Below are positions 1 through 64,000 of a stretch of DNA of 64,000 bases, one piece after another. The position numbers and the translations under genes are program-made. Location of the stretch: assembly GCA_000169355.1 (NCBI GenBank), contig AAXX01000001.1:682001-746000 (forward strand), given 5' to 3'. Position 1 is the stretch's first letter. Each line of letters begins with the position of its first letter. The notes beneath the pieces were generated by a model. The model had not been told where the DNA came from. It did no database searches and was given only the letters and a program-made list of their open reading frames with translations. The stretch comes from Flavobacteria bacterium BAL38 (GTDB taxonomy: Bacteria > Bacteroidota > Bacteroidia > Flavobacteriales > Flavobacteriaceae).

Positions 1-110
1 GTATTTGTTTTTATACTTTTAAAATCATAGCAAAAAGTAAACCAAATTTATTGAATTTATACCTAACTTTTATTTCTTATTTATAATTTAGCAAAAAATT
101 AGAAAAGATT

Positions 111-1205
111 ATGGCTACAAAATCGATATTAAAGAAGTCGTCGATGACTTTTTTGGAAAATTACCTGAATAATGCTTCTCCAACAGGTTATGAATCTGAA
201 GGACAAAAAATATGGATGGAGTATTTAAAACCGTATGTTGATACCTTTATTACTGATACGTATGGAAGTGCTGTGGGAGTTATAAATCCGGATGCGCCGT
301 ATAAAGTAGTTATTGAAGGACATGCCGATGAAATTTCGTGGTATGTAAACTATATTACTGATGATGGTTTAATTTATGTAATTAGAAATGGCGGAAGTGA
401 CCACATGATTGCCCCATCGAAACGTGTGAATATTCATACTAAGAAAGGCATTGTTCGTGGAGTTTTTGGTTGGCCAGCAATTCATACCAGAGGAAAAGGC
501 GGAAAAGCAGAAGAAACGGCAAAAATTGAAAACATTTTTATTGATTGTGGTTGCTCTACGAAAGCAGAAATTGAAGCTTTAGGCGTTCATGTAGGTTGCG
601 TAATTACGTATCCTGACACTTTTGAAGTTTTAAACCACGATAAATTTGTTTGTAGAGCTATTGATAACCGCATGGGTGGTTTTATGATTGCCGAAGTTGC
701 GCGTTTATTACATGAAAACAAAAAGAAATTACCTTTTGGATTGTATATCGTGAACTCGGTGCAGGAAGAAATTGGTTTGCGAGGTGCCGAAATGATTACC
801 CAACGTATTAAACCGAATGTAGCTATTGTAACCGATGTTTGTCATGATACGACTACTCCAATGATTGATAAAAAAATTGAAGGTGATTTAAAAATGGGAA
901 AAGGACCCGTTATAGCTTATGCTCCGGCAACTCAAAACGTTTTACGTGAAATGATTGTTGACACAGCTGTAGAAAACAAAATTCCGTTCCAACGCCATGC
1001 TACTTCTCGTGTTACCGGAACCGATACTGATGCTTTTGCGTACAGCAATGGCGGCGTTGCCTCGGCTTTGATTTCGTTACCGTTGCGCTATATGCACACG
1101 ACCGTAGAAATGGTACACCGCGACGATGTGGAAAATGTGATTAAATTGATTTACGAAAGTTTATTAAAAATTGAGAACAACGAAACGTTTAGTTATTTTA
1201 AGTAA
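111..1205 (+). CDS. M42 family metallopeptidase (aminopeptidase)
   Basis: Cytosolic co-catalytic metallo-aminopeptidase of the M42 family (glutamyl aminopeptidase / tetrahedral peptidase type), releasing N-terminal residues from peptides. The 364-residue length is usual. The metal-binding and catalytic pattern is visible: H71 in GHADE, D185 in AIDNR, E219/E220 in QEE, D242 in TDVCHD and H329 near the C-terminus in RYMHT. The ATG at 111 follows an AT-rich leader with a poor -7-like sequence (TAATTTAG, 84-91). No signal peptide is seen. It reads toward a bidirectional hairpin at 1231 and probably once converged directly on purC. The substrate cannot be told from sequence. Confidence 0.93.
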   Translation: MATKSILKKSSMTFLENYLNNASPTGYESEGQKIWMEYLKPYVDTFITDTYGSAVGVINPDAPYKVVIEGHADEISWYVNYITDDGLIYVIRNGGSDHMIAPSKRVNIHTKKGIVRGVFGWPAIHTRGKGGKAEETAKIENIFIDCGCSTKAEIEALGVHVGCVITYPDTFEVLNHDKFVCRAIDNRMGGFMIAEVARLLHENKKKLPFGLYIVNSVQEEIGLRGAEMITQRIKPNVAIVTDVCHDTTTPMIDKKIEGDLKMGKGPVIAYAPATQNVLREMIVDTAVENKIPFQRHATSRVTGTDTDAFAYSNGGVASALISLPLRYMHTTVEMVHRDDVENVIKLIYESLLKIENNETFSYFK

Positions 1206-1229
1206 AAATATTGTTCATAGATAAACAAA

Positions 1230-1257
1230 AAAATCCCGCGAAATGCGGGATTTTCTT
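1230..1257. terminator. Hairpin terminator after the M42 peptidase (copy T1)
   Basis: AAATCCCGC (1231-1239) pairs with GCGGGATTT (1245-1253), flanked by an A run and a T-rich tail, so it can act in both directions. The hairpin and about 12 bases after it are nearly repeated at 4111-4145 next to purC. Confidence 0.85.
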
Positions 1258-1382
1258 TTATCTTCTTTTATGAGCGTCGTTGATCCCTTTTATAATTTGT
1301 TCTGGTTTTTAAAATTGGGAAGTTTAATTGCGGAAAATTGTAAAAAAAATTGCTATTTTTATAAAAAACATAAAAACTAGAA

Positions 1383-2762
1383 TTGAATTATTTAAAATTA
1401 TATTACAAAATAATAGATAAAGCAAAAGAAAGTAATCGTAACGGTTATTTAGAGCTTCACCATATTATTCCAAGATGTATTTATGGAGAAAATCTATTAG
1501 ATGAAAATTTGATTCATGATGTTAATCAAGATTCTAATCTTGTTTATTTAACAGCCAGGGAACATTTTATTGCACATTGGTTATTACATAGAGAATTTCC
1601 TAAAAACAAAAAATTAGGATTAGCATTTTGGGCAATGGCTGGCATGATAAGTCCAGATCATAAAAGAACTTATATCCCATCATCAAGAGCTATCGAGGAA
1701 GCTAGATTTGCTGCAACAAATGCAAGAAAAGTTGAAATTTTACAATACGACCTTGAAGGTAATTTTTTAAAAGAATTTAAAAGTCTTAATGATGCTAGTA
1801 ATTTCATTGGAATTGTTCCTAATGCAATTGGTCAAAACTTAAATAGTTATTCTAAATCAGCAGGAAGTTTTCAATGGAGATTTAAAACAAAAAATTATAA
1901 ACATAAAATAGAGTCTTACTTTTCTGATAACAATGGTTTACCAGCTGGTCAATATGATCTTAATGGAAATCTGATATCTAATTTTGAAAGCCTTATGGAA
2001 GCAGAAAGAAAAACAGGACATTCTGAAGGAAGTATTCGAGCAGCAATGAATAGAGGAACTAAAATCAAAAACACATCTTATTTCTTTATTCAATTTCATA
2101 AAAATCAAGAAATTCCAAAATTAGTTGATCCATTAATAATTCCATTACATGGATTTTCAATTCCAATAGTCCAAATAAGCTCAAATGAAAAATATATTAT
2201 AAATGAATTCCAAAGTATAAGTCATGCTGCCAAATTTTTAAATAAAACTACAGGCCATATTTCTTCGGTTTGTAAAGGAAAAAGAAAAACTGCATACGGC
2301 TATATTTGGAAGTATAAAAAAGATTATGTTACTAAATTACCTTATGCAACAATAGAAGAAATTGACTTAAAACTACATTCAAAACCAATAGCGCAATATG
2401 ATTTATATGGAAATTATCTAAAAACTTTTAAAAGTGCGAGTGAAGCAGCACGCGAGACAAATGATAAACAAGGAAATATAAGTTCAGTAGCTTTAGGAAA
2501 ACGGAAATATTCCAAAAACTATCAATATGCATATATTGAAAAAAATAACATTCCTAGAAAAAATTCAATAATTAGATCAGATAATATTTCCAAAAAAGTA
2601 CAAATGTTAGATTTAATTTCTGGAGAATTAATAAATGAATTTGAAAGTATTAGTTTGGCAGCAAAAAGTATAAATGGTTCTCAATCAAATATCTCAGCAT
2701 GTATTAATGGTCGAAAAAAAACTGCTTATGGATTCAAGTGGATATTTAATGAGTTGTCCTAA
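1383..2762 (+). CDS. HNH endonuclease with five NUMOD1 repeats (homing-endonuclease-like)
   Basis: Free-standing phage-type HNH nuclease. Residues 23-70 carry the HNH core: HHIIP at 26-30, N52, and H61/H65 in REHFIAHWLL. It is followed by five NUMOD1 DNA-recognition repeats (about 118-167, 189-236, 262-311, 337-385, 406-455), each of the form QYDLxGNxxxxFxSxxEAA ending in a GxIS...G-K-Y-W-type tail. The start is TTG at 1383; an in-frame TAA at 1371 and the lack of a nearby ATG leave little choice. The last two sense codons and the stop lie inside the inverted repeat of the neighbouring IS element, which entered just after the fifth repeat, so little sequence is lost. Cleavage and site-specific DNA binding are family knowledge; the target is unknown. 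Confidence 0.85.
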   Translation: MNYLKLYYKIIDKAKESNRNGYLELHHIIPRCIYGENLLDENLIHDVNQDSNLVYLTAREHFIAHWLLHREFPKNKKLGLAFWAMAGMISPDHKRTYIPSSRAIEEARFAATNARKVEILQYDLEGNFLKEFKSLNDASNFIGIVPNAIGQNLNSYSKSAGSFQWRFKTKNYKHKIESYFSDNNGLPAGQYDLNGNLISNFESLMEAERKTGHSEGSIRAAMNRGTKIKNTSYFFIQFHKNQEIPKLVDPLIIPLHGFSIPIVQISSNEKYIINEFQSISHAAKFLNKTTGHISSVCKGKRKTAYGYIWKYKKDYVTKLPYATIEEIDLKLHSKPIAQYDLYGNYLKTFKSASEAARETNDKQGNISSVALGKRKYSKNYQYAYIEKNNIPRKNSIIRSDNISKKVQMLDLISGELINEFESISLAAKSINGSQSNISACINGRKKTAYGFKWIFNELS

Positions 2763-2773
2763 AAAAGGTTGAC
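2754..2773 (+). repeat. Terminal inverted repeat of IS3 element (left)
   Basis: Begins TTGTCCT and ends GGTTGAC. It matches the reverse complement of 4078-4097 at about 18 of 20 positions by eye. It contains the stop codon now used by the HNH gene. Confidence 0.9.
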
Positions 2774-2794
2774 TCGTTAATAATTCAAATATAG

Positions 2795-3673
2795 TTAAAT
2801 CGTAACAGAATTAATTCTGTTACGATTTATTTTTTTCCATTGTTTTAAATGTATTATTTTTTGTTGATGTGCTTGGTTTGGAGTTATCATATTAACTGAC
2901 ATATGTATTCTAAAATTGTTGTATAAAGTAATGGCTTGTGTGACTTGTTTGTTTAAGTTTTGGTAGTTTTCAAAGATTTCATGTAAACCAAATTCTTCTT
3001 TTAAGATTCCATTTACTCTTTCTGCTATTGCATTTTCATATGGATCGTATTCTTGCGTCATACTAATTAAAATATTGTTTTTCTTTAACAAATCAGTATA
3101 CTCTTTACTACAATATTGTAAACCTCTGTCAGAATGGTGAAGGAGTTGATTTTTTGTTTTCCTGTCAATCAAAGCCATTTCTAAAGCTTTTACTGTAGTT
3201 GAACTCATTAAATTATCTGATAATTGATAACCAACGATTTTCTTGGAACAAGCATCAGTGAGTAAATGCAAATAATATGTTTTCTCTTTTGTTCGTAAAT
3301 AAGTTATATCAGCAACCCAAACTTGCTCAGGTCTGTTAAGCACTAAATTGCTAATTAAATTTGGATAGCGTTTCATCCAATGTCTTGAGTTTGTTGTTTT
3401 GTAATATCTTCGAGCTTTAGGAACTTGTAAATATTCCGCTTTTAAAAAATCTAAAAAATTATCCCGACCAATTGATATATGATGTTTTATAAATTCATCT
3501 TGTAACATTACATGAAGTTTTTTACCCCCTGTTCGGGGTAATTGCTTACGAATATTAACTACTAAACTTCGTAATAATTCTGAGTTGTATTTAGGTGTTT
3601 TTACCTTTGACTTTCGCTTGTAAAATGCTTGTTTTGTGTATCCAAACAGTTCGCATAACTCATAAATAGTCAA
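2795..3673 (-). CDS. IS3-family transposase OrfB (DDE integrase)
   Basis: Catalytic half of an IS3-family transposase. The rve integrase core shows D122 (WVADITYL), D182 (HHSDRG) and E218 (ENAIAERVNG), giving the DD(35)E spacing of the family, with an HTH_21-like segment at about residues 30-90. The annotated start is a TTG at 3673, but its frame stays open upstream to the A AAA AAG site at 3715-3721 inside orfA. The active product is therefore probably an OrfAB fusion made by -1 frameshifting. No internal stops are seen. Confidence 0.92.
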   Translation of the reverse strand: MTIYELCELFGYTKQAFYKRKSKVKTPKYNSELLRSLVVNIRKQLPRTGGKKLHVMLQDEFIKHHISIGRDNFLDFLKAEYLQVPKARRYYKTTNSRHWMKRYPNLISNLVLNRPEQVWVADITYLRTKEKTYYLHLLTDACSKKIVGYQLSDNLMSSTTVKALEMALIDRKTKNQLLHHSDRGLQYCSKEYTDLLKKNNILISMTQEYDPYENAIAERVNGILKEEFGLHEIFENYQNLNKQVTQAITLYNNFRIHMSVNMITPNQAHQQKIIHLKQWKKINRNRINSVTI

Positions 3674-3687
3674 TGAACTATTTACAT

Positions 3688-4062
3688 TTATTTCTTCGAC
3701 TGCTTGGAACCAGACTTTTTTACAATATCAATTTTAAGTTCGCGTTCGGCTATTTCAATAAATCGTTTGAATACTTTTAATTCTTCTTCTTTTTGTACTA
3801 ATTGAGCTTCTAGCTCTTTTATACGCTGTTGTTGAGGATCTTTCATAGGACGACCAATAGTTAATTTATCTTCATAGGTAAATTTACCATATTTTTTTAA
3901 CCATCTTGGTATACAACTACTGCCTAAAATATTGTAGCGTCTTCGAAGTTCTGCTTTTGTAAATAAACCCCTTTCAAATTCACTTACAACTTGACGTTTA
4001 AACGCTTCGCTATAATTTTTTGGGGCACTTGGGATTTTTGAAATTTTCTTTTTTGTTGACAT
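3688..4062 (-). CDS. IS3-family transposase OrfA (HTH and leucine zipper)
   Basis: DNA-binding half of the transposase (124 aa). A helix-turn-helix covers about residues 16-55 (YSEAFKRQVVSEFERG...), and a heptad-patterned helix at about 80-112 is typical of the IS3 OrfA leucine zipper. Near its 3' end the codons GTA AAA AAG contain A AAA AAG (3715-3721), the frameshift signal used by IS150 and IS911 relatives. Shifting -1 there enters the orfB frame without meeting a stop. Alone, OrfA would bind the terminal repeats and modulate transposition. Confidence 0.92.
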   Translation of the reverse strand: MSTKKKISKIPSAPKNYSEAFKRQVVSEFERGLFTKAELRRRYNILGSSCIPRWLKKYGKFTYEDKLTIGRPMKDPQQQRIKELEAQLVQKEEELKVFKRFIEIAERELKIDIVKKSGSKQSKK

Positions 4063-4077
4063 ATTAAGTAATATTTA

Positions 4078-4097
4078 GTCAACTTTTTTCAGGACAA
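4078..4097 (+). repeat. Terminal inverted repeat of IS3 element (right)
   Basis: Ends AGGACAA, the complement of the left end. It lies just upstream of orfA and may include or adjoin the transposase promoter. Confidence 0.9.
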
Positions 4098-4110
4098 GAC
4101 ATAAATAAAA

Positions 4111-4136
4111 AAAATCCCGCAATAGCGGGATTTTCT
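4111..4136. terminator. Hairpin terminator after purC (copy T2)
   Basis: AAATCCCGC (4112-4120), a 4-base loop, then GCGGGATTT. Read on the minus strand it ends in eight T, so it terminates purC. It is nearly identical, in the same orientation, to the hairpin at 1231-1253, including the following TTTTCTTTTATCTT. Confidence 0.87.
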
Positions 4137-4142
4137 TTTATC

Positions 4143-5093
4143 TTATCTATTCTCTAAATAATTCAAAACGTTTTTCTCAATTCGCTCATTGATGTTGGAA
4201 ATATCCGCTTTTACGAATTTTTCTCCAATGATGTTTTCGAATAACTCAATGTAACGTTCTGAAACTGTTTCAATGTATTCGTCGGTCATGTTTGGAATTT
4301 GTTGTCCTTCTTTTCCTTGGAACCCGTTTTCAATTAACCAACGACGCACAAACTCTTTTGACAATTGTTTTTGTTCTTCGTTGTTGTTTTGTCTTTCTTG
4401 ATAGCCTTCTGCATAGAAATAACGAGATGAATCTGGCGTGTGGATTTCGTCGATTAACACGATTTGTCCGTCTTTTGTTTTCCCGAATTCGTATTTCGTA
4501 TCTACTAAGATTAAACCGCGAGACGCTGCAATTTCAGTTCCTCTTTGGTATAACGCTCTGGTGTATTTTTCTAAAATTAGGTAATCTGCTTCGGTAACAA
4601 TTCTGTTAGCTAAAATAGCTTCGCGTGAAATGTCTTCGTCGTGCGAACCGTTATCGGCTTTCGTTGTTGGCGTGATGATTGGTGTTGGGAATTTATCGTT
4701 TTCTTTTAAACCTTCTGGCATTTCCACACCGCAAAGGATTCTTCTTCCTGCTGCATATTCACGCGCTGCATGTCCTGATAAATATCCACGAATTACCATT
4801 TCCACTTTGAAAGGCTCACATAAATGACCTACCGCCACATTTGGATCTGGAGTAGCTACTAACCAATTTGGTACAATATCAGACGTTAATTCCATGAACT
4901 TAGTCGCAATTTGATTTAGGATTTGACCTTTATAAGGAATTCCTTTTGGTAAAACCACATCAAATGCCGAAAGACGGTCGGTAGCCACCATCACTAATAA
5001 GTCATCGTTGATATTGTAAACTTCTCTAACTTTTCCACGGTACACCGATTTTTGACCTGGAAAATTGAAATTGGTAGTCGTAATTGTATTCAT
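4143..5093 (-). CDS. purC: Phosphoribosylaminoimidazole-succinocarboxamide synthase (SAICAR synthase)
   Basis: Cytosolic ATP-dependent enzyme of de novo purine synthesis that joins aspartate to CAIR to give SAICAR. Family features: the N-terminal [16 protein letters not shown] nucleotide-binding segment, [15 protein letters not shown], and [11 protein letters not shown] followed by [13 protein letters not shown]. The frame is open to 5120, but the upstream ATG overlaps a perfect promoter box (5118-5125). I therefore start at the ATG at 5093, giving 316 aa beginning MNTITTT, the expected length for this lineage. It is monocistronic between its own promoter and the hairpin at 4111. It probably once faced the M42 peptidase directly before the island entered. 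Confidence 0.95.
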
Positions 5094-5117
5094 TATGTTG
5101 TGTTGTTGTTTGTTGTG

Positions 5118-5146
5118 CAAAAGTAAACTATTTATTTTCTTCCAAA
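5118..5146 (-). promoter_or_regulatory. purC promoter (Bacteroidetes sigma-A type)
   Basis: On the minus strand: TTTG (5143-5146), 17 bases, then TACTTTTG (5118-5125). This is an exact TAnnTTTG -7 box, and it places the transcript start downstream of the ATG at 5120. Confidence 0.75.
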
Positions 5147-5161
5147 AAAGATTTCATATGA

Positions 5162-5185
5162 AAAGTGGTCGAAATCGACCACTTT
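5162..5185 (-). terminator. Hairpin terminator after the phoH unit
   Basis: AAAGTGGTCGA / TCGACCACTTT stem with a tiny loop, followed on the minus strand by TTTTC. It ends the phoH plus small-secreted-protein transcript. Confidence 0.75.
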
Positions 5186-5202
5186 AAAATTATTTTTTTT
5201 AC

Positions 5203-5736
5203 TTATTCATTAATGAAAATTATCTCATCTCCACCTTTTTGTGAACATGGAAGAAAAAATCTTTTCGCTAAACCATTTTCAAAGTTTATTGAAAAATTAT
5301 TTCTCAAATCACAATCTTTAGTTTTAGACCAGCAAATGGATTTATTATTTTTAATTTCAGTTGGTAAATCTTCTGACATTCCAACATTGTATTTTCCTAA
5401 ATATTTATTATTCAAATTGTAAATTTTAATATTACTTGTTCCATGACAAGTGCTTGCTGCTGAGAAAACAAAAAAAGAACTTAAAACTTTGTATTGCTTG
5501 CCATTGTTAGTTTTTATAACACCTAAATACTTGATTTTAGTATTATTACAACCTTCCTTCTTTGTTAAATCGTAAGAATATTCCTTTCCTATATTTCCAT
5601 TTTGTAGAGCTAATAATTCAAGTTTTTGAAGTTTTTCAAACTCTGATTCAAACTTATCTTTGTTTGTAAATGAAAACCATAATAAGGTCAAAACAAACAG
5701 GGTCGATTTAAGTATGATTTCATAAAACCTTTTCAT
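5203..5736 (-). CDS. Hypothetical exported or membrane-anchored protein
   Basis: 177 residues with no family recognised. Residues 6-24 are a hydrophobic helix after a KR-containing start, either an uncleaved signal anchor or a signal peptide. The remainder is soluble, Lys/Asn-rich, with five or six cysteines (for example C62, C97 and CSKTKDC near 136-142) that could form disulfides outside the membrane. The start ATG (5734-5736) abuts the phoH stop (TAGATG), so the two are probably co-transcribed and translationally coupled. No functional link to PhoH is evident. Confidence 0.7.
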   Translation of the reverse strand: MKRFYEIILKSTLFVLTLLWFSFTNKDKFESEFEKLQKLELLALQNGNIGKEYSYDLTKKEGCNNTKIKYLGVIKTNNGKQYKVLSSFFVFSAASTCHGTSNIKIYNLNNKYLGKYNVGMSEDLPTEIKNNKSICWSKTKDCDLRNNFSINFENGLAKRFFLPCSQKGGDEIIFINE

Positions 5737-6690
5737 CTAATCATTATTTTCAATACTCTTATATGCATCAATAATTTTCTTCACTAATCTGTGACGCACG
5801 ATGTCTATATCATCTAAATAGATGATTCCCACACCTTCTACATCTTTCAAAATTAGAATAGCTTCTTTCAATCCCGAAATGGTTCTTCTTGGTAAATCTA
5901 CCTGACCTGGATCGCCGGTAATCATAAATTTGGCGTTTTTTCCCATACGCGTTAAGAACATTTTCATTTGGGAATGCGTAGTATTTTGCGCTTCATCTAA
6001 AATTACAAAGGCATTATCTAAGGTACGACCACGCATAAAAGCCAAAGGTGCAATTTGAATAATTCCTTTTAAAATGTAATCTTCTAAGGTTTGTGGTGGC
6101 AACATATCGCGCAACGCATCATACAAAGGTTGCATGTACGGATCTAGTTTTTCCTTCATATCACCTGGAAGAAACCCTAAATTCTCCCCTGCTTCTACCG
6201 CAGGACGCGTTAAAATAATTCGTTTGACTTGTTTTTCTTTCAAAGCTTTCACCGCCATAGCCACTCCGGTGTAGGTTTTTCCTGTTCCAGCGGGACCAAT
6301 AGCAAACACCATGTCATTTTTATAAATGGTATCGACTAATTTTTGTTGGTTAGGTGTCATCGCTTTAATTAACTTTCCTCCTATTCCATGCACTAAAATT
6401 TTGTCTCTATCGTGCATGTGCTCCACATCATGTTGATGACTGGTTTCTAATACTCTCAGTATAACATTATCATCAATACTATTATAACGAGTAAAATGCT
6501 GCATTAATCTCCTAAAACGAGTTTCGAATTCATCTAAAATCTCTGCTTCGCCAAAAGCTTTTAAAGTAGTGCCTCTAGCTACAATTTTTAATTTCGGATA
6601 ATACTTCTTAATAGCTTCAAGATGAGTATCATGCGCGCCCCAAAACTCTTTTGGAGCGATGTCGGTTAATTCAATGATTCTTTCGTTCAA
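5737..6690 (-). CDS. phoH: PhoH-like ATPase
   Basis: Cytosolic P-loop NTPase of the PhoH family (related to superfamily 1 helicase cores; linked to RNA metabolism and phosphate stress in other bacteria). The N-terminal KH-like region is followed by Walker A GPAGTGKT (residues 132-139 with this start), LTRPAVEAGENLGFLPGD, Walker B VILDEAQN and the ITGDPGQVDLP motif. The frame is open to an ATG at 6744, but that extension runs through a divergent promoter at 6713-6741. The alternative TTG at 6690 gives (M)NERIIELTDIAPKEFWG, the N-terminus I expect for flavobacterial PhoH. The start is therefore likely but not proven. Confidence 0.93.
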   Translation of the reverse strand: MNERIIELTDIAPKEFWGAHDTHLEAIKKYYPKLKIVARGTTLKAFGEAEILDEFETRFRRLMQHFTRYNSIDDNVILRVLETSHQHDVEHMHDRDKILVHGIGGKLIKAMTPNQQKLVDTIYKNDMVFAIGPAGTGKTYTGVAMAVKALKEKQVKRIILTRPAVEAGENLGFLPGDMKEKLDPYMQPLYDALRDMLPPQTLEDYILKGIIQIAPLAFMRGRTLDNAFVILDEAQNTTHSQMKMFLTRMGKNAKFMITGDPGQVDLPRRTISGLKEAILILKDVEGVGIIYLDDIDIVRHRLVKKIIDAYKSIENND

Positions 6691-6712
6691 AGGCTTTGTT
6701 TTTTTAATTATT

Positions 6713-6741
6713 TTTGAAACGCTAAAATTATAGTAGCTTTG
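6713..6741 (+). promoter_or_regulatory. Promoter of the SAM-hydroxide adenosyltransferase gene
   Basis: TTTG (6713-6716), 17 bases, TAGCTTTG (6734-6741), an exact match to the flavobacterial consensus. It overlaps the upstream reading frame of phoH on the other strand. Confidence 0.75.
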
Positions 6742-6796
6742 CAATCAAATTTAGTAAAAACTACTGTTCCTTTTTAAATAAGTTATAAACAAAAAA

Positions 6797-7624
6797 ATGT
6801 CAATAATTACGCTAATTACCGATTTTGGATACAAAGACTACTTCGTTGGTGCTTTGAAAGGAAAAATTCTATCGGAACAAAAAGAGGCTGTTATCGTTGA
6901 TATTTCGCATGAAATTGACTTATTTAACACATTAGAAGCGAGTTACTGTATTGAAGCCGCGTATTCTAATTTTCCAAAAGGCACCATTCATATTATCGGC
7001 GTTGATAGTGAACGTGTGGGCGATACCCAACATATTGCAATGCAATGGGACGACCATTACTTTATTTGTGCCGATAATGGCATATTGAATACTTTAATTC
7101 AGAAGAAAATTCCTCAGAAAATTGTAGCCATTACCATTCATGATAGATTGAATACTGATGTAAGTGACATGGATGTTTTTGCAGCGGTTGCTTGTCATAT
7201 AGCACGAGGAGGATTATTAAATGTTATTGGTAAAGAAATTCCGTCTTTAAAATCGGTTAGTGTTTTAACTTCATCTGTTTCTGATGATTTATCAGAAATA
7301 AAAGGACAAATTGTGTATATCGATTCGTTTGGAAATTGCGTTACTAATATTTCGCAAAAACAATTTAATGATACTAGTAGAGGTCGAAAGTTTGAAATCG
7401 AAATTAAAAACAAGAAATTAAGTCGTTTGCATAAAAGTTATTCCGATTTTCCTGTTTCCGATACCAAACAATTAAAAGATTTAGAAGGCGACTTTTTAGC
7501 GTTATTTAACGAAAATGGCTATTTAGAAATTGCCATTTATAAAAGCAATCCAAAAACAGTTGGTTCGGCTTCTACTTTATTAGGACTTCACTTTAGAGAT
7601 GCTATATCTGTAAAATTTAAATAA
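6797..7624 (+). CDS. SAM hydroxide adenosyltransferase (DUF62 family)
   Basis: Enzyme of the DUF62 / chlorinase-fluorinase fold family. The housekeeping members hydrolyse S-adenosylmethionine with water-derived hydroxide to adenosine and methionine. Seen: ITDFGYKDYFVGALKG at the N-terminus (D9 region), the FICADNGILN motif near residue 90, and DSFGNCVTNI in the C-terminal barrel. The 275-aa length is typical. It is divergent from phoH with its own good promoter and is followed after 7 bases by an ABM-domain gene, suggesting one short operon. The physiological role is unsettled in the family. Confidence 0.9.
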   Translation: MSIITLITDFGYKDYFVGALKGKILSEQKEAVIVDISHEIDLFNTLEASYCIEAAYSNFPKGTIHIIGVDSERVGDTQHIAMQWDDHYFICADNGILNTLIQKKIPQKIVAITIHDRLNTDVSDMDVFAAVACHIARGGLLNVIGKEIPSLKSVSVLTSSVSDDLSEIKGQIVYIDSFGNCVTNISQKQFNDTSRGRKFEIEIKNKKLSRLHKSYSDFPVSDTKQLKDLEGDFLALFNENGYLEIAIYKSNPKTVGSASTLLGLHFRDAISVKFK

Positions 7625-7631
7625 TAAAACT

Positions 7632-7928
7632 ATGTTCATAAGAATTGTAAAAATGCGTTTTCAGGAAGATAAAATCGAAGCTTTTTTAAATAATTTTGAA
7701 GAAGTAAAACTTCACATACGAAATTTCGAAGGAAATCGTTTTTTAGAATTGTACCAAGATAAGAACGATAAACGTATTTTCTTTACTTATAGTTATTGGG
7801 AAAATGAAGATGCGTTAGAAAATTATAGAAACTCTACACTATTTAACGAAGTTTGGAGTTATACTAAAACACTTTTTAGCGACAAACCAGAAGCTTGGAG
7901 TGTAGATAGATTGGTTACTTTAGAATAG
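7632..7928 (+). CDS. ABM-domain protein (putative quinol monooxygenase)
   Basis: A 98-residue dimeric ferredoxin-like alpha/beta barrel of the antibiotic biosynthesis monooxygenase family. It begins MFIRIVKMRF, with the FLELYQD and TYSYWENEDALENYR segments and a C-terminal EAWSVDRL. Such stand-alone proteins act on quinols or as small-molecule oxygenases without cofactors; the actual substrate is unknown. It starts 7 bases after the DUF62 gene. It is followed by a low-complexity spacer (7930-8000) with GGAAGTTGGGAG-type and TTTAAACTCTTAAAC-type microrepeats. Confidence 0.83.
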   Translation: MFIRIVKMRFQEDKIEAFLNNFEEVKLHIRNFEGNRFLELYQDKNDKRIFFTYSYWENEDALENYRNSTLFNEVWSYTKTLFSDKPEAWSVDRLVTLE

Positions 7929-8015
7929 GTAATGGGTGACGGAAGTTGGGAGATGGAAGTTGGGAGCAACTTTTAAACTCTTAAACGTTTAAACTTATAA
8001 ACAAGAAAACATAAA

Positions 8016-8741
8016 ATGAAAGCATTATTATTACGAGAAATAAAATCCTTTTTTGGTTCGCCAATAGGATATTTAGTCATCGGGATTTTTCTTTTACTCA
8101 ACGGATTATTTCTTTGGGTTTTTGAAGGCGAATTCAACATATTAAACTCGGGTTTTGCCGATATGAGTCCGTTTTTCAAATTAGCACCCTGGATTTTAAT
8201 TTTCTTAATTCCGGCCGTAACCATGCGCAGTTTTTCGGATGAAAAGAAACAAGGAACCATTGAGTTGTTGTTTACCAAACCTTTATCAAATTGGGATATC
8301 GTAAACGGAAAATTCTTAGGCGCTCTGGTATTAATTGTTTTAGCAATAGTTCCAACGGTAATTTATGTGTTAACCATTTCGCATTTTGGAAATCCGCAAG
8401 GTAATATTGATATGGGAAGTACGCTTGGTTCGTATTTTGGATTATTATTTTTAATTGCAGCATACACAGCAATTGGAATTTTTGCTTCTACCCTTTCAGA
8501 CAATCAAATTGTGGCTTTCATTATTGCGGTTTTTTGTTGTTTCTTTTTCTATTTCGGATTTGACGGCATTGCTTCTTTCCTTGGAAATTACAGTTCAATG
8601 TTTGCGGCTTTAGGAATGGATTATCACTTTAAAAGTATGAGTCGCGGTGTTTTAGATACGCGTGATATTGTCTATTTTATAAGTGTGACGTTTTTATTTT
8701 TATCGGCAACGGTTTATCAACTTAAATCTTTGAAATGGTAA
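8016..8741 (+). CDS. gldF: Gliding-motility ABC transporter permease GldF
   Basis: Inner-membrane permease of the GldAFG ABC transporter needed for gliding motility in Flavobacterium. 241 residues with six predicted membrane helices (about 17-37, 57-74, 100-122, 140-163, 170-190, 217-235) and the ABC-2 segment RSFSDEKKQGTIELLFTKPLSNWDIVNGKF. The stop overlaps the start of gldG by 7 bases. The ATPase partner gldA lies about 50 kb away at 58432, the same split arrangement known in F. johnsoniae. Confidence 0.93.
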   Translation: MKALLLREIKSFFGSPIGYLVIGIFLLLNGLFLWVFEGEFNILNSGFADMSPFFKLAPWILIFLIPAVTMRSFSDEKKQGTIELLFTKPLSNWDIVNGKFLGALVLIVLAIVPTVIYVLTISHFGNPQGNIDMGSTLGSYFGLLFLIAAYTAIGIFASTLSDNQIVAFIIAVFCCFFFYFGFDGIASFLGNYSSMFAALGMDYHFKSMSRGVLDTRDIVYFISVTFLFLSATVYQLKSLKW

Positions 8742-10423
8742 TGAAGGATAACAAATCACAAGCTTTAAAGCAATTAGGAATTGTATTTTTAGCCATCATC
8801 GTAATCAATTTAATCAGTAACTTCTTCTTCAAACGTTTCGACTTAACACAAGACAAACGCTATACTTTATCAGAAACTACATTAAACATTGTAAAAGAAG
8901 TAGATAGTCCGTTATACATTGAAGTATATTTAGAAGGGAATTTTCCACCTGAATTCAAGCGATTACAAAACGAAACCAAACAACTTTTAGAGGAATTTAC
9001 GGCTTATAATTCGAACATTATTTTCAACTTCAAAAATCCGATTGAGAAAGAGGAAACACGAGTAGAAAAAATGAAAGAATTCTACGCAAAAGGAATGCAA
9101 CCTTTGAGTATTACGGTGGAAGACAAAGGAAAGCAATCGCAAGAAGTAGTTTTTCCATGGGCACAAGCTACGTATGGCGATAAATATGCAAAAATAGGTT
9201 TATTAAAAAATCTTATGGGCGCTTCTACCGAGCAAAAAGTAATTAGTTCGGTGCAACATTTGGAATTTGGTTTTGCAGAAGCTATCAATAAAATATCGAA
9301 AGAAAAACAAAAGAAAATTGCAGTAATTAAAGGCAATGGAGAACTTCAAGATGCATTTATTGCTGATTTTGTAAGATCTACTAGAGAAAGTTATTACATA
9401 GGTACATTTACTTTAGATTCGGTTTCCAAACAACCTACTCAAACTTTAGAAGCGCTTAAAAAATATGATTTAGCAGTAATTGCAAAACCTACTGAAGCCT
9501 TTACAGAAGCAGAAAAACAAGTGTTAGACCAATTCATCATGAATGGTGGAAAAACCTTGTGGTTATTAGATGTTGTTAAAGCGGATATGGATAGTTTGTA
9601 CAACGAAACAGGCACCATTTTAGCAGCCGATCGCGAATTGAATTTAACGGATATGTTCTTTAAATACGGTATTAGAATCAATCCGTTATTGGTTAAAGAT
9701 GAATATGCTACGCCAATAAAACTAGCCTCTGGAAATCAAGGAAGCGAAACGCAAATGCAAGAATATACTTGGAAATTTTCTCCATTTATTTATCCAACTT
9801 CTACCAATCCGATTGTAAAAAATATGGAAGGAATTAAGTTTGAATTTGCATCGCCAATTGAAATCCTTAAAAAGGATATCAAGAAAACCGTTCTTTTAAG
9901 CTCTTCTGAATATTCGAAAACCGTTGGAACACCTAGTCCTATTTCGTTAGATATGGTTACAGAAGAAACCACTCCTGAAGAATATGAAGGAAAAGGATTG
10001 CTGCCCGTGGCGGTTTTAATGGAAGGAAAATTTAATTCGATGTACAAAAATCGTGTACTACCTTTTAAAGATAATACATTTCAAGCTTCTGGAAAAGACA
10101 ATAAAATGATTGTAATTTCTGACGGAGATGTGATAAAAAATCAGTTAGACAAAGGAGTACCGCTTGAACTAGGATTTGATAAATGGACGAACCAACTCTA
10201 TGGAAACAAAGACTTCTTAATGAATTGTGTAAATTATTTGTTAGACGACAACGGACTTATTAACATAAGAAGTAAAGACGTTGATTTACCATTGCTAAAT
10301 AAAGAAGAAGTGTATAAAAATTATTCGCTGGCTCAACTGATAACTGTCGGATTACCAATAGTTATTTTAGCAATCTTTGGATTTTTATTTACTTACTTGC
10401 GCAAAAGAAAATATAGCAAATAG
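8735..10423 (+). CDS. gldG: Gliding-motility ABC transporter component GldG
   Basis: 562-residue membrane-anchored component of the Gld ABC transporter. An N-terminal helix (about 13-31) precedes a large periplasmic region of the ABC_transp_aux type (RYTLSETTLNIVKEVDSPLYIEVYLEG..., ITF-like domain to about residue 480). A C-terminal helix lies at about 535-555, followed by a KRKYSK tail. Translation begins inside gldF, either ATG 8735 or in-frame ATG 8741, implying coupling. Its substrate is not established; the complex is required for normal gliding. Confidence 0.93.
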   Translation: MVMKDNKSQALKQLGIVFLAIIVINLISNFFFKRFDLTQDKRYTLSETTLNIVKEVDSPLYIEVYLEGNFPPEFKRLQNETKQLLEEFTAYNSNIIFNFKNPIEKEETRVEKMKEFYAKGMQPLSITVEDKGKQSQEVVFPWAQATYGDKYAKIGLLKNLMGASTEQKVISSVQHLEFGFAEAINKISKEKQKKIAVIKGNGELQDAFIADFVRSTRESYYIGTFTLDSVSKQPTQTLEALKKYDLAVIAKPTEAFTEAEKQVLDQFIMNGGKTLWLLDVVKADMDSLYNETGTILAADRELNLTDMFFKYGIRINPLLVKDEYATPIKLASGNQGSETQMQEYTWKFSPFIYPTSTNPIVKNMEGIKFEFASPIEILKKDIKKTVLLSSSEYSKTVGTPSPISLDMVTEETTPEEYEGKGLLPVAVLMEGKFNSMYKNRVLPFKDNTFQASGKDNKMIVISDGDVIKNQLDKGVPLELGFDKWTNQLYGNKDFLMNCVNYLLDDNGLINIRSKDVDLPLLNKEEVYKNYSLAQLITVGLPIVILAIFGFLFTYLRKRKYSK

Positions 10424-10439
10424 TTGTTGATAATTTGTT

Positions 10440-10470
10440 TTTGCATTTGAGCAGAATTAGAATATATTTG
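10440..10470 (+). promoter_or_regulatory. dnaN promoter
   Basis: TTTG (10440-10443), 19 bases, TATATTTG (10463-10470), an exact TAnnTTTG box 38 bases before the dnaN start. It uncouples dnaN from gldFG. Confidence 0.7.
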
Positions 10471-10507
10471 TGAAATATAAAATCAAATCACGATTTTAAA
10501 ATACAAG

Positions 10508-11629
10508 ATGATGAAGTTTATAGTATCGAGTTCTTATTTATTGAAACAATTACAGGTTTTAGGGAGTGTTATTAACAGTAGTAATACTTTACCTATTCTT
10601 GATAATTTCTTATTTGAATTAGACAACAACCAATTAAAAGTTTCTGCTTCCGATTTAGAAACTACGATGACCTCTACGTTAGAAATTGATTCTACAAGTC
10701 AAGGAAGTGTTGCTATTCCTGCAAAACTTTTATTAGATATCTTAAAAACATTTCCAGAACAACCTTTAACTTTTACGGTAGAAGATAATTCAACGGTAGA
10801 AATTAGTTCAAACTCTGGAAAATATGCAATTGCATACGCACCAGGAGAAGAATTCCCTAAAGCAGTAGTTTTAGACGATCCTTCAAAAACATTAGTTCCT
10901 GCGGAAGTATTAGCAACTGCAGTAAGTAAAACTATTTTTGCTGCTGGAAATGATGACTTACGTCCTGTAATGAGTGGTGTTTTCTTCCAATTTTCACCTG
11001 AAGGATTAATTTTCGTAGCAACAGACGCTCACAAATTAGTAAAATATGCTCGCACCGATGTGAAAGCATCGCAAGTAGCTGATTTTATTATGCCAAAGAA
11101 ACCTTTAAACATTTTAAAAGGAATTTTAGGCGCTTCTGACGCTGAAGTTTCAATCGAATATAACGATTCAAATGCTACGTTCTCATTTGAGAATTATGTA
11201 TTAACTTGTCGTTTAATCGATGGAAAATATCCAAACTACGAAGCGGTTATTCCAAAAGAAAATCCAAATAAATTATTAATCAACAGAGTTCAGTTTTTAA
11301 ACTCGGTTCGTCGTGTGGCTATTTTTGCAAACAAAACTACACACCAAATTCGTTTAAAAATTGCTGGAACTGAATTGAATATTTCGGCAGAAGATATCGA
11401 TTATTCAAACAAAGCAGACGAGCGTTTGACTTGTGATTACCAAGGAGACGACATGCAAATCGGTTTCAACTCACGTTTCTTAACAGAAATGTTGAATAAT
11501 TTATCAAGTGATGAAATCCAATTAGAAATGTCGATGCCAAACAGAGCGGGAATTTTAACTCCAGTTGATGGTTTAGACGAAGGCGAAACGGTTACTATGC
11601 TTGTAATGCCAGTAATGTTGAGCAACTAA
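10508..11629 (+). CDS. dnaN: DNA polymerase III beta sliding clamp
   Basis: Ring-shaped processivity clamp that tethers DNA polymerase III and other repair factors to DNA. 373 residues in three clamp repeats (about 1-120, 130-250, 252-371). Typical segments are SSNTLPILDNFLF, SGVFFQF...FVATDAHKLV, the FPNYEAVIP-type strand, and the C-terminal MPVMLSN that contributes the protein-binding pocket. It starts MM; either ATG (10508 or 10511) is possible. It has its own promoter and a strong terminator, and it is not next to dnaA in this window. Confidence 0.97.
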   Translation: MMKFIVSSSYLLKQLQVLGSVINSSNTLPILDNFLFELDNNQLKVSASDLETTMTSTLEIDSTSQGSVAIPAKLLLDILKTFPEQPLTFTVEDNSTVEISSNSGKYAIAYAPGEEFPKAVVLDDPSKTLVPAEVLATAVSKTIFAAGNDDLRPVMSGVFFQFSPEGLIFVATDAHKLVKYARTDVKASQVADFIMPKKPLNILKGILGASDAEVSIEYNDSNATFSFENYVLTCRLIDGKYPNYEAVIPKENPNKLLINRVQFLNSVRRVAIFANKTTHQIRLKIAGTELNISAEDIDYSNKADERLTCDYQGDDMQIGFNSRFLTEMLNNLSSDEIQLEMSMPNRAGILTPVDGLDEGETVTMLVMPVMLSN

Positions 11630-11689
11630 TTCACAATATTTGATTTAAAGTGTAAACTAAAAATCTTATTACCAACCTTAACTAACTTA

Positions 11690-11724
11690 AAAACCACTTA
11701 GCTTTATTGCGAAAGTGGTTTTTT
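11690..11724 (+). terminator. dnaN terminator
   Basis: AAAACCACTT (11690-11699) pairs with AAGTGGTTTT (11713-11722), followed by TTTTAATTTT. Confidence 0.85.
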
Positions 11725-11726
11725 AA

Positions 11727-12118
11727 TTTTTACAATATTAGCAAGCGAATGAAACAGATTTTCAAGCGCGGGTTTTGACGGATTTTTTAAAACACATAGA
11801 CAAATAGTTTTTACACCGAGATTCTCAGAGTTTTTTTTGAATTAGATTATGTTGAAAGAGCTACACAGAGACGTTACACTTTATGTAGTTCACAATAGAC
11901 TATAAGCCTAGTTTGTCACACTTGAACTACAACAAACGTTATTAAATGCTTCATATAAGAATTTAAAGATTATTTCAATTAATTTAATCTGTTTTTATCA
12001 GCGTTTCGCATTAGCGAATCTGTTTCATCTGCGTGCTAACATCATTTTTAAAGATTACTTTAATTTCTTCTATCTGTGTTCCTAATCATTTTCTATCTTT
12101 GCAATCTAAATTTAAAAC
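11727..12118. other. Intergenic region of degenerate repeats upstream of mnmE
   Basis: No gene seen. It contains a 78-bp sequence (11813-11890) with a diverged copy at 25303-25381, then AATCTG/CAGATT-type fragments around 11980-12040 that resemble other spacers in the window. A perfect -7 box, TATCTTTG (12094-12101), lies before mnmE with only a weak upstream element. Confidence 0.6.
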
Positions 12119-13534
12119 ATGATTCCACAAGAAACCATAGTTGCGTTAGCGACACCGTCTGGTGCGGGTGCCATTGCTATTATTCGATTATCTGGTGCAG
12201 CTGCTATTACGATAGCCGCTGACGTATTTCAATCGGTTTCTGGAAAGGATATTACCAAACAAAAAACACATACGATTCATTTAGGACATATTGTTGACGC
12301 TTCGACAAGCTCAGGACAGGCTGGTAAAGTGTATGACCAAGTTTTACTTTCTATTTTTAAAGGTCCTAATTCGTATACAGGAGAAAATGTAATTGAAATT
12401 TCGTGTCATGGTTCTACGTTTATCCAACAACAAATCATTCAATTATTGCTTCGTAAAGGAGCTAAAATGGCACAAGCAGGAGAATTTACCTTGCGCGCTT
12501 TTTTAAACGGGAAACTAGACTTATCTCAAGCAGAAGCAGTTGCTGATTTAATTGCTTCGGATAATGAAGCATCTCATCAAATTGCCATGCAACAAATGCG
12601 CGGTGGCTTTAGTAACGAGATTGCCAAACTTCGAGAAGAATTACTGAATTTCGCTTCTTTAATTGAACTCGAATTAGACTTTGCAGAAGAAGATGTCGAA
12701 TTTGCCGATAGAACTCAGTTTCATGAACTATTAGAGCGAATTGAGTTTGTATTGAAACGATTAATTGATTCGTTTGCGGTTGGAAATGTAATTAAAAATG
12801 GAATTCCTGTTGCGATTGTGGGCGAACCAAATGTTGGGAAATCTACTTTATTAAACGCTTTATTAAACGAAGAACGCGCCATTGTTTCCGACATTGCTGG
12901 AACTACACGTGATACGATTGAAGATGAATTGGTCATCAATGGTATGAGTTTTAGATTTATTGATACGGCAGGAATTCGTGAAACGAAAGATGTTGTGGAA
13001 AGTATTGGGATTCAAAAGACGTTTGAAAAAATTGAACAAGCTCAGGTAGTGTTATTTATTTTGGATGGAAGATGGATGATGGAAGCTGGAAGTTTAGAAG
13101 CGGTAAAAATTGAATTTGAAAAAATTAAAAACAAGTTTCCATTAAAACCAGTAGTAGTCATTGCGAATAAAGCTGATTTACTTTCGGCAGACCAAAAAAA
13201 TAATATTCAAGCTACAATAGAAAATATCCTTTTTCTAAGTGCTAAACAGAAGGAAGGCATTGACGAACTTAAAAACACCTTACTTTCTTTTGTAAATACT
13301 GGTGCATTACGAAACAACGAAACGATTGTAACTAATACACGTCATTATGATTCATTACTGAAAGCTTTAGAAGAAGTTCAAAAAGTAAAATGGGGATTAA
13401 ACTCGGGGCTTTCCTCTGATTTAATGGCGATTGATATTCGAAGTGCATTGTATTTCTTTGGCGAAATCACTGGAGAAGTAACTAATGATGAATTACTTGG
13501 TAATATTTTTGCTAATTTCTGTATTGGGAAGTAA
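12119..13534 (+). CDS. mnmE: tRNA modification GTPase MnmE
   Basis: GTPase that with MnmG installs cmnm5 on the wobble uridine of certain tRNAs. Domain order: N-terminal folate-binding domain (1-118), helical domain, inserted G domain (GEPNVGKS 235-242, TTRDT 262-266, DTAG 282-285, NKAD 350-353), and the catalytic C-terminal FCIGK. Two stretches look alien. Residues 62-69 (STSSGQAG) are encoded by a dispersed CTTCGAC-type repeat at 12300-12322. Residues 317-327 (GRWMMEAGSLE) come from a GGATGGAAG microrepeat at 13061-13092. Both keep frame and sit in surface loops, so function is probably retained. Confidence 0.96.
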   Translation: MIPQETIVALATPSGAGAIAIIRLSGAAAITIAADVFQSVSGKDITKQKTHTIHLGHIVDASTSSGQAGKVYDQVLLSIFKGPNSYTGENVIEISCHGSTFIQQQIIQLLLRKGAKMAQAGEFTLRAFLNGKLDLSQAEAVADLIASDNEASHQIAMQQMRGGFSNEIAKLREELLNFASLIELELDFAEEDVEFADRTQFHELLERIEFVLKRLIDSFAVGNVIKNGIPVAIVGEPNVGKSTLLNALLNEERAIVSDIAGTTRDTIEDELVINGMSFRFIDTAGIRETKDVVESIGIQKTFEKIEQAQVVLFILDGRWMMEAGSLEAVKIEFEKIKNKFPLKPVVVIANKADLLSADQKNNIQATIENILFLSAKQKEGIDELKNTLLSFVNTGALRNNETIVTNTRHYDSLLKALEEVQKVKWGLNSGLSSDLMAIDIRSALYFFGEITGEVTNDELLGNIFANFCIGK

Positions 13535-13536
13535 AA

Positions 13537-13758
13537 TTAATTATTCTTTGTACTCATTTTAATCTGTAAATGATTCAGCAAAACTTGATATTTACTAATT
13601 TCTATCAATTCTGCTTCATCACTAGAAATATCCAACATATAGTCTAAATCTTCGCCTACTTTAATTAATAAGATGCTAGCTTGCGAAATATTATTAAGCG
13701 CCATATTATCTATAATCAATTGAATTTCTTTTTTTATATCTGAAAATTTATCTTTCAT
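13537..13758 (-). CDS. Small hypothetical protein
   Basis: 73 residues, acidic and largely helical (DIKKEIQLIIDNMALNNISQASILLIKVGEDLDYML...). No family recognised. It is the second gene of a two-gene unit, starting 6 bases after the 179-aa gene and converging on mnmE with 2 bases between stops. The small helical partner behind a larger unknown protein could form a complex with it, but nothing in the sequence proves this. Confidence 0.55.
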   Translation of the reverse strand: MKDKFSDIKKEIQLIIDNMALNNISQASILLIKVGEDLDYMLDISSDEAELIEISKYQVLLNHLQIKMSTKNN

Positions 13759-13764
13759 TTTTTC

Positions 13765-14304
13765 TTATTTCCATTCCATTTTAATTTTACTTAACGGAAT
13801 ATTTGTTTGGATTAATTGTTGAATTGTGGTTCTTCTAACTTCTTCTATGTCTTTAAAATTAAAGTATTTAGCCCAATTATCATTTTCTAACAACTCTTTT
13901 ATTTGACGAATTATTTTGGCAGTTTCAGAAGCATTTCGTAAAACTAAATTTCCTTCAAACTTTGGATTGTTTTTGTGTTGAAATATAACTTCTTTATTTT
14001 CAAAATTTACTTCAATATAAAACAAATGTTCTGTTTCATTATTTGGATAAAAATCAGACCATTTAGCAAAACCAATTCTTTCTTTTTGATTTGGATTTTT
14101 AATACCCGAAATCAATCTCCATCTACAATTAGAAGCTCTTCCCCAATGATTTGAAATACGATAAACTCCTTCTTTTGTAAAATTATATTGACTGCCCGAT
14201 TTACTTTTATGATGAATCTCTAATTCATTAGTAAACTCAACTTCTGTAAACTCACAAAAAGTATACTTATAAAAATTATTACGATTATAGTTTAATCCAT
14301 CCAA
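13765..14304 (-). CDS. Hypothetical protein
   Basis: 179 residues with no confident family. Several Trp and Tyr residues (HWGRASNCRWRLISG, KWSDFYPN) alternate with beta-strand-like segments, followed by a helical C-terminal half with ETAKIIRQIKELLEN. No signal peptide or membrane helix. It is divergent from the sulfide locus and shares a 150-bp spacer holding a palindromic operator. It is apparently co-transcribed with the 73-aa gene. I cannot assign a role. Confidence 0.6.
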   Translation of the reverse strand: MDGLNYNRNNFYKYTFCEFTEVEFTNELEIHHKSKSGSQYNFTKEGVYRISNHWGRASNCRWRLISGIKNPNQKERIGFAKWSDFYPNNETEHLFYIEVNFENKEVIFQHKNNPKFEGNLVLRNASETAKIIRQIKELLENDNWAKYFNFKDIEEVRRTTIQQLIQTNIPLSKIKMEWK

Positions 14305-14387
14305 AACAAATACCTTTTAAATTAAAAATACGAATTATGTAATTTTTACCTTAATAAATTTCATTTCTACTAAAATAAAATGACTAT

Positions 14388-14403
14388 TGTAACAAATGTT
14401 ACA
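14388..14403. promoter_or_regulatory. Candidate Crp/Fnr operator upstream of sqr
   Basis: Perfect palindrome TGTAACA-AA-TGTTACA, i.e. GTAAC-N4-GTTAC, the 5-4-5 geometry of Fnr-type sites. Its centre is 35.5 bases before the end of the -7 box TAACTTTA (14424-14431), about -40 relative to the likely start, suiting class II activation. The same motif recurs before the dioxygenase gene at 17174. Confidence 0.65.
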
Positions 14404-14456
14404 TTTTATTATTTATCAATTTCTAACTTTACAAAACTAACCAAATAAGCTATACA

Positions 14457-15707
14457 ATGAAAGATAAGTATCAAATTGTAATTGTTGGTGCAGGAACTGG
14501 TGGAATTATGACCGCTGCACAATTACTTCGCAAAGATAAAAATTTAGAAATTGCGATTATAGATCCATCAGAAACTCATGTTTATCAACCAGCATGGACG
14601 CTTGTTGGTGGTGGTGCTTTTAATTTTGAAAAAACTAAAAGACCTACTTCGTCAGTAATTCCAAGTGGAGTAACTTGGATTAAAGACAAAGTAGCTTCAT
14701 TAGAACCCGAAACAAGTAGTTTAACTACTGAAAAAAGTGGTTCAATTGCTTATGACTATTTAGTTTTAGCACCTGGATTAGTTTACGATTTAGACGGAAT
14801 AGAAGGTTTAAGAGCTTCTTTAGGTAAAAATGGCGTTTGCAGTAATTATACAGATCCAAATTACACATGGGAATTAATTAAAAATTTTAAAGGTGGAAAT
14901 GCGGTTTTTACTCAACCCATAACACCAATTAAATGTGGAGGTGCTCCTCAAAAAATAGCTTATTTAGCTGCAGATTATTTTATAAAAAATAAAATAAAAA
15001 ATTACGAAGTTGTTTTTGCAACTCCTGGTTCTGTTATTTTTGGTGTTAAAGAATTCGCTAAAACATTAATGGAAGTTATTTTTAGATACGGGATTCACTT
15101 TAAACCTCATTATGCTCCAGTTAAAATTGATGGTGAAAAGAAACTAGTATATTTTAAAAGTGTTGCACCAGAAGAAAATCAATGTATTATAAATGAAGGA
15201 AATGTTTTAAATGAAGAATTTCATGGTGAAAGTGAAATTGTAATGCCTTACGAAATTTTACACTTAGCACCTCCTCAAATGGCACCAGATTTTATTAGAA
15301 ACTCTTCTTTAGCCAATGCACAAAAATGGTTAGACGTTGATATTTTATCATTACAACATTTAAGACATAAAAATATTTTTGGTTTAGGAGATGTTGCAGC
15401 ATTACCTACAGCTAAAACAGGAGCTGCAATTCGTAAACAGGCTCCAGTTGTTGTCGAAAATATTTTAACTCTAATTAAAGAAAATAAACTAGGTCATACA
15501 ATTTATGAAGGATACTCATCATGCCCATTAGTTACAGGTTATGGTAAAATGGTGTTAGCAGAATTTAAATATGACAATGTAAGAGATTCCGATCCCTTAT
15601 TGTCTAAATTTGTTGATACTACAAAAGAAAATTGGAGTATGTGGATTTTGAAAAAATTTGGTCTTCCTTATTTATATTGGAATAAGATGATGAAGGGAAA
15701 AATGTAA
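14457..15707 (+). CDS. sqr: Sulfide:quinone oxidoreductase (type II SQR)
   Basis: Membrane-associated flavoprotein that oxidises sulfide to a persulfide and passes electrons to quinone. The N-terminal FAD motif is GAGTGGI (11-17). The redox cysteines match type II enzymes: C160 in PIKCGGAPQK and C356 in SSCPLVTGYGK, with a further C128. The C-terminus has amphipathic Trp/Leu-rich helices for membrane attachment. 416 residues is normal. It is the first gene of a sulfide locus followed by a regulator, a TauE-type permease and a persulfide dioxygenase, supporting a detoxification role. A candidate operator and -7 box lie just upstream. Confidence 0.9.
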   Translation: MKDKYQIVIVGAGTGGIMTAAQLLRKDKNLEIAIIDPSETHVYQPAWTLVGGGAFNFEKTKRPTSSVIPSGVTWIKDKVASLEPETSSLTTEKSGSIAYDYLVLAPGLVYDLDGIEGLRASLGKNGVCSNYTDPNYTWELIKNFKGGNAVFTQPITPIKCGGAPQKIAYLAADYFIKNKIKNYEVVFATPGSVIFGVKEFAKTLMEVIFRYGIHFKPHYAPVKIDGEKKLVYFKSVAPEENQCIINEGNVLNEEFHGESEIVMPYEILHLAPPQMAPDFIRNSSLANAQKWLDVDILSLQHLRHKNIFGLGDVAALPTAKTGAAIRKQAPVVVENILTLIKENKLGHTIYEGYSSCPLVTGYGKMVLAEFKYDNVRDSDPLLSKFVDTTKENWSMWILKKFGLPYLYWNKMMKGKM

Positions 15708-15733
15708 AAACCTTAACAGTACGATTTAAGTTA

Positions 15734-15751
15734 TTCTGTATCTTTACAGAA
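15734..15751. promoter_or_regulatory. Palindromic promoter element before the Crp/Fnr gene
   Basis: TTCTGTA-TCTT-TACAGAA is a perfect 7-base inverted repeat that also contains the -7-like TATCTTTA (15739-15746). It could be an autoregulatory site, but its half-site differs from GTAAC. Confidence 0.4.
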
Positions 15752-15762
15752 AAGAAATTACT

Positions 15763-16395
15763 ATGAAAGAAATTTTAATTCAAGCCTACGGTTATATTTT
15801 TGAAGAAGCACTTATTGAAGAAATTGCTAAAGTAGCTGTTTATAGAGATTTTAAATCCGATGATTTCTTAATTGAAATTGGAGATTATATAAAATCAATG
15901 CCTTTATTACTAGAAGGTGCTATTAAAATATTACGCGAAGATGATAATGGAGATGAATTGCTCTTGTATTTTTTAGAACGTGGCGATACTTGTGCAATGA
16001 CTTTAACTTGTTGTATGGGAAAATCTAAAAGTAAAATTAGAGCCATTGCAGAAACAGATGGGTCGTTATTGATGATTCCTGTAGAAAAAATGGAAGAATG
16101 GCTAACAAAATATAAAACATGGAGAAACTTTGTTTTTGATAGTTATAACGTACGTTTAAATGAAATGCTAGAAGCAATAGATACGTTAGCTTTTATGAAT
16201 CTTGACGAGCGCTTGTATAAATATTTAACAGATAAGGCTAAAGTAATTGGAAATACTGAAATTAATAATACACATCAGGAAATTGCTTACGAAATGCATA
16301 CATCCCGAGTTGTAGTTTCAAGATTATTAAAAGCTCTAGAAATTAAAGGAAAAATTAAACTACATCGAAATAAAATAGAAATTTTACACATATAA
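15763..16395 (+). CDS. Crp/Fnr-family transcription regulator
   Basis: 210 residues: an N-terminal cyclic-nucleotide-binding-like beta roll (about 20-115), a dimer helix, and a C-terminal helix-turn-helix (about 168-200, HQEIAYEMHTSRVVVSRLLK). The roll carries C77, C83 and C84 in GDTCAMTLTCC, a cysteine cluster that could sense persulfide or redox state; that is inference. It sits between sqr and the permease gene and overlaps the permease start by 1 base, so it probably controls this locus through GTAAC-N4-GTTAC sites. The cAMP-binding signature is not obvious. Confidence 0.9.
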   Translation: MKEILIQAYGYIFEEALIEEIAKVAVYRDFKSDDFLIEIGDYIKSMPLLLEGAIKILREDDNGDELLLYFLERGDTCAMTLTCCMGKSKSKIRAIAETDGSLLMIPVEKMEEWLTKYKTWRNFVFDSYNVRLNEMLEAIDTLAFMNLDERLYKYLTDKAKVIGNTEINNTHQEIAYEMHTSRVVVSRLLKALEIKGKIKLHRNKIEILHI

Positions 16396-17177
16396 TGGAA
16401 ATACTTGGATATATAGGTGCATTTATTATTGGATTGATATTAGGTCTCACTGGAGGCGGAGGATCTATTTTAACAGTACCTATATTAGTGTATGTATTAT
16501 TAATTAATCCAGTAACTGCAACTGCATATTCATTATTTATTGTAGGAACTACATCTGTATTTGGTGCCACTCAAAATTATTTTAAAGGCTTGGTTGATAT
16601 AAAAACTGGATTTTTATTTGCTATTCCATCTTTTGTAGCCGTTTTTATAACAAGACGTTTTTTAGTCCCTTTAATTCCAAATATAGTAATTGAAAAACCT
16701 ATTATAATTGAAAAGAGTAGCTTTTTAATGGCATTATTTGCTATTATTATGTTGTTTGCTGCATTTTCAATGCTAAAAAAGAAAAAAGAAATTGTTACAA
16801 CTGATTTAAAAAGTAGTTTATTTAGCTTGATAATTCAAAATTTTATTATTGGAATAATTATAGGATTGGTTGGCGCTGGAGGTGGATTTCTAATAATACC
16901 TTCATTAGTATTATTTGCAAAACTACCTATGAAAAAAGCTGTTGGAACTTCTTTGTTTATAATTGCAATGAATTCTTTAATAGGTTTTATGGGAGATGTT
17001 CAAAATTTAACTATAGATTGGTTATTTTTGATTAAATTTACATCACTTTCAATTATTGGTATATTCATCGGAATATATCTTAATAGATTCATTAATGAAT
17101 CACAATTAAAAAAAGGATTTGGTTACTTTGTACTACTAATGGCATGCTTTATTTTGCTTAAGGAATTTTATATGTAA
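16395..17177 (+). CDS. TauE/SafE-family sulfite exporter-like permease
   Basis: 260-residue inner-membrane protein with about eight helices. It shows the internal duplication of the family: GLILGLTGGGGSILTVPILVY near residues 12-32 and GIIIGLVGAGGGFLIIPSLVLFAKLPMKKAVGTSL near 153-187. Family members move sulfite, sulfonates or sulfur species. Its place in the sulfide operon suggests export of a sulfur-oxidation product or exchange of thiosulfate or sulfite. Translation is coupled to the upstream regulator (TAATG). Confidence 0.87.
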   Translation: MEILGYIGAFIIGLILGLTGGGGSILTVPILVYVLLINPVTATAYSLFIVGTTSVFGATQNYFKGLVDIKTGFLFAIPSFVAVFITRRFLVPLIPNIVIEKPIIIEKSSFLMALFAIIMLFAAFSMLKKKKEIVTTDLKSSLFSLIIQNFIIGIIIGLVGAGGGFLIIPSLVLFAKLPMKKAVGTSLFIIAMNSLIGFMGDVQNLTIDWLFLIKFTSLSIIGIFIGIYLNRFINESQLKKGFGYFVLLMACFILLKEFYM

Positions 17178-17187
17178 CCATTGTTAC
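17174..17187. promoter_or_regulatory. Second GTAAC-N4-GTTAC operator, before the persulfide dioxygenase gene
   Basis: GTAAC-CATT-GTTAC overlaps the stop codon of the permease gene. The -7-like TAATTTTA (17210-17217, followed by CAAAA as at sqr) lies 36.5 bases from the palindrome centre, within one base of the spacing at sqr. The repeated arrangement supports a real regulatory module. Confidence 0.65.
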
Positions 17188-17232
17188 TGTTTAAAAAATA
17201 AATACTGAATAATTTTACAAAAAATTAAACAT

Positions 17233-18642
17233 ATGAAAATAGAACAAATTTATACAGGATGTATAGCTCATGCAGCATACTACATTGAAAATAATGGCGA
17301 AGCTGCAATTTTTGATCCTTTAAGAGAAGTTCAACCTTATATAGAGAGAGCTCAAAAAGATAATGCTAAAATTAAATATATATTTGAAACACATTTTCAT
17401 GCAGATTTTGTGTCTGGTCATATAGACTTAGCAAAAAAAACAGGAGCTGAAATTATTTTTGGACCAACTGCTAAATGTGGTTATCAATGTACAGCAGCAG
17501 AAGACAATCAAGAATATAAAGTTGGTAATTACACTATTAAAGTGATTCACACACCCGGACACACTCTAGAAAGTACTTGTTATTTAATTTCAGATGAAAA
17601 TGGAAAAGCACACGGAATAATCACAGGAGATACTTTGTTTATTGGAGATGTTGGTCGTCCAGATTTAGCGCAAGCATTAGTTGAAGATTTAACTCAAGAT
17701 AAATTAGCGGGCTATTTATATGATTCGTTAAGAAATAAAATCATGCCTTTGAGTGATGATTTAATTGTATACCCAAACCACGGAGCAGGAAGTGCTTGTG
17801 GTAAAAACATGAGTAAAGAAACAACGGATACTTTAGGAAATCAAAAAAAGACAAATTACGCTCTTAGACCCGATATGACTAAAGAAGAATTTAAAGCGGA
17901 ATTATTAGACGGATTAACTCCTCCTCCTGCTTATTTTCCTCAAAATGTAATGATGAATATCAATGGCTATGAAAGTCTTGATACCATAATGAAAAAAGCA
18001 GATACTGGCTTAACGCCGAAAGAATTTGAAACTATTGCAAATCAAACCGAGGCAATTATTTTAGATGTTAGAAATGAATCAGAATTTGTAAAAGAACATA
18101 TCCCAAGTTCAATTTTCATAGGACTTCATGGTCAATTTGCTCCTTGGGTTGGTGCTCTAATAAGAGATACAAAACAGCCTATTTTACTAGTAACTCCAGA
18201 TGGAATGGAAGTAGAAACAATCACAAGATTATCTCGTGTTGGATTTGACAATACACTTGGATATTTAAAAGGTGGTGTAACCGCATGGAAATCTGCAGGT
18301 TTTGAAACAGATTCAATTGAATCAATTACTCCAGAAATATTTGCTTCAAAATTTGAAAATGCTACAATTGTAGATGCAAGAAAACCTAGCGAATACAAAG
18401 CAGAACATGTAGAAAATGCTATTAATATTCCTCTAGATTATGTAAATGAACAACTTGCAGAAGTGCCAAAAGAAGAGAAATTCTTCTTACACTGCGCTGG
18501 AGGATATCGTTCTGTAATCATGGCATCCATTTTAAAAGCTAGAGGTTATCACAACATGATTAATGTAGAAAAGGGAATTGCTGGTATAAGAAATACAAAT
18601 GTACCTTTAACAGCTTTTGTTTGTCCAAGTACGTTGAAATAA
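17233..18642 (+). CDS. Persulfide dioxygenase-sulfurtransferase fusion (CstB/Blh-like)
   Basis: 469-residue three-domain enzyme. Residues 1-250 form an ETHE1-type metallo-beta-lactamase domain (THFHADFVSGH with H54, H56, D58; IHTPGH; GDTLFIGDVGR) that oxidises persulfides with a mononuclear iron. Residues about 260-355 form a rhodanese-like domain lacking the active cysteine (LLVTPDG). Residues about 365-465 form an active rhodanese with C421 in CAGGYRS. This matches Staphylococcus CstB, which turns low-molecular-weight persulfide into thiosulfate. With SQR next door, it completes a sulfide-to-thiosulfate pathway. Confidence 0.92.
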   Translation: MKIEQIYTGCIAHAAYYIENNGEAAIFDPLREVQPYIERAQKDNAKIKYIFETHFHADFVSGHIDLAKKTGAEIIFGPTAKCGYQCTAAEDNQEYKVGNYTIKVIHTPGHTLESTCYLISDENGKAHGIITGDTLFIGDVGRPDLAQALVEDLTQDKLAGYLYDSLRNKIMPLSDDLIVYPNHGAGSACGKNMSKETTDTLGNQKKTNYALRPDMTKEEFKAELLDGLTPPPAYFPQNVMMNINGYESLDTIMKKADTGLTPKEFETIANQTEAIILDVRNESEFVKEHIPSSIFIGLHGQFAPWVGALIRDTKQPILLVTPDGMEVETITRLSRVGFDNTLGYLKGGVTAWKSAGFETDSIESITPEIFASKFENATIVDARKPSEYKAEHVENAINIPLDYVNEQLAEVPKEEKFFLHCAGGYRSVIMASILKARGYHNMINVEKGIAGIRNTNVPLTAFVCPSTLK

Positions 18643-18661
18643 AACATTAAGATAAAACATG

Positions 18662-18692
18662 AAATCCGACTTCACAAGAGTCGGATTTTTTA
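18662..18692 (+). terminator. Terminator of the sulfide locus
   Basis: AAATCCGACT / AGTCGGATTT stem with a 7-base loop, then TTTTAT. Confidence 0.85.
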
Positions 18693-18731
18693 TGCGTTAC
18701 TCCGCCTAAGCGAGTCGGGCTATCCACACTC

Positions 18732-18769
18732 GCTTTACTTAAAATTCTTAGGTATTTTAAGTAAGAGCT
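18732..18769. repeat. Imperfect inverted repeat
   Basis: TTACTTAAAAT (18735-18745) pairs exactly with ATTTTAAGTAA (18754-18764), and the stem extends with GCT/AGC outside a one-base bulge. It is not a typical terminator and is of unknown role. The spacer 18693-18855 around it has no gene. Confidence 0.55.
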
Positions 18770-18855
18770 CAAACAAATGCTGCTATCCCTAACGCAGACT
18801 TGGATTTCAATTGAAATTTATTAAATTTGTTTAAGTATCTTTAATAAGTACAAAT

Positions 18856-19314
18856 ATGGATGATAAAATTAAAAATATTATACAAGCTTTGGAATTAAAT
18901 ACTAGTATAGATTATTCTAAAGATTGTATTTATATTCTTAATAATAATGAAATAATGCTTGATGATGAAATCATTTTAGAAAAAAAAGATGCAGAACCAT
19001 TTTACATAGAAAGATTTAAAATGCAGTCATTTTTATTTGATGAAAAATTAAAAATTATAAAAAAAGAATTTATTGACTATTTTGAAAAACTGAATCAACA
19101 AGACAAAATTATTATAATTGAATTAACAGATAAAGAGCATAATTATCAAATTATAAAAAGTGATGAAAAAGATATTATATTTTATATTCTGAAAGGATTT
19201 AACAATCTCAAGAAAAAAAAGGAATATATCGATACAATTAACAAGTATTATAACATACATTCTATTGGGATTTCCTACTATATTAAAGGTGATTTAATAA
19301 AATATTACAAGTAA
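18856..19314 (+). CDS. Hypothetical protein
   Basis: 152 residues, charged and very AT-rich, with no family recognised. Predicted mixed alpha/beta, with EFIDYFEKLNQQDKIIIIELTDKEHNYQII in the middle and a Lys-rich helix ahead of a Tyr-rich C-terminus. No signal peptide. A -7-like TATCTTTA (18836-18843) with TTG 22 bases upstream precedes it, and a terminator follows at 19391, so it is monocistronic. It looks like an accessory gene between the sulfide locus and the rRNA operon. Confidence 0.6.
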   Translation: MDDKIKNIIQALELNTSIDYSKDCIYILNNNEIMLDDEIILEKKDAEPFYIERFKMQSFLFDEKLKIIKKEFIDYFEKLNQQDKIIIIELTDKEHNYQIIKSDEKDIIFYILKGFNNLKKKKEYIDTINKYYNIHSIGISYYIKGDLIKYYK

Positions 19315-19325
19315 AAATACTTTCT

Positions 19326-19369
19326 CGAGCGTCCCGCTCGTGTTAACAAATTCACGAGCGGGACGCTCG
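19326..19369. repeat. GC-rich perfect inverted repeat
   Basis: Arms of 17 bases (19326-19342 and 19353-19369, CGAGCGTCCCGCTCGTG and its complement) around a 10-base loop. The GC content is far above the surroundings, and each arm is itself partly palindromic. It lies just after the 152-aa gene and looks like a REP-type element rather than a simple terminator, since no T tract follows. Confidence 0.75.
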
Positions 19370-19390
19370 CGTTAGCTTTCCAGCAGTCTA

Positions 19391-19430
19391 AACAATAAAA
19401 CCACCCTATTGAGGTGGTTATTGTTTTTAG
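19391..19430 (+). terminator. Terminator for the 152-aa gene
   Basis: AACAATAAAACCACC / GGTGGTTATTGTT stem followed by TTTTAG; it also faces the rRNA operon end. Confidence 0.75.
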
Positions 19431-19452
19431 TCCCATCGAGACGATATATTTA

Positions 19453-19489
19453 AAACAAAAAAGCCTGTCTAAATTAGACAGGCTTTTCA
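19453..19489 (-). terminator. rRNA operon terminator
   Basis: AAAAGCCTGTCTAA / TTAGACAGGCTTTT stem (19459-19487). On the minus strand a run of T follows, 8 bases after the 5S gene. Confidence 0.9.
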
Positions 19490-19496
19490 AAAGAAA

Positions 19497-19606
<110 letters not shown>

Positions 19607-19743
19607 GTTATGTTGCTTTGGACAACATTTGCAATTCGTAATTCATAATTTTAAATTCGTAATTGCAATAATATCTTAACATACTGAGATAAATAAATTT
19701 AAAGAAAGTTTCTCTGCGTCCGCCGAGGCGGACGCAGATTTAT

Positions 19744-22623
<2,880 letters not shown>

Positions 22624-22816
22624 GCCGCCTAATTCTATAAATAAAACTAGGACTTTCTTTATAAATACGTGATAAATCACGCATCTACTGTACTTTCTAC
22701 TTTTTAAATATTTTTATCTCAATATGTCAATGAACTTTTATCTAGTGATAAGTGATAAGTAATTAGTGATAAGCTTTAGCTATTCACTTTTTACTCTTTA
22801 CTATACACTCGAATAG

Positions 22817-22890
22817 TGGAGAATATCGGAGTCGAACCGATGACCTCCTGCGTGCAAGGCAGGCGCTCTAGCCAGCTGAGCTAATCCCCC
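22817..22890 (-). tRNA. tRNA-Ala (TGC anticodon)
   Basis: 74-base cloverleaf. Acceptor GGGGGAT with ATTCTCC, D arm TAGCTCAGCTGG, anticodon loop CTTGCAC with TGC, T arm GGTTCGA. CCA is not encoded. Lies in the 16S-23S spacer. Confidence 0.96.
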
Positions 22891-22978
22891 GTTTTTTAGT
22901 GTTCAGTTAACAGTTATCAGTTAACAGTACTTCAAACGGTTACTCAACCTCTAAAATTTCCTTATAAGTAAAACATTG

Positions 22979-23052
22979 TAGTCCCGCCCAGACTCGAACT
23001 GGGGACCCCTACATTATCAGTGTAGTACTCTAACCAGCTGAGCTACGAGACT
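22979..23052 (-). tRNA. tRNA-Ile (GAT anticodon)
   Basis: 74-base cloverleaf. Acceptor AGTCTCG with CGGGACT, D arm TAGCTCAGCTGG, anticodon loop CTGATAA with GAT, T arm AGTTCGAGT. The 16S-Ile-Ala-23S order is the common arrangement. Confidence 0.96.
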
Positions 23053-23136
23053 CTGTTTTTACTTATTTGTATTATTTGAATTAACAGCGAGAGTAATATT
23101 GATCTATACCTAAGATAGCTTCTCGTTTCTTCTCTA

Positions 23137-24653
<1,517 letters not shown>

Positions 24654-24836
24654 ATTGTTTGTTAGATAAATCTAACTTATGTTTCGATTCAAGTCGCTAG
24701 TCTTTTTCAATGTATTCGAAAAATCTTACTCTCTCTTATTTTCAAACTTGTATTGCTACAAATTTGTGCTGTCAATTCAATATGTCTATGAACGTGTCAT
24801 TCTTTTTTTGTTCGCCTCTCATTCGATTAGCGGGTG

Positions 24837-24866
24837 CAAAATTACAACTCTTTTTTAATCTGGCAA
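24837..24866 (-). promoter_or_regulatory. rRNA operon promoter P1 (proximal)
   Basis: Minus strand: TTG (24864-24866), 19 bases, TAATTTTG (24837-24844), then CACCCGC. An exact consensus, about 185 bases before 16S. Confidence 0.8.
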
Positions 24867-24960
24867 GCTTTTTTGAAAAAATTTTTTGATTATTTTTTCA
24901 TAACCACTTTGCCAATATTTTCAAGAACTTATACTTCCCAATTCTCTCGTTTCGGGTCGG

Positions 24961-24993
24961 CGAAGATACTACCTTTACTTTCTATTATCCAAA
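24961..24993 (-). promoter_or_regulatory. rRNA operon candidate promoter P2 (variant)
   Basis: Minus strand: TTTG (24990-24993), 21 bases, TATCTTCG (24961-24968), then CCGACCCG. One mismatch in the -7 box, but the downstream GC-rich start region resembles P1 and P3. Confidence 0.45.
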
Positions 24994-25073
24994 TCTTTTT
25001 TTAACTTTTTTTAAAGTTTTTTTGATTTGTTTAATCCTAAGTTTGTGTATGAACTTCTTCCTTAATGCGGGTG

Positions 25074-25103
25074 CAAAATTAGGAATCTTTTTTATTCTCA
25101 CAA
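25074..25103 (-). promoter_or_regulatory. rRNA operon promoter P3 (distal)
   Basis: Minus strand: TTG (25101-25103), 19 bases, TAATTTTG (25074-25081), then CACCCGC. The spacing and the sequence from the -7 box into the start region are the same as at P1, 237 bases upstream. Confidence 0.78.
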
Positions 25104-25629
25104 GCCTTTTTAATTCTTTTTTTTTTCTTTTTTTTGACGCTTTTCTTAACTCTCTGATAACAAGGATTTAATATAGAAAGTTTTTTTGAGCTTTAACCAC
25201 TAAGTGTGCAAATAAAGCGTAATGGTCGCAATGGAGGTGTTGGAAGGTTTTGTTTATACTATATATAGGGGTGGTTTCGGGTTTCGGGTTGTGTGAAGTT
25301 GTACACAGAGACTCACCGAGTTTTTTCTTGATATGGATTGTGTTGAATGAGATACACAGAGGCGTTGCACTTATTGGAGTTGCAGGTTATGGGCTTAACT
25401 GCGGAATTAAAGAACAAAGGCTAGGGCAAGGGCAAGAACAAGTTTTACTAACGTTACGAGTCGTGGCGATAGTCATCTGGAATACCTAACGTCTTTAATA
25501 GCCCCGATGGAAGTGGAAATCTTTTTTTTCCTTGCTTCGACTTCGCTCAACTTGACAAGGTAAAAAAAATTGTAACGGACAGCGGGACTGAGAGTTTTAT
25601 GAAATGTAGAACGGCTGCTTCAAAAAAAA
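25104..25629. other. Non-coding region upstream of the rRNA promoters, rich in repeats
   Basis: No convincing gene. It holds a diverged copy (25303-25381) of the 78-bp sequence at 11813-11890, then a nested repeat structure at 25499-25590. The open frame at 25250-25489 runs through these repeats and lacks protein-like composition. Confidence 0.6.
25499..25590. repeat. Composite inverted-repeat element with a nested CTTCGAC repeat
   Basis: TAGCCCCGATGGAAGTGGAA (25499-25518) is followed by TTTTTTTTCCTTG, a CTTCGAC-type unit (25535-25557), CAAGGTAAAAAAAA, and GTAACGGACAGCGGGAC. The T-run/CCTTG and CAAGG/A-run arms are complementary, so the CTTCGAC unit sits at the tip of a hairpin. It resembles an intergenic element I recall from other Flavobacteriia. 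Confidence 0.55.
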
Positions 25630-26862
25630 TTAATCGAAACGTATTGCTTTTACAGGTGAAATTTTGGTGATAATGTAAGATGGGATTAATAAAACCAACA
25701 AACAAACGATTACGGTTCCTATATTTAATAATATGATGTGAAACAAATTGATACTTACCGGCGCTTCATTTACGTAGTAGTTTTCAGGATTTAATTGGAT
25801 TATGCCGAAGAACTTTTGAATTAACAATAACGAAATAGCTATTAGATTTCCCCAAAATAATCCGCGTGCAATTAAATAAAATGCATTGTAAAGAAATATT
25901 TTTCGAACATTCCAATTATTAGCACCCATGGCTTTTAGAATTCCAATCATTTGAGTACGTTCTAAAATGAGGACTAGTAATGCGACTACCATATTAATAG
26001 TAGCTACGACAATCATTACGATTAGAATAACTAAAATGTTGAAATCGAACAATTTAAGCCATTCGAATATACTATAATATTTTTCTTCGATTGTTACACT
26101 ATTATAAGTAGGCGGAATTTCTTTATAGACTTCCTCTCCTTTTTCTTTGATTTTTGAGAAATCGTCTACGAAGACTTCAAATGCACCGACTTCACTTGGC
26201 TGCCATTTATTAATGAGTTGAACGTGACGAATATCTCCAATAATATAAGCAGCATCGAATTCTTGAAAACCAGAATTGAAAATTCCCGTGATTAGGAAGT
26301 TTCTTTTATTTGGCAGTTTTCCGTTTTCTTTCATGAAAAAAGTTAGAAACTTATCCCCTACTTTTAATTGTAGACGCTTTGCTAAGTATTCCGAAATCAA
26401 AACTTCGGTATTAAGTTCGGATTTTAGATTTGGAATTTTACCATCGACCAAATATTCTTCTAAATTGGTGAAATTATAATCTTTCCCTACACCTTTATAT
26501 ATGATTCCTTCGAAAGCCTTTTCTGTACGAATGATTCCGGCTTTGCTTGCCACGGCTTGTACATGACTGATTCCTTCTACATTTTTAAAATTGGGATAAA
26601 AACTTTGATTGATAGAAATCGGTTCGGTAGTAACTTGCGATTGATTGTCATCGAAATTAGAAATAATAATGTGTCCGTTGAAAGCAGAAACTTTCTCGCG
26701 AATTTTATCTTGAAGCCCAACACCTGTAGCCACCGCCATAATCATCATAATAATTCCGATAGCAATTGCCGTAATCGCAATTTTTATAATTGGCGAAGAA
26801 ATACTACTTTTATAACTTTTAGCAGCAATTAGTCTTTTGGCTATGAAATATTCTAAATTCAA
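25630..26862 (-). CDS. ABC transporter permease, LolE/MacB-like (FtsX-type)
   Basis: Inner-membrane permease of the lipoprotein-release (LolCE) type, 410 aa from the chosen start. An N-terminal helix (about 28-50, IIKIAITAIAIGIIMMIMAVATGVG) is followed by a large periplasmic MacB_PCD domain (about 50-260) and three C-terminal helices with the FtsX signature (ILERTQMIGILKAMGANNWNVRKIF). The frame is open to an ATG at 26895, but a perfect -7 box TATATTTG (26885-26892) overlaps that ATG. I therefore use the TTG at 26862, giving (M)NLEYFIAKRL. Its likely role is moving lipoproteins to the outer membrane; the ATPase is not in this window. Confidence 0.88.
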   Translation of the reverse strand: MNLEYFIAKRLIAAKSYKSSISSPIIKIAITAIAIGIIMMIMAVATGVGLQDKIREKVSAFNGHIIISNFDDNQSQVTTEPISINQSFYPNFKNVEGISHVQAVASKAGIIRTEKAFEGIIYKGVGKDYNFTNLEEYLVDGKIPNLKSELNTEVLISEYLAKRLQLKVGDKFLTFFMKENGKLPNKRNFLITGIFNSGFQEFDAAYIIGDIRHVQLINKWQPSEVGAFEVFVDDFSKIKEKGEEVYKEIPPTYNSVTIEEKYYSIFEWLKLFDFNILVILIVMIVVATINMVVALLVLILERTQMIGILKAMGANNWNVRKIFLYNAFYLIARGLFWGNLIAISLLLIQKFFGIIQLNPENYYVNEAPVSINLFHIILLNIGTVIVCLLVLLIPSYIITKISPVKAIRFD

Positions 26863-26884
26863 GGTTTTAAAATTATAATTAAGG

Positions 26885-26892
26885 CAAATATA
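26885..26892 (-). promoter_or_regulatory. -7 box of the LolE-like permease gene
   Basis: TATATTTG on the minus strand, overlapping the first possible ATG; it decides the downstream TTG start. No clear -33 element. Confidence 0.5.
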
Positions 26893-26943
26893 CATAAAGT
26901 TTTTGCCACAGATTACACCAATTTACACAGATTAAAAATAGTT

Positions 26944-28194
26944 ATGAAATACAATATATATCGATTTACAACATTAATTGGCTTACTAATACTTTCTGTT
27001 TCGTGTGGAAGTAGTAAAAAAGCTATTCCGCAAATAAAACCGAGCACTGATAATGTTACTTTGACTTCTACTTCGACAGATGTTACTTTTAAAACAGGAG
27101 CAGAAAATTTTGAAAGTTATTTACCTTTACTGAAAGACAAACGTGTTGGAATAGTTACAAATCAAACGGGAATTCTTTCGAAAGAGAAGCATTTGGTTGA
27201 TTTTTTAATCGAACAAAACATTAATCTTAAGAAAATTTATGCTCCTGAACACGGTTTTAGAGGAACAGCTGATGCTGGCGAATTAATCGTTGACGGAAAA
27301 GACACCAAAACGAATTTACCGATTATTTCCCTTTACGGAAACAACAAAAAGCCAAAACCCGAGCAATTAGAAGGAATTGATATCTTGATTTTTGATTTGC
27401 AAGATGTGGGCGCGCGATTTTACACGTATATATCTTCGTTGCATTATGTGATGGAAGCTTGTGCCGAAAATAACATTACGCTTTTGGTTTTAGACCGACC
27501 AAATCCGAATGGAACTATTATTGATGGTCCGATTTTAGAAAAGGAACACAAGAGTTTTGTTGGAATGCATGAAATTCCGGTTTTGCATGGGATGACGATT
27601 GGTGAATATGCCAAAATGATTAATGGCGAAAAATGGCTGAACCCTTCGAAAAGCTCAGGACAAGCACTTCAATGTGATTTGAAAGTAGCACCTTGTTTGA
27701 ACTATTCACATGATATGAAATATAGTTTACCTGTGAAACCTTCTCCAAACTTACCCAACGATCAATCGATTAATTTATATGCAAGTTTGTGCTTTTTTGA
27801 AGGTACGAATGTAAGTTTAGGTCGAGGTACTCAAAATCAATTCCAAATTTATGGTTCGCCATTTTTACCTAGAAGTGAATTTGATTTTAGTTTTACTCCG
27901 CAACCAAATTTTGGAGCAAAAGACCCGGTTCATAATGGAAAATTATGTTTTGGTGAAGACTTAACCGAAATTAGAAAAGTGCATCGATTAGAATTAAAAT
28001 GGTTATTGAAAGCATACGAAAACACAACAGACAAAACCGTTTTCTTCAATGACTTCTTTACCAAATTAGCCGGAACCAAAAAACTCCGTGAACAAATTGA
28101 AGCCGGCATGACCGAAAAAGAAATTAGAAAAACTTGGCAAGAAGGTTTGGAGCAGTTTAAGGAAGTGAGAAAGAAGTATTTGATTTATGAATAG
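26944..28194 (+). CDS. namZ: Exo-beta-N-acetylmuramidase NamZ-like lipoprotein (DUF1343, GH171)
   Basis: 416-residue exported lipoprotein: signal peptide with lipobox LSVSCG (C21), then the DUF1343/GH171 domain. Characteristic motifs are VGIVTNQTG, IYAPEHGFRG, FDLQDVGARFYTYI, LDRPNPNG and GMTIGEYAKMINGEKWL. NamZ removes MurNAc from the non-reducing end of peptidoglycan fragments, so the role is wall recycling. Residues about 234-243 (NPSKSSGQAL) interrupt the usual W-L...CDL segment and are encoded by a CTTCGA-type dispersed repeat at 27642-27665, kept in frame. Confidence 0.92.
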   Translation: MKYNIYRFTTLIGLLILSVSCGSSKKAIPQIKPSTDNVTLTSTSTDVTFKTGAENFESYLPLLKDKRVGIVTNQTGILSKEKHLVDFLIEQNINLKKIYAPEHGFRGTADAGELIVDGKDTKTNLPIISLYGNNKKPKPEQLEGIDILIFDLQDVGARFYTYISSLHYVMEACAENNITLLVLDRPNPNGTIIDGPILEKEHKSFVGMHEIPVLHGMTIGEYAKMINGEKWLNPSKSSGQALQCDLKVAPCLNYSHDMKYSLPVKPSPNLPNDQSINLYASLCFFEGTNVSLGRGTQNQFQIYGSPFLPRSEFDFSFTPQPNFGAKDPVHNGKLCFGEDLTEIRKVHRLELKWLLKAYENTTDKTVFFNDFFTKLAGTKKLREQIEAGMTEKEIRKTWQEGLEQFKEVRKKYLIYE

Positions 28195-28211
28195 AAGAAA
28201 ATAGAGAAAAG

Positions 28212-28784
28212 ATGAAAGAGAAAAGACTACTAATTTTATTTCTATTAATATTTTCAGGTTGTTCAAAAGAAAACAGAACGATTTCTTTTGATGATTGGAA
28301 TAATCAAATAGTTAGCCAATTGAATAAAACTGATTCTTCAATCTATAAACAAGAAGAATTAAAGAACAACATTGATTTTCTTTTAGAATTTAGAAAAGAT
28401 ATCACTAAAGAAATTGACAAATTAAAATCTAAAGAAGAATTTTCAAGTTTTGTCGTTTACGAAAATTATAACTGTGAGTTTAATCCAAAAGACACTGTTC
28501 AAATTGATATACCATTTACCAAAAACAAATTTTATTATAACATATTTATTATTTCCGATAAAGAAAATTATTCATATGAATTGAGAGGATTTTCAGAAAA
28601 TAAAAATCTAAAATTCAACAAACAAAGTATCGAAAATAAAGATGAATACTTAGAACATTTAAATCCAGAAAATATTGGAATTAAAAAGACAAATTATCTT
28701 TTGAATGATTTTTCCGTTACTTCAAAAATTACTTGTGTTAAAAACGATTTAAACATTGAAGTTATCTCAACAAGATTAAACTAA
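28212..28784 (+). CDS. Hypothetical lipoprotein
   Basis: 190 residues with a clear lipoprotein signal, MKEKRLLILFLLIFSGCSK (lipobox cysteine C17). The mature part is charged, with helices to about residue 75 and beta-rich sequence after (FVVYENYNCEFNPKDTVQIDIPF). No family recognised. It starts 17 bases after namZ on the same strand, so it is probably co-transcribed and located in the cell envelope; a functional link is only inferred. Confidence 0.7.
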   Translation: MKEKRLLILFLLIFSGCSKENRTISFDDWNNQIVSQLNKTDSSIYKQEELKNNIDFLLEFRKDITKEIDKLKSKEEFSSFVVYENYNCEFNPKDTVQIDIPFTKNKFYYNIFIISDKENYSYELRGFSENKNLKFNKQSIENKDEYLEHLNPENIGIKKTNYLLNDFSVTSKITCVKNDLNIEVISTRLN

Positions 28785-28854
28785 ACTATTGAGATTCCTA
28801 ACGGAATGACAAGATTACGAAAACTGAACACTTTCAACTGAAAACCGAACACTC

Positions 28855-29352
28855 TTAAAGAGGCAACTTCTCCTTCATTTTTTCAACAATATTAAACGCC
28901 GCTGGACAAATTGCTACATTTAATAACGTTAAATCGGTGATTTGATTGAATTTCTTTCTATCAGTATGAGGGAATTCCCGGCATGCTTTAGGGCGGACAT
29001 CATAGATAAAACATTTGTTATCGCTATCTAAAAATGTACACGGAACACTTTTTAACACATAATCTTGGTCTTCATCTATGCGAAGATATTGGTCTATAAA
29101 TTGCTGTGGCTTTTGACGGAAACTCTTTGAAATTCGTTCAATATCGGCCGAAGTAAACAATGGTCCAGTTGTTTTGCAACAATTGGCACACTCCAAACAA
29201 TCCGTTTTTTTGAATTCGGCATCGTGTAAATCTTGCATTACATAATCCAAATTTTTAGGTGTTTTCTTTTTTAGCTTTTCAAAATACTTTTTGGTTTCGT
29301 TATGCGTATCTTTGGCAAGTTTTCCGAGTTCGTTTAAATTTGGCTTTAGCAT
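28855..29352 (-). CDS. YkgJ-family cysteine-cluster protein
   Basis: Small cytosolic protein of the YkgJ / UPF0153 zinc- or iron-chelating family, 165 aa with the chosen start. Cysteine pattern: C-x2-C-x2-CC (CLECANCC), then PCTFLDSDNKCFIYDVRPKACREFP, and a late C in VAICPAAF. Function is unknown; a metal or Fe-S site is likely. The frame reaches a TTG at 29373, but that codon lies in a perfect -7 box TAACTTTG (29371-29378), so translation more likely starts at the ATG at 29352 (MLKPNLNEL). Confidence 0.85.
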   Translation of the reverse strand: MLKPNLNELGKLAKDTHNETKKYFEKLKKKTPKNLDYVMQDLHDAEFKKTDCLECANCCKTTGPLFTSADIERISKSFRQKPQQFIDQYLRIDEDQDYVLKSVPCTFLDSDNKCFIYDVRPKACREFPHTDRKKFNQITDLTLLNVAICPAAFNIVEKMKEKLPL

Positions 29353-29370
29353 TTTATGAATTTTCTTCTG

Positions 29371-29378
29371 CAAAGTTA
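29371..29378 (-). promoter_or_regulatory. -7 box of the YkgJ-family gene
   Basis: TAACTTTG on the minus strand, 18 bases before the ATG; it rules out the upstream TTG start. Confidence 0.6.
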
Positions 29379-29422
29379 AACAACTTTTAAACTCCTAAAC
29401 CTTTAAACTTTTAAACTTTTTT

Positions 29423-30166
29423 ATGAAAGACCTTTTCGGAAAAGCCATTTTAGACTACCAAACCAATAATTCTCCCGAAGATTTAATTACCGAAACTTCT
29501 ATTTCGGAAGCGGATGAAATGAGCGTTGCCTATTTGTTTCGTGATTTTAAGGAGATGCCAAAATTGGAACAGAAAGCATTGCAATTAGCCAAAGGAAAAG
29601 TGTTAGATGTTGGTTGCGGTGCAGGAAGTCACGCTTTGTATTTGCAGGAAAAAGGTTTTGATGTTACAGCAATTGATATTTCGGAAAATGCAATCAAAGC
29701 TTGTGAATTAAGAGGTTTGAAAAACTGTAAAGTTTCGGATGTTTTGGATTTAGATCCTGATACTTCGACTGCGCTCAGTAAGACAAATCAGAATAACAAT
29801 AAGTTCGATACTATTCTACTTTTAATGAATGGAACTGGAATTTTCGGTAAAATGAATAACATTCCAAAATTCTTACAAAAATTAAAATCATTACTAAACG
29901 AAGGCGGACAAATTTTAATTGATAGTTCGGACTTAATTTATATGTATGACCAAGACGAAGATGGTGCTTATGAAGTTCCAGCTAATGGATATTATGGCGA
30001 ATTAACGTTCACCATTCAATATAAAGGAGAAAACGAAGATACTTTTGATTGGCTCTATTTGGATTACAACACGTTACAAAACGCAGCAATTGCAAATGGT
30101 TTAGAATGTGATTTAATTTTAGAAGGCGAGCATTTTGATTATTTAGCTAAACTTACTCATCTTTAA
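29423..30166 (+). CDS. Class I SAM-dependent methyltransferase
   Basis: 247 residues with a Rossmann methyltransferase fold: motif I VLDVGCGAGSHALYL (about 60-75), VTAIDISENAIKACELRGL, and motif IV-like FDTILLLMNGTGIFG. The substrate is unknown. Residues about 113-123 (DTSTALSKTNQ), between the second strand-helix unit and motif IV, are encoded by a CTTCGAC-type repeat (29763-29785) and look like an in-frame insertion in a surface loop. The upstream spacer carries TTTAAACTCCTAAAC-type microrepeats. Confidence 0.85.
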   Translation: MKDLFGKAILDYQTNNSPEDLITETSISEADEMSVAYLFRDFKEMPKLEQKALQLAKGKVLDVGCGAGSHALYLQEKGFDVTAIDISENAIKACELRGLKNCKVSDVLDLDPDTSTALSKTNQNNNKFDTILLLMNGTGIFGKMNNIPKFLQKLKSLLNEGGQILIDSSDLIYMYDQDEDGAYEVPANGYYGELTFTIQYKGENEDTFDWLYLDYNTLQNAAIANGLECDLILEGEHFDYLAKLTHL

Positions 30167-30331
30167 TTGGAAAAACATAGTCACATACGATTTTCTTTAT
30201 ACTGAAAAGGCGTTTCACTTTACATAGCAATCAATAGTGAGACTTAAAAACAGAAACACAGATTAAAGAAATTAAATGAATTTTTAAAATTTCTTTAATC
30301 TGCGTTCCAAAAAATGAATTTGATATTTCCG

Positions 30332-30964
30332 TTATGGAATATTCAAATATTTATGCGTTTGCAACGACACTCGCCATTTTGGATTGTTCATTACATAATC
30401 AACTATTAAAGGCGTCATTTCTTCTTTTTTGCTCCACTCCGGTTGTAAAAAAAGAATCGCATTTGGATTCACTTTTGCCGCTTGTTCTTCAGCAAAAATA
30501 AAATCGTGTTTGTTGTAGATGATTACTTTTAATTCGTTGGCAATATCATAAGCACTTTGAACGGGTAATTTATTTTTCTTTGGCGACAAACAAAACCAAT
30601 CCCAAGTTCCAGTAACTTCATACGCTCCCGAAGTTTCAATATGTACTCTTAAATTTTGCTCTTTTAATTTTGATGTCAATAATGTCATGTCCCAAGTTAA
30701 AGGTTCTCCACCAGTAACAACAACTGTGTCCGCATATTTTTTTGCATTAGATACAATAATATCCGTATTCGTAGGCGGGTGTAACTCCGCATTCCAACTT
30801 TCCTTTACATCGCACCAATGACAACCAACATCGCAACCGCCAATTCGTATAAAATAAGCAGCAGTTCCTGTATGATACCCTTCCCCTTGAATGGTATAAA
30901 ACTCCTCCATTAAAGGCAACATTTCGCCTTTTTCAACCGCTAATTGTGTTTCTTTTTTCAACAT
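30332..30964 (-). CDS. queE: 7-carboxy-7-deazaguanine synthase
   Basis: Radical SAM enzyme converting 6-carboxy-tetrahydropterin to 7-carboxy-7-deazaguanine in queuosine (preQ0) synthesis. 210 residues. FYTIQGEGYHTG precedes the cluster-binding CDVGCHWC (C-x3-C-x2-C), and TGGEPL follows. A perfect -7 box TATCTTTG lies on the minus strand at 30985-30992. The queA gene at 46556 acts later in the same pathway. Confidence 0.93.
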   Translation of the reverse strand: MLKKETQLAVEKGEMLPLMEEFYTIQGEGYHTGTAAYFIRIGGCDVGCHWCDVKESWNAELHPPTNTDIIVSNAKKYADTVVVTGGEPLTWDMTLLTSKLKEQNLRVHIETSGAYEVTGTWDWFCLSPKKNKLPVQSAYDIANELKVIIYNKHDFIFAEEQAAKVNPNAILFLQPEWSKKEEMTPLIVDYVMNNPKWRVSLQTHKYLNIP

Positions 30965-31040
30965 CTTAAAACTAAAATAGTGGGCAAAGATACGATTTGG
31001 AAGTTAGAATTTAAGTATTAGTAGTTAGAATTTATATTTT

Positions 31041-31140
31041 TGAAATTGAAATTGAATTTGCAATTATTGTATTTGTTGAAATTGAAATTGAATTTGCAAT
31101 TATTGTATTTGTTGAAATTTTAATTGAATTTCTGTACATT
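31041..31140. repeat. 36-bp tandem repeat upstream of the HerA-like gene
   Basis: Two identical 36-bp units (31041-31076, 31077-31112) and a diverged partial third (31113-31140). The unit reads TGAAATTGAAATTGAATTTG... and carries TTG elements. The third copy contributes the -33/-7 region of the following gene. Confidence 0.85.
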
Positions 31141-31142
31141 TG
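31112..31142 (+). promoter_or_regulatory. Promoter of the HerA/DUF853 gene
   Basis: TTG (31112-31114), 20 bases, TACATTTG (31135-31142), an exact -7 box formed at the end of the tandem repeat. Confidence 0.65.
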
Positions 31143-31164
31143 AAAATTAGAAAACAAAACAATC

Positions 31165-32682
31165 ATGAGTAAAATAGAGGATTTTAGCAAACATATAAAC
31201 GAAGGATATACTTGTAAAGGAGAATTTATCACATTAGGTGGTGGAATTTTAGATGGTGAAGCCGTTCCAAATACGCATGTTAAAATACCTCTAAAAACAT
31301 TAAACCGTCATGGATTAATTGCAGGAGCAACTGGAACCGGAAAAACCAAAACTATTCAGGTGTTATCTGAACAATTATCACAAAACGGAATTCCCGTTTT
31401 AATGATGGATATAAAAGGTGATTTCTCTGGAATTGCCATGCCTGGAGAAGAAAAACCATTTATTACCGAACGTCATGAAAAAATAACAATTCCATACGAA
31501 ATTAAATCATTTCCTGTTGAATTAATGACCATTTCAGAACAAAACGGTGTTCGATTACGCGCAACTGTTTCTGAATTTGGACCGGTATTATTTTCTCGAA
31601 TTTTAGATTTAAATGACACTCAATCTGGAATTGTTTCTATTATTTTTAAATATTGCGACGACAATAATTTACCTCTTTTAGATTTAAAAGACTTTAAAAA
31701 AGTATTACAATACGCAACAGAAGACGGAAAAGCAGAATTTGAAGGCGAATATGGCAGAATTTCAACCAGTTCTACAGGTTCAATTTTAAGAAAAATCATC
31801 GAACTAGAACAGCAAGGTGCTGCATTGTTTTTTGGTGAAAAATCATTTGAAATTGAAGATTTAATGCGAATTGACGAAAACGGAAATGGTTATGTCAACA
31901 TCATGCGATTGACCGATATTCAAGACAAACCAAAATTATTTTCGACTTTCATGCTGAGTTTGTTGGCTGAAATTTACAATACAATGCCAGAACAAGGTGA
32001 TGCTGGACGACCAGAATTAGTGATTTTTATTGATGAAGCGCATTTGATTTTTGATGAAGCAAGCAAAACATTATTAAATCAAATTGAAACGATTGTAAAA
32101 TTAATCCGTTCTAAAGGAATTGGTGTTTATTTCATTACGCAAAACCCAATGGATGTTCCAACAGGTGTTTTAGCACAATTAGGTTTAAAAATTCAGCATG
32201 CACTAAGAGCTTTTACTGCAAATGACAGAAAAGCGATTAAAATGACTGCAGAAAATTATCCGGAAACTGAATTTTACAAAACAGACGAAGTTTTAACTTC
32301 ATTAGGAATTGGAGAAGCTTTTGTTACGGCATTAAGTGAAAAAGGAACACCAACACCATTAGTAGCCACCATGTTGCGAGCACCAATGAGTCGAATGGAT
32401 ATTTTAACGGATAGTGAAATTGATTTGAATATTTCAAAATCGAAATTGGCTAAAAAATACAACGAAGAAGTAGACAGAGAAAGTGCCTACGAATTATTGA
32501 ATAAAAAAATTGCCGAAGCACAAGAAGTAGCCGTAGAAAAAGAGGAGGCAAAACCAAGCCGAAAAACAAAAGAAGAACCAAGTACTACAGAAGTTATTGG
32601 AAAATCAATTACTAAAGTTGTTACGAGTGCTACTTTTATTCGTGGTGCATTTGGTTTATTAATGAAGATGTTTAAGAAATAA
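31165..32682 (+). CDS. HerA-like P-loop ATPase (DUF853)
   Basis: 505-residue cytosolic FtsK/HerA-superfamily ATPase of the DUF853 family. The Walker A is GATGTGKT (about 54-61), followed by VPVLMMDIKGDFSGIAMPGE-type sequence, Walker B LVIFIDEAHLIF, and an arginine/sensor region RSKGIGVYFITQNPMDVP. A Lys/Glu-rich linker follows from about 440. Relatives are hexameric DNA translocases, but the cellular role of DUF853 members is not defined. It is the first gene of a tight three-gene operon with 1-base overlaps. Confidence 0.88.
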   Translation: MSKIEDFSKHINEGYTCKGEFITLGGGILDGEAVPNTHVKIPLKTLNRHGLIAGATGTGKTKTIQVLSEQLSQNGIPVLMMDIKGDFSGIAMPGEEKPFITERHEKITIPYEIKSFPVELMTISEQNGVRLRATVSEFGPVLFSRILDLNDTQSGIVSIIFKYCDDNNLPLLDLKDFKKVLQYATEDGKAEFEGEYGRISTSSTGSILRKIIELEQQGAALFFGEKSFEIEDLMRIDENGNGYVNIMRLTDIQDKPKLFSTFMLSLLAEIYNTMPEQGDAGRPELVIFIDEAHLIFDEASKTLLNQIETIVKLIRSKGIGVYFITQNPMDVPTGVLAQLGLKIQHALRAFTANDRKAIKMTAENYPETEFYKTDEVLTSLGIGEAFVTALSEKGTPTPLVATMLRAPMSRMDILTDSEIDLNISKSKLAKKYNEEVDRESAYELLNKKIAEAQEVAVEKEEAKPSRKTKEEPSTTEVIGKSITKVVTSATFIRGAFGLLMKMFKK

Positions 32683-33089
32683 TGACCAAAATAAAATTTA
32701 CAGAATTAGGTTTTAAAAAAAATCTAGACTCTTTAATAGTAATTCTAGGAATTGTTTGCTTAATAATTGGGCTTATTGCTGTATTTGGATTTCTAAACCA
32801 TAGACTTTCTGGATTAGCTGGTTTTTCGGCTGTTTTAACTACATTTCCACAGCTTAAAACCTACTTTTACAAAAACTATTTTCTATGGAACAAAAGAGGT
32901 GGAACCATAAAAATTAATTCGAAAAGCAAATCAATAGTTTTTAAAGAAATAGCATCATATTCAATAGAGAATGATAAATTATTCATTTTAAAAAAGAACA
33001 AAACACAACTTGATTTTTCTCTAATAGATATTGATAAAGAAGACATTGAAAAAATTGAAGGAATTTTAAAAAGCCTTATTAAAATATAA
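32682..33089 (+). CDS. Hypothetical membrane protein
   Basis: 135 residues. Two hydrophobic segments (about 17-37 and 43-60) are followed by a soluble beta-rich domain (about 72-135, GGTIKINSKSKSIVFKEIASYSIENDKLFILKK...) that looks like a small PH-like strand repeat. No family recognised. Start and stop overlap the neighbours by one base each, so it is translated with the ATPase and cupin genes. Confidence 0.65.
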   Translation: MTKIKFTELGFKKNLDSLIVILGIVCLIIGLIAVFGFLNHRLSGLAGFSAVLTTFPQLKTYFYKNYFLWNKRGGTIKINSKSKSIVFKEIASYSIENDKLFILKKNKTQLDFSLIDIDKEDIEKIEGILKSLIKI

Positions 33090-33454
33090 TGAAAAAATAT
33101 TTCATACAAAAATCGCCATTTGTAGTTCCAACAACCGATGGCAAATTAATAGAAGAGCATCACGGATTGGCAACCACAAACAATTCAGCTATTTCAATTG
33201 CTCATATGGTGGCGCCACCAGGATGGAGCGAACCATTTCAAACTCCAGAATTTGATGAATACACCTATATCATTAAAGGCAAAAAACAATTTATTATTGA
33301 AGATGAAACGATAGTTTTAGAAACAGGTCAATCGATAAAAATTGAGAAAAACACGCGCGTTCAATACTCCAATCCTTTTGATGAACCTTGTGAATACATT
33401 GCAATTTGTACGCCAGCTTTTGATTTTAATAAAGTTCATAGAGAAGAGAATTAA
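33089..33454 (+). CDS. Cupin-domain protein
   Basis: 121-residue single cupin: GWSEPFQTPEFDEYTYIIKGKKQFIIEDE forms cupin motif 1 with E and Y in place of the usual histidines. Motif 2 is weak (VQYSNPFDEPCEYIAICTPAF). Metal binding is therefore uncertain. The substrate is unknown. It ends the operon of the HerA-like gene and overlaps the convergent DUF3999 gene by 4 bases. Confidence 0.82.
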   Translation: MKKYFIQKSPFVVPTTDGKLIEEHHGLATTNNSAISIAHMVAPPGWSEPFQTPEFDEYTYIIKGKKQFIIEDETIVLETGQSIKIEKNTRVQYSNPFDEPCEYIAICTPAFDFNKVHREEN

Positions 33455-34671
33455 TCCTTCTTCTCTACCTCTTTTAATAATCCAAAAGCAAAATAGGCAA
33501 TAATTATTCCTGCTACAATAATTGCTATCCATAAAAACCAATTGGTTTGCCTGAATTGTTGTGTTTTCGATGCTTTATTTAAACTTATCTTTTTAAAATC
33601 TGAAATTCTAATTAGTCCTAATTTAGTCAAATCATTTGGTAGAAATTTTACCAAATCATATTGCGGTTTTGACAAAGTAGAATCTACTACTATTTCATAA
33701 TTCTTACTAACATCTAAATCGGCAATTAAATAAAATTGATTTTGTAATAATTTGATTCCTTTAATTTCTAAAGGTTCGTTGTCTAAATTTTCGATTTCAA
33801 TTTCAAAATCTTTTGCTTGAAAACTTTCCCATTTAAAACTATTAGCTGAGTTTGAATCTAAATTAAAAGTAGCAACCGATTTTCTATATATTTCTGATTT
33901 CTTTTTTACGCTTCTAGTTTCCTTAATGAAGACGGAAGCTTTTCTAAAAAATCTTGAGTTTTTGAAATTAAATGCTATTCCATCAACCGTATATAAATTA
34001 TCTGCAGAAAACTTTATAATGGTTTTTTTGTTTGTTTTATCCTCAATTAATTTATGTTTAAAAACTTCTAATACTGTCGTTGGTTCTATTTTTTCATCTC
34101 CGATAAAATAACCAACTTCTAAAAGATTAATAGGCATTGAATTTTTATCAATAAATTCAATTTTTAAAAATTTATAGGAATTGTTTGGAAATGAAACTGT
34201 TTTTCTAACATACGTATTTTGAAAATCATTTAAATCATACAACATTGCATTCATCACTAATCCAAACCAATGAATTCCATCGTCACTTCCGCTTATATTA
34301 TATTCTTTAGTAAGACCTGTATTGGCAATTTTCAGACTTAATTCTGAACAATATTTCATATTTTGAACGACATTGATAATGTAATATGAAACTGAGTCCT
34401 TGAATTGTTTTTGATCCGAAATTCTTAATGATTGATATCGGTTTGAGAAAAAATAGTCTTTATTGAAATCAACTACAAAAGGAATTTCTTTTTTTTCATC
34501 ATTATAAATTCTCAAAAAATCAAAATTTTCATTAGAAGCCGAACGCACTTCAGGAGCAATTAAAATCCTATGAAATCCCTTTTCTTCTACTCTTTCAATA
34601 TTACCTTTATGGCTTTGACCAAAACCAAAAATCGATATAAAACAAAACGAAATAAATAATTTAATTTTCAT
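33451..34671 (-). CDS. DUF3999-like exported protein
   Basis: About 406 residues from the chosen ATG at 34671, which gives a good signal peptide (MKIKLFISFCFISIFGFGQ). A long beta-rich exported domain (RVEEKGFHRILIAPEVRSASNENFDFLRIYND..., DGIHWFGLV) is followed by a C-terminal membrane helix (about 382-402). This is the architecture of DUF3999 proteins, which are commonly encoded beside DUF2339 membrane proteins as here. The frame is open to 34695, but that start lacks a signal-like N-terminus. The start overlaps the DUF2339 stop by 11 bases, implying coupling. Envelope role unknown. Confidence 0.78.
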   Translation of the reverse strand: MKIKLFISFCFISIFGFGQSHKGNIERVEEKGFHRILIAPEVRSASNENFDFLRIYNDEKKEIPFVVDFNKDYFFSNRYQSLRISDQKQFKDSVSYYIINVVQNMKYCSELSLKIANTGLTKEYNISGSDDGIHWFGLVMNAMLYDLNDFQNTYVRKTVSFPNNSYKFLKIEFIDKNSMPINLLEVGYFIGDEKIEPTTVLEVFKHKLIEDKTNKKTIIKFSADNLYTVDGIAFNFKNSRFFRKASVFIKETRSVKKKSEIYRKSVATFNLDSNSANSFKWESFQAKDFEIEIENLDNEPLEIKGIKLLQNQFYLIADLDVSKNYEIVVDSTLSKPQYDLVKFLPNDLTKLGLIRISDFKKISLNKASKTQQFRQTNWFLWIAIIVAGIIIAYFAFGLLKEVEKKD

Positions 34672-37162
34672 TTGCACTACTATTTTGAGATTCATCCACT
34701 ACTAACTTTTTGATTTTTTGATACACAAAAGAGATAATCAAAATCAGCACTCCTAATAATATAAATGCTATAATTTTTCCGGTTTCTGAAACGTTATTAA
34801 TATCATATACAAACAATTTCACAATAGTTAATCCTAGTAATGAAAGTGCAATAATTCGAATTTGTTTCCATTGTTTTCTAATTCCGAAAATCAGTAAAGC
34901 AAATGATAAAATTCCCCATAAAATCGGATAACCAATTTTAATTACTTGCACTTTTATGATATTTAATTTGCCTTGAACATTGTATTCGTCCATTCGGAAA
35001 GTTTCTTTTGGTAAATCGGAACCTTTAAAATCTTCATCGATTTGTTGTAAAACGGTTGCCGATTCTACTGCAAACAAATTATGTACAATTAATTCATTGC
35101 TCAAAATATAAACTCCGCAAAAGACCAACAACCAAAGAGCAATATTAGATTTTAAAAAGACAATGTGCGCTTTATTCAAAATTTGATTGGCTAAAATCGA
35201 AACATAATAAATTAAACAAGCCAAAATAATGTAATGTAAATTAAACGCTATTACCGAATCCCAGTTTTTAGCAATGTTCCAAAGAACTTCTTTTGATGGA
35301 ATATTGTACCACCAAACCACATATAACGCAATGTTAACCATAGCCAAAATGGTTGCCAATTTTCGCACTAGTTCTTCTTTAGATTTTAATCCAAAGTAAA
35401 TAAATACAGTACTAAAAATAAAATGATACCCAACCGATAAAGACAACGCAGCGTATGAATTTTCTAAATTTTGACCTGATTGATGAATGATTTCAAAAAT
35501 TCCGACAAAATACCCAATAATTAAAGCTACCCAAGTGATTCCGTTGCGATAAAAAACAGGATCAAATTCAATTTTAAAAATAGTATTTGATTCGTTTTCT
35601 TTTTTCAATAGAAAATAAGTACCAAGTAAAGAACCAACTACCACAATTCCGGTTATGAAAATTGGATTGAATAGTATGGTAAGTTCGTTATTTGTATAAC
35701 GATATTGTTTATCCCAATCAATAATTAAACTAATAATCAACAAAAACTGAACCACCATTGCGCTTAATTTAAACATATTGATTTTCGATTTTTGCGACAA
35801 CCAAAACAATAAAATCGCTTCTACAGCCCAAAATAAAGTAATTTGATTACCTTCAAATTGAATTGGAATGGTTAAAGTAACAAACGTTAACACCAATCCA
35901 ATTAACAAATAGACGGCATTTTTATCTAATCCAAATTTCTTAAATAAAACAACGGCATATATTAAATTATAAACCGCTAATGAAAGCGTAAACAATCCTT
36001 TGAATTCAATTCCCCAATTATGCAAAATACCCATTCCTAAACCGAAATACACAAAAGTGTTGGCCATTATTATGAAATAATCAATAGGAGAAAAAACACC
36101 TTTTCTTCTTACGTTATTTAGAACAGCCACAATACTAAAGATAAAATAATATAATGTTGCAAAAGCTAGAGCGCCTTTATGTGGTAAAATATCGTCGTTT
36201 AATTCTCTGTAATACCAAGAAAAGAAAAGTATGTTTGTAAATATGAAAGATAAAATAGTTACTAAATTCCATTTTTTATAGTAAGCAATTCCCAGAATTC
36301 CAATATTTAAAATAGCGATATAAGTAAACAAAACCACATAATTTCCGGCTCCAGTACTTACCATAAAAGGAACCGCAAATCCTCCAATTAATGACAAAAC
36401 TGCTAATTCTTGCCTGTTGTAAGCAACTGATACAAACGTACTAAAAGCAGTAATCACGACCATAATGGCAAAAGCAATAGTTTGACTAAATATATGATAA
36501 TCATGAAATGCTATAGCAATAGTAAAATAAAAAATACTAACAGCACCTGCCACCATAACAGAACTAAATGCTTGGTAGTTTTTCTTTAATTTGTGTGCCA
36601 CACCCATAACTATTGAACCTGCTAAAATTCCGATTCCAACACGAGCAGTTTCGTTTATCCATTCTTTATCAATGGCATATTTCACAAAGAAACTAATGCC
36701 TAAAACCAGTATTAAAATTCCAATTTTATTAATTAGATTTTCTCCGATAAATTTTTCTAAATCGGGATTATTTTCTTTGAAATTTTCGAACCACGATTTT
36801 TGTGGAGCTCTTGGTTGCTCTGGTTCAATAATTGGAACATACTGTTTGATTTCTTCTTTGATTTCGACTTTAATAGGTTCAGCAACTGGAATAATTTCAG
36901 GTGTTTTTTCAATAACCTCAATAGGTTTTTCTATTATTTTTTCTTCCACAATTGGTTTTGAAACCGGAACTGATTCCTTACGAATTTCGGGAGCAGTTTT
37001 TGAAACATCTTGAACCACTTTTGAACTCAATTCATTTTTTAAATCATTGATTCGTTCATGCAATCGATAAACAGTATCTTGTAGTTGCTTAAATTTTGAA
37101 TTCATACTTGTTAAAAGTATAATTACAATAACTAAAATAGCAAGTAATAGTATGGTTTCCAT
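34661..37162 (-). CDS. DUF2339 polytopic membrane protein
   Basis: 833 residues. An N-terminal helix is followed by a coiled-coil and Pro/Glu-rich segment (about 20-130, with repeated KPIVEEKIIEKPIEVIEKTP-type motifs), then a very long membrane domain with well over twenty predicted helices (about 145-815). This matches DUF2339, a large bacterial membrane family of unknown function. The Pro/Glu-rich region probably lies in the cytoplasm. It is first in a two-gene unit with the DUF3999-like gene. Confidence 0.88.
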   Translation of the reverse strand: METILLLAILVIVIILLTSMNSKFKQLQDTVYRLHERINDLKNELSSKVVQDVSKTAPEIRKESVPVSKPIVEEKIIEKPIEVIEKTPEIIPVAEPIKVEIKEEIKQYVPIIEPEQPRAPQKSWFENFKENNPDLEKFIGENLINKIGILILVLGISFFVKYAIDKEWINETARVGIGILAGSIVMGVAHKLKKNYQAFSSVMVAGAVSIFYFTIAIAFHDYHIFSQTIAFAIMVVITAFSTFVSVAYNRQELAVLSLIGGFAVPFMVSTGAGNYVVLFTYIAILNIGILGIAYYKKWNLVTILSFIFTNILFFSWYYRELNDDILPHKGALAFATLYYFIFSIVAVLNNVRRKGVFSPIDYFIIMANTFVYFGLGMGILHNWGIEFKGLFTLSLAVYNLIYAVVLFKKFGLDKNAVYLLIGLVLTFVTLTIPIQFEGNQITLFWAVEAILLFWLSQKSKINMFKLSAMVVQFLLIISLIIDWDKQYRYTNNELTILFNPIFITGIVVVGSLLGTYFLLKKENESNTIFKIEFDPVFYRNGITWVALIIGYFVGIFEIIHQSGQNLENSYAALSLSVGYHFIFSTVFIYFGLKSKEELVRKLATILAMVNIALYVVWWYNIPSKEVLWNIAKNWDSVIAFNLHYIILACLIYYVSILANQILNKAHIVFLKSNIALWLLVFCGVYILSNELIVHNLFAVESATVLQQIDEDFKGSDLPKETFRMDEYNVQGKLNIIKVQVIKIGYPILWGILSFALLIFGIRKQWKQIRIIALSLLGLTIVKLFVYDINNVSETGKIIAFILLGVLILIISFVYQKIKKLVVDESQNSSANEN

Positions 37163-37244
37163 CTAGAGTTCCTTTTAATAAACTCAAAGATAAACTTTTT
37201 GTAAGAAAAAAATCCAAACCTCTTAATTGAAGTTTGGATTTAAA

Positions 37245-38585
37245 TTATTGTAGTAATTCTAAAATTTTATTTTCGACTTGTTCTGAATCCCAAATTTTCT
37301 CGATATTTTCAATTTTTAATACCTCTTGCATAATTTCATTTTGAAAATCTCCTATTGCCATGGCTTCAGAATAAGGTTGTAAACTAAACGTTACTCTACT
37401 GTACAAAGGCATCCATTTATCTGGATGTTTATCAGAAAACCATTTTTCAATTTTCTTTTGAAGCAAAAAATTTGAATCTGCCGTTTTGTTACTCATTTCT
37501 TCAAAATTTCTTCTAGACAATTCTGCAATAGCATCTGCATTTGGTTTACGAGAAATTTCATATTCTGAAAATATCGCATTCCAATCGTCGCCATAGGTAT
37601 GAATTAATTCATTTAAAATGGTAATATCTTCAAAACCTGCATTCATACCGTGTCCGTAAAATGGAACAATAGCATGAGCAGAATCACCAATTAAAGCTAC
37701 CTTGTCTTCAAATGTCCATGGAAAGCATTTCATTATAGCTAAATAACTTGTTGGATTTTTAAAGAAATCACGAACCAAATCTGGAATTACTTCTTTTGTA
37801 TCTGGAAAATATTTTGCAAAAAATGCTGCTAAAGCTGCTTCATCTTTTAAAGATTCAAAAGAATTTTCACCTTTAAAAGGCATAAATAAGGTACAAGTAA
37901 AAGATCCATCTAAATTAGACAAAGCCATTAACATGAAGTTTCCTCTAGGCCAAATATGAAGTGAGTTTTTATCTATTTTATGGGAACCATCTGCGTTAGC
38001 CGGAATATGTAATTCTTTGTAACCAATTTGCATAAATTCCTGAGAATAATCGAACATAGATTGACGTTGCATTCTGTGTCTAATTCTAGAAAAAGCGCCA
38101 TCTGCTCCAAATACTTTATCGTATTTTAATTCAGTCCAATCGCCTTGTTCCGATTCTCCTTCGTATAAACTAGCTGTTGCCAGATTTACATCCCAAATTT
38201 TATGCTCGAAAAAGAATTTGACACCTTCAGCTTCAGCTAAATCAACCATCTTACGGTTTAAAACACCTCTTGATAGTGAAAAAATAGCTTCACCTTCTTT
38301 TCCGTAAAATTGATAATTTAATTTACCATCTTGCAAATGAATAGCTCTTTTGTCTACCGGAATTCCAATTTTTCTAATTTCTGCATCTAAACCCACGTCT
38401 TCAAGAGCTTTCCATCCTCTATTTGACATAACTAAATTAATAGATCTTCCTGAAAACTGAATCGTTCTAATATCAGGACTTCTATCATAAACATGAACAG
38501 TATGTCCTGCTCTTTTTAAATAGATTGCCAATAAAGTTCCAACTAAACCAGAACCTACTACGGCAATTTTTTGTGGCGTTTGCAT
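37245..38585 (-). CDS. kmo: Kynurenine 3-monooxygenase
   Basis: FAD- and NADPH-dependent hydroxylase converting L-kynurenine to 3-hydroxykynurenine, a step of tryptophan breakdown and NAD synthesis. 446 residues. FAD motif VVGSGLVG (about 9-16), NLVMSNRGW and the second FAD motif VALIGDSAHAIVPFYGHGMNAGFED are all typical of KMO. A -7 box TATTTTTG (minus strand, 38612-38619) lies upstream. The next pathway enzyme, kynureninase, is at 45129 on the same strand but not in the same operon. Confidence 0.94.
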   Translation of the reverse strand: MQTPQKIAVVGSGLVGTLLAIYLKRAGHTVHVYDRSPDIRTIQFSGRSINLVMSNRGWKALEDVGLDAEIRKIGIPVDKRAIHLQDGKLNYQFYGKEGEAIFSLSRGVLNRKMVDLAEAEGVKFFFEHKIWDVNLATASLYEGESEQGDWTELKYDKVFGADGAFSRIRHRMQRQSMFDYSQEFMQIGYKELHIPANADGSHKIDKNSLHIWPRGNFMLMALSNLDGSFTCTLFMPFKGENSFESLKDEAALAAFFAKYFPDTKEVIPDLVRDFFKNPTSYLAIMKCFPWTFEDKVALIGDSAHAIVPFYGHGMNAGFEDITILNELIHTYGDDWNAIFSEYEISRKPNADAIAELSRRNFEEMSNKTADSNFLLQKKIEKWFSDKHPDKWMPLYSRVTFSLQPYSEAMAIGDFQNEIMQEVLKIENIEKIWDSEQVENKILELLQ

Positions 38586-38711
38586 GAAATTTTTTGTAAA
38601 AATTCGGAGTACAAAAATACTGATTTTAAAAATTTTAAAGCCTTATTTTAAAATTTAATTGCTTTAAAAATATTTTTGTTTAATTTTTTATATTATTTGT
38701 TAAACAAAATG

Positions 38712-38719
38712 TATCTTTG
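38712..38719 (+). promoter_or_regulatory. -7 box of the flavin reductase gene
   Basis: TATCTTTG, an exact consensus, 15 bases before the ATG at 38734. No well-spaced -33 element is seen. Confidence 0.5.
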
Positions 38720-38733
38720 AAATAAAAAAAGAA

Positions 38734-39372
38734 ATGAGAAAATTTACCAAAGATGAGTTGTTTTACATGTCAAAAGTTCCGAGACTAAATCTTGTAAATT
38801 GTCTTACAGGTTACAAATCAGCCAATTTAATAGGCACTTGTTCAGAAAGCGGTGTATTAAATTTAGCCATTTTTAGCAGTGTTACACATTTAGGTAGCGA
38901 ACCTCCTTTATTAGGATTTATTTTAAGACCCACTACGGTTCCTAGAGACACGTATAAAAATATAAAAGAAACCGGATATTTTACTTTAAATCACATAACG
39001 GAAGAAATGATTGCCGATGCACATCATACATCATCAAGTTATGAAGAAGAAGTTTCTGAATTTGATAAAATTAACTTAGAACCTGAATTTATAGATAATA
39101 ATAAAGTCCCTTTTGTAAAAGGAAGTCCGGTGCAATTGCTTTGTAAATATGTAAATGAATACAAAATTGAAGAAAATGATTGTTTACATATTATTGCTTC
39201 GATAGAAACTATTTACGTTGACGAAAAAGTTTTAAAAGAAGATTTATGGATTCAGCTCGACCTAGGAAATGTGGTAGCAATAAATGGATTAGACGGATAT
39301 GCGGTTCCAAAAATTGTAGATCGATTTCATTATGCAAGACCAGACAAACCATCAATTTCTATGCTTAAATGA
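38734..39372 (+). CDS. Flavin reductase-like protein (FMN-binding split barrel)
   Basis: 212 residues of the flavin reductase / DIM6-NTAB family. The N-terminal half shows NLVNCLTGYKSANLIGT and NLAIFSSVTHLGSEPPLLGFILRPTTVPRDTYKNI, the FMN-binding split-barrel pattern. It probably binds FMN and reduces flavin with NAD(P)H. It leads into a frameshifted DUF2256 gene (ATGA overlap) and two photolyase-family genes, so it may supply or bind flavin in a light-related unit; that is an inference from position. Confidence 0.87.
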   Translation: MRKFTKDELFYMSKVPRLNLVNCLTGYKSANLIGTCSESGVLNLAIFSSVTHLGSEPPLLGFILRPTTVPRDTYKNIKETGYFTLNHITEEMIADAHHTSSSYEEEVSEFDKINLEPEFIDNNKVPFVKGSPVQLLCKYVNEYKIEENDCLHIIASIETIYVDEKVLKEDLWIQLDLGNVVAINGLDGYAVPKIVDRFHYARPDKPSISMLK

Positions 39373-39514
39373 CACATAAAAAAGTAAATCTTCCCGTAAA
39401 ACATGTCAATTACCTTTTGCATGGCGAAAAAAATGGGAGAAAAACTGGGAAGAAGTAAAGTATTGTAGTGATAAATGCAGAATGAATAAAAATTTCAAAA
39501 ATCAAGGGCAATAA
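39369..39514 (+). pseudogene. DUF2256 gene, frameshifted
   Basis: The ATG at 39369 overlaps the upstream TGA. The first frame reads [12 protein letters not shown] +1 change around 39399-39402 (one A fewer than expected in the A run) then leads to the frame reading [20 protein letters not shown], then [11 protein letters not shown] to a stop at 39512. That is the DUF2256 core (CxxC...F-WRKKWEK-W...YCS-KCR), except that the second cysteine of the first pair and neighbouring residues are missing. Read literally the gene ends early. DUF2256 genes commonly accompany photolyase-family genes, as here. A sequencing error could explain one lesion but not easily both. Confidence 0.8.
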
Positions 39515-39654
39515 AAAGGTCAAAAATCAAACAATTAAAATAAGTAACACAGATTTAAGAAATAAGAGAAAAATTTAAAATCTTTTATGAACTTTTTTCA
39601 CAAAGTTATTCCGTAAAGAAAACTTATGTGACTTATATGTTTAAAAATAAAATT

Positions 39655-40959
39655 ATGAACGGATTAGTATGGTTTAGAAACGATTTACGAACAATTGACA
39701 ATCATTCATTATACAATGCTTGCCGAGAAAATGATACTGTTATTGGAATATATTGCTTAGACCCAAGACATTTTGAAATTACTCCATTTGGTTTTAAGAA
39801 AACAGAAAAATTTAGATCACAATTTCTATTAGAAACGGTAACCGAATTACAAAAAAATTTGTTAGAAAAAAATATTCGGTTGCTAGTGTATTATGGCTAT
39901 CCAGAAATATTAATTCCTGAAATTATAGCAAAATATCAAATTCACTCTATTTATTCACAACACGAATGGACAAGTGAAGAAAATGAAATAGAGCAAGAAA
40001 TACGAAACTTAATTTCAGCTGTTAATTGGAAAAATCATTACGACCAATTTTTATTTCATCCTGCAGATCTTCCGTTTGAAGATTGGAAGAAAATTCCGGA
40101 AGTTTTTACTGATTTCAGAAAACAAATTGAAAAGAAAATTCGTGTGCGACCTACCGTTGCAATTTCTCCAAAACCATTGACAAATTTAATTGAAGAAACT
40201 ACCCCTATTCCAACATTAAAAGATTTGGGATTTGACTCAGAAGCATCTGATTTTAAGCAACCTGAAAAGACAGCATTTCCTTTCAAAGGAGGAGAAAATC
40301 ATGCTAAAAAAAGAATTAAGGACTACTTTTGGGATACTAAAAAATTAGCAGTTTATAAAAAAACTAGAAATGGTTTAATTGGAAAGAATTACAGTTCCAA
40401 ATTATCCGCTTGGTTAGCAAACGGAAGTGTTTCGGCACGAACTATTTATTGGGAAGTGCAAAAATTTGAAAAAAAAGTAATCAAAAACGAAGACACCTAT
40501 TGGTTAATTTTCGAATTAATTTGGCGCGATTATTTCAAATACATTTCCTTAAAACACGGCAACAAAATTTTCCAATTGAACGGTATTTTACAAAAAGAAT
40601 ACCATTGGAACCAAAATAAAAAAGCCTTCAATCAGTGGGCAAATGGCACAACACCTGAACACTTTGTAAATGCCAACATGATTGAATTGCAAAAAACAGG
40701 TTGGATGAGCAATCGCGGTCGTCAGAATGTGGCAAGTTATTGGGCAAAAGAATGGGAACAAGATTGGCGAATAGGCGCTGCTTATTTTGAGAGCATGCTT
40801 ATTGATTATGATGTGCATAGTAATTACGGTAATTGGATGTACAATGCGGGTGTTGGAAACGACCCAAGAGACAGAAAATTCAACATTAAACGTCAGGCAG
40901 AAATGTACGATGCCGATGGGAAATTTCAAAAAATGTGGTTAATTCCTGAATTATTTTAA
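39655..40959 (+). CDS. Cryptochrome/photolyase, CRY-DASH type
   Basis: FAD-containing light-dependent enzyme, 434 aa from ATG 39655 (MNGLVWFRNDLRTIDN). Photolyase alpha/beta antenna domain (about 1-130), then the FAD-binding helical domain: NYSSKLSAWLANGSVSARTIYWEV, ELIWRDYFKYISLKHG, TGWMSNRGRQNVASYWAKEWEQDWR and SNYGNWMYNAGVGNDPR. These are DASH hallmarks; DASH proteins repair CPDs in single-stranded or looped DNA. The GTG at 39628 and ATG at 39637 are possible but add no conserved sequence. The stop abuts the next photolyase gene. Confidence 0.93.
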   Translation: MNGLVWFRNDLRTIDNHSLYNACRENDTVIGIYCLDPRHFEITPFGFKKTEKFRSQFLLETVTELQKNLLEKNIRLLVYYGYPEILIPEIIAKYQIHSIYSQHEWTSEENEIEQEIRNLISAVNWKNHYDQFLFHPADLPFEDWKKIPEVFTDFRKQIEKKIRVRPTVAISPKPLTNLIEETTPIPTLKDLGFDSEASDFKQPEKTAFPFKGGENHAKKRIKDYFWDTKKLAVYKKTRNGLIGKNYSSKLSAWLANGSVSARTIYWEVQKFEKKVIKNEDTYWLIFELIWRDYFKYISLKHGNKIFQLNGILQKEYHWNQNKKAFNQWANGTTPEHFVNANMIELQKTGWMSNRGRQNVASYWAKEWEQDWRIGAAYFESMLIDYDVHSNYGNWMYNAGVGNDPRDRKFNIKRQAEMYDADGKFQKMWLIPELF

Positions 40960-42492
40960 ATGAAAACACTTCGATTACTTTTGGGCGACCAACTCAATTC
41001 GGAACATTCTTGGTTTGATGAAGTCAATACAGATGTGGTTTATGTGATGGCAGAAATGGGTCAGGAAACCGATTATGTAAAACATCACATTCAAAAAGTG
41101 GTAGCTTTTTTTCTTTCGATGCGAAATTTTTCGGACGAATTAGTTAAAAAAGGACATCAAGTTATCTATTATAAAATTTCAGATGCCAATAATCCACAAG
41201 ATTTGGAACAATTGATTTTGGATTTGGTAGAAAAAAATAAAACAGAGCAATTTGAATACCAATTTCCTGATGAATATCGATTGGACGAACAGTTGAAATC
41301 TATTTGCAAAAAACTTTCTATTCCAACAAAAACAGTCGATTCCGAACATTTTTATACGTCTAGAAATGAACTAGCGGATTTTTTCAAAGGAAAAAAGCAA
41401 CTTTTGATGGAAAGTTTCTATCGGATGATGCGAAAAAAACACGATGTTTTAATGGTTGGCAATCAACCGTTAGATGGAAAATGGAACTTTGACCACAATA
41501 ATCGCAATCAATATAAAAACGAAGTTCCGATTCCGTTTCCTTTGGAATTTCATAAAAATGTAAGTAAAATTATTACCGAAATTAAAAGTCAAAACATCAC
41601 CACTTTTGGAAATATTGATGCTGAAAATTTCAATTGGCCGACTTCCAGAGCCGAAAGTTTACAACTGATTGCCTATTTCTGTGAGCATTTGTTGGCGCAT
41701 TTTGGTACGTACCAAGATTCATTGTTTTCTGGACATAAATTTTTATTTCATTCGCGATTATCTTTTGCGATGAATTCTAAAATGATTAGCCCAAAAGAAG
41801 TAGTTGACGCTGTGATTTACTATTATTATCAAAATCAAGAAACCATCGAATTGGCGCAAGTAGAAGGTTTTGTGCGACAAATTATTGGTTGGCGCGAATA
41901 TGTAAGAGGAATTTATTGGAAAGAAATGCCAAATTACGCCCAAATGAACGTTTTGGAAAACTACAATCCACTACCTGATTTCTTTTGGACTGGAAAAACC
42001 AAAATGAAATGCCTACAACATTCCATTTCCCAAAGTTTATCGGAAGCGTATGCACATCATATTCAGCGATTGATGGTGATTGGTAATTTTTCCTTGTTGG
42101 CACAATTGCATCCTGATGAAGTTGACGCTTGGTATTTAGGTGTTTATATTGATGCTATTGAATGGGTTGAAATGCCAAATACGCGCGGCATGAGTCAGTA
42201 TGCTGATGGCGGAATTGTAGCTACAAAACCCTATGTTTCCTCTGGAAGTTACATTAATAAAATGAGTGATTATTGTAGTAATTGCCATTATAATGTGAAG
42301 GATAAATTGGGCGATAAAGCGTGTCCATTTAACAGTTTGTATTGGCATTTTTTGGATGAGAAAAAGCAGCATTTTACCAATAATCAAAGAATGAGCATGA
42401 TGTTAGCCTTACTTAGAAAAATGAAACCCGAAGAATTAGCAGCTACAAAAGAAAAAGCAATTTCGATTTTGGATAATGTGGAGAGTTTATGA
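40960..42492 (+). CDS. FeS-BCP (6-4) photolyase, PhrB-type
   Basis: 510-residue photolyase-related protein of the iron-sulfur bacterial cryptochrome/photolyase group (6-4 photolyase PhrB of Agrobacterium). Four cysteines, C351, C439, C442 and C455, have the spacing used there for a [4Fe-4S] cluster. The N-terminus RLLLGDQLN and the flavin region LQLHPDEVDAWYLGVYIDAIEWVEMPNTRGMSQYADGG-type sequence are typical. It starts immediately after the CRY-DASH stop (TAAATG), so both enzymes are translated from one message, covering CPD-type and (6-4) photoproducts. Confidence 0.93.
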   Translation: MKTLRLLLGDQLNSEHSWFDEVNTDVVYVMAEMGQETDYVKHHIQKVVAFFLSMRNFSDELVKKGHQVIYYKISDANNPQDLEQLILDLVEKNKTEQFEYQFPDEYRLDEQLKSICKKLSIPTKTVDSEHFYTSRNELADFFKGKKQLLMESFYRMMRKKHDVLMVGNQPLDGKWNFDHNNRNQYKNEVPIPFPLEFHKNVSKIITEIKSQNITTFGNIDAENFNWPTSRAESLQLIAYFCEHLLAHFGTYQDSLFSGHKFLFHSRLSFAMNSKMISPKEVVDAVIYYYYQNQETIELAQVEGFVRQIIGWREYVRGIYWKEMPNYAQMNVLENYNPLPDFFWTGKTKMKCLQHSISQSLSEAYAHHIQRLMVIGNFSLLAQLHPDEVDAWYLGVYIDAIEWVEMPNTRGMSQYADGGIVATKPYVSSGSYINKMSDYCSNCHYNVKDKLGDKACPFNSLYWHFLDEKKQHFTNNQRMSMMLALLRKMKPEELAATKEKAISILDNVESL

Positions 42493-42622
42493 TTTTTTTG
42501 TCATTTTGAACTTGTTTCAAAATCTGCAATATTAAGGAGATTGTCAAAATCACGAACTTCATAAACGATTATTTTCTGCTTAAAAAAATTGATCTTGATA
42601 AACTCCTATCAATTGAATACTA

Positions 42623-43207
42623 TTATTTTTTCCTTCTCAATCTTTTTTTAGCTCGTTTTGCTTCTTTTCTTTTTCGTTGCCATTCCCAAAATTTTTGCTG
42701 AATAATTCCAAGACTATTTATTGAAAATCCATTTGTGTGTTTTTTGAGCTCTTCGGGAATAAACCATTCTGAATTTTGTTTACTCCAATCTATTCTTTTT
42801 TCTCTATCACTTGGATTGTATTTTAAGTTTGAACTTTTAAACTCATTGTTATTAAACTTCTCTACAATTCTTTTAAGTAACAAAAAAGTGTCTTTTTCAT
42901 AATCTGAAATTTCGCTTTCAGATTTCTCAAAATAATAATCGGGTTCAGATGTCCAAAAAATAAGTGATGCAGTTCCTTTATCACATTTTTTACTTTCAAC
43001 TATCCATTTCAATATTTCAATACCATCATCCCAATTATAATTTTGTGCAAGATAATATTGGTCAGTTGAATTTAGTTTTTCAAAAAACTTGAAATCAGGC
43101 AAATAATCTTCTTCTTCTCTATTGAATGAATATTCAATGAAATTTTCTCGAATAAATTTTTCTTTAAAAGGTAATATTATCATTTCGTTCTTTTCTGAAA
43201 TTTTCAA
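42623..43207 (-). CDS. DUF4274-like hypothetical protein
   Basis: 194 residues. The central part (YNWDDGIEILKWIVESKKCDKGTASLIFW) resembles DUF4274, a small soluble family often found among immunity-type or accessory genes. The C-terminus is a strongly basic tail (KRKEAKRAKKRLRRKK) that might bind nucleic acid. No signal or membrane segment. It stands alone between the photolyase unit and an HNH gene. Confidence 0.65.
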   Translation of the reverse strand: MKISEKNEMIILPFKEKFIRENFIEYSFNREEEDYLPDFKFFEKLNSTDQYYLAQNYNWDDGIEILKWIVESKKCDKGTASLIFWTSEPDYYFEKSESEISDYEKDTFLLLKRIVEKFNNNEFKSSNLKYNPSDREKRIDWSKQNSEWFIPEELKKHTNGFSINSLGIIQQKFWEWQRKRKEAKRAKKRLRRKK

Positions 43208-43274
43208 TTATAATAGCATCCAACACTAAATAACAGATAGAAACTGAAACAAGTTCAGTTTGACAAAAACATAA

Positions 43275-43850
43275 TTAAACGTTTATATGTCCCCAATTTT
43301 CACCCCATTTGATGCGGTAAATTTGCATCTCAGAAACATTAAATTCTTTAGCTGTTTTTCTAACGCTAAATTTTTCGGCTTGACGCTTCATCTTTAATTT
43401 AATTCGCATAACTTGAGTAGAAGTCAATTTTCTTCCATCTCTTTTAATGTTATTTTCCTGAAACTTTTTAAAAGCTTCTTTAACAGCAGGACTTTTGTGT
43501 CCGTGAGCCCTCATTTCGTCATAAGTTGCCCATTTTAAATTATATAATTGATTGTTCAATTTATCATAATCTAAATGCAAAACATACTCTTGATCATCTG
43601 ATTGTTTAGGAATAAAGAGTTCGGCAACCATTTTATGAATTGCGTGATGAAAATATTTTTTTTTATTGTTTTCTTGTCTCGTATAACGAAGAAAAAGAAA
43701 ACCTTCTGTAATTGCACCTTTTAAAATTCTTCCGCTTTCAATTGTATCTACAAAACTCTTAATTCTGCCATGGTTTGAAACTGCATAACGCACTTTTCCT
43801 GGAATTTCAATTTGATATTCCTTCCATTTTTCAATTACAAAATGACTCAT
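43275..43850 (-). CDS. NUMOD4/HNH endonuclease-like protein with C-terminal HTH
   Basis: 191 residues. The NUMOD4 motif occupies about 6-35 (EKWKEYQIEIPGKVRYAVSNHGRIKSF). An HNH_3 domain covers about 66-110 (HKMVAELFIPK...VLHLDYDKLNNQLYNLKWAT). The usual NH-x-D of the first catalytic histidine strand reads LHLD, so H is kept but the preceding N is lost. A helix-turn-helix follows at about 140-185 (LTSTQVMRIKLKMKRQAEKFSVRKTAKEFNVSEMQIYRIKWG). This is the layout of homing-type HNH proteins; nuclease activity is uncertain. No intron or interrupted gene is visible next to it. Confidence 0.78.
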   Translation of the reverse strand: MSHFVIEKWKEYQIEIPGKVRYAVSNHGRIKSFVDTIESGRILKGAITEGFLFLRYTRQENNKKKYFHHAIHKMVAELFIPKQSDDQEYVLHLDYDKLNNQLYNLKWATYDEMRAHGHKSPAVKEAFKKFQENNIKRDGRKLTSTQVMRIKLKMKRQAEKFSVRKTAKEFNVSEMQIYRIKWGENWGHINV

Positions 43851-43923
43851 ATTATGTTTCTTTTAAATAAATTTTGGTGCGATTATTTGAAAGACTCACT
43901 TCACTACACAATGCAATTTACAA

Positions 43924-45000
43924 TTATTTATTGAATATTATTTTATTTCCCACATTCATTTTTTGAGATTTTGCAAAAACACCGCACATATGAAATAACA
44001 TTCTAGCTCCCACATTACCATCCCAATCATCCTTGCCAGGAGAAACCTCAACTAAATCAAAACCAATGATTTCTTTATTAGTTGCTGCTAAACGACTAAA
44101 CAAATAAGCGGCTTGTTCATAAGAAAATCCACCTGGAACTGGCGTCCCTGTATTTGGACAATACCAAGAATACATGCCGTCAATATCAAAAGAAATACAA
44201 ACCTTTTCTGGTAATGAAGCAATTATATGATCACATTGTTGTTGCCAAGTTTTACCCTCAAAAGTTTCTTGTTTTAAATCCATATCAGTATGAACTAAAA
44301 CACGGTCGTTTAAAGCAACTTCTACTTCTTGTTCACAAAAATCGCGAATTCCTACTTGCACAATTTTTGAAATCTGAGGAATTTGTAATGCATTGTACAT
44401 AATTGAAGCATGCGAATATGTGAATCCTTCGTAAGCAATTCTTAAATCCATATGAGCATCTAAGTGCAAAATTCCGAAATTATCATACTTAGTTGCTAAA
44501 GCTTGATAATAACCCAGTGGCGTAGAATGATCACCTCCTAATAAAACCACTTTTTTACCTCTTCGCATCCAATTTAAAGTTTGTTCACGAACCGCTTCTA
44601 CCATATCAGAACAAGCATAATTAATTTCCTCTAAATCCTTTGTTAAGTATGTATGATGGTCTAAAACCATACCACTTTCTAGAGCTTTAATAATTGGAGC
44701 CGCTTGTTTTTTATATTTTTTAGATTTCTTTTTTAAATCCTTTGGTGAGTTATCTAAATAAATTCCTAATTTCCATAAGTCAGGAAACTCTTGGTGGTTT
44801 AGATCTACTTGAAAAGAAGCATCTAAAACCGCATCTGGACCTTTGGAAGCTCCAGAACCATAACTTACTGTAACTTCCCATGGCACCGGAATTACAATAA
44901 TTTCACTTTGTTCTGCCGAAAATGGCAATCCAAAAATTGTTGCATCTGCCAACCCTGGTTGAGATGGATCGAAGTTTTCTAAAATTTGTTCTTTAGTCAT
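43924..45000 (-). CDS. Arginase/agmatinase-family ureohydrolase
   Basis: Binuclear manganese ureohydrolase, 358 aa from the ATG at 45000 (MTKEQILENFDPSQPG). Metal motifs: GGDHS, DAHMD, and SFDIDG near the C-terminal third; the family loop CPNTGTPVPGG follows. Arginase, agmatinase and formimidoylglutamase cannot be separated by eye. The frame is open to 45078, but a perfect -7 box TATCTTTG (minus strand, 45028-45035) and the upstream terminator hairpin lie inside that extension. Confidence 0.88.
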   Translation of the reverse strand: MTKEQILENFDPSQPGLADATIFGLPFSAEQSEIIVIPVPWEVTVSYGSGASKGPDAVLDASFQVDLNHQEFPDLWKLGIYLDNSPKDLKKKSKKYKKQAAPIIKALESGMVLDHHTYLTKDLEEINYACSDMVEAVREQTLNWMRRGKKVVLLGGDHSTPLGYYQALATKYDNFGILHLDAHMDLRIAYEGFTYSHASIMYNALQIPQISKIVQVGIRDFCEQEVEVALNDRVLVHTDMDLKQETFEGKTWQQQCDHIIASLPEKVCISFDIDGMYSWYCPNTGTPVPGGFSYEQAAYLFSRLAATNKEIIGFDLVEVSPGKDDWDGNVGARMLFHMCGVFAKSQKMNVGNKIIFNK

Positions 45001-45048
45001 GACTTTATGTAATTCTATTATTCTTTGCAAAGATAGTTTATTTAACAA

Positions 45049-45075
45049 AAAAGCCGAACAGTACGTTCGGCTTTT
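45049..45075 (-). terminator. kynU terminator
   Basis: AAAAGCCGAAC / GTTCGGCTTTT stem with 5-base loop, 54 bases after the kynureninase stop. It also sits just upstream of the ureohydrolase promoter. Confidence 0.85.
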
Positions 45076-45128
45076 CAAAATATTTAAATTTCTTTTTTAA
45101 AGTTTTAGTTGTCGAGAAAAGAAAAGTA

Positions 45129-46421
45129 TTATTTATTTAAAATCAATTTTTTTAAAATTTGACCAAAATCGTACATATCTTCAAAAGAACAATAAAATGG
45201 CGCTGGCGCTAATCGGATAACATTTGGTTCTCTCCAATCAGTAATTACTCCATTTTTCATTAAACGATCAAACAATTCTCTTCCTTGACCATGTAAATAA
45301 ACAGATAATTGACATCCGCGTTCTTCTTGATCAGCTGGTGTAAGAATTTCAAATTCGGCTCCATCTAATTCCTTATCAATTTCATGTAAAATAAACTCCA
45401 AATACGCTGTAATACGATTTCGTTTCTCTATTAATTTATCCATTCCTACTTCGGCAAACATTTCAACTGAAGCTAAATAAGGAGCTAAGGATAAAATAGG
45501 TAAATTACTAATTTGCCAACCATCTGCACCTCTAACCGGATCAAATTGTGGTTCCATTTTAAAACGACGTTCTTTATTATGTCCCCACCAACCCGCAAAT
45601 CTTGGCAATTCTGTATCGTTGTGATGCATTTCGTGTACAAAACAACCCGATGCGTTTCCTGGTCCAGAATTCATATATTTATAACTACACCAAGCAGCAA
45701 AATCAACTTTCCATTCGTTCAATTGAAGCTTTATATTACCTGCAGCGTGTGCTAAATCCCAACCCACGTATGCTCCTTGCTTATGTCCGGCCTCTGTAAT
45801 AGTTTTCATATCAAAGACTTGACCAGTGTAATAATTTACACCTCCAATTAAAACCAATGCTAGCTCATCGCCAACTTCATTAATTTTAGCTACTATATCT
45901 TCTAAACGAATATTGTGTTCTCCATCTCTACGTTTAATTTCTACTATAGCTTCATTTGGGTTAAACCCAACTGTTTTAGAGTGAAAATCTACTTGACTTT
46001 GAAACATATATTGATCACTTGGAAAAGCTTTTTCTTCACAAATGATTTTGTATTTTTTTAGTGTTGGTCTATAAAAAGAAACCATTAACAAATGAAGATT
46101 TACCGTTAATGTATTCATTACAGTAACTTCAGTAGGTTTAGCTCCAACAATTTCACTTAATGGCACTGCAAATCTTTCATGATAATCCCACCATGGTTTA
46201 TCTGCATAAAAATGTCCTTCAACAGCTAAATTAGCCCAATCAGCCATTACTTCATCTACGTAAGATTTAGTTCTTTTAGGCTGTAATCCTAAAGAATTTC
46301 CTGTAAAATAAATTACTTGTTTTCCGTTCACTTTTGGAAAAAGAAATTCATCTCTGTATTTTCTTAATTCGTCTTTAGCATCTAAATCTTGTGCAAATTC
46401 GCGGTTATTTTCAAAAATCAT
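45129..46421 (-). CDS. kynU: Kynureninase
   Basis: PLP enzyme cleaving kynurenine or 3-hydroxykynurenine to (hydroxy)anthranilate and alanine. 430 residues, with the family segments FTGNSLGLQPK, WGWDLAH-type YVGWDLAHAAGN (D222) and the PLP lysine K248 in AWCSYKYMNSGPG. With kmo at 37245 it forms the middle of the tryptophan-kynurenine route. It has its own promoter and terminator. Confidence 0.95.
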   Translation of the reverse strand: MIFENNREFAQDLDAKDELRKYRDEFLFPKVNGKQVIYFTGNSLGLQPKRTKSYVDEVMADWANLAVEGHFYADKPWWDYHERFAVPLSEIVGAKPTEVTVMNTLTVNLHLLMVSFYRPTLKKYKIICEEKAFPSDQYMFQSQVDFHSKTVGFNPNEAIVEIKRRDGEHNIRLEDIVAKINEVGDELALVLIGGVNYYTGQVFDMKTITEAGHKQGAYVGWDLAHAAGNIKLQLNEWKVDFAAWCSYKYMNSGPGNASGCFVHEMHHNDTELPRFAGWWGHNKERRFKMEPQFDPVRGADGWQISNLPILSLAPYLASVEMFAEVGMDKLIEKRNRITAYLEFILHEIDKELDGAEFEILTPADQEERGCQLSVYLHGQGRELFDRLMKNGVITDWREPNVIRLAPAPFYCSFEDMYDFGQILKKLILNK

Positions 46422-46441
46422 TAGCTTAGTTGTTTGAATGG

Positions 46442-46472
46442 TAAAAGTAGGTAAAAGTTATAAATGAGCAAA
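46442..46472 (-). promoter_or_regulatory. kynU promoter
   Basis: Minus strand: TTTG (46469-46472), 19 bases, TACTTTTA (46442-46449), one mismatch to TAnnTTTG. Confidence 0.5.
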
Positions 46473-46505
46473 ACCATAAAATCTTATTTTTTTGATTTCA
46501 GAAAC

Positions 46506-46534
46506 AAAAAATCCCAGCAAAAAGCTAGGATTTT
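46506..46534 (-). terminator. queA terminator
   Basis: AAAATCCCAGC / GCTAGGATTTT stem with one mismatch and a 5-base loop, 22 bases after the queA stop, with T run on the minus strand. Confidence 0.75.
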
Positions 46535-46555
46535 AATATAAGTAAAGCGATGCTC

Positions 46556-47605
46556 TTAGATAATTAACATGGCATCTCCGTATGAATAGAAACGATATTT
46601 TTCTTTAACCGCTTCTTCGTATGCTTTTTTCATTAAATCATGACCACAAAATGCAGATATCATCATTAACAAAGTTGATTTTGGTGTATGAAAATTAGTT
46701 ATCATAGCATCTGCTAAGCTAAAATCATAAGGAGGATAAATAAATTTATTTGTCCATCCTTCAAAAGGATTTAAAGTTCTTTGAGACGAAACAGAACTTT
46801 CCATTGCTCTCATAGCGGTAGTTCCTACGCAACAAACTTTTTTCTTTTTAGTTTTAGCGTTGTTAATAATATCACAAGCTTCTTGAGAAATTTTCATTTC
46901 TTCTGAATCCATTTTGTGTTTTGATAAATCTTCAACCTCAACAGGATTAAAAGTTCCTAAACCAACATGTAATGTTACTTCAGCAAAATCAACTCCTTTA
47001 ATTTCTAAACGTTTTAATAAATGTTTAGAAAAGTGCAAACCAGCTGTTGGAGCAGCAACGGCACCTTCTACTTTTGCATAAATTGTTTGATAACGCTCAG
47101 CATCTTCTGGAGTTACTTCACGATTGATGTATTTTGGAATTGGAGTTTCTCCTAATTCTACTAATTTTTCTCTAAATTCTTCATACGAACCATCGTATAA
47201 AAAACGTAAAGTTCTACCACGAGATGTTGTATTATCAATAACCTCAGCTACTAATGAATCGTCATCTCCAAAGTATAATTTATTTCCAATACGAATTTTT
47301 CTTGCAGGATCAACTAAAACATCCCACAAACGTTGTTCTGCATTTAATTCTCTTAATAAGAAAACTTCAATACGAGCACCTGTTTTTTCTTTATTTCCGT
47401 ATAAACGCGCTGGAAAAACTTTAGTATTATTCAACACCATTACATCACCATCATCAAAATAATCAATGACATCTTTGAATAATTTGTGTTCTATTGTACC
47501 GGTTTTTCTGTTTACTACCATTAATCGAGATTCATCGCGATTTTCGGTAGGAAATTCAGCTAATAATTCTTCAGGAAGATTGAATTGAAAATGAGATAAT
47601 TTCAT
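46556..47605 (-). CDS. queA: S-adenosylmethionine:tRNA ribosyltransferase-isomerase
   Basis: Transfers the ribosyl group of SAM to 7-aminomethyl-7-deazaguanine in tRNA, giving epoxyqueuosine. 349 residues, with all family blocks: [12 protein letters not shown]...[46 protein letters not shown] and [16 protein letters not shown]. It is monocistronic. The region upstream (47606-47680) is filled with TTTAAAAGTTTA-type microrepeats. Confidence 0.96.
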
Positions 47606-47742
47606 TCTTTTAAGTTTAAAAGTTTATGGTTTAAAAGTTTAAAGAGATTTTGAACTCCTAAACAAGGCTGCAAATATACGATTATGAAATAGGCGTTGTC
47701 AAGTAAAAAGCGGTTTATTTTAAAATTTCCACTGTTTACTGA

Positions 47743-47889
47743 ACAACGCCCAAATCAAAACTAAAAAAACTACTTATTATAACTTATGTAGCGTATAACA
47801 AATCTGATGGTGGTAGTTTAGAATTAAGCACGGGAGTTCATATTCCGGTTTCACCAGACAGGGTACAACTTATTTTAGAGCAAATTTAA
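47743..47889 (+). pseudogene. Possible 3' remnant of a small gene
   Basis: A frame without a start codon reads KLLIITYVAYNKSDGGSLEL, then STGVHIPVSPDRVQLILEQI and a stop at 47887-47889. The codon pattern is protein-like but there is no upstream ATG, and an in-frame TGA lies at 47740. It may be the end of a decayed gene in the 305-bp queA-aroA spacer; no family is recognised. The rest of the spacer has only microrepeats. Confidence 0.3.
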
Positions 47890-47910
47890 ATTGTAAAGCG
47901 ATAGCCAATC

Positions 47911-49179
47911 TTAATCCATTTTAAAGCCAACTAATTTTAAATCTTCCCAAAAGGTAGGATAGGATTTTGAAACCACTTCAGCATCTTCAATAATAATTGG
48001 AACTTTCAATGCTAAAGGAGCAAAAGCCATTGCCATTCTGTGGTCTTGATATGTTTTTATGACAATATCTTTATTAATTATTGCTGATGGGTTTAAATGT
48101 AAAGATTCGTTGGTAACAGAAATATCAGCACCTAATTTAATTAACTCAACTTTTAACGCTTCTAAACGATCAGTTTCTTTTATTTTTAAAGTATGTAATC
48201 CAAATAAATCACAACCTATTCCTAATCCAAAACAAGTAACCACGATTGTTTGTGCAATGTCGGGACAATTGTTGAGTTGTGAGTTACAAGTTGCGAGTTG
48301 CGAGTTGTGAACTTGTTTCTTTGATATTGTGATTGAATTATCACTATTAAAAACTGTTTCAACACCAAAATCCTTGTAAATTTCTATTAAAGCGCTATCA
48401 CCTTGTAAACTATTTTGCTTATAACTTGAAAGCGAAATTTGTGTGCCAATTTCTGACAAGGCTACAATAGAAAACCAATAAGATGCCGATGACCAATCGG
48501 ATTCAACTGTAATTAATTTTGAATTAATCTCGACTTCGCTCGATTTGACAGTAATGAGGTTGTTTTCAAATGAAGTTTCTACTCCAATTTCATTTAATAA
48601 TGCCAACGTCATTTTGATGTATGGAATTGAAGTTATTTCACCTTCTAATGTCAACTCTAAACCATTTTCTAATTTAGGTGCAATTAACAACAAAGCTGAA
48701 ATATACTGACTACTTACATTGGCCGGAAGTGATACTTTGCTTTCTGTGAGTTTTTTGCCTTTTATTCGTAATGGCGGAAAACCTTCATTTTCTTCATAGG
48801 AAATTTCGGCTCCTAACTGATTTAAAGCATCTACCAAAATTTTAATTGGACGCTGTTTCATTCTTTCTGAACCAGTTAAGACAACTTCCGCCAAGTCGGA
48901 CAAGTCTTTTCTTTCTTGAATTGCAAAAAAAGCAGTTAAAAAACGCATTGCTGTTCCCGCGTGATGAACGTCTATTGTTTTGGTGATGGGTGATGGGTAA
49001 TGGGTGTTAGTTAATGCTTTTAGCATTGTTTCTGAATCATCAGAATTAGAAGTGTTTTCCAAAACTAAATTTGGATATAACGCTTGCAATAGCAATAACC
49101 TGTTTGTTTCGGATTTTGAACCAGTGATTTTTATAGATGCTGGATGCTTGATGCTGGATGACTGAAGTAACAAATTCAT
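47911..49179 (-). CDS. aroA: 3-phosphoshikimate 1-carboxyvinyltransferase (EPSP synthase)
   Basis: Shikimate-pathway enzyme joining phosphoenolpyruvate to shikimate-3-phosphate. 422 residues. GSKSETNRLLLLQAL, HHAGTAMRFLTAFFA, LPANVSSQYISALLL, NCPDIAQTIVVTCF and KETDRLEALKVELIKLG are clear, and the C-terminal DHRMAMAFAPLAL is present. Four stretches look repeat-derived: residues 6-15 (QSSSIKHPAS), 58-68 (NTHYPSPITKT), about 210-216 (SSEVEI) and about 290-303 (VHNSQLATCNSQLN). All keep frame. It overlaps the SMR gene by one base, in an operon with MazG-like and SMR genes. Confidence 0.95.
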   Translation of the reverse strand: MNLLLQSSSIKHPASIKITGSKSETNRLLLLQALYPNLVLENTSNSDDSETMLKALTNTHYPSPITKTIDVHHAGTAMRFLTAFFAIQERKDLSDLAEVVLTGSERMKQRPIKILVDALNQLGAEISYEENEGFPPLRIKGKKLTESKVSLPANVSSQYISALLLIAPKLENGLELTLEGEITSIPYIKMTLALLNEIGVETSFENNLITVKSSEVEINSKLITVESDWSSASYWFSIVALSEIGTQISLSSYKQNSLQGDSALIEIYKDFGVETVFNSDNSITISKKQVHNSQLATCNSQLNNCPDIAQTIVVTCFGLGIGCDLFGLHTLKIKETDRLEALKVELIKLGADISVTNESLHLNPSAIINKDIVIKTYQDHRMAMAFAPLALKVPIIIEDAEVVSKSYPTFWEDLKLVGFKMD

Positions 49180-49505
49180 TATTTAGTAACTATTTTTAAT
49201 CCAATAATGGATAAAATTAATGTGGAGATGAAAAACACACGCCAAAAAGTTGCAGGTTCTTTAAAAACGATAATTCCAACTAAAACACTTCCTACAGCGC
49301 CTATTCCTGTCCAAACCGCATAAGCTGTTCCAATCGGTAATTCCTTAGTTACTTTTACTAATAATAGCATGCTAATTGAAAGACACACCAAAAAACCTCC
49401 GTACCAAAATAAAGAAGTATTTCCTGTTGATTCTTTTGCTTTTCCGAGGCAAGTAGCAAAACCTACTTCGAATAAACCTGCGATTATGAGTAAAATCCAG
49501 TTCAT
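49179..49505 (-). CDS. SMR-family small multidrug/guanidinium transporter (SugE-like)
   Basis: 108 residues from the ATG at 49505 (MNWILLIIAGLFEVGFATCLGKA) with four membrane helices, the size of the small multidrug resistance family. The essential Glu in helix 1 (GLFEVGFA, E13) is present, and VKVTKELPIGTAYAVWTGIGAVGSVLVG forms the conserved helix 3 region. It forms dimers exchanging protons for cations such as guanidinium or quaternary ammonium. The longer frame to 49592 reads through microrepeat sequence and is not used. Confidence 0.9.
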   Translation of the reverse strand: MNWILLIIAGLFEVGFATCLGKAKESTGNTSLFWYGGFLVCLSISMLLLVKVTKELPIGTAYAVWTGIGAVGSVLVGIIVFKEPATFWRVFFISTLILSIIGLKIVTK

Positions 49506-49604
49506 GTGTTTATTAGGGTAATGGGTTAGAGGAAAAGGGTGAAGGGTAAAAGAAAATTCAACATCAACAAGTGACCTTTTACCTTTCACCATTAACCCAA
49601 AACC

Positions 49605-49931
49605 TTATTTAAGTTTCTCGTTGTTATGATGTCTATCGTGATCTCGATTGGTTTTTAAATCCATTTTTTTATCAAAAGCAGCCTGAAGATCAATCCCGGT
49701 TTGATTGGCTAAACACAAAACTACAAAAACAACATCGGCTAATTCTTCACCTAAGTCTTTATTTTTGTCGCTTTCTTTTTCCGATTGTTCGCCATAACGA
49801 CGCGCAATAATTCGTGCCACTTCACCTACTTCTTCCGTAAGTTGTGCCATATTTGTTAATTCATTGAAATAACGAACACCATGTGCTGCAATCCAGTTAT
49901 CAACTTCTTGTTGGGAATTTTTTAGATTCAT
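49605..49931 (-). CDS. MazG-like nucleotide pyrophosphohydrolase
   Basis: 108-residue single MazG domain. TEEVGEVARIIARRYGEQ gives the EExxE helix and DLGEELADVVFVVLCLANQ the ExxD helix, which together bind magnesium and hydrolyse (d)NTPs to monophosphates. Likely a house-cleaning enzyme against non-canonical nucleotides. It starts MNLKNSQQEVDNW and lies 2 bases after the DUF3857 gene, probably in the same operon. Confidence 0.9.
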   Translation of the reverse strand: MNLKNSQQEVDNWIAAHGVRYFNELTNMAQLTEEVGEVARIIARRYGEQSEKESDKNKDLGEELADVVFVVLCLANQTGIDLQAAFDKKMDLKTNRDHDRHHNNEKLK

Positions 49932-49933
49932 TT

Positions 49934-51937
49934 CTATATTTTTTTAAGAACAATATGCTCATTATTTTTATTAACTAATTCTTTAAAAAAGTCTTTTAAA
50001 GTTACATAATATCCGTTATCTATTACAACTTTATTAATATCAAAAATATAAGAAAGTTGTATCTGGTTATTGTTTTTAGAAATTTCATAAGAAAACTTTG
50101 CAATATTATCTGGCATTGCAATTACTTTAGATTCTGGTAAAGTTTCAATATTATATCCTTCAGGTATAGTAAGTGAAATTTTGAAATTATCTTGATTTGG
50201 AAATATAAAATCAACTGGATATTCTCTATTCTCTTGTTTAAATGGGTTATCTTTAAATGTAAAATAAAGTAAAGGTGATATATATAATTTATCCCCAATG
50301 ACTTCTACTGAATTTGTTGATTTAAAAGAATAATTTTCAACAATGGGTTCATTTAAGTTAACACTATTTTGAACTTCATATTCTTCAATCTCTAAACCTA
50401 AATTTTCTTTTTCTAATTTTTCTATATAACTTTCTTTTGAAACTCCATTATAATTATTTCTAAAAACATAAGCATTATAATCAAACAGTTTTTTTCTAAC
50501 CTTTCCCGAAATTTCCCCTTCATTGTTTATATTTCCCATTAAAGTTACTGCATCTATTGATTTTTTTTGCGGGGTTAAAGATACAGTTGCTGAACTACCA
50601 TTTTCTCTAATTATTCGCCCATACCAATTTAAATCACGAATTGGCAATACTCCAGGCAACGAATATTTATTAGTTGCATCTAATAAAACAATCTGATTTT
50701 CTAATTCTATTCCCGAAATTACATAATTAAAAGCCGATCTTGAAGGATATAATGCAATTCCGTTTGAGCGTGTGCTTATAAGAATTGGATTGGCTGATAA
50801 ACCGGCATAACGTAACATAGAAGTTAACATAAGATTTATCTCTGCAGCATTCCCTGTTTTATCTTTATATGCACTACGCACCCCACTTTTACATGAATAT
50901 CCATACATTTCATTCCAATTCATTCTGTTTTTAACATAACTAAAAATTAATCCAACTTTTTCTAAAGGTGATGAAATTCCTTTTAACAATTCATCAATAT
51001 CCTTTTCATAATATCCTGTTTTATTTAATTCAGGACCAAAATCGGTATAATCGTAAATCTTTTTTGTTACTGTTTCCCAATCTGTGGAATAAGTTTGTGT
51101 CATTTGATTTGGAAATCTTGTCATTGCAAGTTCTAAAACAAGTGAAGACGTATAATTTTTTATATTGTTTGTAAAAGATTCATTTTTAATTGCTGGAATA
51201 TTTTCTAGTTTATAATTCGTCTTTTTTAATTTATAACTTAATTGTTCTGTATTAAAAGTTGTTCTTGAATTTCCTGTTTCTTGTCCTACTTTACTTCTTA
51301 ATTCAACAGATTCTCTTAAATCTTCGTTTATTATTTTTGGTGATAACCAACCTCTAAAATGAGTATTATAAACATAATATTCTGGAATTCTTGTAGTGTA
51401 TTCTGAATAATCCACTGGGATTTCCTCTTGAAATGTCCATTCATCAATTAATCCTGTACCTTCATCTTTAATTGTGTATTCAATTTCAATTATTGATCCC
51501 TCTTTTACATTAGGCATTGTAATCTTTTTTTTAGACCAATATTCATTTACTTTTTCGTCAAAAACTCCATCAGCCTTTAATTTTGTTTTTTCAACTTTAT
51601 CTCCAACAAGATTATAAGTATATGCCGATTTAATATCTAAAGTTTGTTTAGCGTTATTTTCGTTATAAAGTAACGTTTCAAAGTTACCCCAATCATAACC
51701 TTCTTTCTTATAAACTTTTATTTTGCTTTTAATATTTGTCTTAATAAAGAAGCCACTTTGTTGACTATATTCAAAACTAACATCCCCCATCTTAAATAAA
51801 ATTGCAGCTACTGCACTAGTATCGGTTGGGTGTGTTTTTTGATTAAGTTCTTCTGCAGTTACTTTTCCTAATTCATTTTTCTGCGATTGCATACTTAATG
51901 AAAATGTAATTGTTAGTAGTAATAGTAGGGTTTTCAT
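49934..51937 (-). CDS. DUF3857/transglutaminase-like exported protein (catalytic Cys lost)
   Basis: 667 residues, signal peptide at 1-18 (MKTLLLLLTITFSLSMQS). An N-terminal DUF3857 domain (about 40-240) is followed by a transglutaminase-like domain (about 270-400) and a beta-rich C-terminus with SYKFSSN-type strands. In the core the usual GDCKD-type cysteine site reads KTGNAAEINLMLTSML, so it is probably not a cysteine enzyme. It is a tandem paralogue of the next gene, 6 bases apart. Function in the periplasm or outer membrane is unknown. Confidence 0.82.
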   Translation of the reverse strand: MKTLLLLLTITFSLSMQSQKNELGKVTAEELNQKTHPTDTSAVAAILFKMGDVSFEYSQQSGFFIKTNIKSKIKVYKKEGYDWGNFETLLYNENNAKQTLDIKSAYTYNLVGDKVEKTKLKADGVFDEKVNEYWSKKKITMPNVKEGSIIEIEYTIKDEGTGLIDEWTFQEEIPVDYSEYTTRIPEYYVYNTHFRGWLSPKIINEDLRESVELRSKVGQETGNSRTTFNTEQLSYKLKKTNYKLENIPAIKNESFTNNIKNYTSSLVLELAMTRFPNQMTQTYSTDWETVTKKIYDYTDFGPELNKTGYYEKDIDELLKGISSPLEKVGLIFSYVKNRMNWNEMYGYSCKSGVRSAYKDKTGNAAEINLMLTSMLRYAGLSANPILISTRSNGIALYPSRSAFNYVISGIELENQIVLLDATNKYSLPGVLPIRDLNWYGRIIRENGSSATVSLTPQKKSIDAVTLMGNINNEGEISGKVRKKLFDYNAYVFRNNYNGVSKESYIEKLEKENLGLEIEEYEVQNSVNLNEPIVENYSFKSTNSVEVIGDKLYISPLLYFTFKDNPFKQENREYPVDFIFPNQDNFKISLTIPEGYNIETLPESKVIAMPDNIAKFSYEISKNNNQIQLSYIFDINKVVIDNGYYVTLKDFFKELVNKNNEHIVLKKI

Positions 51938-51943
51938 GGTAAA

Positions 51944-53845
51944 TTATAATTTGGTTAGTATTATTTTTGAATTGTCATTTTTAGCTACTGTTTCTTTAAA
52001 TTTTCTAAAAGCTTCATATTTATCATTTTCATAAAATCCTTTTTTTAATACATACTTACGTTTGCAAATAATTTGTTTCGAATCAATATTTAAAAATTCT
52101 ATTTTATAGTATCCAAAATCTGAATTGATTTCTATTCCATTTGGCATTGCCTCAATTGTAAATCCATAAGGCAAAATAATTTCTACTTGATCAACTTCGG
52201 TAAAACCTCTTTGAATTTCGAATGGAAATTCGCGATTTTTATATTTTTTCGGAATATTAGATTCCTGATTTATAGCATTTAAAGCAAATATTAATTTACC
52301 ATTAGTGTTTTGCGCATAACTTTCGGCCTCAAATTCGATTTCTTCAATAAATTCGATTTTATTTTTATCATTATTAAGTTTAATATTTTTTACACTTAAA
52401 TTATTTATTGCAGATAAATCATCATTAAATCTTTCGATCAATTCTTCTCTACTTAATCTTTCTTTTACAAACTCTCTATTGTATTGAAGTCCAGTAGAAA
52501 TTGTTTTAATCTTACCATACAAACTACCATTTTCTCTAATTTCGTATGAACCTTTAATTTCTTTTAAATTTTTATTTTCAGCATACACTTCTGTTTTAAC
52601 AATTTGTCCGCCATCAGGCTTAACTAATAAAACATCTCTATCATCTGTAAAATCGCCTTGAAAACCAAATGGATTAATTTGACTTGTACATTCTAGCCAA
52701 ATGTATTTATCATTTGTAGGAATAGATAAAATAACATGATTTCCTTGTACACTAGCTAAATCATTATCAATATTTCGCTTTTCGTTACCTGCCCATACAA
52801 CAGAATAATAGGAGTTAACCCCTACAGATTTCAACAAGCTTCTTGTGTAATTTGTTAATGCTTTACAATCTCCATATCCTAACTTATCTACATCATTTGC
52901 TAACATAGGCTTCCAACCACCAATACCAACTTGAACACTTACATACCTGGTTTTTTCTTGAACATAACTATATATTTTTTTAGCTATTTCAATAGTATCT
53001 TTTTCAGTTCCTACTAATTTTTTTATTGTATTTTTAGTTTCTTCTGAAATTTCTTCGGTATCGGCTAGTAACGAATTATAATACCATTTCCCAAAATCAT
53101 TCCAATTACTAGAAATACCTGTAACATTTTCAAGTTGAAAATGTTCTAATCCAAAATAAATAATTGGAAAAACCTTTTTATGATTTGGCATTAATTCTTC
53201 ATACTTTTTAGCTAGAATTTTATTTACTTTATAACTTATTGAATTTGAAGATTCTAATTTTTCAATTAAAAATCCTTCTGAAAAATTAAATTCTTTTACT
53301 TTTAAATTAAGTTCTGTTTTATACTTTATTAATAAAGATGTTTCTTCAGTACTTTCATAAAAATTTTCAATTGGATTCCAACTAGGGATAAAAGCTGTAT
53401 TAGATGTTTCAATTTCGCTATTATAAACAACTGTAAAAGGATACCCTATTGGAGTATAATCTAAATATAAAACTCTATTGTCGTTATAAACAGAAAAACC
53501 ATCGGCTACACTTTGATCTTTAAAATCTTTCTGTTTAATTTTCTTAATTTCTTTACCAAAAGCATTGTAAATTATAGCTTCAATGGTTTTAATTTTTCTA
53601 GATTTATCATAATATTCAATAGCATCTATATTATTTAATCCTTTGCTATTTAATATAGTAATTGTCTTTGATTTCTTAATTATCATTAATTTTTGAGACG
53701 GAATTTCTATCTCAATTTTTTGATTTCTAACCACACTATTCGCATTTTCTGATAATTCTTTAGGAATAGATAATGCTGTCAAATTAAAATCTTGGGAAAA
53801 ACAAAATATTGGAAAAACGAACAATAAAATAATTCTCTTAATCAT
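51944..53845 (-). CDS. DUF3857 domain-containing transglutaminase-like protein
   Basis: 633 residues from ATG 53845, which gives a clean signal peptide (MIKRIILLFVFPIFCFSQ). A DUF3857 domain spans about 40-230 and a transglutaminase-like domain about 270-400, with an intact-looking active site: C in KLGYGDCKALTNYTRSLL, H in QGNHVILSIP, and a late acidic residue. The C-terminus is beta-rich. The upstream 15-codon extension to 53890 overlaps dtd and lacks signal character. The paralogue after it has lost the cysteine, suggesting a catalytic and a non-catalytic partner. Confidence 0.84.
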   Translation of the reverse strand: MIKRIILLFVFPIFCFSQDFNLTALSIPKELSENANSVVRNQKIEIEIPSQKLMIIKKSKTITILNSKGLNNIDAIEYYDKSRKIKTIEAIIYNAFGKEIKKIKQKDFKDQSVADGFSVYNDNRVLYLDYTPIGYPFTVVYNSEIETSNTAFIPSWNPIENFYESTEETSLLIKYKTELNLKVKEFNFSEGFLIEKLESSNSISYKVNKILAKKYEELMPNHKKVFPIIYFGLEHFQLENVTGISSNWNDFGKWYYNSLLADTEEISEETKNTIKKLVGTEKDTIEIAKKIYSYVQEKTRYVSVQVGIGGWKPMLANDVDKLGYGDCKALTNYTRSLLKSVGVNSYYSVVWAGNEKRNIDNDLASVQGNHVILSIPTNDKYIWLECTSQINPFGFQGDFTDDRDVLLVKPDGGQIVKTEVYAENKNLKEIKGSYEIRENGSLYGKIKTISTGLQYNREFVKERLSREELIERFNDDLSAINNLSVKNIKLNNDKNKIEFIEEIEFEAESYAQNTNGKLIFALNAINQESNIPKKYKNREFPFEIQRGFTEVDQVEIILPYGFTIEAMPNGIEINSDFGYYKIEFLNIDSKQIICKRKYVLKKGFYENDKYEAFRKFKETVAKNDNSKIILTKL

Positions 53846-53867
53846 AACAAATTTTAAATTCTTAAAC

Positions 53868-54320
53868 TTACTCTCTATTTTTTGTATCAATTATAATCGT
53901 AACAGGTCCGTCATTAACTAAGCTTACTTTCATGTCGGCTCCAAATTGACCGGTTTGTATTTTTTTTCCTAATTCTGCTTCCATTTGTTGAACAAAAGAT
54001 TCGTAAAGCGGAATGGCTATTTCAGGTTTTGATGCTTTGATATAACTCGGTCGATTTCCTTTTTTTGTTGCGGCATGTAATGTAAACTGACTTACAATTA
54101 TCATTTCTCCATCTACATCTTTTAACGACAAGTTCATTACATTTTTATCATCAGCAAAAATGCGAAGATTAGCAATTTTTGATGTTAACCAATTGATATC
54201 TTCTTGATTATCGGCGTCTTCAATTCCAACTAAAACCAATAAACCCTGTCTTATTTGTGCTACAACTTCATTGTTTATACAAACTGATGATTCGGAAACG
54301 CGTTGAATTACTGTTTTCAT
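53868..54320 (-). CDS. dtd: D-aminoacyl-tRNA deacylase
   Basis: Dimeric cytosolic enzyme that removes D-amino acids (and glycine from tRNA-Ala) from tRNA. 150 residues. MKTVIQRVSESSVCI, LVLVGIEDADNQED, the SQFTLHA motif and the VNDGPVT motif (NxGPVT cross-subunit) are present. A -7 box TATTTTTG (minus strand, 54334-54341) lies upstream. Confidence 0.95.
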   Translation of the reverse strand: MKTVIQRVSESSVCINNEVVAQIRQGLLVLVGIEDADNQEDINWLTSKIANLRIFADDKNVMNLSLKDVDGEMIIVSQFTLHAATKKGNRPSYIKASKPEIAIPLYESFVQQMEAELGKKIQTGQFGADMKVSLVNDGPVTIIIDTKNRE

Positions 54321-54383
54321 TGAAAATAAAGGTCAAAAATATAAAAAATATCAGAAAAGATTTACGTAAATCCGTAAAATGGA

Positions 54384-55361
54384 TTATTTTCTTGTTTCAT
54401 CGCTGGCTCTTCGCTCAGCGTCGTATATGTCAGCGCGATATTGTTCTTCGTCGCCTTCTAAAATTTGGGTATAACTTTTATAGCGCGACCATGTAATTTC
54501 GTCTTTTTCTAGTGCGTTTTTAACAGCGCAATGTGGTTCGTCTTTATGTAAACAATTATTAAATTTACATTGGTCTTTTAAAGCAAAGAATTCTGGAAAA
54601 TAATCTCCAATTTCTTGTTTTTCCATATCAACAATTCCAAAACCACGAATTCCGGGTGTATCTATAATTTGTGCTCCAAAAGACAAATCAAACATTTCAG
54701 CAAAAGTTGTAGTGTGTTTTCCTTGTGCGTGTGATTCCGAAATTTGTTTGGTTTTTAAATTTAACGAAGGTTCTAACGTGTTTACCAAAGTTGATTTCCC
54801 AACACCTGAATGCCCAGAAAACATAGAAACTTTATCTTTCATTAAAGCTTTTAATTCGTCAATTCCTTTTCCATCTTTAGCAGAAACGCGTAAACATTTA
54901 TAACCAATTGAAGAATAAACATGCTGTAAATACAATTGTTCATCTAATGTTGGGTCATCAAACGTATCAATTTTATTAAAAACGATTACCGCTTCAATTC
55001 CGTAAGCTTCGGCAGTAACTAAAAAACGATCGATAAAACTTGTTGTTGTTGGTGGATTATTGATGGTAACCAATAAAAAAACCACATCAATATTCGATGC
55101 AATGATATGCATTTGATGTGATAAATTCACAGATTTTCTAACAATATAGTTTTTACGTTCGTGAATAGTAGTAATTACTCCCGTAGTTTCATCGGTTGTA
55201 TTTTCGATATCGTAATCTACTACATCTCCCACCGCAATAGGATTGGTACTTTTAATACCCTTCATTCTAAATTTACCTTTTATACGGCACTCTAAAAAAG
55301 CACCATTTTCAGTTTTAATGGTGTACCAACTTCCTGTAGATTTATATACGATTCCAGTCAT
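54384..55361 (-). CDS. rsgA: Ribosome small subunit-dependent GTPase RsgA
   Basis: Circularly permuted GTPase assisting late 30S maturation. 325 residues: N-terminal OB fold (1-70), G4 NKID, G1 GHSGVGKST, G3 DTPGIRGFG, and the C-terminal zinc knuckle CKFNNCLHKDEPHC. A TAACTTTG -7 box (minus strand, 55363-55370) ends one base before the ATG, so the message could be leaderless. However, that box is part of a TTAGAAG microrepeat and may be fortuitous. Confidence 0.95.
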   Translation of the reverse strand: MTGIVYKSTGSWYTIKTENGAFLECRIKGKFRMKGIKSTNPIAVGDVVDYDIENTTDETTGVITTIHERKNYIVRKSVNLSHQMHIIASNIDVVFLLVTINNPPTTTSFIDRFLVTAEAYGIEAVIVFNKIDTFDDPTLDEQLYLQHVYSSIGYKCLRVSAKDGKGIDELKALMKDKVSMFSGHSGVGKSTLVNTLEPSLNLKTKQISESHAQGKHTTTFAEMFDLSFGAQIIDTPGIRGFGIVDMEKQEIGDYFPEFFALKDQCKFNNCLHKDEPHCAVKNALEKDEITWSRYKSYTQILEGDEEQYRADIYDAERRASDETRK

Positions 55362-55460
55362 GCAAAGTTAGAAGTTAGAAGTTAGTCCTTCGACTAGCTC
55401 AGGATAACTAATAATTATTTTCAACAAAGATAGTGTTTCTTGTTAAAAACTATAAATAAA

Positions 55461-55488
55461 AAAGGCTACTTGATTAAGTAGCCTTTTG
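55461..55488 (-). terminator. Terminator after the 173-aa exported protein gene
   Basis: AAAAGGCTACTT / AAGTAGCCTTTT with a 4-base loop, A and T runs on either side. Confidence 0.85.
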
Positions 55489-55505
55489 ATGTTGTATTAC
55501 TAAAA

Positions 55506-56027
55506 TTAGTATTTATAAGAAACACCTGTTTTAATTGCTTGTGATCCTCCTAATGCATTAGAGTTTGCTCCTACAGTAGTTTTATCAGCTGTTAACAGAA
55601 TAAAAGGACAACCTTGCTTAGCTGCATCCATTTTTAATTTCTTTTGAGCTTTTTTATCCCCAGTATTTCCTGTTTGGAAGTTAATTAATCCTGTTTTACC
55701 TCTTACTTCACCACCTTTTTTTAATCCAGCGATATAAGATTTATCTTCTAAAATAACTACTTTTTCCCAATCAGCTTCACCGTTGATTATGATTTTTTCT
55801 GTAACTTCTTCAACGCGGCCTGTTTTACCATAAACAATTTTTTCAATTGCATATTTTCCAAATGTATTTTCAGCATCTTCACCATCATATTTGAATACAA
55901 CTGTATATTCGTCTAATCTAAGTACTTTACCTTCTACAACTTCACCGCTGTGTTTATAAATTTTGTCAACTTGAGCGTTTGCTGCAAAACCTAAAAATGC
56001 TACAGCTAATAATAAGAATTTTTTCAT
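55506..56027 (-). CDS. Hypothetical exported protein
   Basis: 173 residues with a clear signal peptide (MKKFLLLAVAFLGFAANAQ). The mature part is beta-rich with repeated GEVVEGKVLRLDEYTVVFKYDGED and YAIEKIVYGKTG strands, resembling small Flavobacterium exported proteins whose strands describe perceived metal/NaN-type tags; I cannot name the family. One cysteine (C142) stands in KQGCPFILL. It is monocistronic with a good terminator. Confidence 0.7.
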   Translation of the reverse strand: MKKFLLLAVAFLGFAANAQVDKIYKHSGEVVEGKVLRLDEYTVVFKYDGEDAENTFGKYAIEKIVYGKTGRVEEVTEKIIINGEADWEKVVILEDKSYIAGLKKGGEVRGKTGLINFQTGNTGDKKAQKKLKMDAAKQGCPFILLTADKTTVGANSNALGGSQAIKTGVSYKY

Positions 56028-56117
56028 TTTTTTTTAAAATTTATGTTAATTATTAAAATACAATATTAATGAAAATATATAAATAAATATATAAGGCAAT
56101 TGCCTTATTTAACAAAA

Positions 56118-57203
56118 TTAATTTTCACGAATTATTTTTTCTTGATGATTAATACTCTCCTGATGTATCGCTTTAAACAACAACATTACAAAATCGTTAC
56201 TTAAACCCTTTTCTTCGCCTTCCAAAATCATTTTCCCTAAAATTTCATTCCAACGTTGGTTTTGAAGAATTGCAACGTTTTTCTCTTTCTTTAATGAGCC
56301 TATTTTATCGGCTACTTTCATTCTATTTCCTAAAATTTCTAACAACTTTCCATCATATTCATCAATCTGCATACGCAGTTTTGCCATTTTTTGGTTGTAT
56401 TCGCTTTCATCATCCGACACTTTTCTAACGCGTAAATTAACAAACATTTGTTTCAATGTTGCTGGCGTTACTTGTTGGGCTGCATCACTCCAAGCATTAT
56501 CTGGATCAATGTGGGTTTCAATAATTAATCCGTCGTAATTCAAATCTAAAGCTTGTTGCGACACTTCTTGAATCATATCGTGCTTGCCTGTAATGTGCGA
56601 AGGATCACAAATTAAAGGTAAATCTGGAAAACGATTTTGTAAATCAATCGCAATTTGCCACTCAGGATTATTGCGATATTTTGTTTTTTCGTAAGTAGAA
56701 AATCCTCTGTGAATTACACCTAATTTCTTGATGTTCGCATTATACAATCGTTCTAAACCACCAATCCACAAAGATAAATCGGGATTTACTGGGTTTTTCA
56801 ATAAAACGATTTTATCAGTTCCTTCTAATGCATCGGCAATTTCTTGAACTGCAAATGGATTTACTGTGGTTCTGGCGCCAATCCACAATACATCGATATC
56901 GTGTTGCAATGCTAATTTTACATGAGCAGCTGTTGCGACTTCCGTTGCCATCAACAATCCGGTTTCAGCTTTGGCTTTTTGCAACCATTTTAATCCTATT
57001 TCTCCAACACCTTCAAATCCACCCGGACGTGTTCGAGGTTTCCAAATTCCCGCACGGAAAATAGATACATCCGAATTCTTTAATTCGTGTGCAATTTTTA
57101 AAACTTGTTCTTCGGTTTCTGCACTACATGGTCCTGCTATAACAAGCGGATGATTTAATTGAAAATCATCTAACCAAGTGCGCAATTCTTTTTTATTTTC
57201 CAT
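56118..57203 (-). CDS. Bifunctional DAHP synthase / chorismate mutase
   Basis: 361 residues. Residues 1-260 are an AroA-beta type 3-deoxy-7-phosphoheptulonate synthase (PLVIAGPCSAE, RAGIWKPRTRPGGFEGVG, WIGARTTVNPF, LICDPSHITGKHD). Residues about 270-355 are an AroQ chorismate mutase (LRMQIDEYDGKLLEILGNRMKVADKIGSLKKEKN). The fused mutase usually also acts as a regulatory domain for prephenate feedback. It follows pheA by 42 bases on the same strand, so it starts and branches the aromatic pathway in one operon. Confidence 0.95.
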   Translation of the reverse strand: MENKKELRTWLDDFQLNHPLVIAGPCSAETEEQVLKIAHELKNSDVSIFRAGIWKPRTRPGGFEGVGEIGLKWLQKAKAETGLLMATEVATAAHVKLALQHDIDVLWIGARTTVNPFAVQEIADALEGTDKIVLLKNPVNPDLSLWIGGLERLYNANIKKLGVIHRGFSTYEKTKYRNNPEWQIAIDLQNRFPDLPLICDPSHITGKHDMIQEVSQQALDLNYDGLIIETHIDPDNAWSDAAQQVTPATLKQMFVNLRVRKVSDDESEYNQKMAKLRMQIDEYDGKLLEILGNRMKVADKIGSLKKEKNVAILQNQRWNEILGKMILEGEEKGLSNDFVMLLFKAIHQESINHQEKIIREN

Positions 57204-57245
57204 AAAATTTATTTCACTGTAAAATTACTATTTATTCTTAAATTA

Positions 57246-58073
57246 TTATTGTTTACTCTTTTCATATTCGCCCAAAACCTTGAAATGTGTCGTCATGATT
57301 TCCATTACTTTTTTCGCTTTTTCAAAATGTTTGTATTTTTCAAAAACCACATCCACAAAAAAGGCATAAGTAAAAGGCGTTTCAATTATCGGAAGCGATT
57401 GAATTTTCGTGAGATTCAACTTGCAATTATTCAACACATTTAGAACCGTTGCCAATGAACCCGGCGTATCATCTAATTCAAATTTTATCGAAGCTTTATT
57501 AATGAGTTCTTTCGGAATTTCTTTATTGGATGCTTTTAAAACCACAAAGCGTGTTTTATTACTTTTTACAGTGTGAATTCCGTCGGCAATAATTTCTAAA
57601 TTATAAATTTCGGAAGCAACTGGCCCTGCTAAAGCTCCAATTCCTTTTAATTGATTTTCCTGAATCCGTTTTGCTGTTATTGCTGTATCAGAACTTTCTA
57701 CCAATTTAATATGTGGATATTGACTAAAAAAATTGGCACATTGCAACAAAGCAATCGGATGCGAATGCACTTCTTTTATATCTTCAATTTTTTGACCTGA
57801 TAATACCATCAAATTCATGTGAATATCCAAAAAATATTCACCAATAATGTGCAAATCATTCGAATCTATTAATGCATAATTTGGCAAAATTGAACCCGCA
57901 ATAGAATTTTCTAACGCCATTATTGCTTTATACGATTGATTGGCTTTTAAACTGTTGGCAACATCTCTAAATGACACACATTCATCCAAATCAATTGCAT
58001 CACCAAAATAATGATGAGCCACTTGGTGATGAAACGACCCTTGAATTCCCTGAATTGCGACTTTAATATTCAT
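57246..58073 (-). CDS. pheA: Prephenate dehydratase
   Basis: Converts prephenate to phenylpyruvate in phenylalanine synthesis. 275 residues: PDT domain with IQGIQGSFHHQVA, ALENSIAGSI and the catalytic-region SNKTRFVVL, then an ACT domain (about 190-270, KFELDDTPGSLATVLNVLNNCKLNLTKIQSLPI) for phenylalanine feedback. First gene of an operon with DAHP synthase-chorismate mutase. Confidence 0.95.
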   Translation of the reverse strand: MNIKVAIQGIQGSFHHQVAHHYFGDAIDLDECVSFRDVANSLKANQSYKAIMALENSIAGSILPNYALIDSNDLHIIGEYFLDIHMNLMVLSGQKIEDIKEVHSHPIALLQCANFFSQYPHIKLVESSDTAITAKRIQENQLKGIGALAGPVASEIYNLEIIADGIHTVKSNKTRFVVLKASNKEIPKELINKASIKFELDDTPGSLATVLNVLNNCKLNLTKIQSLPIIETPFTYAFFVDVVFEKYKHFEKAKKVMEIMTTHFKVLGEYEKSKQ

Positions 58074-58183
58074 ATGCTTAAATTCTATTTTTTTGCGATA
58101 ACATATAGTATCGTCTTTTTATTTATAGGTGTTAGCTTTGGCAAACTTTTTTAGTTGCGATTTCATAATTATGAGCAAAAAAA

Positions 58184-58205
58184 AATCCCGACTTGCATCG
58201 GGATT
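58184..58205 (-). terminator. Orphan minus-strand terminator
   Basis: Eight-base stem, six-base loop, nine T on the minus strand. It implies a short transcript starting between it and gldA, or a relic of a lost gene. Confidence 0.6.
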
Positions 58206-58384
58206 GTATGTTTATAAAATAAATTTCTTTGATTTATATAATAGCACAACAATCCCTCAACTGTCTCCAGAAGAAATAAAAAGAATTGTTATAAAAAAAT
58301 GTGCTATTAGTAAGCATTGTTATTTTGCTATTTGTTTGGCTAAAGTAATAAAAAAATTCAAACGAAAATACTTTTTTAAATAAA

Positions 58385-58414
58385 TTTGAGTTCTTTTAAA
58401 AAAAGTTACTTTTG
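58385..58414 (+). promoter_or_regulatory. gldA promoter
   Basis: TTTG (58385-58388), 18 bases, TACTTTTG (58407-58414), an exact consensus just before the gldA ATG. Confidence 0.75.
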
Positions 58415-58431
58415 CTAAAATTTATAGCTAT

Positions 58432-59334
58432 ATGTCAATAGAAGTTAAAAATATTTCAAAAAATTACGGAGAACAAAAAGCGTTAGACAACATTAGTTTT
58501 TCTGTTAAAAAAGGAGAAATTGTGGGATTTTTAGGTCCAAATGGAGCTGGAAAATCGACATTAATGAAAATTTTAACTACTTATTTAACCGCAGATGAAG
58601 GAACAGCCGCTGTAAACGAACACGATGTAACTTCGGCACAAAAAGAAGTACAAAAATCGGTTGGATATTTACCAGAACACAATCCTTTGTATTTGGATTT
58701 ATATGTTAGAGAATATTTGGCTTTCAATGCCGATTTGCATAAAGTTGCGAAATCGAGAATTGATGAAGTGATTACTTTAACAGGATTAACACCTGAAAGC
58801 CATAAGAAGATTGGTGAACTTTCTAAAGGATATCGCCAACGTGTTGGATTAGCAACTGCCTTATTACATAATCCTGAAGTTTTTATTTTAGATGAACCAA
58901 CTACAGGTTTAGACCCTAATCAATTAGTTGAAATTCGCGACTTGATTAAAAACATTGGAAAAGACAAAACCGTTTTTCTTTCTACTCACATTATGCAAGA
59001 AGTAGAAGCTATTTGCGATCGAATTATTATTATTGACAAAGGAAAGATTGTAACCGACAAAAAATTAAACAACTTAGTTGCTGAAGATCCAGAACAAGTT
59101 ATTGAAGTAGAATTTGATAAAAAAGTTGATGAAAATATTTTTAGTTCTCTTTCAAATTTAAAATCAGCAAAAAACACTCACGATTTAGTTTGGGAACTTA
59201 CTTTTACTGCAGCAACTGATATGCGTCCCGTTTTATTTGACTTTGCTCAAGCAAACCAATTAAGAACTTTACAAATTGTATTAAAAAGTAAAAACTTAGA
59301 GCAGATTTTTAGAGAAAAAACAGGGAAAAAGTAA
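58432..59334 (+). CDS. gldA: Gliding-motility ABC transporter ATPase GldA
   Basis: ATP-hydrolysing subunit of the GldAFG transporter. 300 residues: Walker A GPNGAGKS (35-42), ABC signature LSKGYRQRVGLA, Walker B VFILDEPTTGLDP, H-loop STHIMQEVEAICDR, and a C-terminal domain (about 215-300) typical of GldA. The permease genes gldFG are at 8016-10423. It is transcribed alone from its own promoter. Confidence 0.95.
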   Translation: MSIEVKNISKNYGEQKALDNISFSVKKGEIVGFLGPNGAGKSTLMKILTTYLTADEGTAAVNEHDVTSAQKEVQKSVGYLPEHNPLYLDLYVREYLAFNADLHKVAKSRIDEVITLTGLTPESHKKIGELSKGYRQRVGLATALLHNPEVFILDEPTTGLDPNQLVEIRDLIKNIGKDKTVFLSTHIMQEVEAICDRIIIIDKGKIVTDKKLNNLVAEDPEQVIEVEFDKKVDENIFSSLSNLKSAKNTHDLVWELTFTAATDMRPVLFDFAQANQLRTLQIVLKSKNLEQIFREKTGKK

Positions 59335-59349
59335 ATCACATAATACGCA

Positions 59350-59389
59350 ATAAAAAAATCTCCTTACAAATAAACCTTGTAAGGAGATT
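59350..59389. terminator. Bidirectional terminator between gldA and the TPR gene
   Basis: AATCTCCTTACAA / TTGTAAGGAGATT (59357-59369, 59377-59389). The minus-strand side is followed by seven T, so it serves the TPR gene best and probably gldA as well. Confidence 0.85.
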
Positions 59390-59414
59390 CCAAAAAAGCA
59401 TTGGCTAAAAAATA

Positions 59415-59804
59415 TTAATTTAACGTTGCCAAATACTTATTTCTAAGTTTAAAATAATCATCATATAAAACAGAAAGCGCATATGAAGATAATTTTTCAT
59501 CTAAAATAGAACTATAAATAAAATCTTCTTCTGTAAAACCAGATTTTACAATAGCAGCTTTAATATTATTTACAGCTTCTTTTTTATTGCCTTGATAGAA
59601 ATAACAATTTGCTACTTCTATGTATACATCTTTTAAGTTTTCACCTTTAGACAATTTGATATAACTTTCATATACCTTTATTGCTTCAGTGTAATCTTTT
59701 TTCTCAGTTAATGCTCTAGCTTTAATTAAAACAGAGTCTAATTCACCTGCAAATCCAATTTGGGTTGCAAGCACTATTACGAAAGTGAATATAAAATTTT
59801 TCAT
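59415..59804 (-). CDS. Small exported TPR-like protein
   Basis: 129 residues: signal peptide MKNFIFTFVIVLATQIGFA, then about two TPR-like helix pairs (ALTEKKDYTEAIKVYESYIKLS and DVYIEVANCYFYQGNKKEAVNNIKAAI). Such short TPR proteins act as binding scaffolds; the partner is unknown. Monocistronic with a strong terminator. Confidence 0.72.
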   Translation of the reverse strand: MKNFIFTFVIVLATQIGFAGELDSVLIKARALTEKKDYTEAIKVYESYIKLSKGENLKDVYIEVANCYFYQGNKKEAVNNIKAAIVKSGFTEEDFIYSSILDEKLSSYALSVLYDDYFKLRNKYLATLN

Positions 59805-59921
59805 AATAACTTGATTTTTATTTCTATGAAGTTACGAAATAAAAATTACACCTACAAGCTTTTATTAAAAAAACATTAAAAACCCTCTATTTATCAGCCT
59901 TTTAAAAGAACGAAAAAATGG

Positions 59922-60878
59922 TTAAAATATATCTTTTGCAATAGTTTTTATATTTTCAGCCTTACCCATTGAATAATAATGTAAAACGGGAATACCTGCC
60001 GCAACTAATTCTTTACTTTGTTGTGTACACCATTCTATTCCAATTTGTTTCACTGCATCATTATCTTTAGCTTTTACAACCGCCATTATCAAATCATCGG
60101 GTAATTCAATACTAAAACGATGTGGAATTAAATTCAATTGTTTCTTTGTTGCGATAGGTTTTAATCCTGGAATAATAGGCACTGTAATTCCGGCGGCTCT
60201 GCATTTTTTAACAAAATCGAAGAATTTTTTATTATCAAAAAACATTTGGGTTATAATATAATCAGCTCCGTTTTTTATTTTTTGTTTTACAAAATGAATG
60301 TCGCTATCTAAACTTGGTGCTTCCATGTGTTTTTCTGGATAACCTGCAACTCCGATGCAAAAATCGGTTTTTGTTGAATTCTGCAAATCTTCGTCTAGAT
60401 AAATCCCTTTGTTCAAATTGCTGATTTGTGTTACTAATTCCGAAGCATAAGCATGACCTTCTTTTTCAGGTTTGAAGTATATTTCGCTTTTAACTGCATC
60501 ACCACGAAGTGCTACGACATTATCAATTCCCAAGAAATCCAAATCAATTAATAAATTCTCTGTATCTTCTTTGGTAAATCCTCCACACAAAATATGTGGA
60601 ATGGCGTCAACTTGATATTTATTCTGAATTCCGGCACAAATTCCAACCGTTCCCGGGCGTTTTTTAACTACTTTTTTCTGAAGTAAGCCGTTTTCTAATT
60701 CTTTGAATTCATATTCCTCACGATGATAGGTTACATCAATAAAGGGCGGGTTGAATTCCATTAACGGATCAATGCTATCAAAAATAGATTGAATATTTTG
60801 TCCTTTTAACGGTGGTAAAATTTCGAAGGAGAACAAAGGTTTTCCGTTAGCGTTTTGTATATGTTCAGTTACTTTCAT
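59922..60878 (-). CDS. metF: 5,10-methylenetetrahydrofolate reductase
   Basis: FAD enzyme reducing methylene-THF to 5-methyl-THF, the methyl donor used by MetH encoded just upstream. 318 residues as a TIM barrel: FSFEILPPLKGQNIQSIF, PPFIDVTYHREEYEF, ILCGGFTKEDTENLLIDLDFLGIDNVVALRGD, and IITQMFFDNKKFFDF. It is downstream of metH on the same strand; the 108-bp gap is bounded by repeat arms (60880-60908 and 60970-61001). Confidence 0.95.
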   Translation of the reverse strand: MKVTEHIQNANGKPLFSFEILPPLKGQNIQSIFDSIDPLMEFNPPFIDVTYHREEYEFKELENGLLQKKVVKKRPGTVGICAGIQNKYQVDAIPHILCGGFTKEDTENLLIDLDFLGIDNVVALRGDAVKSEIYFKPEKEGHAYASELVTQISNLNKGIYLDEDLQNSTKTDFCIGVAGYPEKHMEAPSLDSDIHFVKQKIKNGADYIITQMFFDNKKFFDFVKKCRAAGITVPIIPGLKPIATKKQLNLIPHRFSIELPDDLIMAVVKAKDNDAVKQIGIEWCTQQSKELVAAGIPVLHYYSMGKAENIKTIAKDIF

Positions 60879-60879
60879 G

Positions 60880-61001
60880 AGCCTCCCCCGGCCCCTCCAA
60901 AAGAGGGGTGACTGAAGTGGGTAATCAGTTTTTTAAAAATTAATTTTTCTTATTTTACGATTTTGGGTTCCTCCCCTTTGGGGAGGTTAGGTGGGGCTTA
61001 A
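60880..61001. repeat. Inverted-repeat pair in the metH-metF spacer (gene-less relative of the DUF559 element)
   Basis: Arm 1 (60880-60908) starts AGCCTCCCCCGGCCCCTCC and arm 2 (complement of 60970-61001) starts AGCCCCACCTAACCTCCCC. Both go on to an A run inside a CCTCC-AAA-GGGG palindrome. The arms face each other and enclose about 60 bp of AT-rich DNA. The composition and AGCC...CCCC...GGGG order recall the terminal repeats of the element inside metH. Arm 2 supplies the last codons and stop of metH. Confidence 0.65.
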
Positions 61002-64000
61002 ATTGGGTGATAGCCATTTTTCGGCTTGTTCAACACTACTATTTCTTCTTTTGGCGTAATCTTCTAATTGGTCTTTCTTAATTTTTCCTAAACCAAAATA
61101 TTTACTTTCTGGATTGGCAAAATAATAACCTGAAACCGATGATGCTGGCCACATTGCCATACTTTCCGTTAGTTTTACGCCTATTTCTTGTTCTACATTT
61201 AATAATTTCCAAATTGTTGGTTTTTCCAAATGGTCAGGACAAGCGGGATAACCCGGCGCGGGACGAATACCTTTATATTGTTCTTTAATTAAATCCTCAT
61301 TTGACAAAACCTCTTCAGAAGCGTAGCCCCAAATTTCTTTTCGCACTTTTAAATGCAAGTATTCTGCAAAAGCTTCTGCTAATCTATCTCCCAAAGCTTT
61401 TACCAAAATCGAATTATAATCGTCCAATTGTTTTTCGAATGCCGAAGCTTTTTCATCCACTCCAAAACCAGTTGATACACAGAAACATCCAATATAATCT
61501 TGTTTACCAATTTCTTTTGGAGCAATAAAATCTGCCAATGCGATATTTGGAGCTCCAGCCGTTTTTTGTGATTGTTGTCTTAAACTCAGAAACTTCTCGA
61601 CTCCGCTCGAAGTGACAAGTTCTATATCATCATGATTAATTGTATTCGCTGGAAAAATTCCTAAAATTCCTTTGGCAGAAAACCACTTTTCGGAAACAAT
61701 TTGAGAAAGCATTTTTTGAGCATCTTCAAATAAATGAGTCGCTTGTTCACCTACAATTTCATCGGTCAAAATCGCTGGATATTTTCCATACAGTTCCCAC
61801 GATTGGAAAAATGGTGTCCAATCGATGAAATCTACTAATTCTGAAAGTTCTACTTCAACAGTTTTAGTTCCAATGAAATTGGGTTTTACTGGTTCGAACT
61901 TATTCCAATCGATTTTGAATTTATTTTTACGCGCTTCATCAATCGATAAGAAATTTTTCTCTCGACTTCTGTTCAAATATCCTTCACGAAGCGTGTCATA
62001 TTCTTCACGAAGTAATTTTGCATAAGTAACTTTTGTATCGGGTTGTAATAAATTGGTCGCCACAGTTACCGCACGAGAAGCATCGTTAACATGAACCACC
62101 GTTTCTTTATATTCTGGAGCAATTTTCACAGCAGTATGCGCACGCGAAGTTGTAGCACCGCCAATCATTACGGGGATTTTGATATTCAATTTATCCATTT
62201 CTTTGGCCAAATACACCATTTCATCCAACGAAGGCGTAATCAAACCACTCAAACCGATAATATCTACGTTTTCTTTAATAGCTGTTTCAATAATTTTTTC
62301 TGGTGGAACCATCACACCTAAATCAATAATTTCGAAATTATTACAGGCCAAAACTACTGAAACAATATTTTTACCAATATCATGCACATCGCCTTTTACA
62401 GTCGCCATAAGAATCTTACCAGCCCCCCCCGCCCCCGAAGGGGTAGCTACTGAAATTGCGGATAATTCCCTACTTATAGATTCAACTGTGCTAAATAAAT
62501 CCTTTAATACTTGATTATTTGAATATCGTTTAACTATAAAACCGTTCTGTTCTAACCATTCTGTTCTTAATTTATCGCGTTCAATTTGTTCTTTCAAATT
62601 ATGAATTGAACCATCAACTTCAATAACTAGTTTTTTTTCCAAACAAACAAAGTCCACAATATATTCACCAATAATATGTTGTCTCCTAAATTTATAACCA
62701 TCCAATCCTTTATTCGATAAAACATTCCAAAGCAATTTTTCTGCCTCAGTTGGTTTATTTCTCATTTCTTTTGCTTTCTCTTTTAAAGCTTTATAAAGCA
62801 TCGGACTTGCGGTATTCCACGATTGCTTTTTAGCTCCCCCTTCGGGGGTTGGGGGGCTAATATAAGGAAGGAGATAAGCCACCGCTTTTTTCATTACACG
62901 CGCCGATTTTACTACTTGTGGCAAGAACATTTTTCCTGAACCAAACAAATCACCCACCACATTCATTCCGGCCATCAAATTGATTTCGATAACTTCGATT
63001 GGTTTTTTAGCTAACTGACGTGCTTCTTCAATATCAATTTCGATAAATTCGTCGATTCCTTTTACTAACGAATGCGTTAATCGCTCTTGAACCGAACCAT
63101 TTCGCCATTCGGCAATCGCTTTTTCATTTGATTTTACATCACCTTTGAAGCTTTCGGCTAAATCTAGCAAACGTTCTGTAGCATCTTCTCTTCTATTTAA
63201 CAAAACATCTTCGACATGTTCCAACAAAACAGGATCAATTTCGTCATAAATTTCCAACATTTCAGGATTCACAATTCCCATTGTCATTCCGTTTTGGATG
63301 GCATGGTACAAGAACGCCGAATGCATGGCTTCCCTAACTTTATCGTTTCCACGGAAAGAAAAAGACACGTTACTCACGCCACCAGAAATATTCGCATACG
63401 GAAGATTTTCTCGAATCCATTTGGTTGCTCGGAAGAAATCTAACGCATTTAATTTATGCTCTTCCATTCCGGTAGCCACTGGGAAAATATTGGGGTCGAA
63501 AATGATATCTTCAGCAGGAAAACCAACTTGGTTAACTAAAATATCGTAACTTCTTTTACAGATTTCGATACGTCTTTCATACGTATCCGCTTGACCATTT
63601 TCGTCAAAAGCCATTACGATTACTGCAGCTCCATATCGTTTGATTAATTTGGCATGATGAATAAAAGTAGCTTCTCCTTCTTTTAGAGAAATTGAATTCA
63701 CAACTCCTTTCCCTTGAATCACTTTTAAACCCGCTTCAATAATTTCCCATTTTGAAGAATCAATCATAACAGGAACTCGGGCAATATCGGGTTCGGCTGC
63801 GATTAGATTTAGGAACTTAGTCATGGCATAAACACCGTCCAACATTCCTTCATCCATGTTGACATCGATGATTTGCGCACCACCTTCTACTTGTTCACGC
63901 GCAACCGAAAGCGCTTCATTGTATTTTTCTTCTTTAATTAATCGAAGAAATTTTCTAGAACCTGTAACGTTTGTTCGTTCTCCAACATTAACAAAATTGG
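60987..64000 (-). CDS. metH: Cobalamin-dependent methionine synthase, 5' end outside window, with in-frame DUF559 insertion
   Basis: Methylates homocysteine from methyl-THF through cobalamin. The frame runs to the window edge (1003 codons visible); the first residues seen, [17 protein letters not shown], begin the pterin-binding domain. The ATG at 63857 is internal. Order: pterin domain (visible 1-285), helical cobalamin cap (to AYLLPYI, visible 380), a 146-residue insertion (381-526), the Rossmann cobalamin domain with DVHDIG (H codon 62382-62384), and the activation domain with [12 protein letters not shown]. The final SPT and stop come from a repeat. TSSGVEKF (61593-61618) is another in-frame repeat. 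Whether a homocysteine-binding domain precedes is not visible; in Bacteroidetes it may be a separate gene. Confidence 0.93.
61593..61618. repeat. CTTCGAC-type dispersed repeat inside metH
   Basis: Reads CTCGACTCCGCTCGAAGTGAC on the plus strand (minus the first bases) and encodes VTSSGVEKF in MetH. Related units: 12300-12322, 25535-25557, 27642-27665, 29763-29785, 48529-48550 and 55386-55406. Confidence 0.75.
62421..62448 (-). repeat. Inverted repeat, metH 3' side of the DUF559 element
   Basis: Plus strand AGCC, a C run, G, CCCCCGAAGGGG, TAGCT. It encodes ATPSGAGGA in MetH. Confidence 0.85.
62832..62858 (-). repeat. Inverted repeat, metH 5' side of the DUF559 element
   Basis: Complement of the arm at 62421-62448 with three differences and one gap. 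It encodes SPPTPEGGA in MetH. The central CCCCCTTCGGGGG is itself a strong hairpin. Confidence 0.85.

Follow-up and report, generated by a model that had tools for sequence, protein, structure and literature searches.

The window considered here is a 64,000-nt stretch of the genome of Flavobacteria bacterium BAL38, and toward its end it contains the gene for methionine synthase (metH), the N-terminal homocysteine part of which is a separate frame outside the window. Directly after the MetH residues VAYLLPYI the frame is occupied by an insert of 146 codons without a stop, after which host sequence resumes (table 1). The sequence-only reading, which had proposed an in-frame insert bounded by inverted repeats at this position, proved exact to the base.

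Table 1. Components of the in-frame insert and its host gene, in positions of the window
Feature	Position	Strand
metH host frame, in-window part: pterin, cap, B12 and activation domains	60987..63998	-
Whole in-frame element inside metH, 438 bp	62421..62858	-
Left end, 5' in metH: outer CCCCCCAA and hairpin CCCCCGAAGGGGG; translated as SPPTPEGGA	62831..62858	-
DUF559 / Vsr-like nuclease domain, D..E-x-D..H residues kept	62463..62786	-
Right end, 3' in metH: hairpin and outer G run; translated as ATPSGAGGA	62421..62449	-

The insert ends have GC contents of 0.77 and 0.71, the core 0.30 and the window 0.33. They contain inverted arms of 26 nt (62424-62449 and 62831-62856) that are 88% complementary and spaced 381 nt apart, and each end is a hairpin in its own right (CCCCCGAAGGGGG at the left) accompanied by an outer half repeat. 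A Pfam scan matched the insert itself to DUF559 and MTES_1575 only, with no Y1 (HUH) transposase on it. The DUF559 profile (PF04480) was matched at E 3.3e-36 and 123.9 bits, the curated cut-off being 20.6, which bears out the domain assignment originally made from the letters. Pterin_bind, B12-binding_2, B12-binding and Met_synt_B12 were matched in the same MetH frame, flanking the insert.

Comparison with MetH of relatives indicates that the insert is not universal. Using a natural empty MetH as query, a match was obtained in 141 of 150 genomes of the genus, and by manual count the site (site A) is uninterrupted in 120 of these 141; 16 genomes carry DUF559 there and the other five (G001, G046, G074, G084 and G149) gave weak, partial or broken matches. 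Empty loci, which were read for G028 and for the top-scoring hits of a single query, have the sequence LP[FY]IEASKQAGDKQGNGKI or a close variant, with 18-19 residues between anchors versus 150-170 when the site is occupied. About 12 linker residues of the empty relatives (EASKQAGDKQGN) are absent at the insert in this genome, and linker sequence was therefore replaced as well as added. The earlier statement that metH resumes cleanly has to be qualified to this extent, although the host frame does continue on both sides. The insert of G087 has more linker left (LPYIEEAKK...SSAGKI) than that of BAL38. A second position in MetH, site B, immediately before TLRQQ, holds 6 further copies, G131 and G138 being occupied at both sites. 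Some genomes have only short in-frame repeat pairs at site B (L018, L033), and one locus (L035) apparently has an internally deleted copy.

An insert of this kind might be removed or skipped during expression, as an intein, as an intron or by ribosome bypassing over a long RNA stem, and in the predicted RNA fold the two ends do pair with each other (energy z -5.9). Removal, however, would not require the reading frame and coding capacity to be kept, as they are here, and selection acts on the coded protein (see below). The six Pfam families matched along the MetH frame at E 0.01 or better include no splicing (Hint) domain, and no group I or II intron family was matched in Rfam up to E 1 across positions 60800-64000, where the sole match is a chance-level snoRNA outside the insert. 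Both scans agree with the initial impression that intein and intron motifs are lacking; the intein was rejected for lack of a splicing domain and the intron for lack of an Rfam intron family, and we regard removal or skipping in any form as very improbable.

When the insert domain was modeled alone (69 sequences, mean pLDDT 91.5), the nearest solved fold was that of NGO0050 (3hrl; Z 16.4, 42% identity over 94 residues), followed by the homing endonuclease I-Bth0305I (3r3p; Z 12.2, rmsd 2.4, 95 residues), Vsr (1cw0; Z 10.2) and TnsA (Z 7.0). Sequence matches include 3hrl (E 6.3e-31) and I-Bth0305I (E 7.6e-7), the PDB entry of the latter being named "mobile intron protein." In the alignment of the DUF559 profile with the 3r3p chain, which is itself possibly a mutant, E-x-D...H falls opposite E-V-N...W. 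An AlphaFold model of the MetH stretch (36 sequences, mean pLDDT 73.3, pTM 0.41) comprises the cap helices, a low-confidence segment at residues 89-104 (the translated left repeat), the nuclease domain at 110-222, a second low-confidence segment at 224-233 at the right repeat, and then the B12 domain. Both host halves of this modeled chimera superpose jointly on MetH 1bmt (Z 22.2, rmsd 2.8 over 196 residues); its nuclease part superposes on 3hrl (Z 15.3, rmsd 1.3, 94 residues).

The same domain recurs well beyond metH. Matches to PF04480 at E 0.001, weak partial ones included, occur in 80 of the 150 genus genomes. We examined 72 of the 102 strong matches, the 30 left out being mostly in short frames, and assigned them to MetH site A (16), MetH site B (6), LeuS site 1 (15), LeuS site 2 (1), an AddA/UvrD-type helicase (10), RecG (6), other long frames (3) and free positions (15); 54 of the 72 are consequently in frame inside MetH, LeuS, the helicase or RecG. 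In a family-level sample 66 of 199 genomes match at E 1e-12, again partly in MetH and LeuS (28 loci tabulated, four of them dropped by a motif filter; L139 left out), and HemD and HisD are added as hosts. A collection of named genomes, comprising the best 80 of 576 candidates and by design enriched for copies like that of the window, provides the additional Bacteroidota hosts IleS (at two sites, by reading of the loci), MetG, ValS, UvrA, PurL, adenine deaminase and RecJ, as well as aldehyde dehydrogenase-MaoC, DegT aminotransferases and IspF. The HemD, HisD and IspF cases are terminal fusions. An open frame of at least 100 residues is present on both sides in 123 of 173 distinct pooled copies. 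The LeuS linker is 14 residues long in 19 of 20 empty loci and 19-32 residues in loci chosen for longer frames. Relatives with the same kind of ends were found in frame in other essential genes, as anticipated, and the notion of an element living in permissive linkers gains support from its in-frame presence in many such genes; of the two terms first offered, selfish and domesticated, the latter may apply to single copies.

Carriage by phage or plasmid was considered and set aside. Database matches to phage amount to five records at 31-41% identity and those to plasmids to 40 records, 39 of them below 60% identity and one at 60-80%, several of the records being chromosome-sized. A different DUF559 subfamily, with inverted ends of its own, is found in other long frames (L063, L077, L078) whose hosts look by eye like restriction-modification genes. 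A LeuS-type insert is also present in a bin labelled Candidatus Paceibacterota (L207), either a case from outside the Bacteroidota or a binning error.

The layout seen in the window recurs in Flavobacterium cucumis DSM 18830, F. frigidimaris DSM 15937, F. glaciei DSM 19728, two Winogradskyella and Cellulophaga baltica, and in the single-contig genome G112. One contig elsewhere in the data set (G101:C46) ends inside an insert, as an assembly or binning artefact might lead one to expect. Because independent named isolates share this architecture, as does a genome assembled into one contig, an assembly error, which the sequence-only reading had listed among its possible refutations, is unlikely, and we give an artefact of either kind almost no credence.

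The invaded enzymes are expected to tolerate the domain. LeuS was matched in 144 of the 150 genus genomes, and 14 of the 15 LeuS-insert genomes have exactly two LeuS matches, as expected of one split gene; the exception, G147 (contamination 5), has three. One of the two matches covers the flank on the downstream side. The upstream flank is among the matches listed for G025, G031 and G044, and the second match in the other LeuS-insert genomes is taken to be the same flank. On these counts leuS appears to be single in the insert-bearing genomes, several of which are incomplete bins. Since leuS is also an essential gene, the enzyme must work with the domain inside it.

Selection on the insert was assessed from same-site pairs. 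Where insert dS is below 0.75, and decayed copies are set aside, dN/dS is 0.06-0.24 (0.23 and 0.24 for the window copy versus G032 and G134, respectively); two pairs within the same dS limit that involve decayed copies have values of 0.32 and 0.48. The median pN/pS over all 300 same-site pairs is 0.34. The D..E-x-D..H core is kept in 136 of 141 long-frame copies, and two LeuS copies (L074 and L076) have lost catalytic-type residues and kept the frame. Judged by these substitution patterns, selection maintains the nuclease coding, and activity is predicted.

Paired inverted ends are a feature of the group. A score of at least 28 was obtained for 47 of 71 same-genus DUF559 loci (L060, at a contig edge, was left out) versus 19 of 1151 shifted control positions, which is more than chance would give. 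Among the 24 loci scoring below 28 are the decayed copies, together with five of the six in RecG. Codon usage at the junctions of the 54 in-frame genus loci is unlike that of the host, CCC making up 46% of Pro codons and GGG 50% of Gly codons as compared with 15% and 14% in the host parts, indicating a constraint or an origin at the DNA level; the insert ends could be recognition or repair sites.

Repeats of the same kind are also found elsewhere in the BAL38 genome. A pair without nuclease lies at 60881-60998, between metF and metH, and the MetH C-terminus (PNLSPT) falls inside it; most of the relatives read end in PN(I/L)AD. A single translated repeat (VPPSGVRGLKLSGLEP) is located near the start of the metH frame just past the window end (L004 2146-2164, G000:C14:746045-746063), and G033 has a similar translated repeat near its metH frame start. 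The IleS frame of the same genome includes an in-frame nuclease-less stretch, SPLTPEGGT...SPLLEGLGEA (L244 742-760, G000:C14:1047441-1047459), which by eye apparently occupies the IleS site that holds DUF559 in L186 and L214. At a further locus, L243 (628-989), two inverted repeats 343 bp apart lie between frames resembling purK and purE by eye, the upstream frame terminating in the translated repeat SSPLTPKGGI. The second DUF559 of the BAL38 genome is free and intergenic (L003 871-1292; domain at G000:C14 344938-345252), bounded by GTCCCCTTGAGGGGACTTTAGGGGTGT and its inverse with the hairpin outermost, opposite to the metH copy. Given that the ends of this free copy are related to those in metH and reversed in order, the link between repeat and nuclease may predate the in-frame habit.

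One alternative is a palindrome-based transposon, whose nuclease would recognize the hairpin repeats and mobilize or copy whatever lies between them, the in-frame linker insertions being tolerated survivors and the solo repeats nonautonomous copies. REP/RAYT pairs are thought to move or copy in this way. The paired inverted ends, present also around the free intergenic copy of the same genome, the repeats that lack a nuclease, both in other parts of the genome and in frame within other genes, and the short nuclease-less derivatives at MetH site B are all in its favor. Against it, copies cluster by site. In a tree of the genus DUF559 domains (71 rows, without L042, which has a stop in the domain), site labels need 9 changes, the minimum being 7 and the shuffled mean 45.5, and the RecG copies and the AddA copies each form one group. 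A 54-row in-frame group in this tree is without a free copy, which also counts against transposition, with the proviso that 30 strong matches had been left out and that free copies from Prevotella-like bins fall among in-frame ones in a wider set. The quick tree of that wider set (169 rows) needs 30 label changes, the minimum being 12 and the shuffled mean 109.6, and its IleS copies are scattered (the 6 rows of one site need 5 changes). Clustering by site sets back free transposition as the whole story, as do divergence dips at the same site in different species (see below); we hold the transposon explanation to be unlikely, if still deserving of attention.

Clustering by site is also expected under vertical inheritance, that is, if an old domain insertion had been kept for a host function such as regulation, repair or defence and lost many times. 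Purifying selection agrees with such a history. The presence of the same domain in many unrelated proteins, and its patchiness within one genus, do not. In a MetH host tree of 46 rows (L060 absent; warnings were issued for three long rows and three of odd composition), the 15 occupied rows need 4 changes that are forced by supported branches, and G131 and G047 are nested among empty relatives. Site-A copies of the window, G032 and G134 group with site-B copies, suggesting from the tree topology that, in the BAL38 lineage, a copy jumped within MetH from site B to site A; the jump is forced by the strongest branches of the wide tree and not by those of the genus tree.

Synonymous divergence of insert and host was compared along the gene. 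The insert is lower than every equal-sized host block in 12 of 16 same-site pairs, a biased sample in that the pairs were picked after seeing the dN/dS results, and two of them are based on 8 host blocks. Examples are LeuS of G112/G105 (insert 0.29 vs. 0.69 upstream and 0.60 downstream), AddA of G029/G110 (0.30 vs. 0.63 and 0.64 in the host) and RecG of G092/G032 (0.45 vs. 0.71 and 0.77); the dip is small for G000/G032 and G131/G142. In the other 4 of the 16 chosen pairs insert and host are alike, as vertical inheritance would have it, suggesting that the synonymous rate of the insert is not low by nature. A systematic nearest-partner set of 59 pairs was reduced to 55 by omitting four in which two collections had contributed identical or almost identical genomes. 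In 14 of these 55 the insert ranks lower than all host blocks (one with a single block), in 4 it ranks higher than all of them and in 37 it does neither; it is below the host mean in 36. By our own estimate a lowest rank would be expected by chance in about 6 of the 55 pairs, as hosts offer few nonoverlapping blocks. A rank test on 24 unsaturated pairs, four duplicate pairs included, gave p 0.035, and the saturated-host pairs (pS > 0.68; 35 of 59) are little informative either way. Strong dips in the systematic set include LeuS G112/G105, RecG G092/G032 and AddA G007/F. tiangeerense. Two of the sharpest involve metagenome bins (G126/G101 and G028/G138), and because the G101 contig ends inside the insert, the G126/G101 dip was given no weight although it is among the strongest. 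Lateral movement into the same site is well supported by these divergence patterns for some pairs, not for all.

The systematic set also weighs against homing: 41 of its 55 pairs have no dip, and in 4 of those the insert is the most diverged part. The same 41 pairs count toward vertical inheritance. The strong dips, together with the supported changes in the MetH host tree, count against it as a general account, and we rate it as quite unlikely. Clustering by site in combination with apparent cross-species moves, in some pairs, into the same site points to homing rather than free transposition.

We therefore consider it probable that the metH insert is a nonsplicing homing element, retained in the protein as one of its domains, with its translated repeats serving as linkers. 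The open frame, together with selection on the coded protein, strongly supports the view that a single Vsr-like nuclease domain is seated in an inter-domain linker and translated within MetH. The GC-rich hairpin ends would supply flexible Pro/Gly linkers, around which, to go by the structure model and the single-copy hosts, MetH would fold and stay functional. Selection would keep the nuclease active. On entry of related DNA into the cell, the nuclease may cut an allele lacking the insert at the very linker it occupies itself, and repair templated by the occupied allele could then install the element with short flanking conversion, two steps suggested by the divergence dips and by homology. 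Rare landing in another linker would found a new site lineage, and copies would presumably decay in place as catalytic residues are lost or internal stretches deleted, with in-frame Pro/Gly scars left behind. Splicing of RNA or protein would not be needed because the element exploits the tolerance of its host for an extra domain.

Extended across the Bacteroidota, the data incline us, with some reserve, toward one more structural class among homing elements, in which a minimal nuclease enters the linkers of essential proteins without breaking the frame, remains there as a translated domain and has hairpin repeats that double as coded linkers. Homing endonucleases usually reside in introns, in inteins or outside genes, sparing what they invade. 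Here, the nuclease seems to spread as a permanent domain of essential enzymes, aminoacyl-tRNA synthetases among them. If true, proteins would have a further means of acquiring domains and linkers, the DUF559 fusions and Pro/Gly scars of housekeeping proteins would be accounted for, and positions at which essential enzymes naturally tolerate insertion would be marked out. DUF559, mentioned in only 14 papers of the open-licence literature searched, would also gain a testable function.

In the literature searched (open-licence PMC papers) we found no description of such an in-frame nuclease element, and several known systems resemble it in part. Inteins are in frame, patchily distributed, found in conserved proteins and associated with a homing nuclease. 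The metH insert shares with them the in-frame position, the patchiness and the conserved hosts, and differs in lacking a splicing domain, its sequence seeming to remain in the protein. REP/RAYT systems combine hairpin repeats flanking a DNA-processing gene with solo repeats, a similar arrangement, except that the protein in metH is a Vsr-like nuclease rather than a Y1 transposase.

Among nucleases, EDxHD enzymes are listed as a homing family, and its member I-Bth0305I is described in the cited account as dimeric, its catalytic domain being joined by a tether to a region that binds DNA, with a target near 60 bp (PMC3943268). I-Bth0305I is related to the insert in fold and sequence (Z 12.2, E 7.6e-7), whereas the metH insert is without an intron and without an added DNA-binding region; that it is a bare domain of catalytic size, with nothing to account for its specificity, counts against the homing reading. 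NGO0050, free-standing DUF559 proteins and Caulobacter VsrA have the domain in common with the metH insert and, unlike it, are not lodged in a host enzyme; VsrA is described in the source as a DUF559 protein responsible for the DNA damage response in cells without a methyltransferase (PMC12907096).

The nearest case of in-frame palindromes known to us is that of the Rickettsia palindromic elements (RPE), repeats of about 150 bp found in frame in unrelated genes and encoding a conserved peptide (PMC10969869). They likewise place palindromic DNA in frame in unrelated genes; the cited passages describe them as short and make no mention of a nuclease, whereas the metH element has a full nuclease domain. 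WHO elements of yeast home into an essential gene without protein splicing, and their authors, noting that self-splicing is common to both recognized classes of homing element, the inteins and the intron-encoded endonucleases, consider them a third structural class (PMC7282813). WHO genes lie downstream of FBA1, have their own transcription and replace the FBA1 3' end (PMC7282813). A WHO-type independent gene beside the host was rejected for metH, where the insert is internal and in frame. With the WHO elements, as portrayed in that source, the metH element shares an essential-gene host and the lack of protein splicing; it differs in that its nuclease is an internal in-frame domain and belongs to another family. 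An element that remains in the protein thus fits none of the intein, intron-encoded and WHO classes as the cited text defines them.
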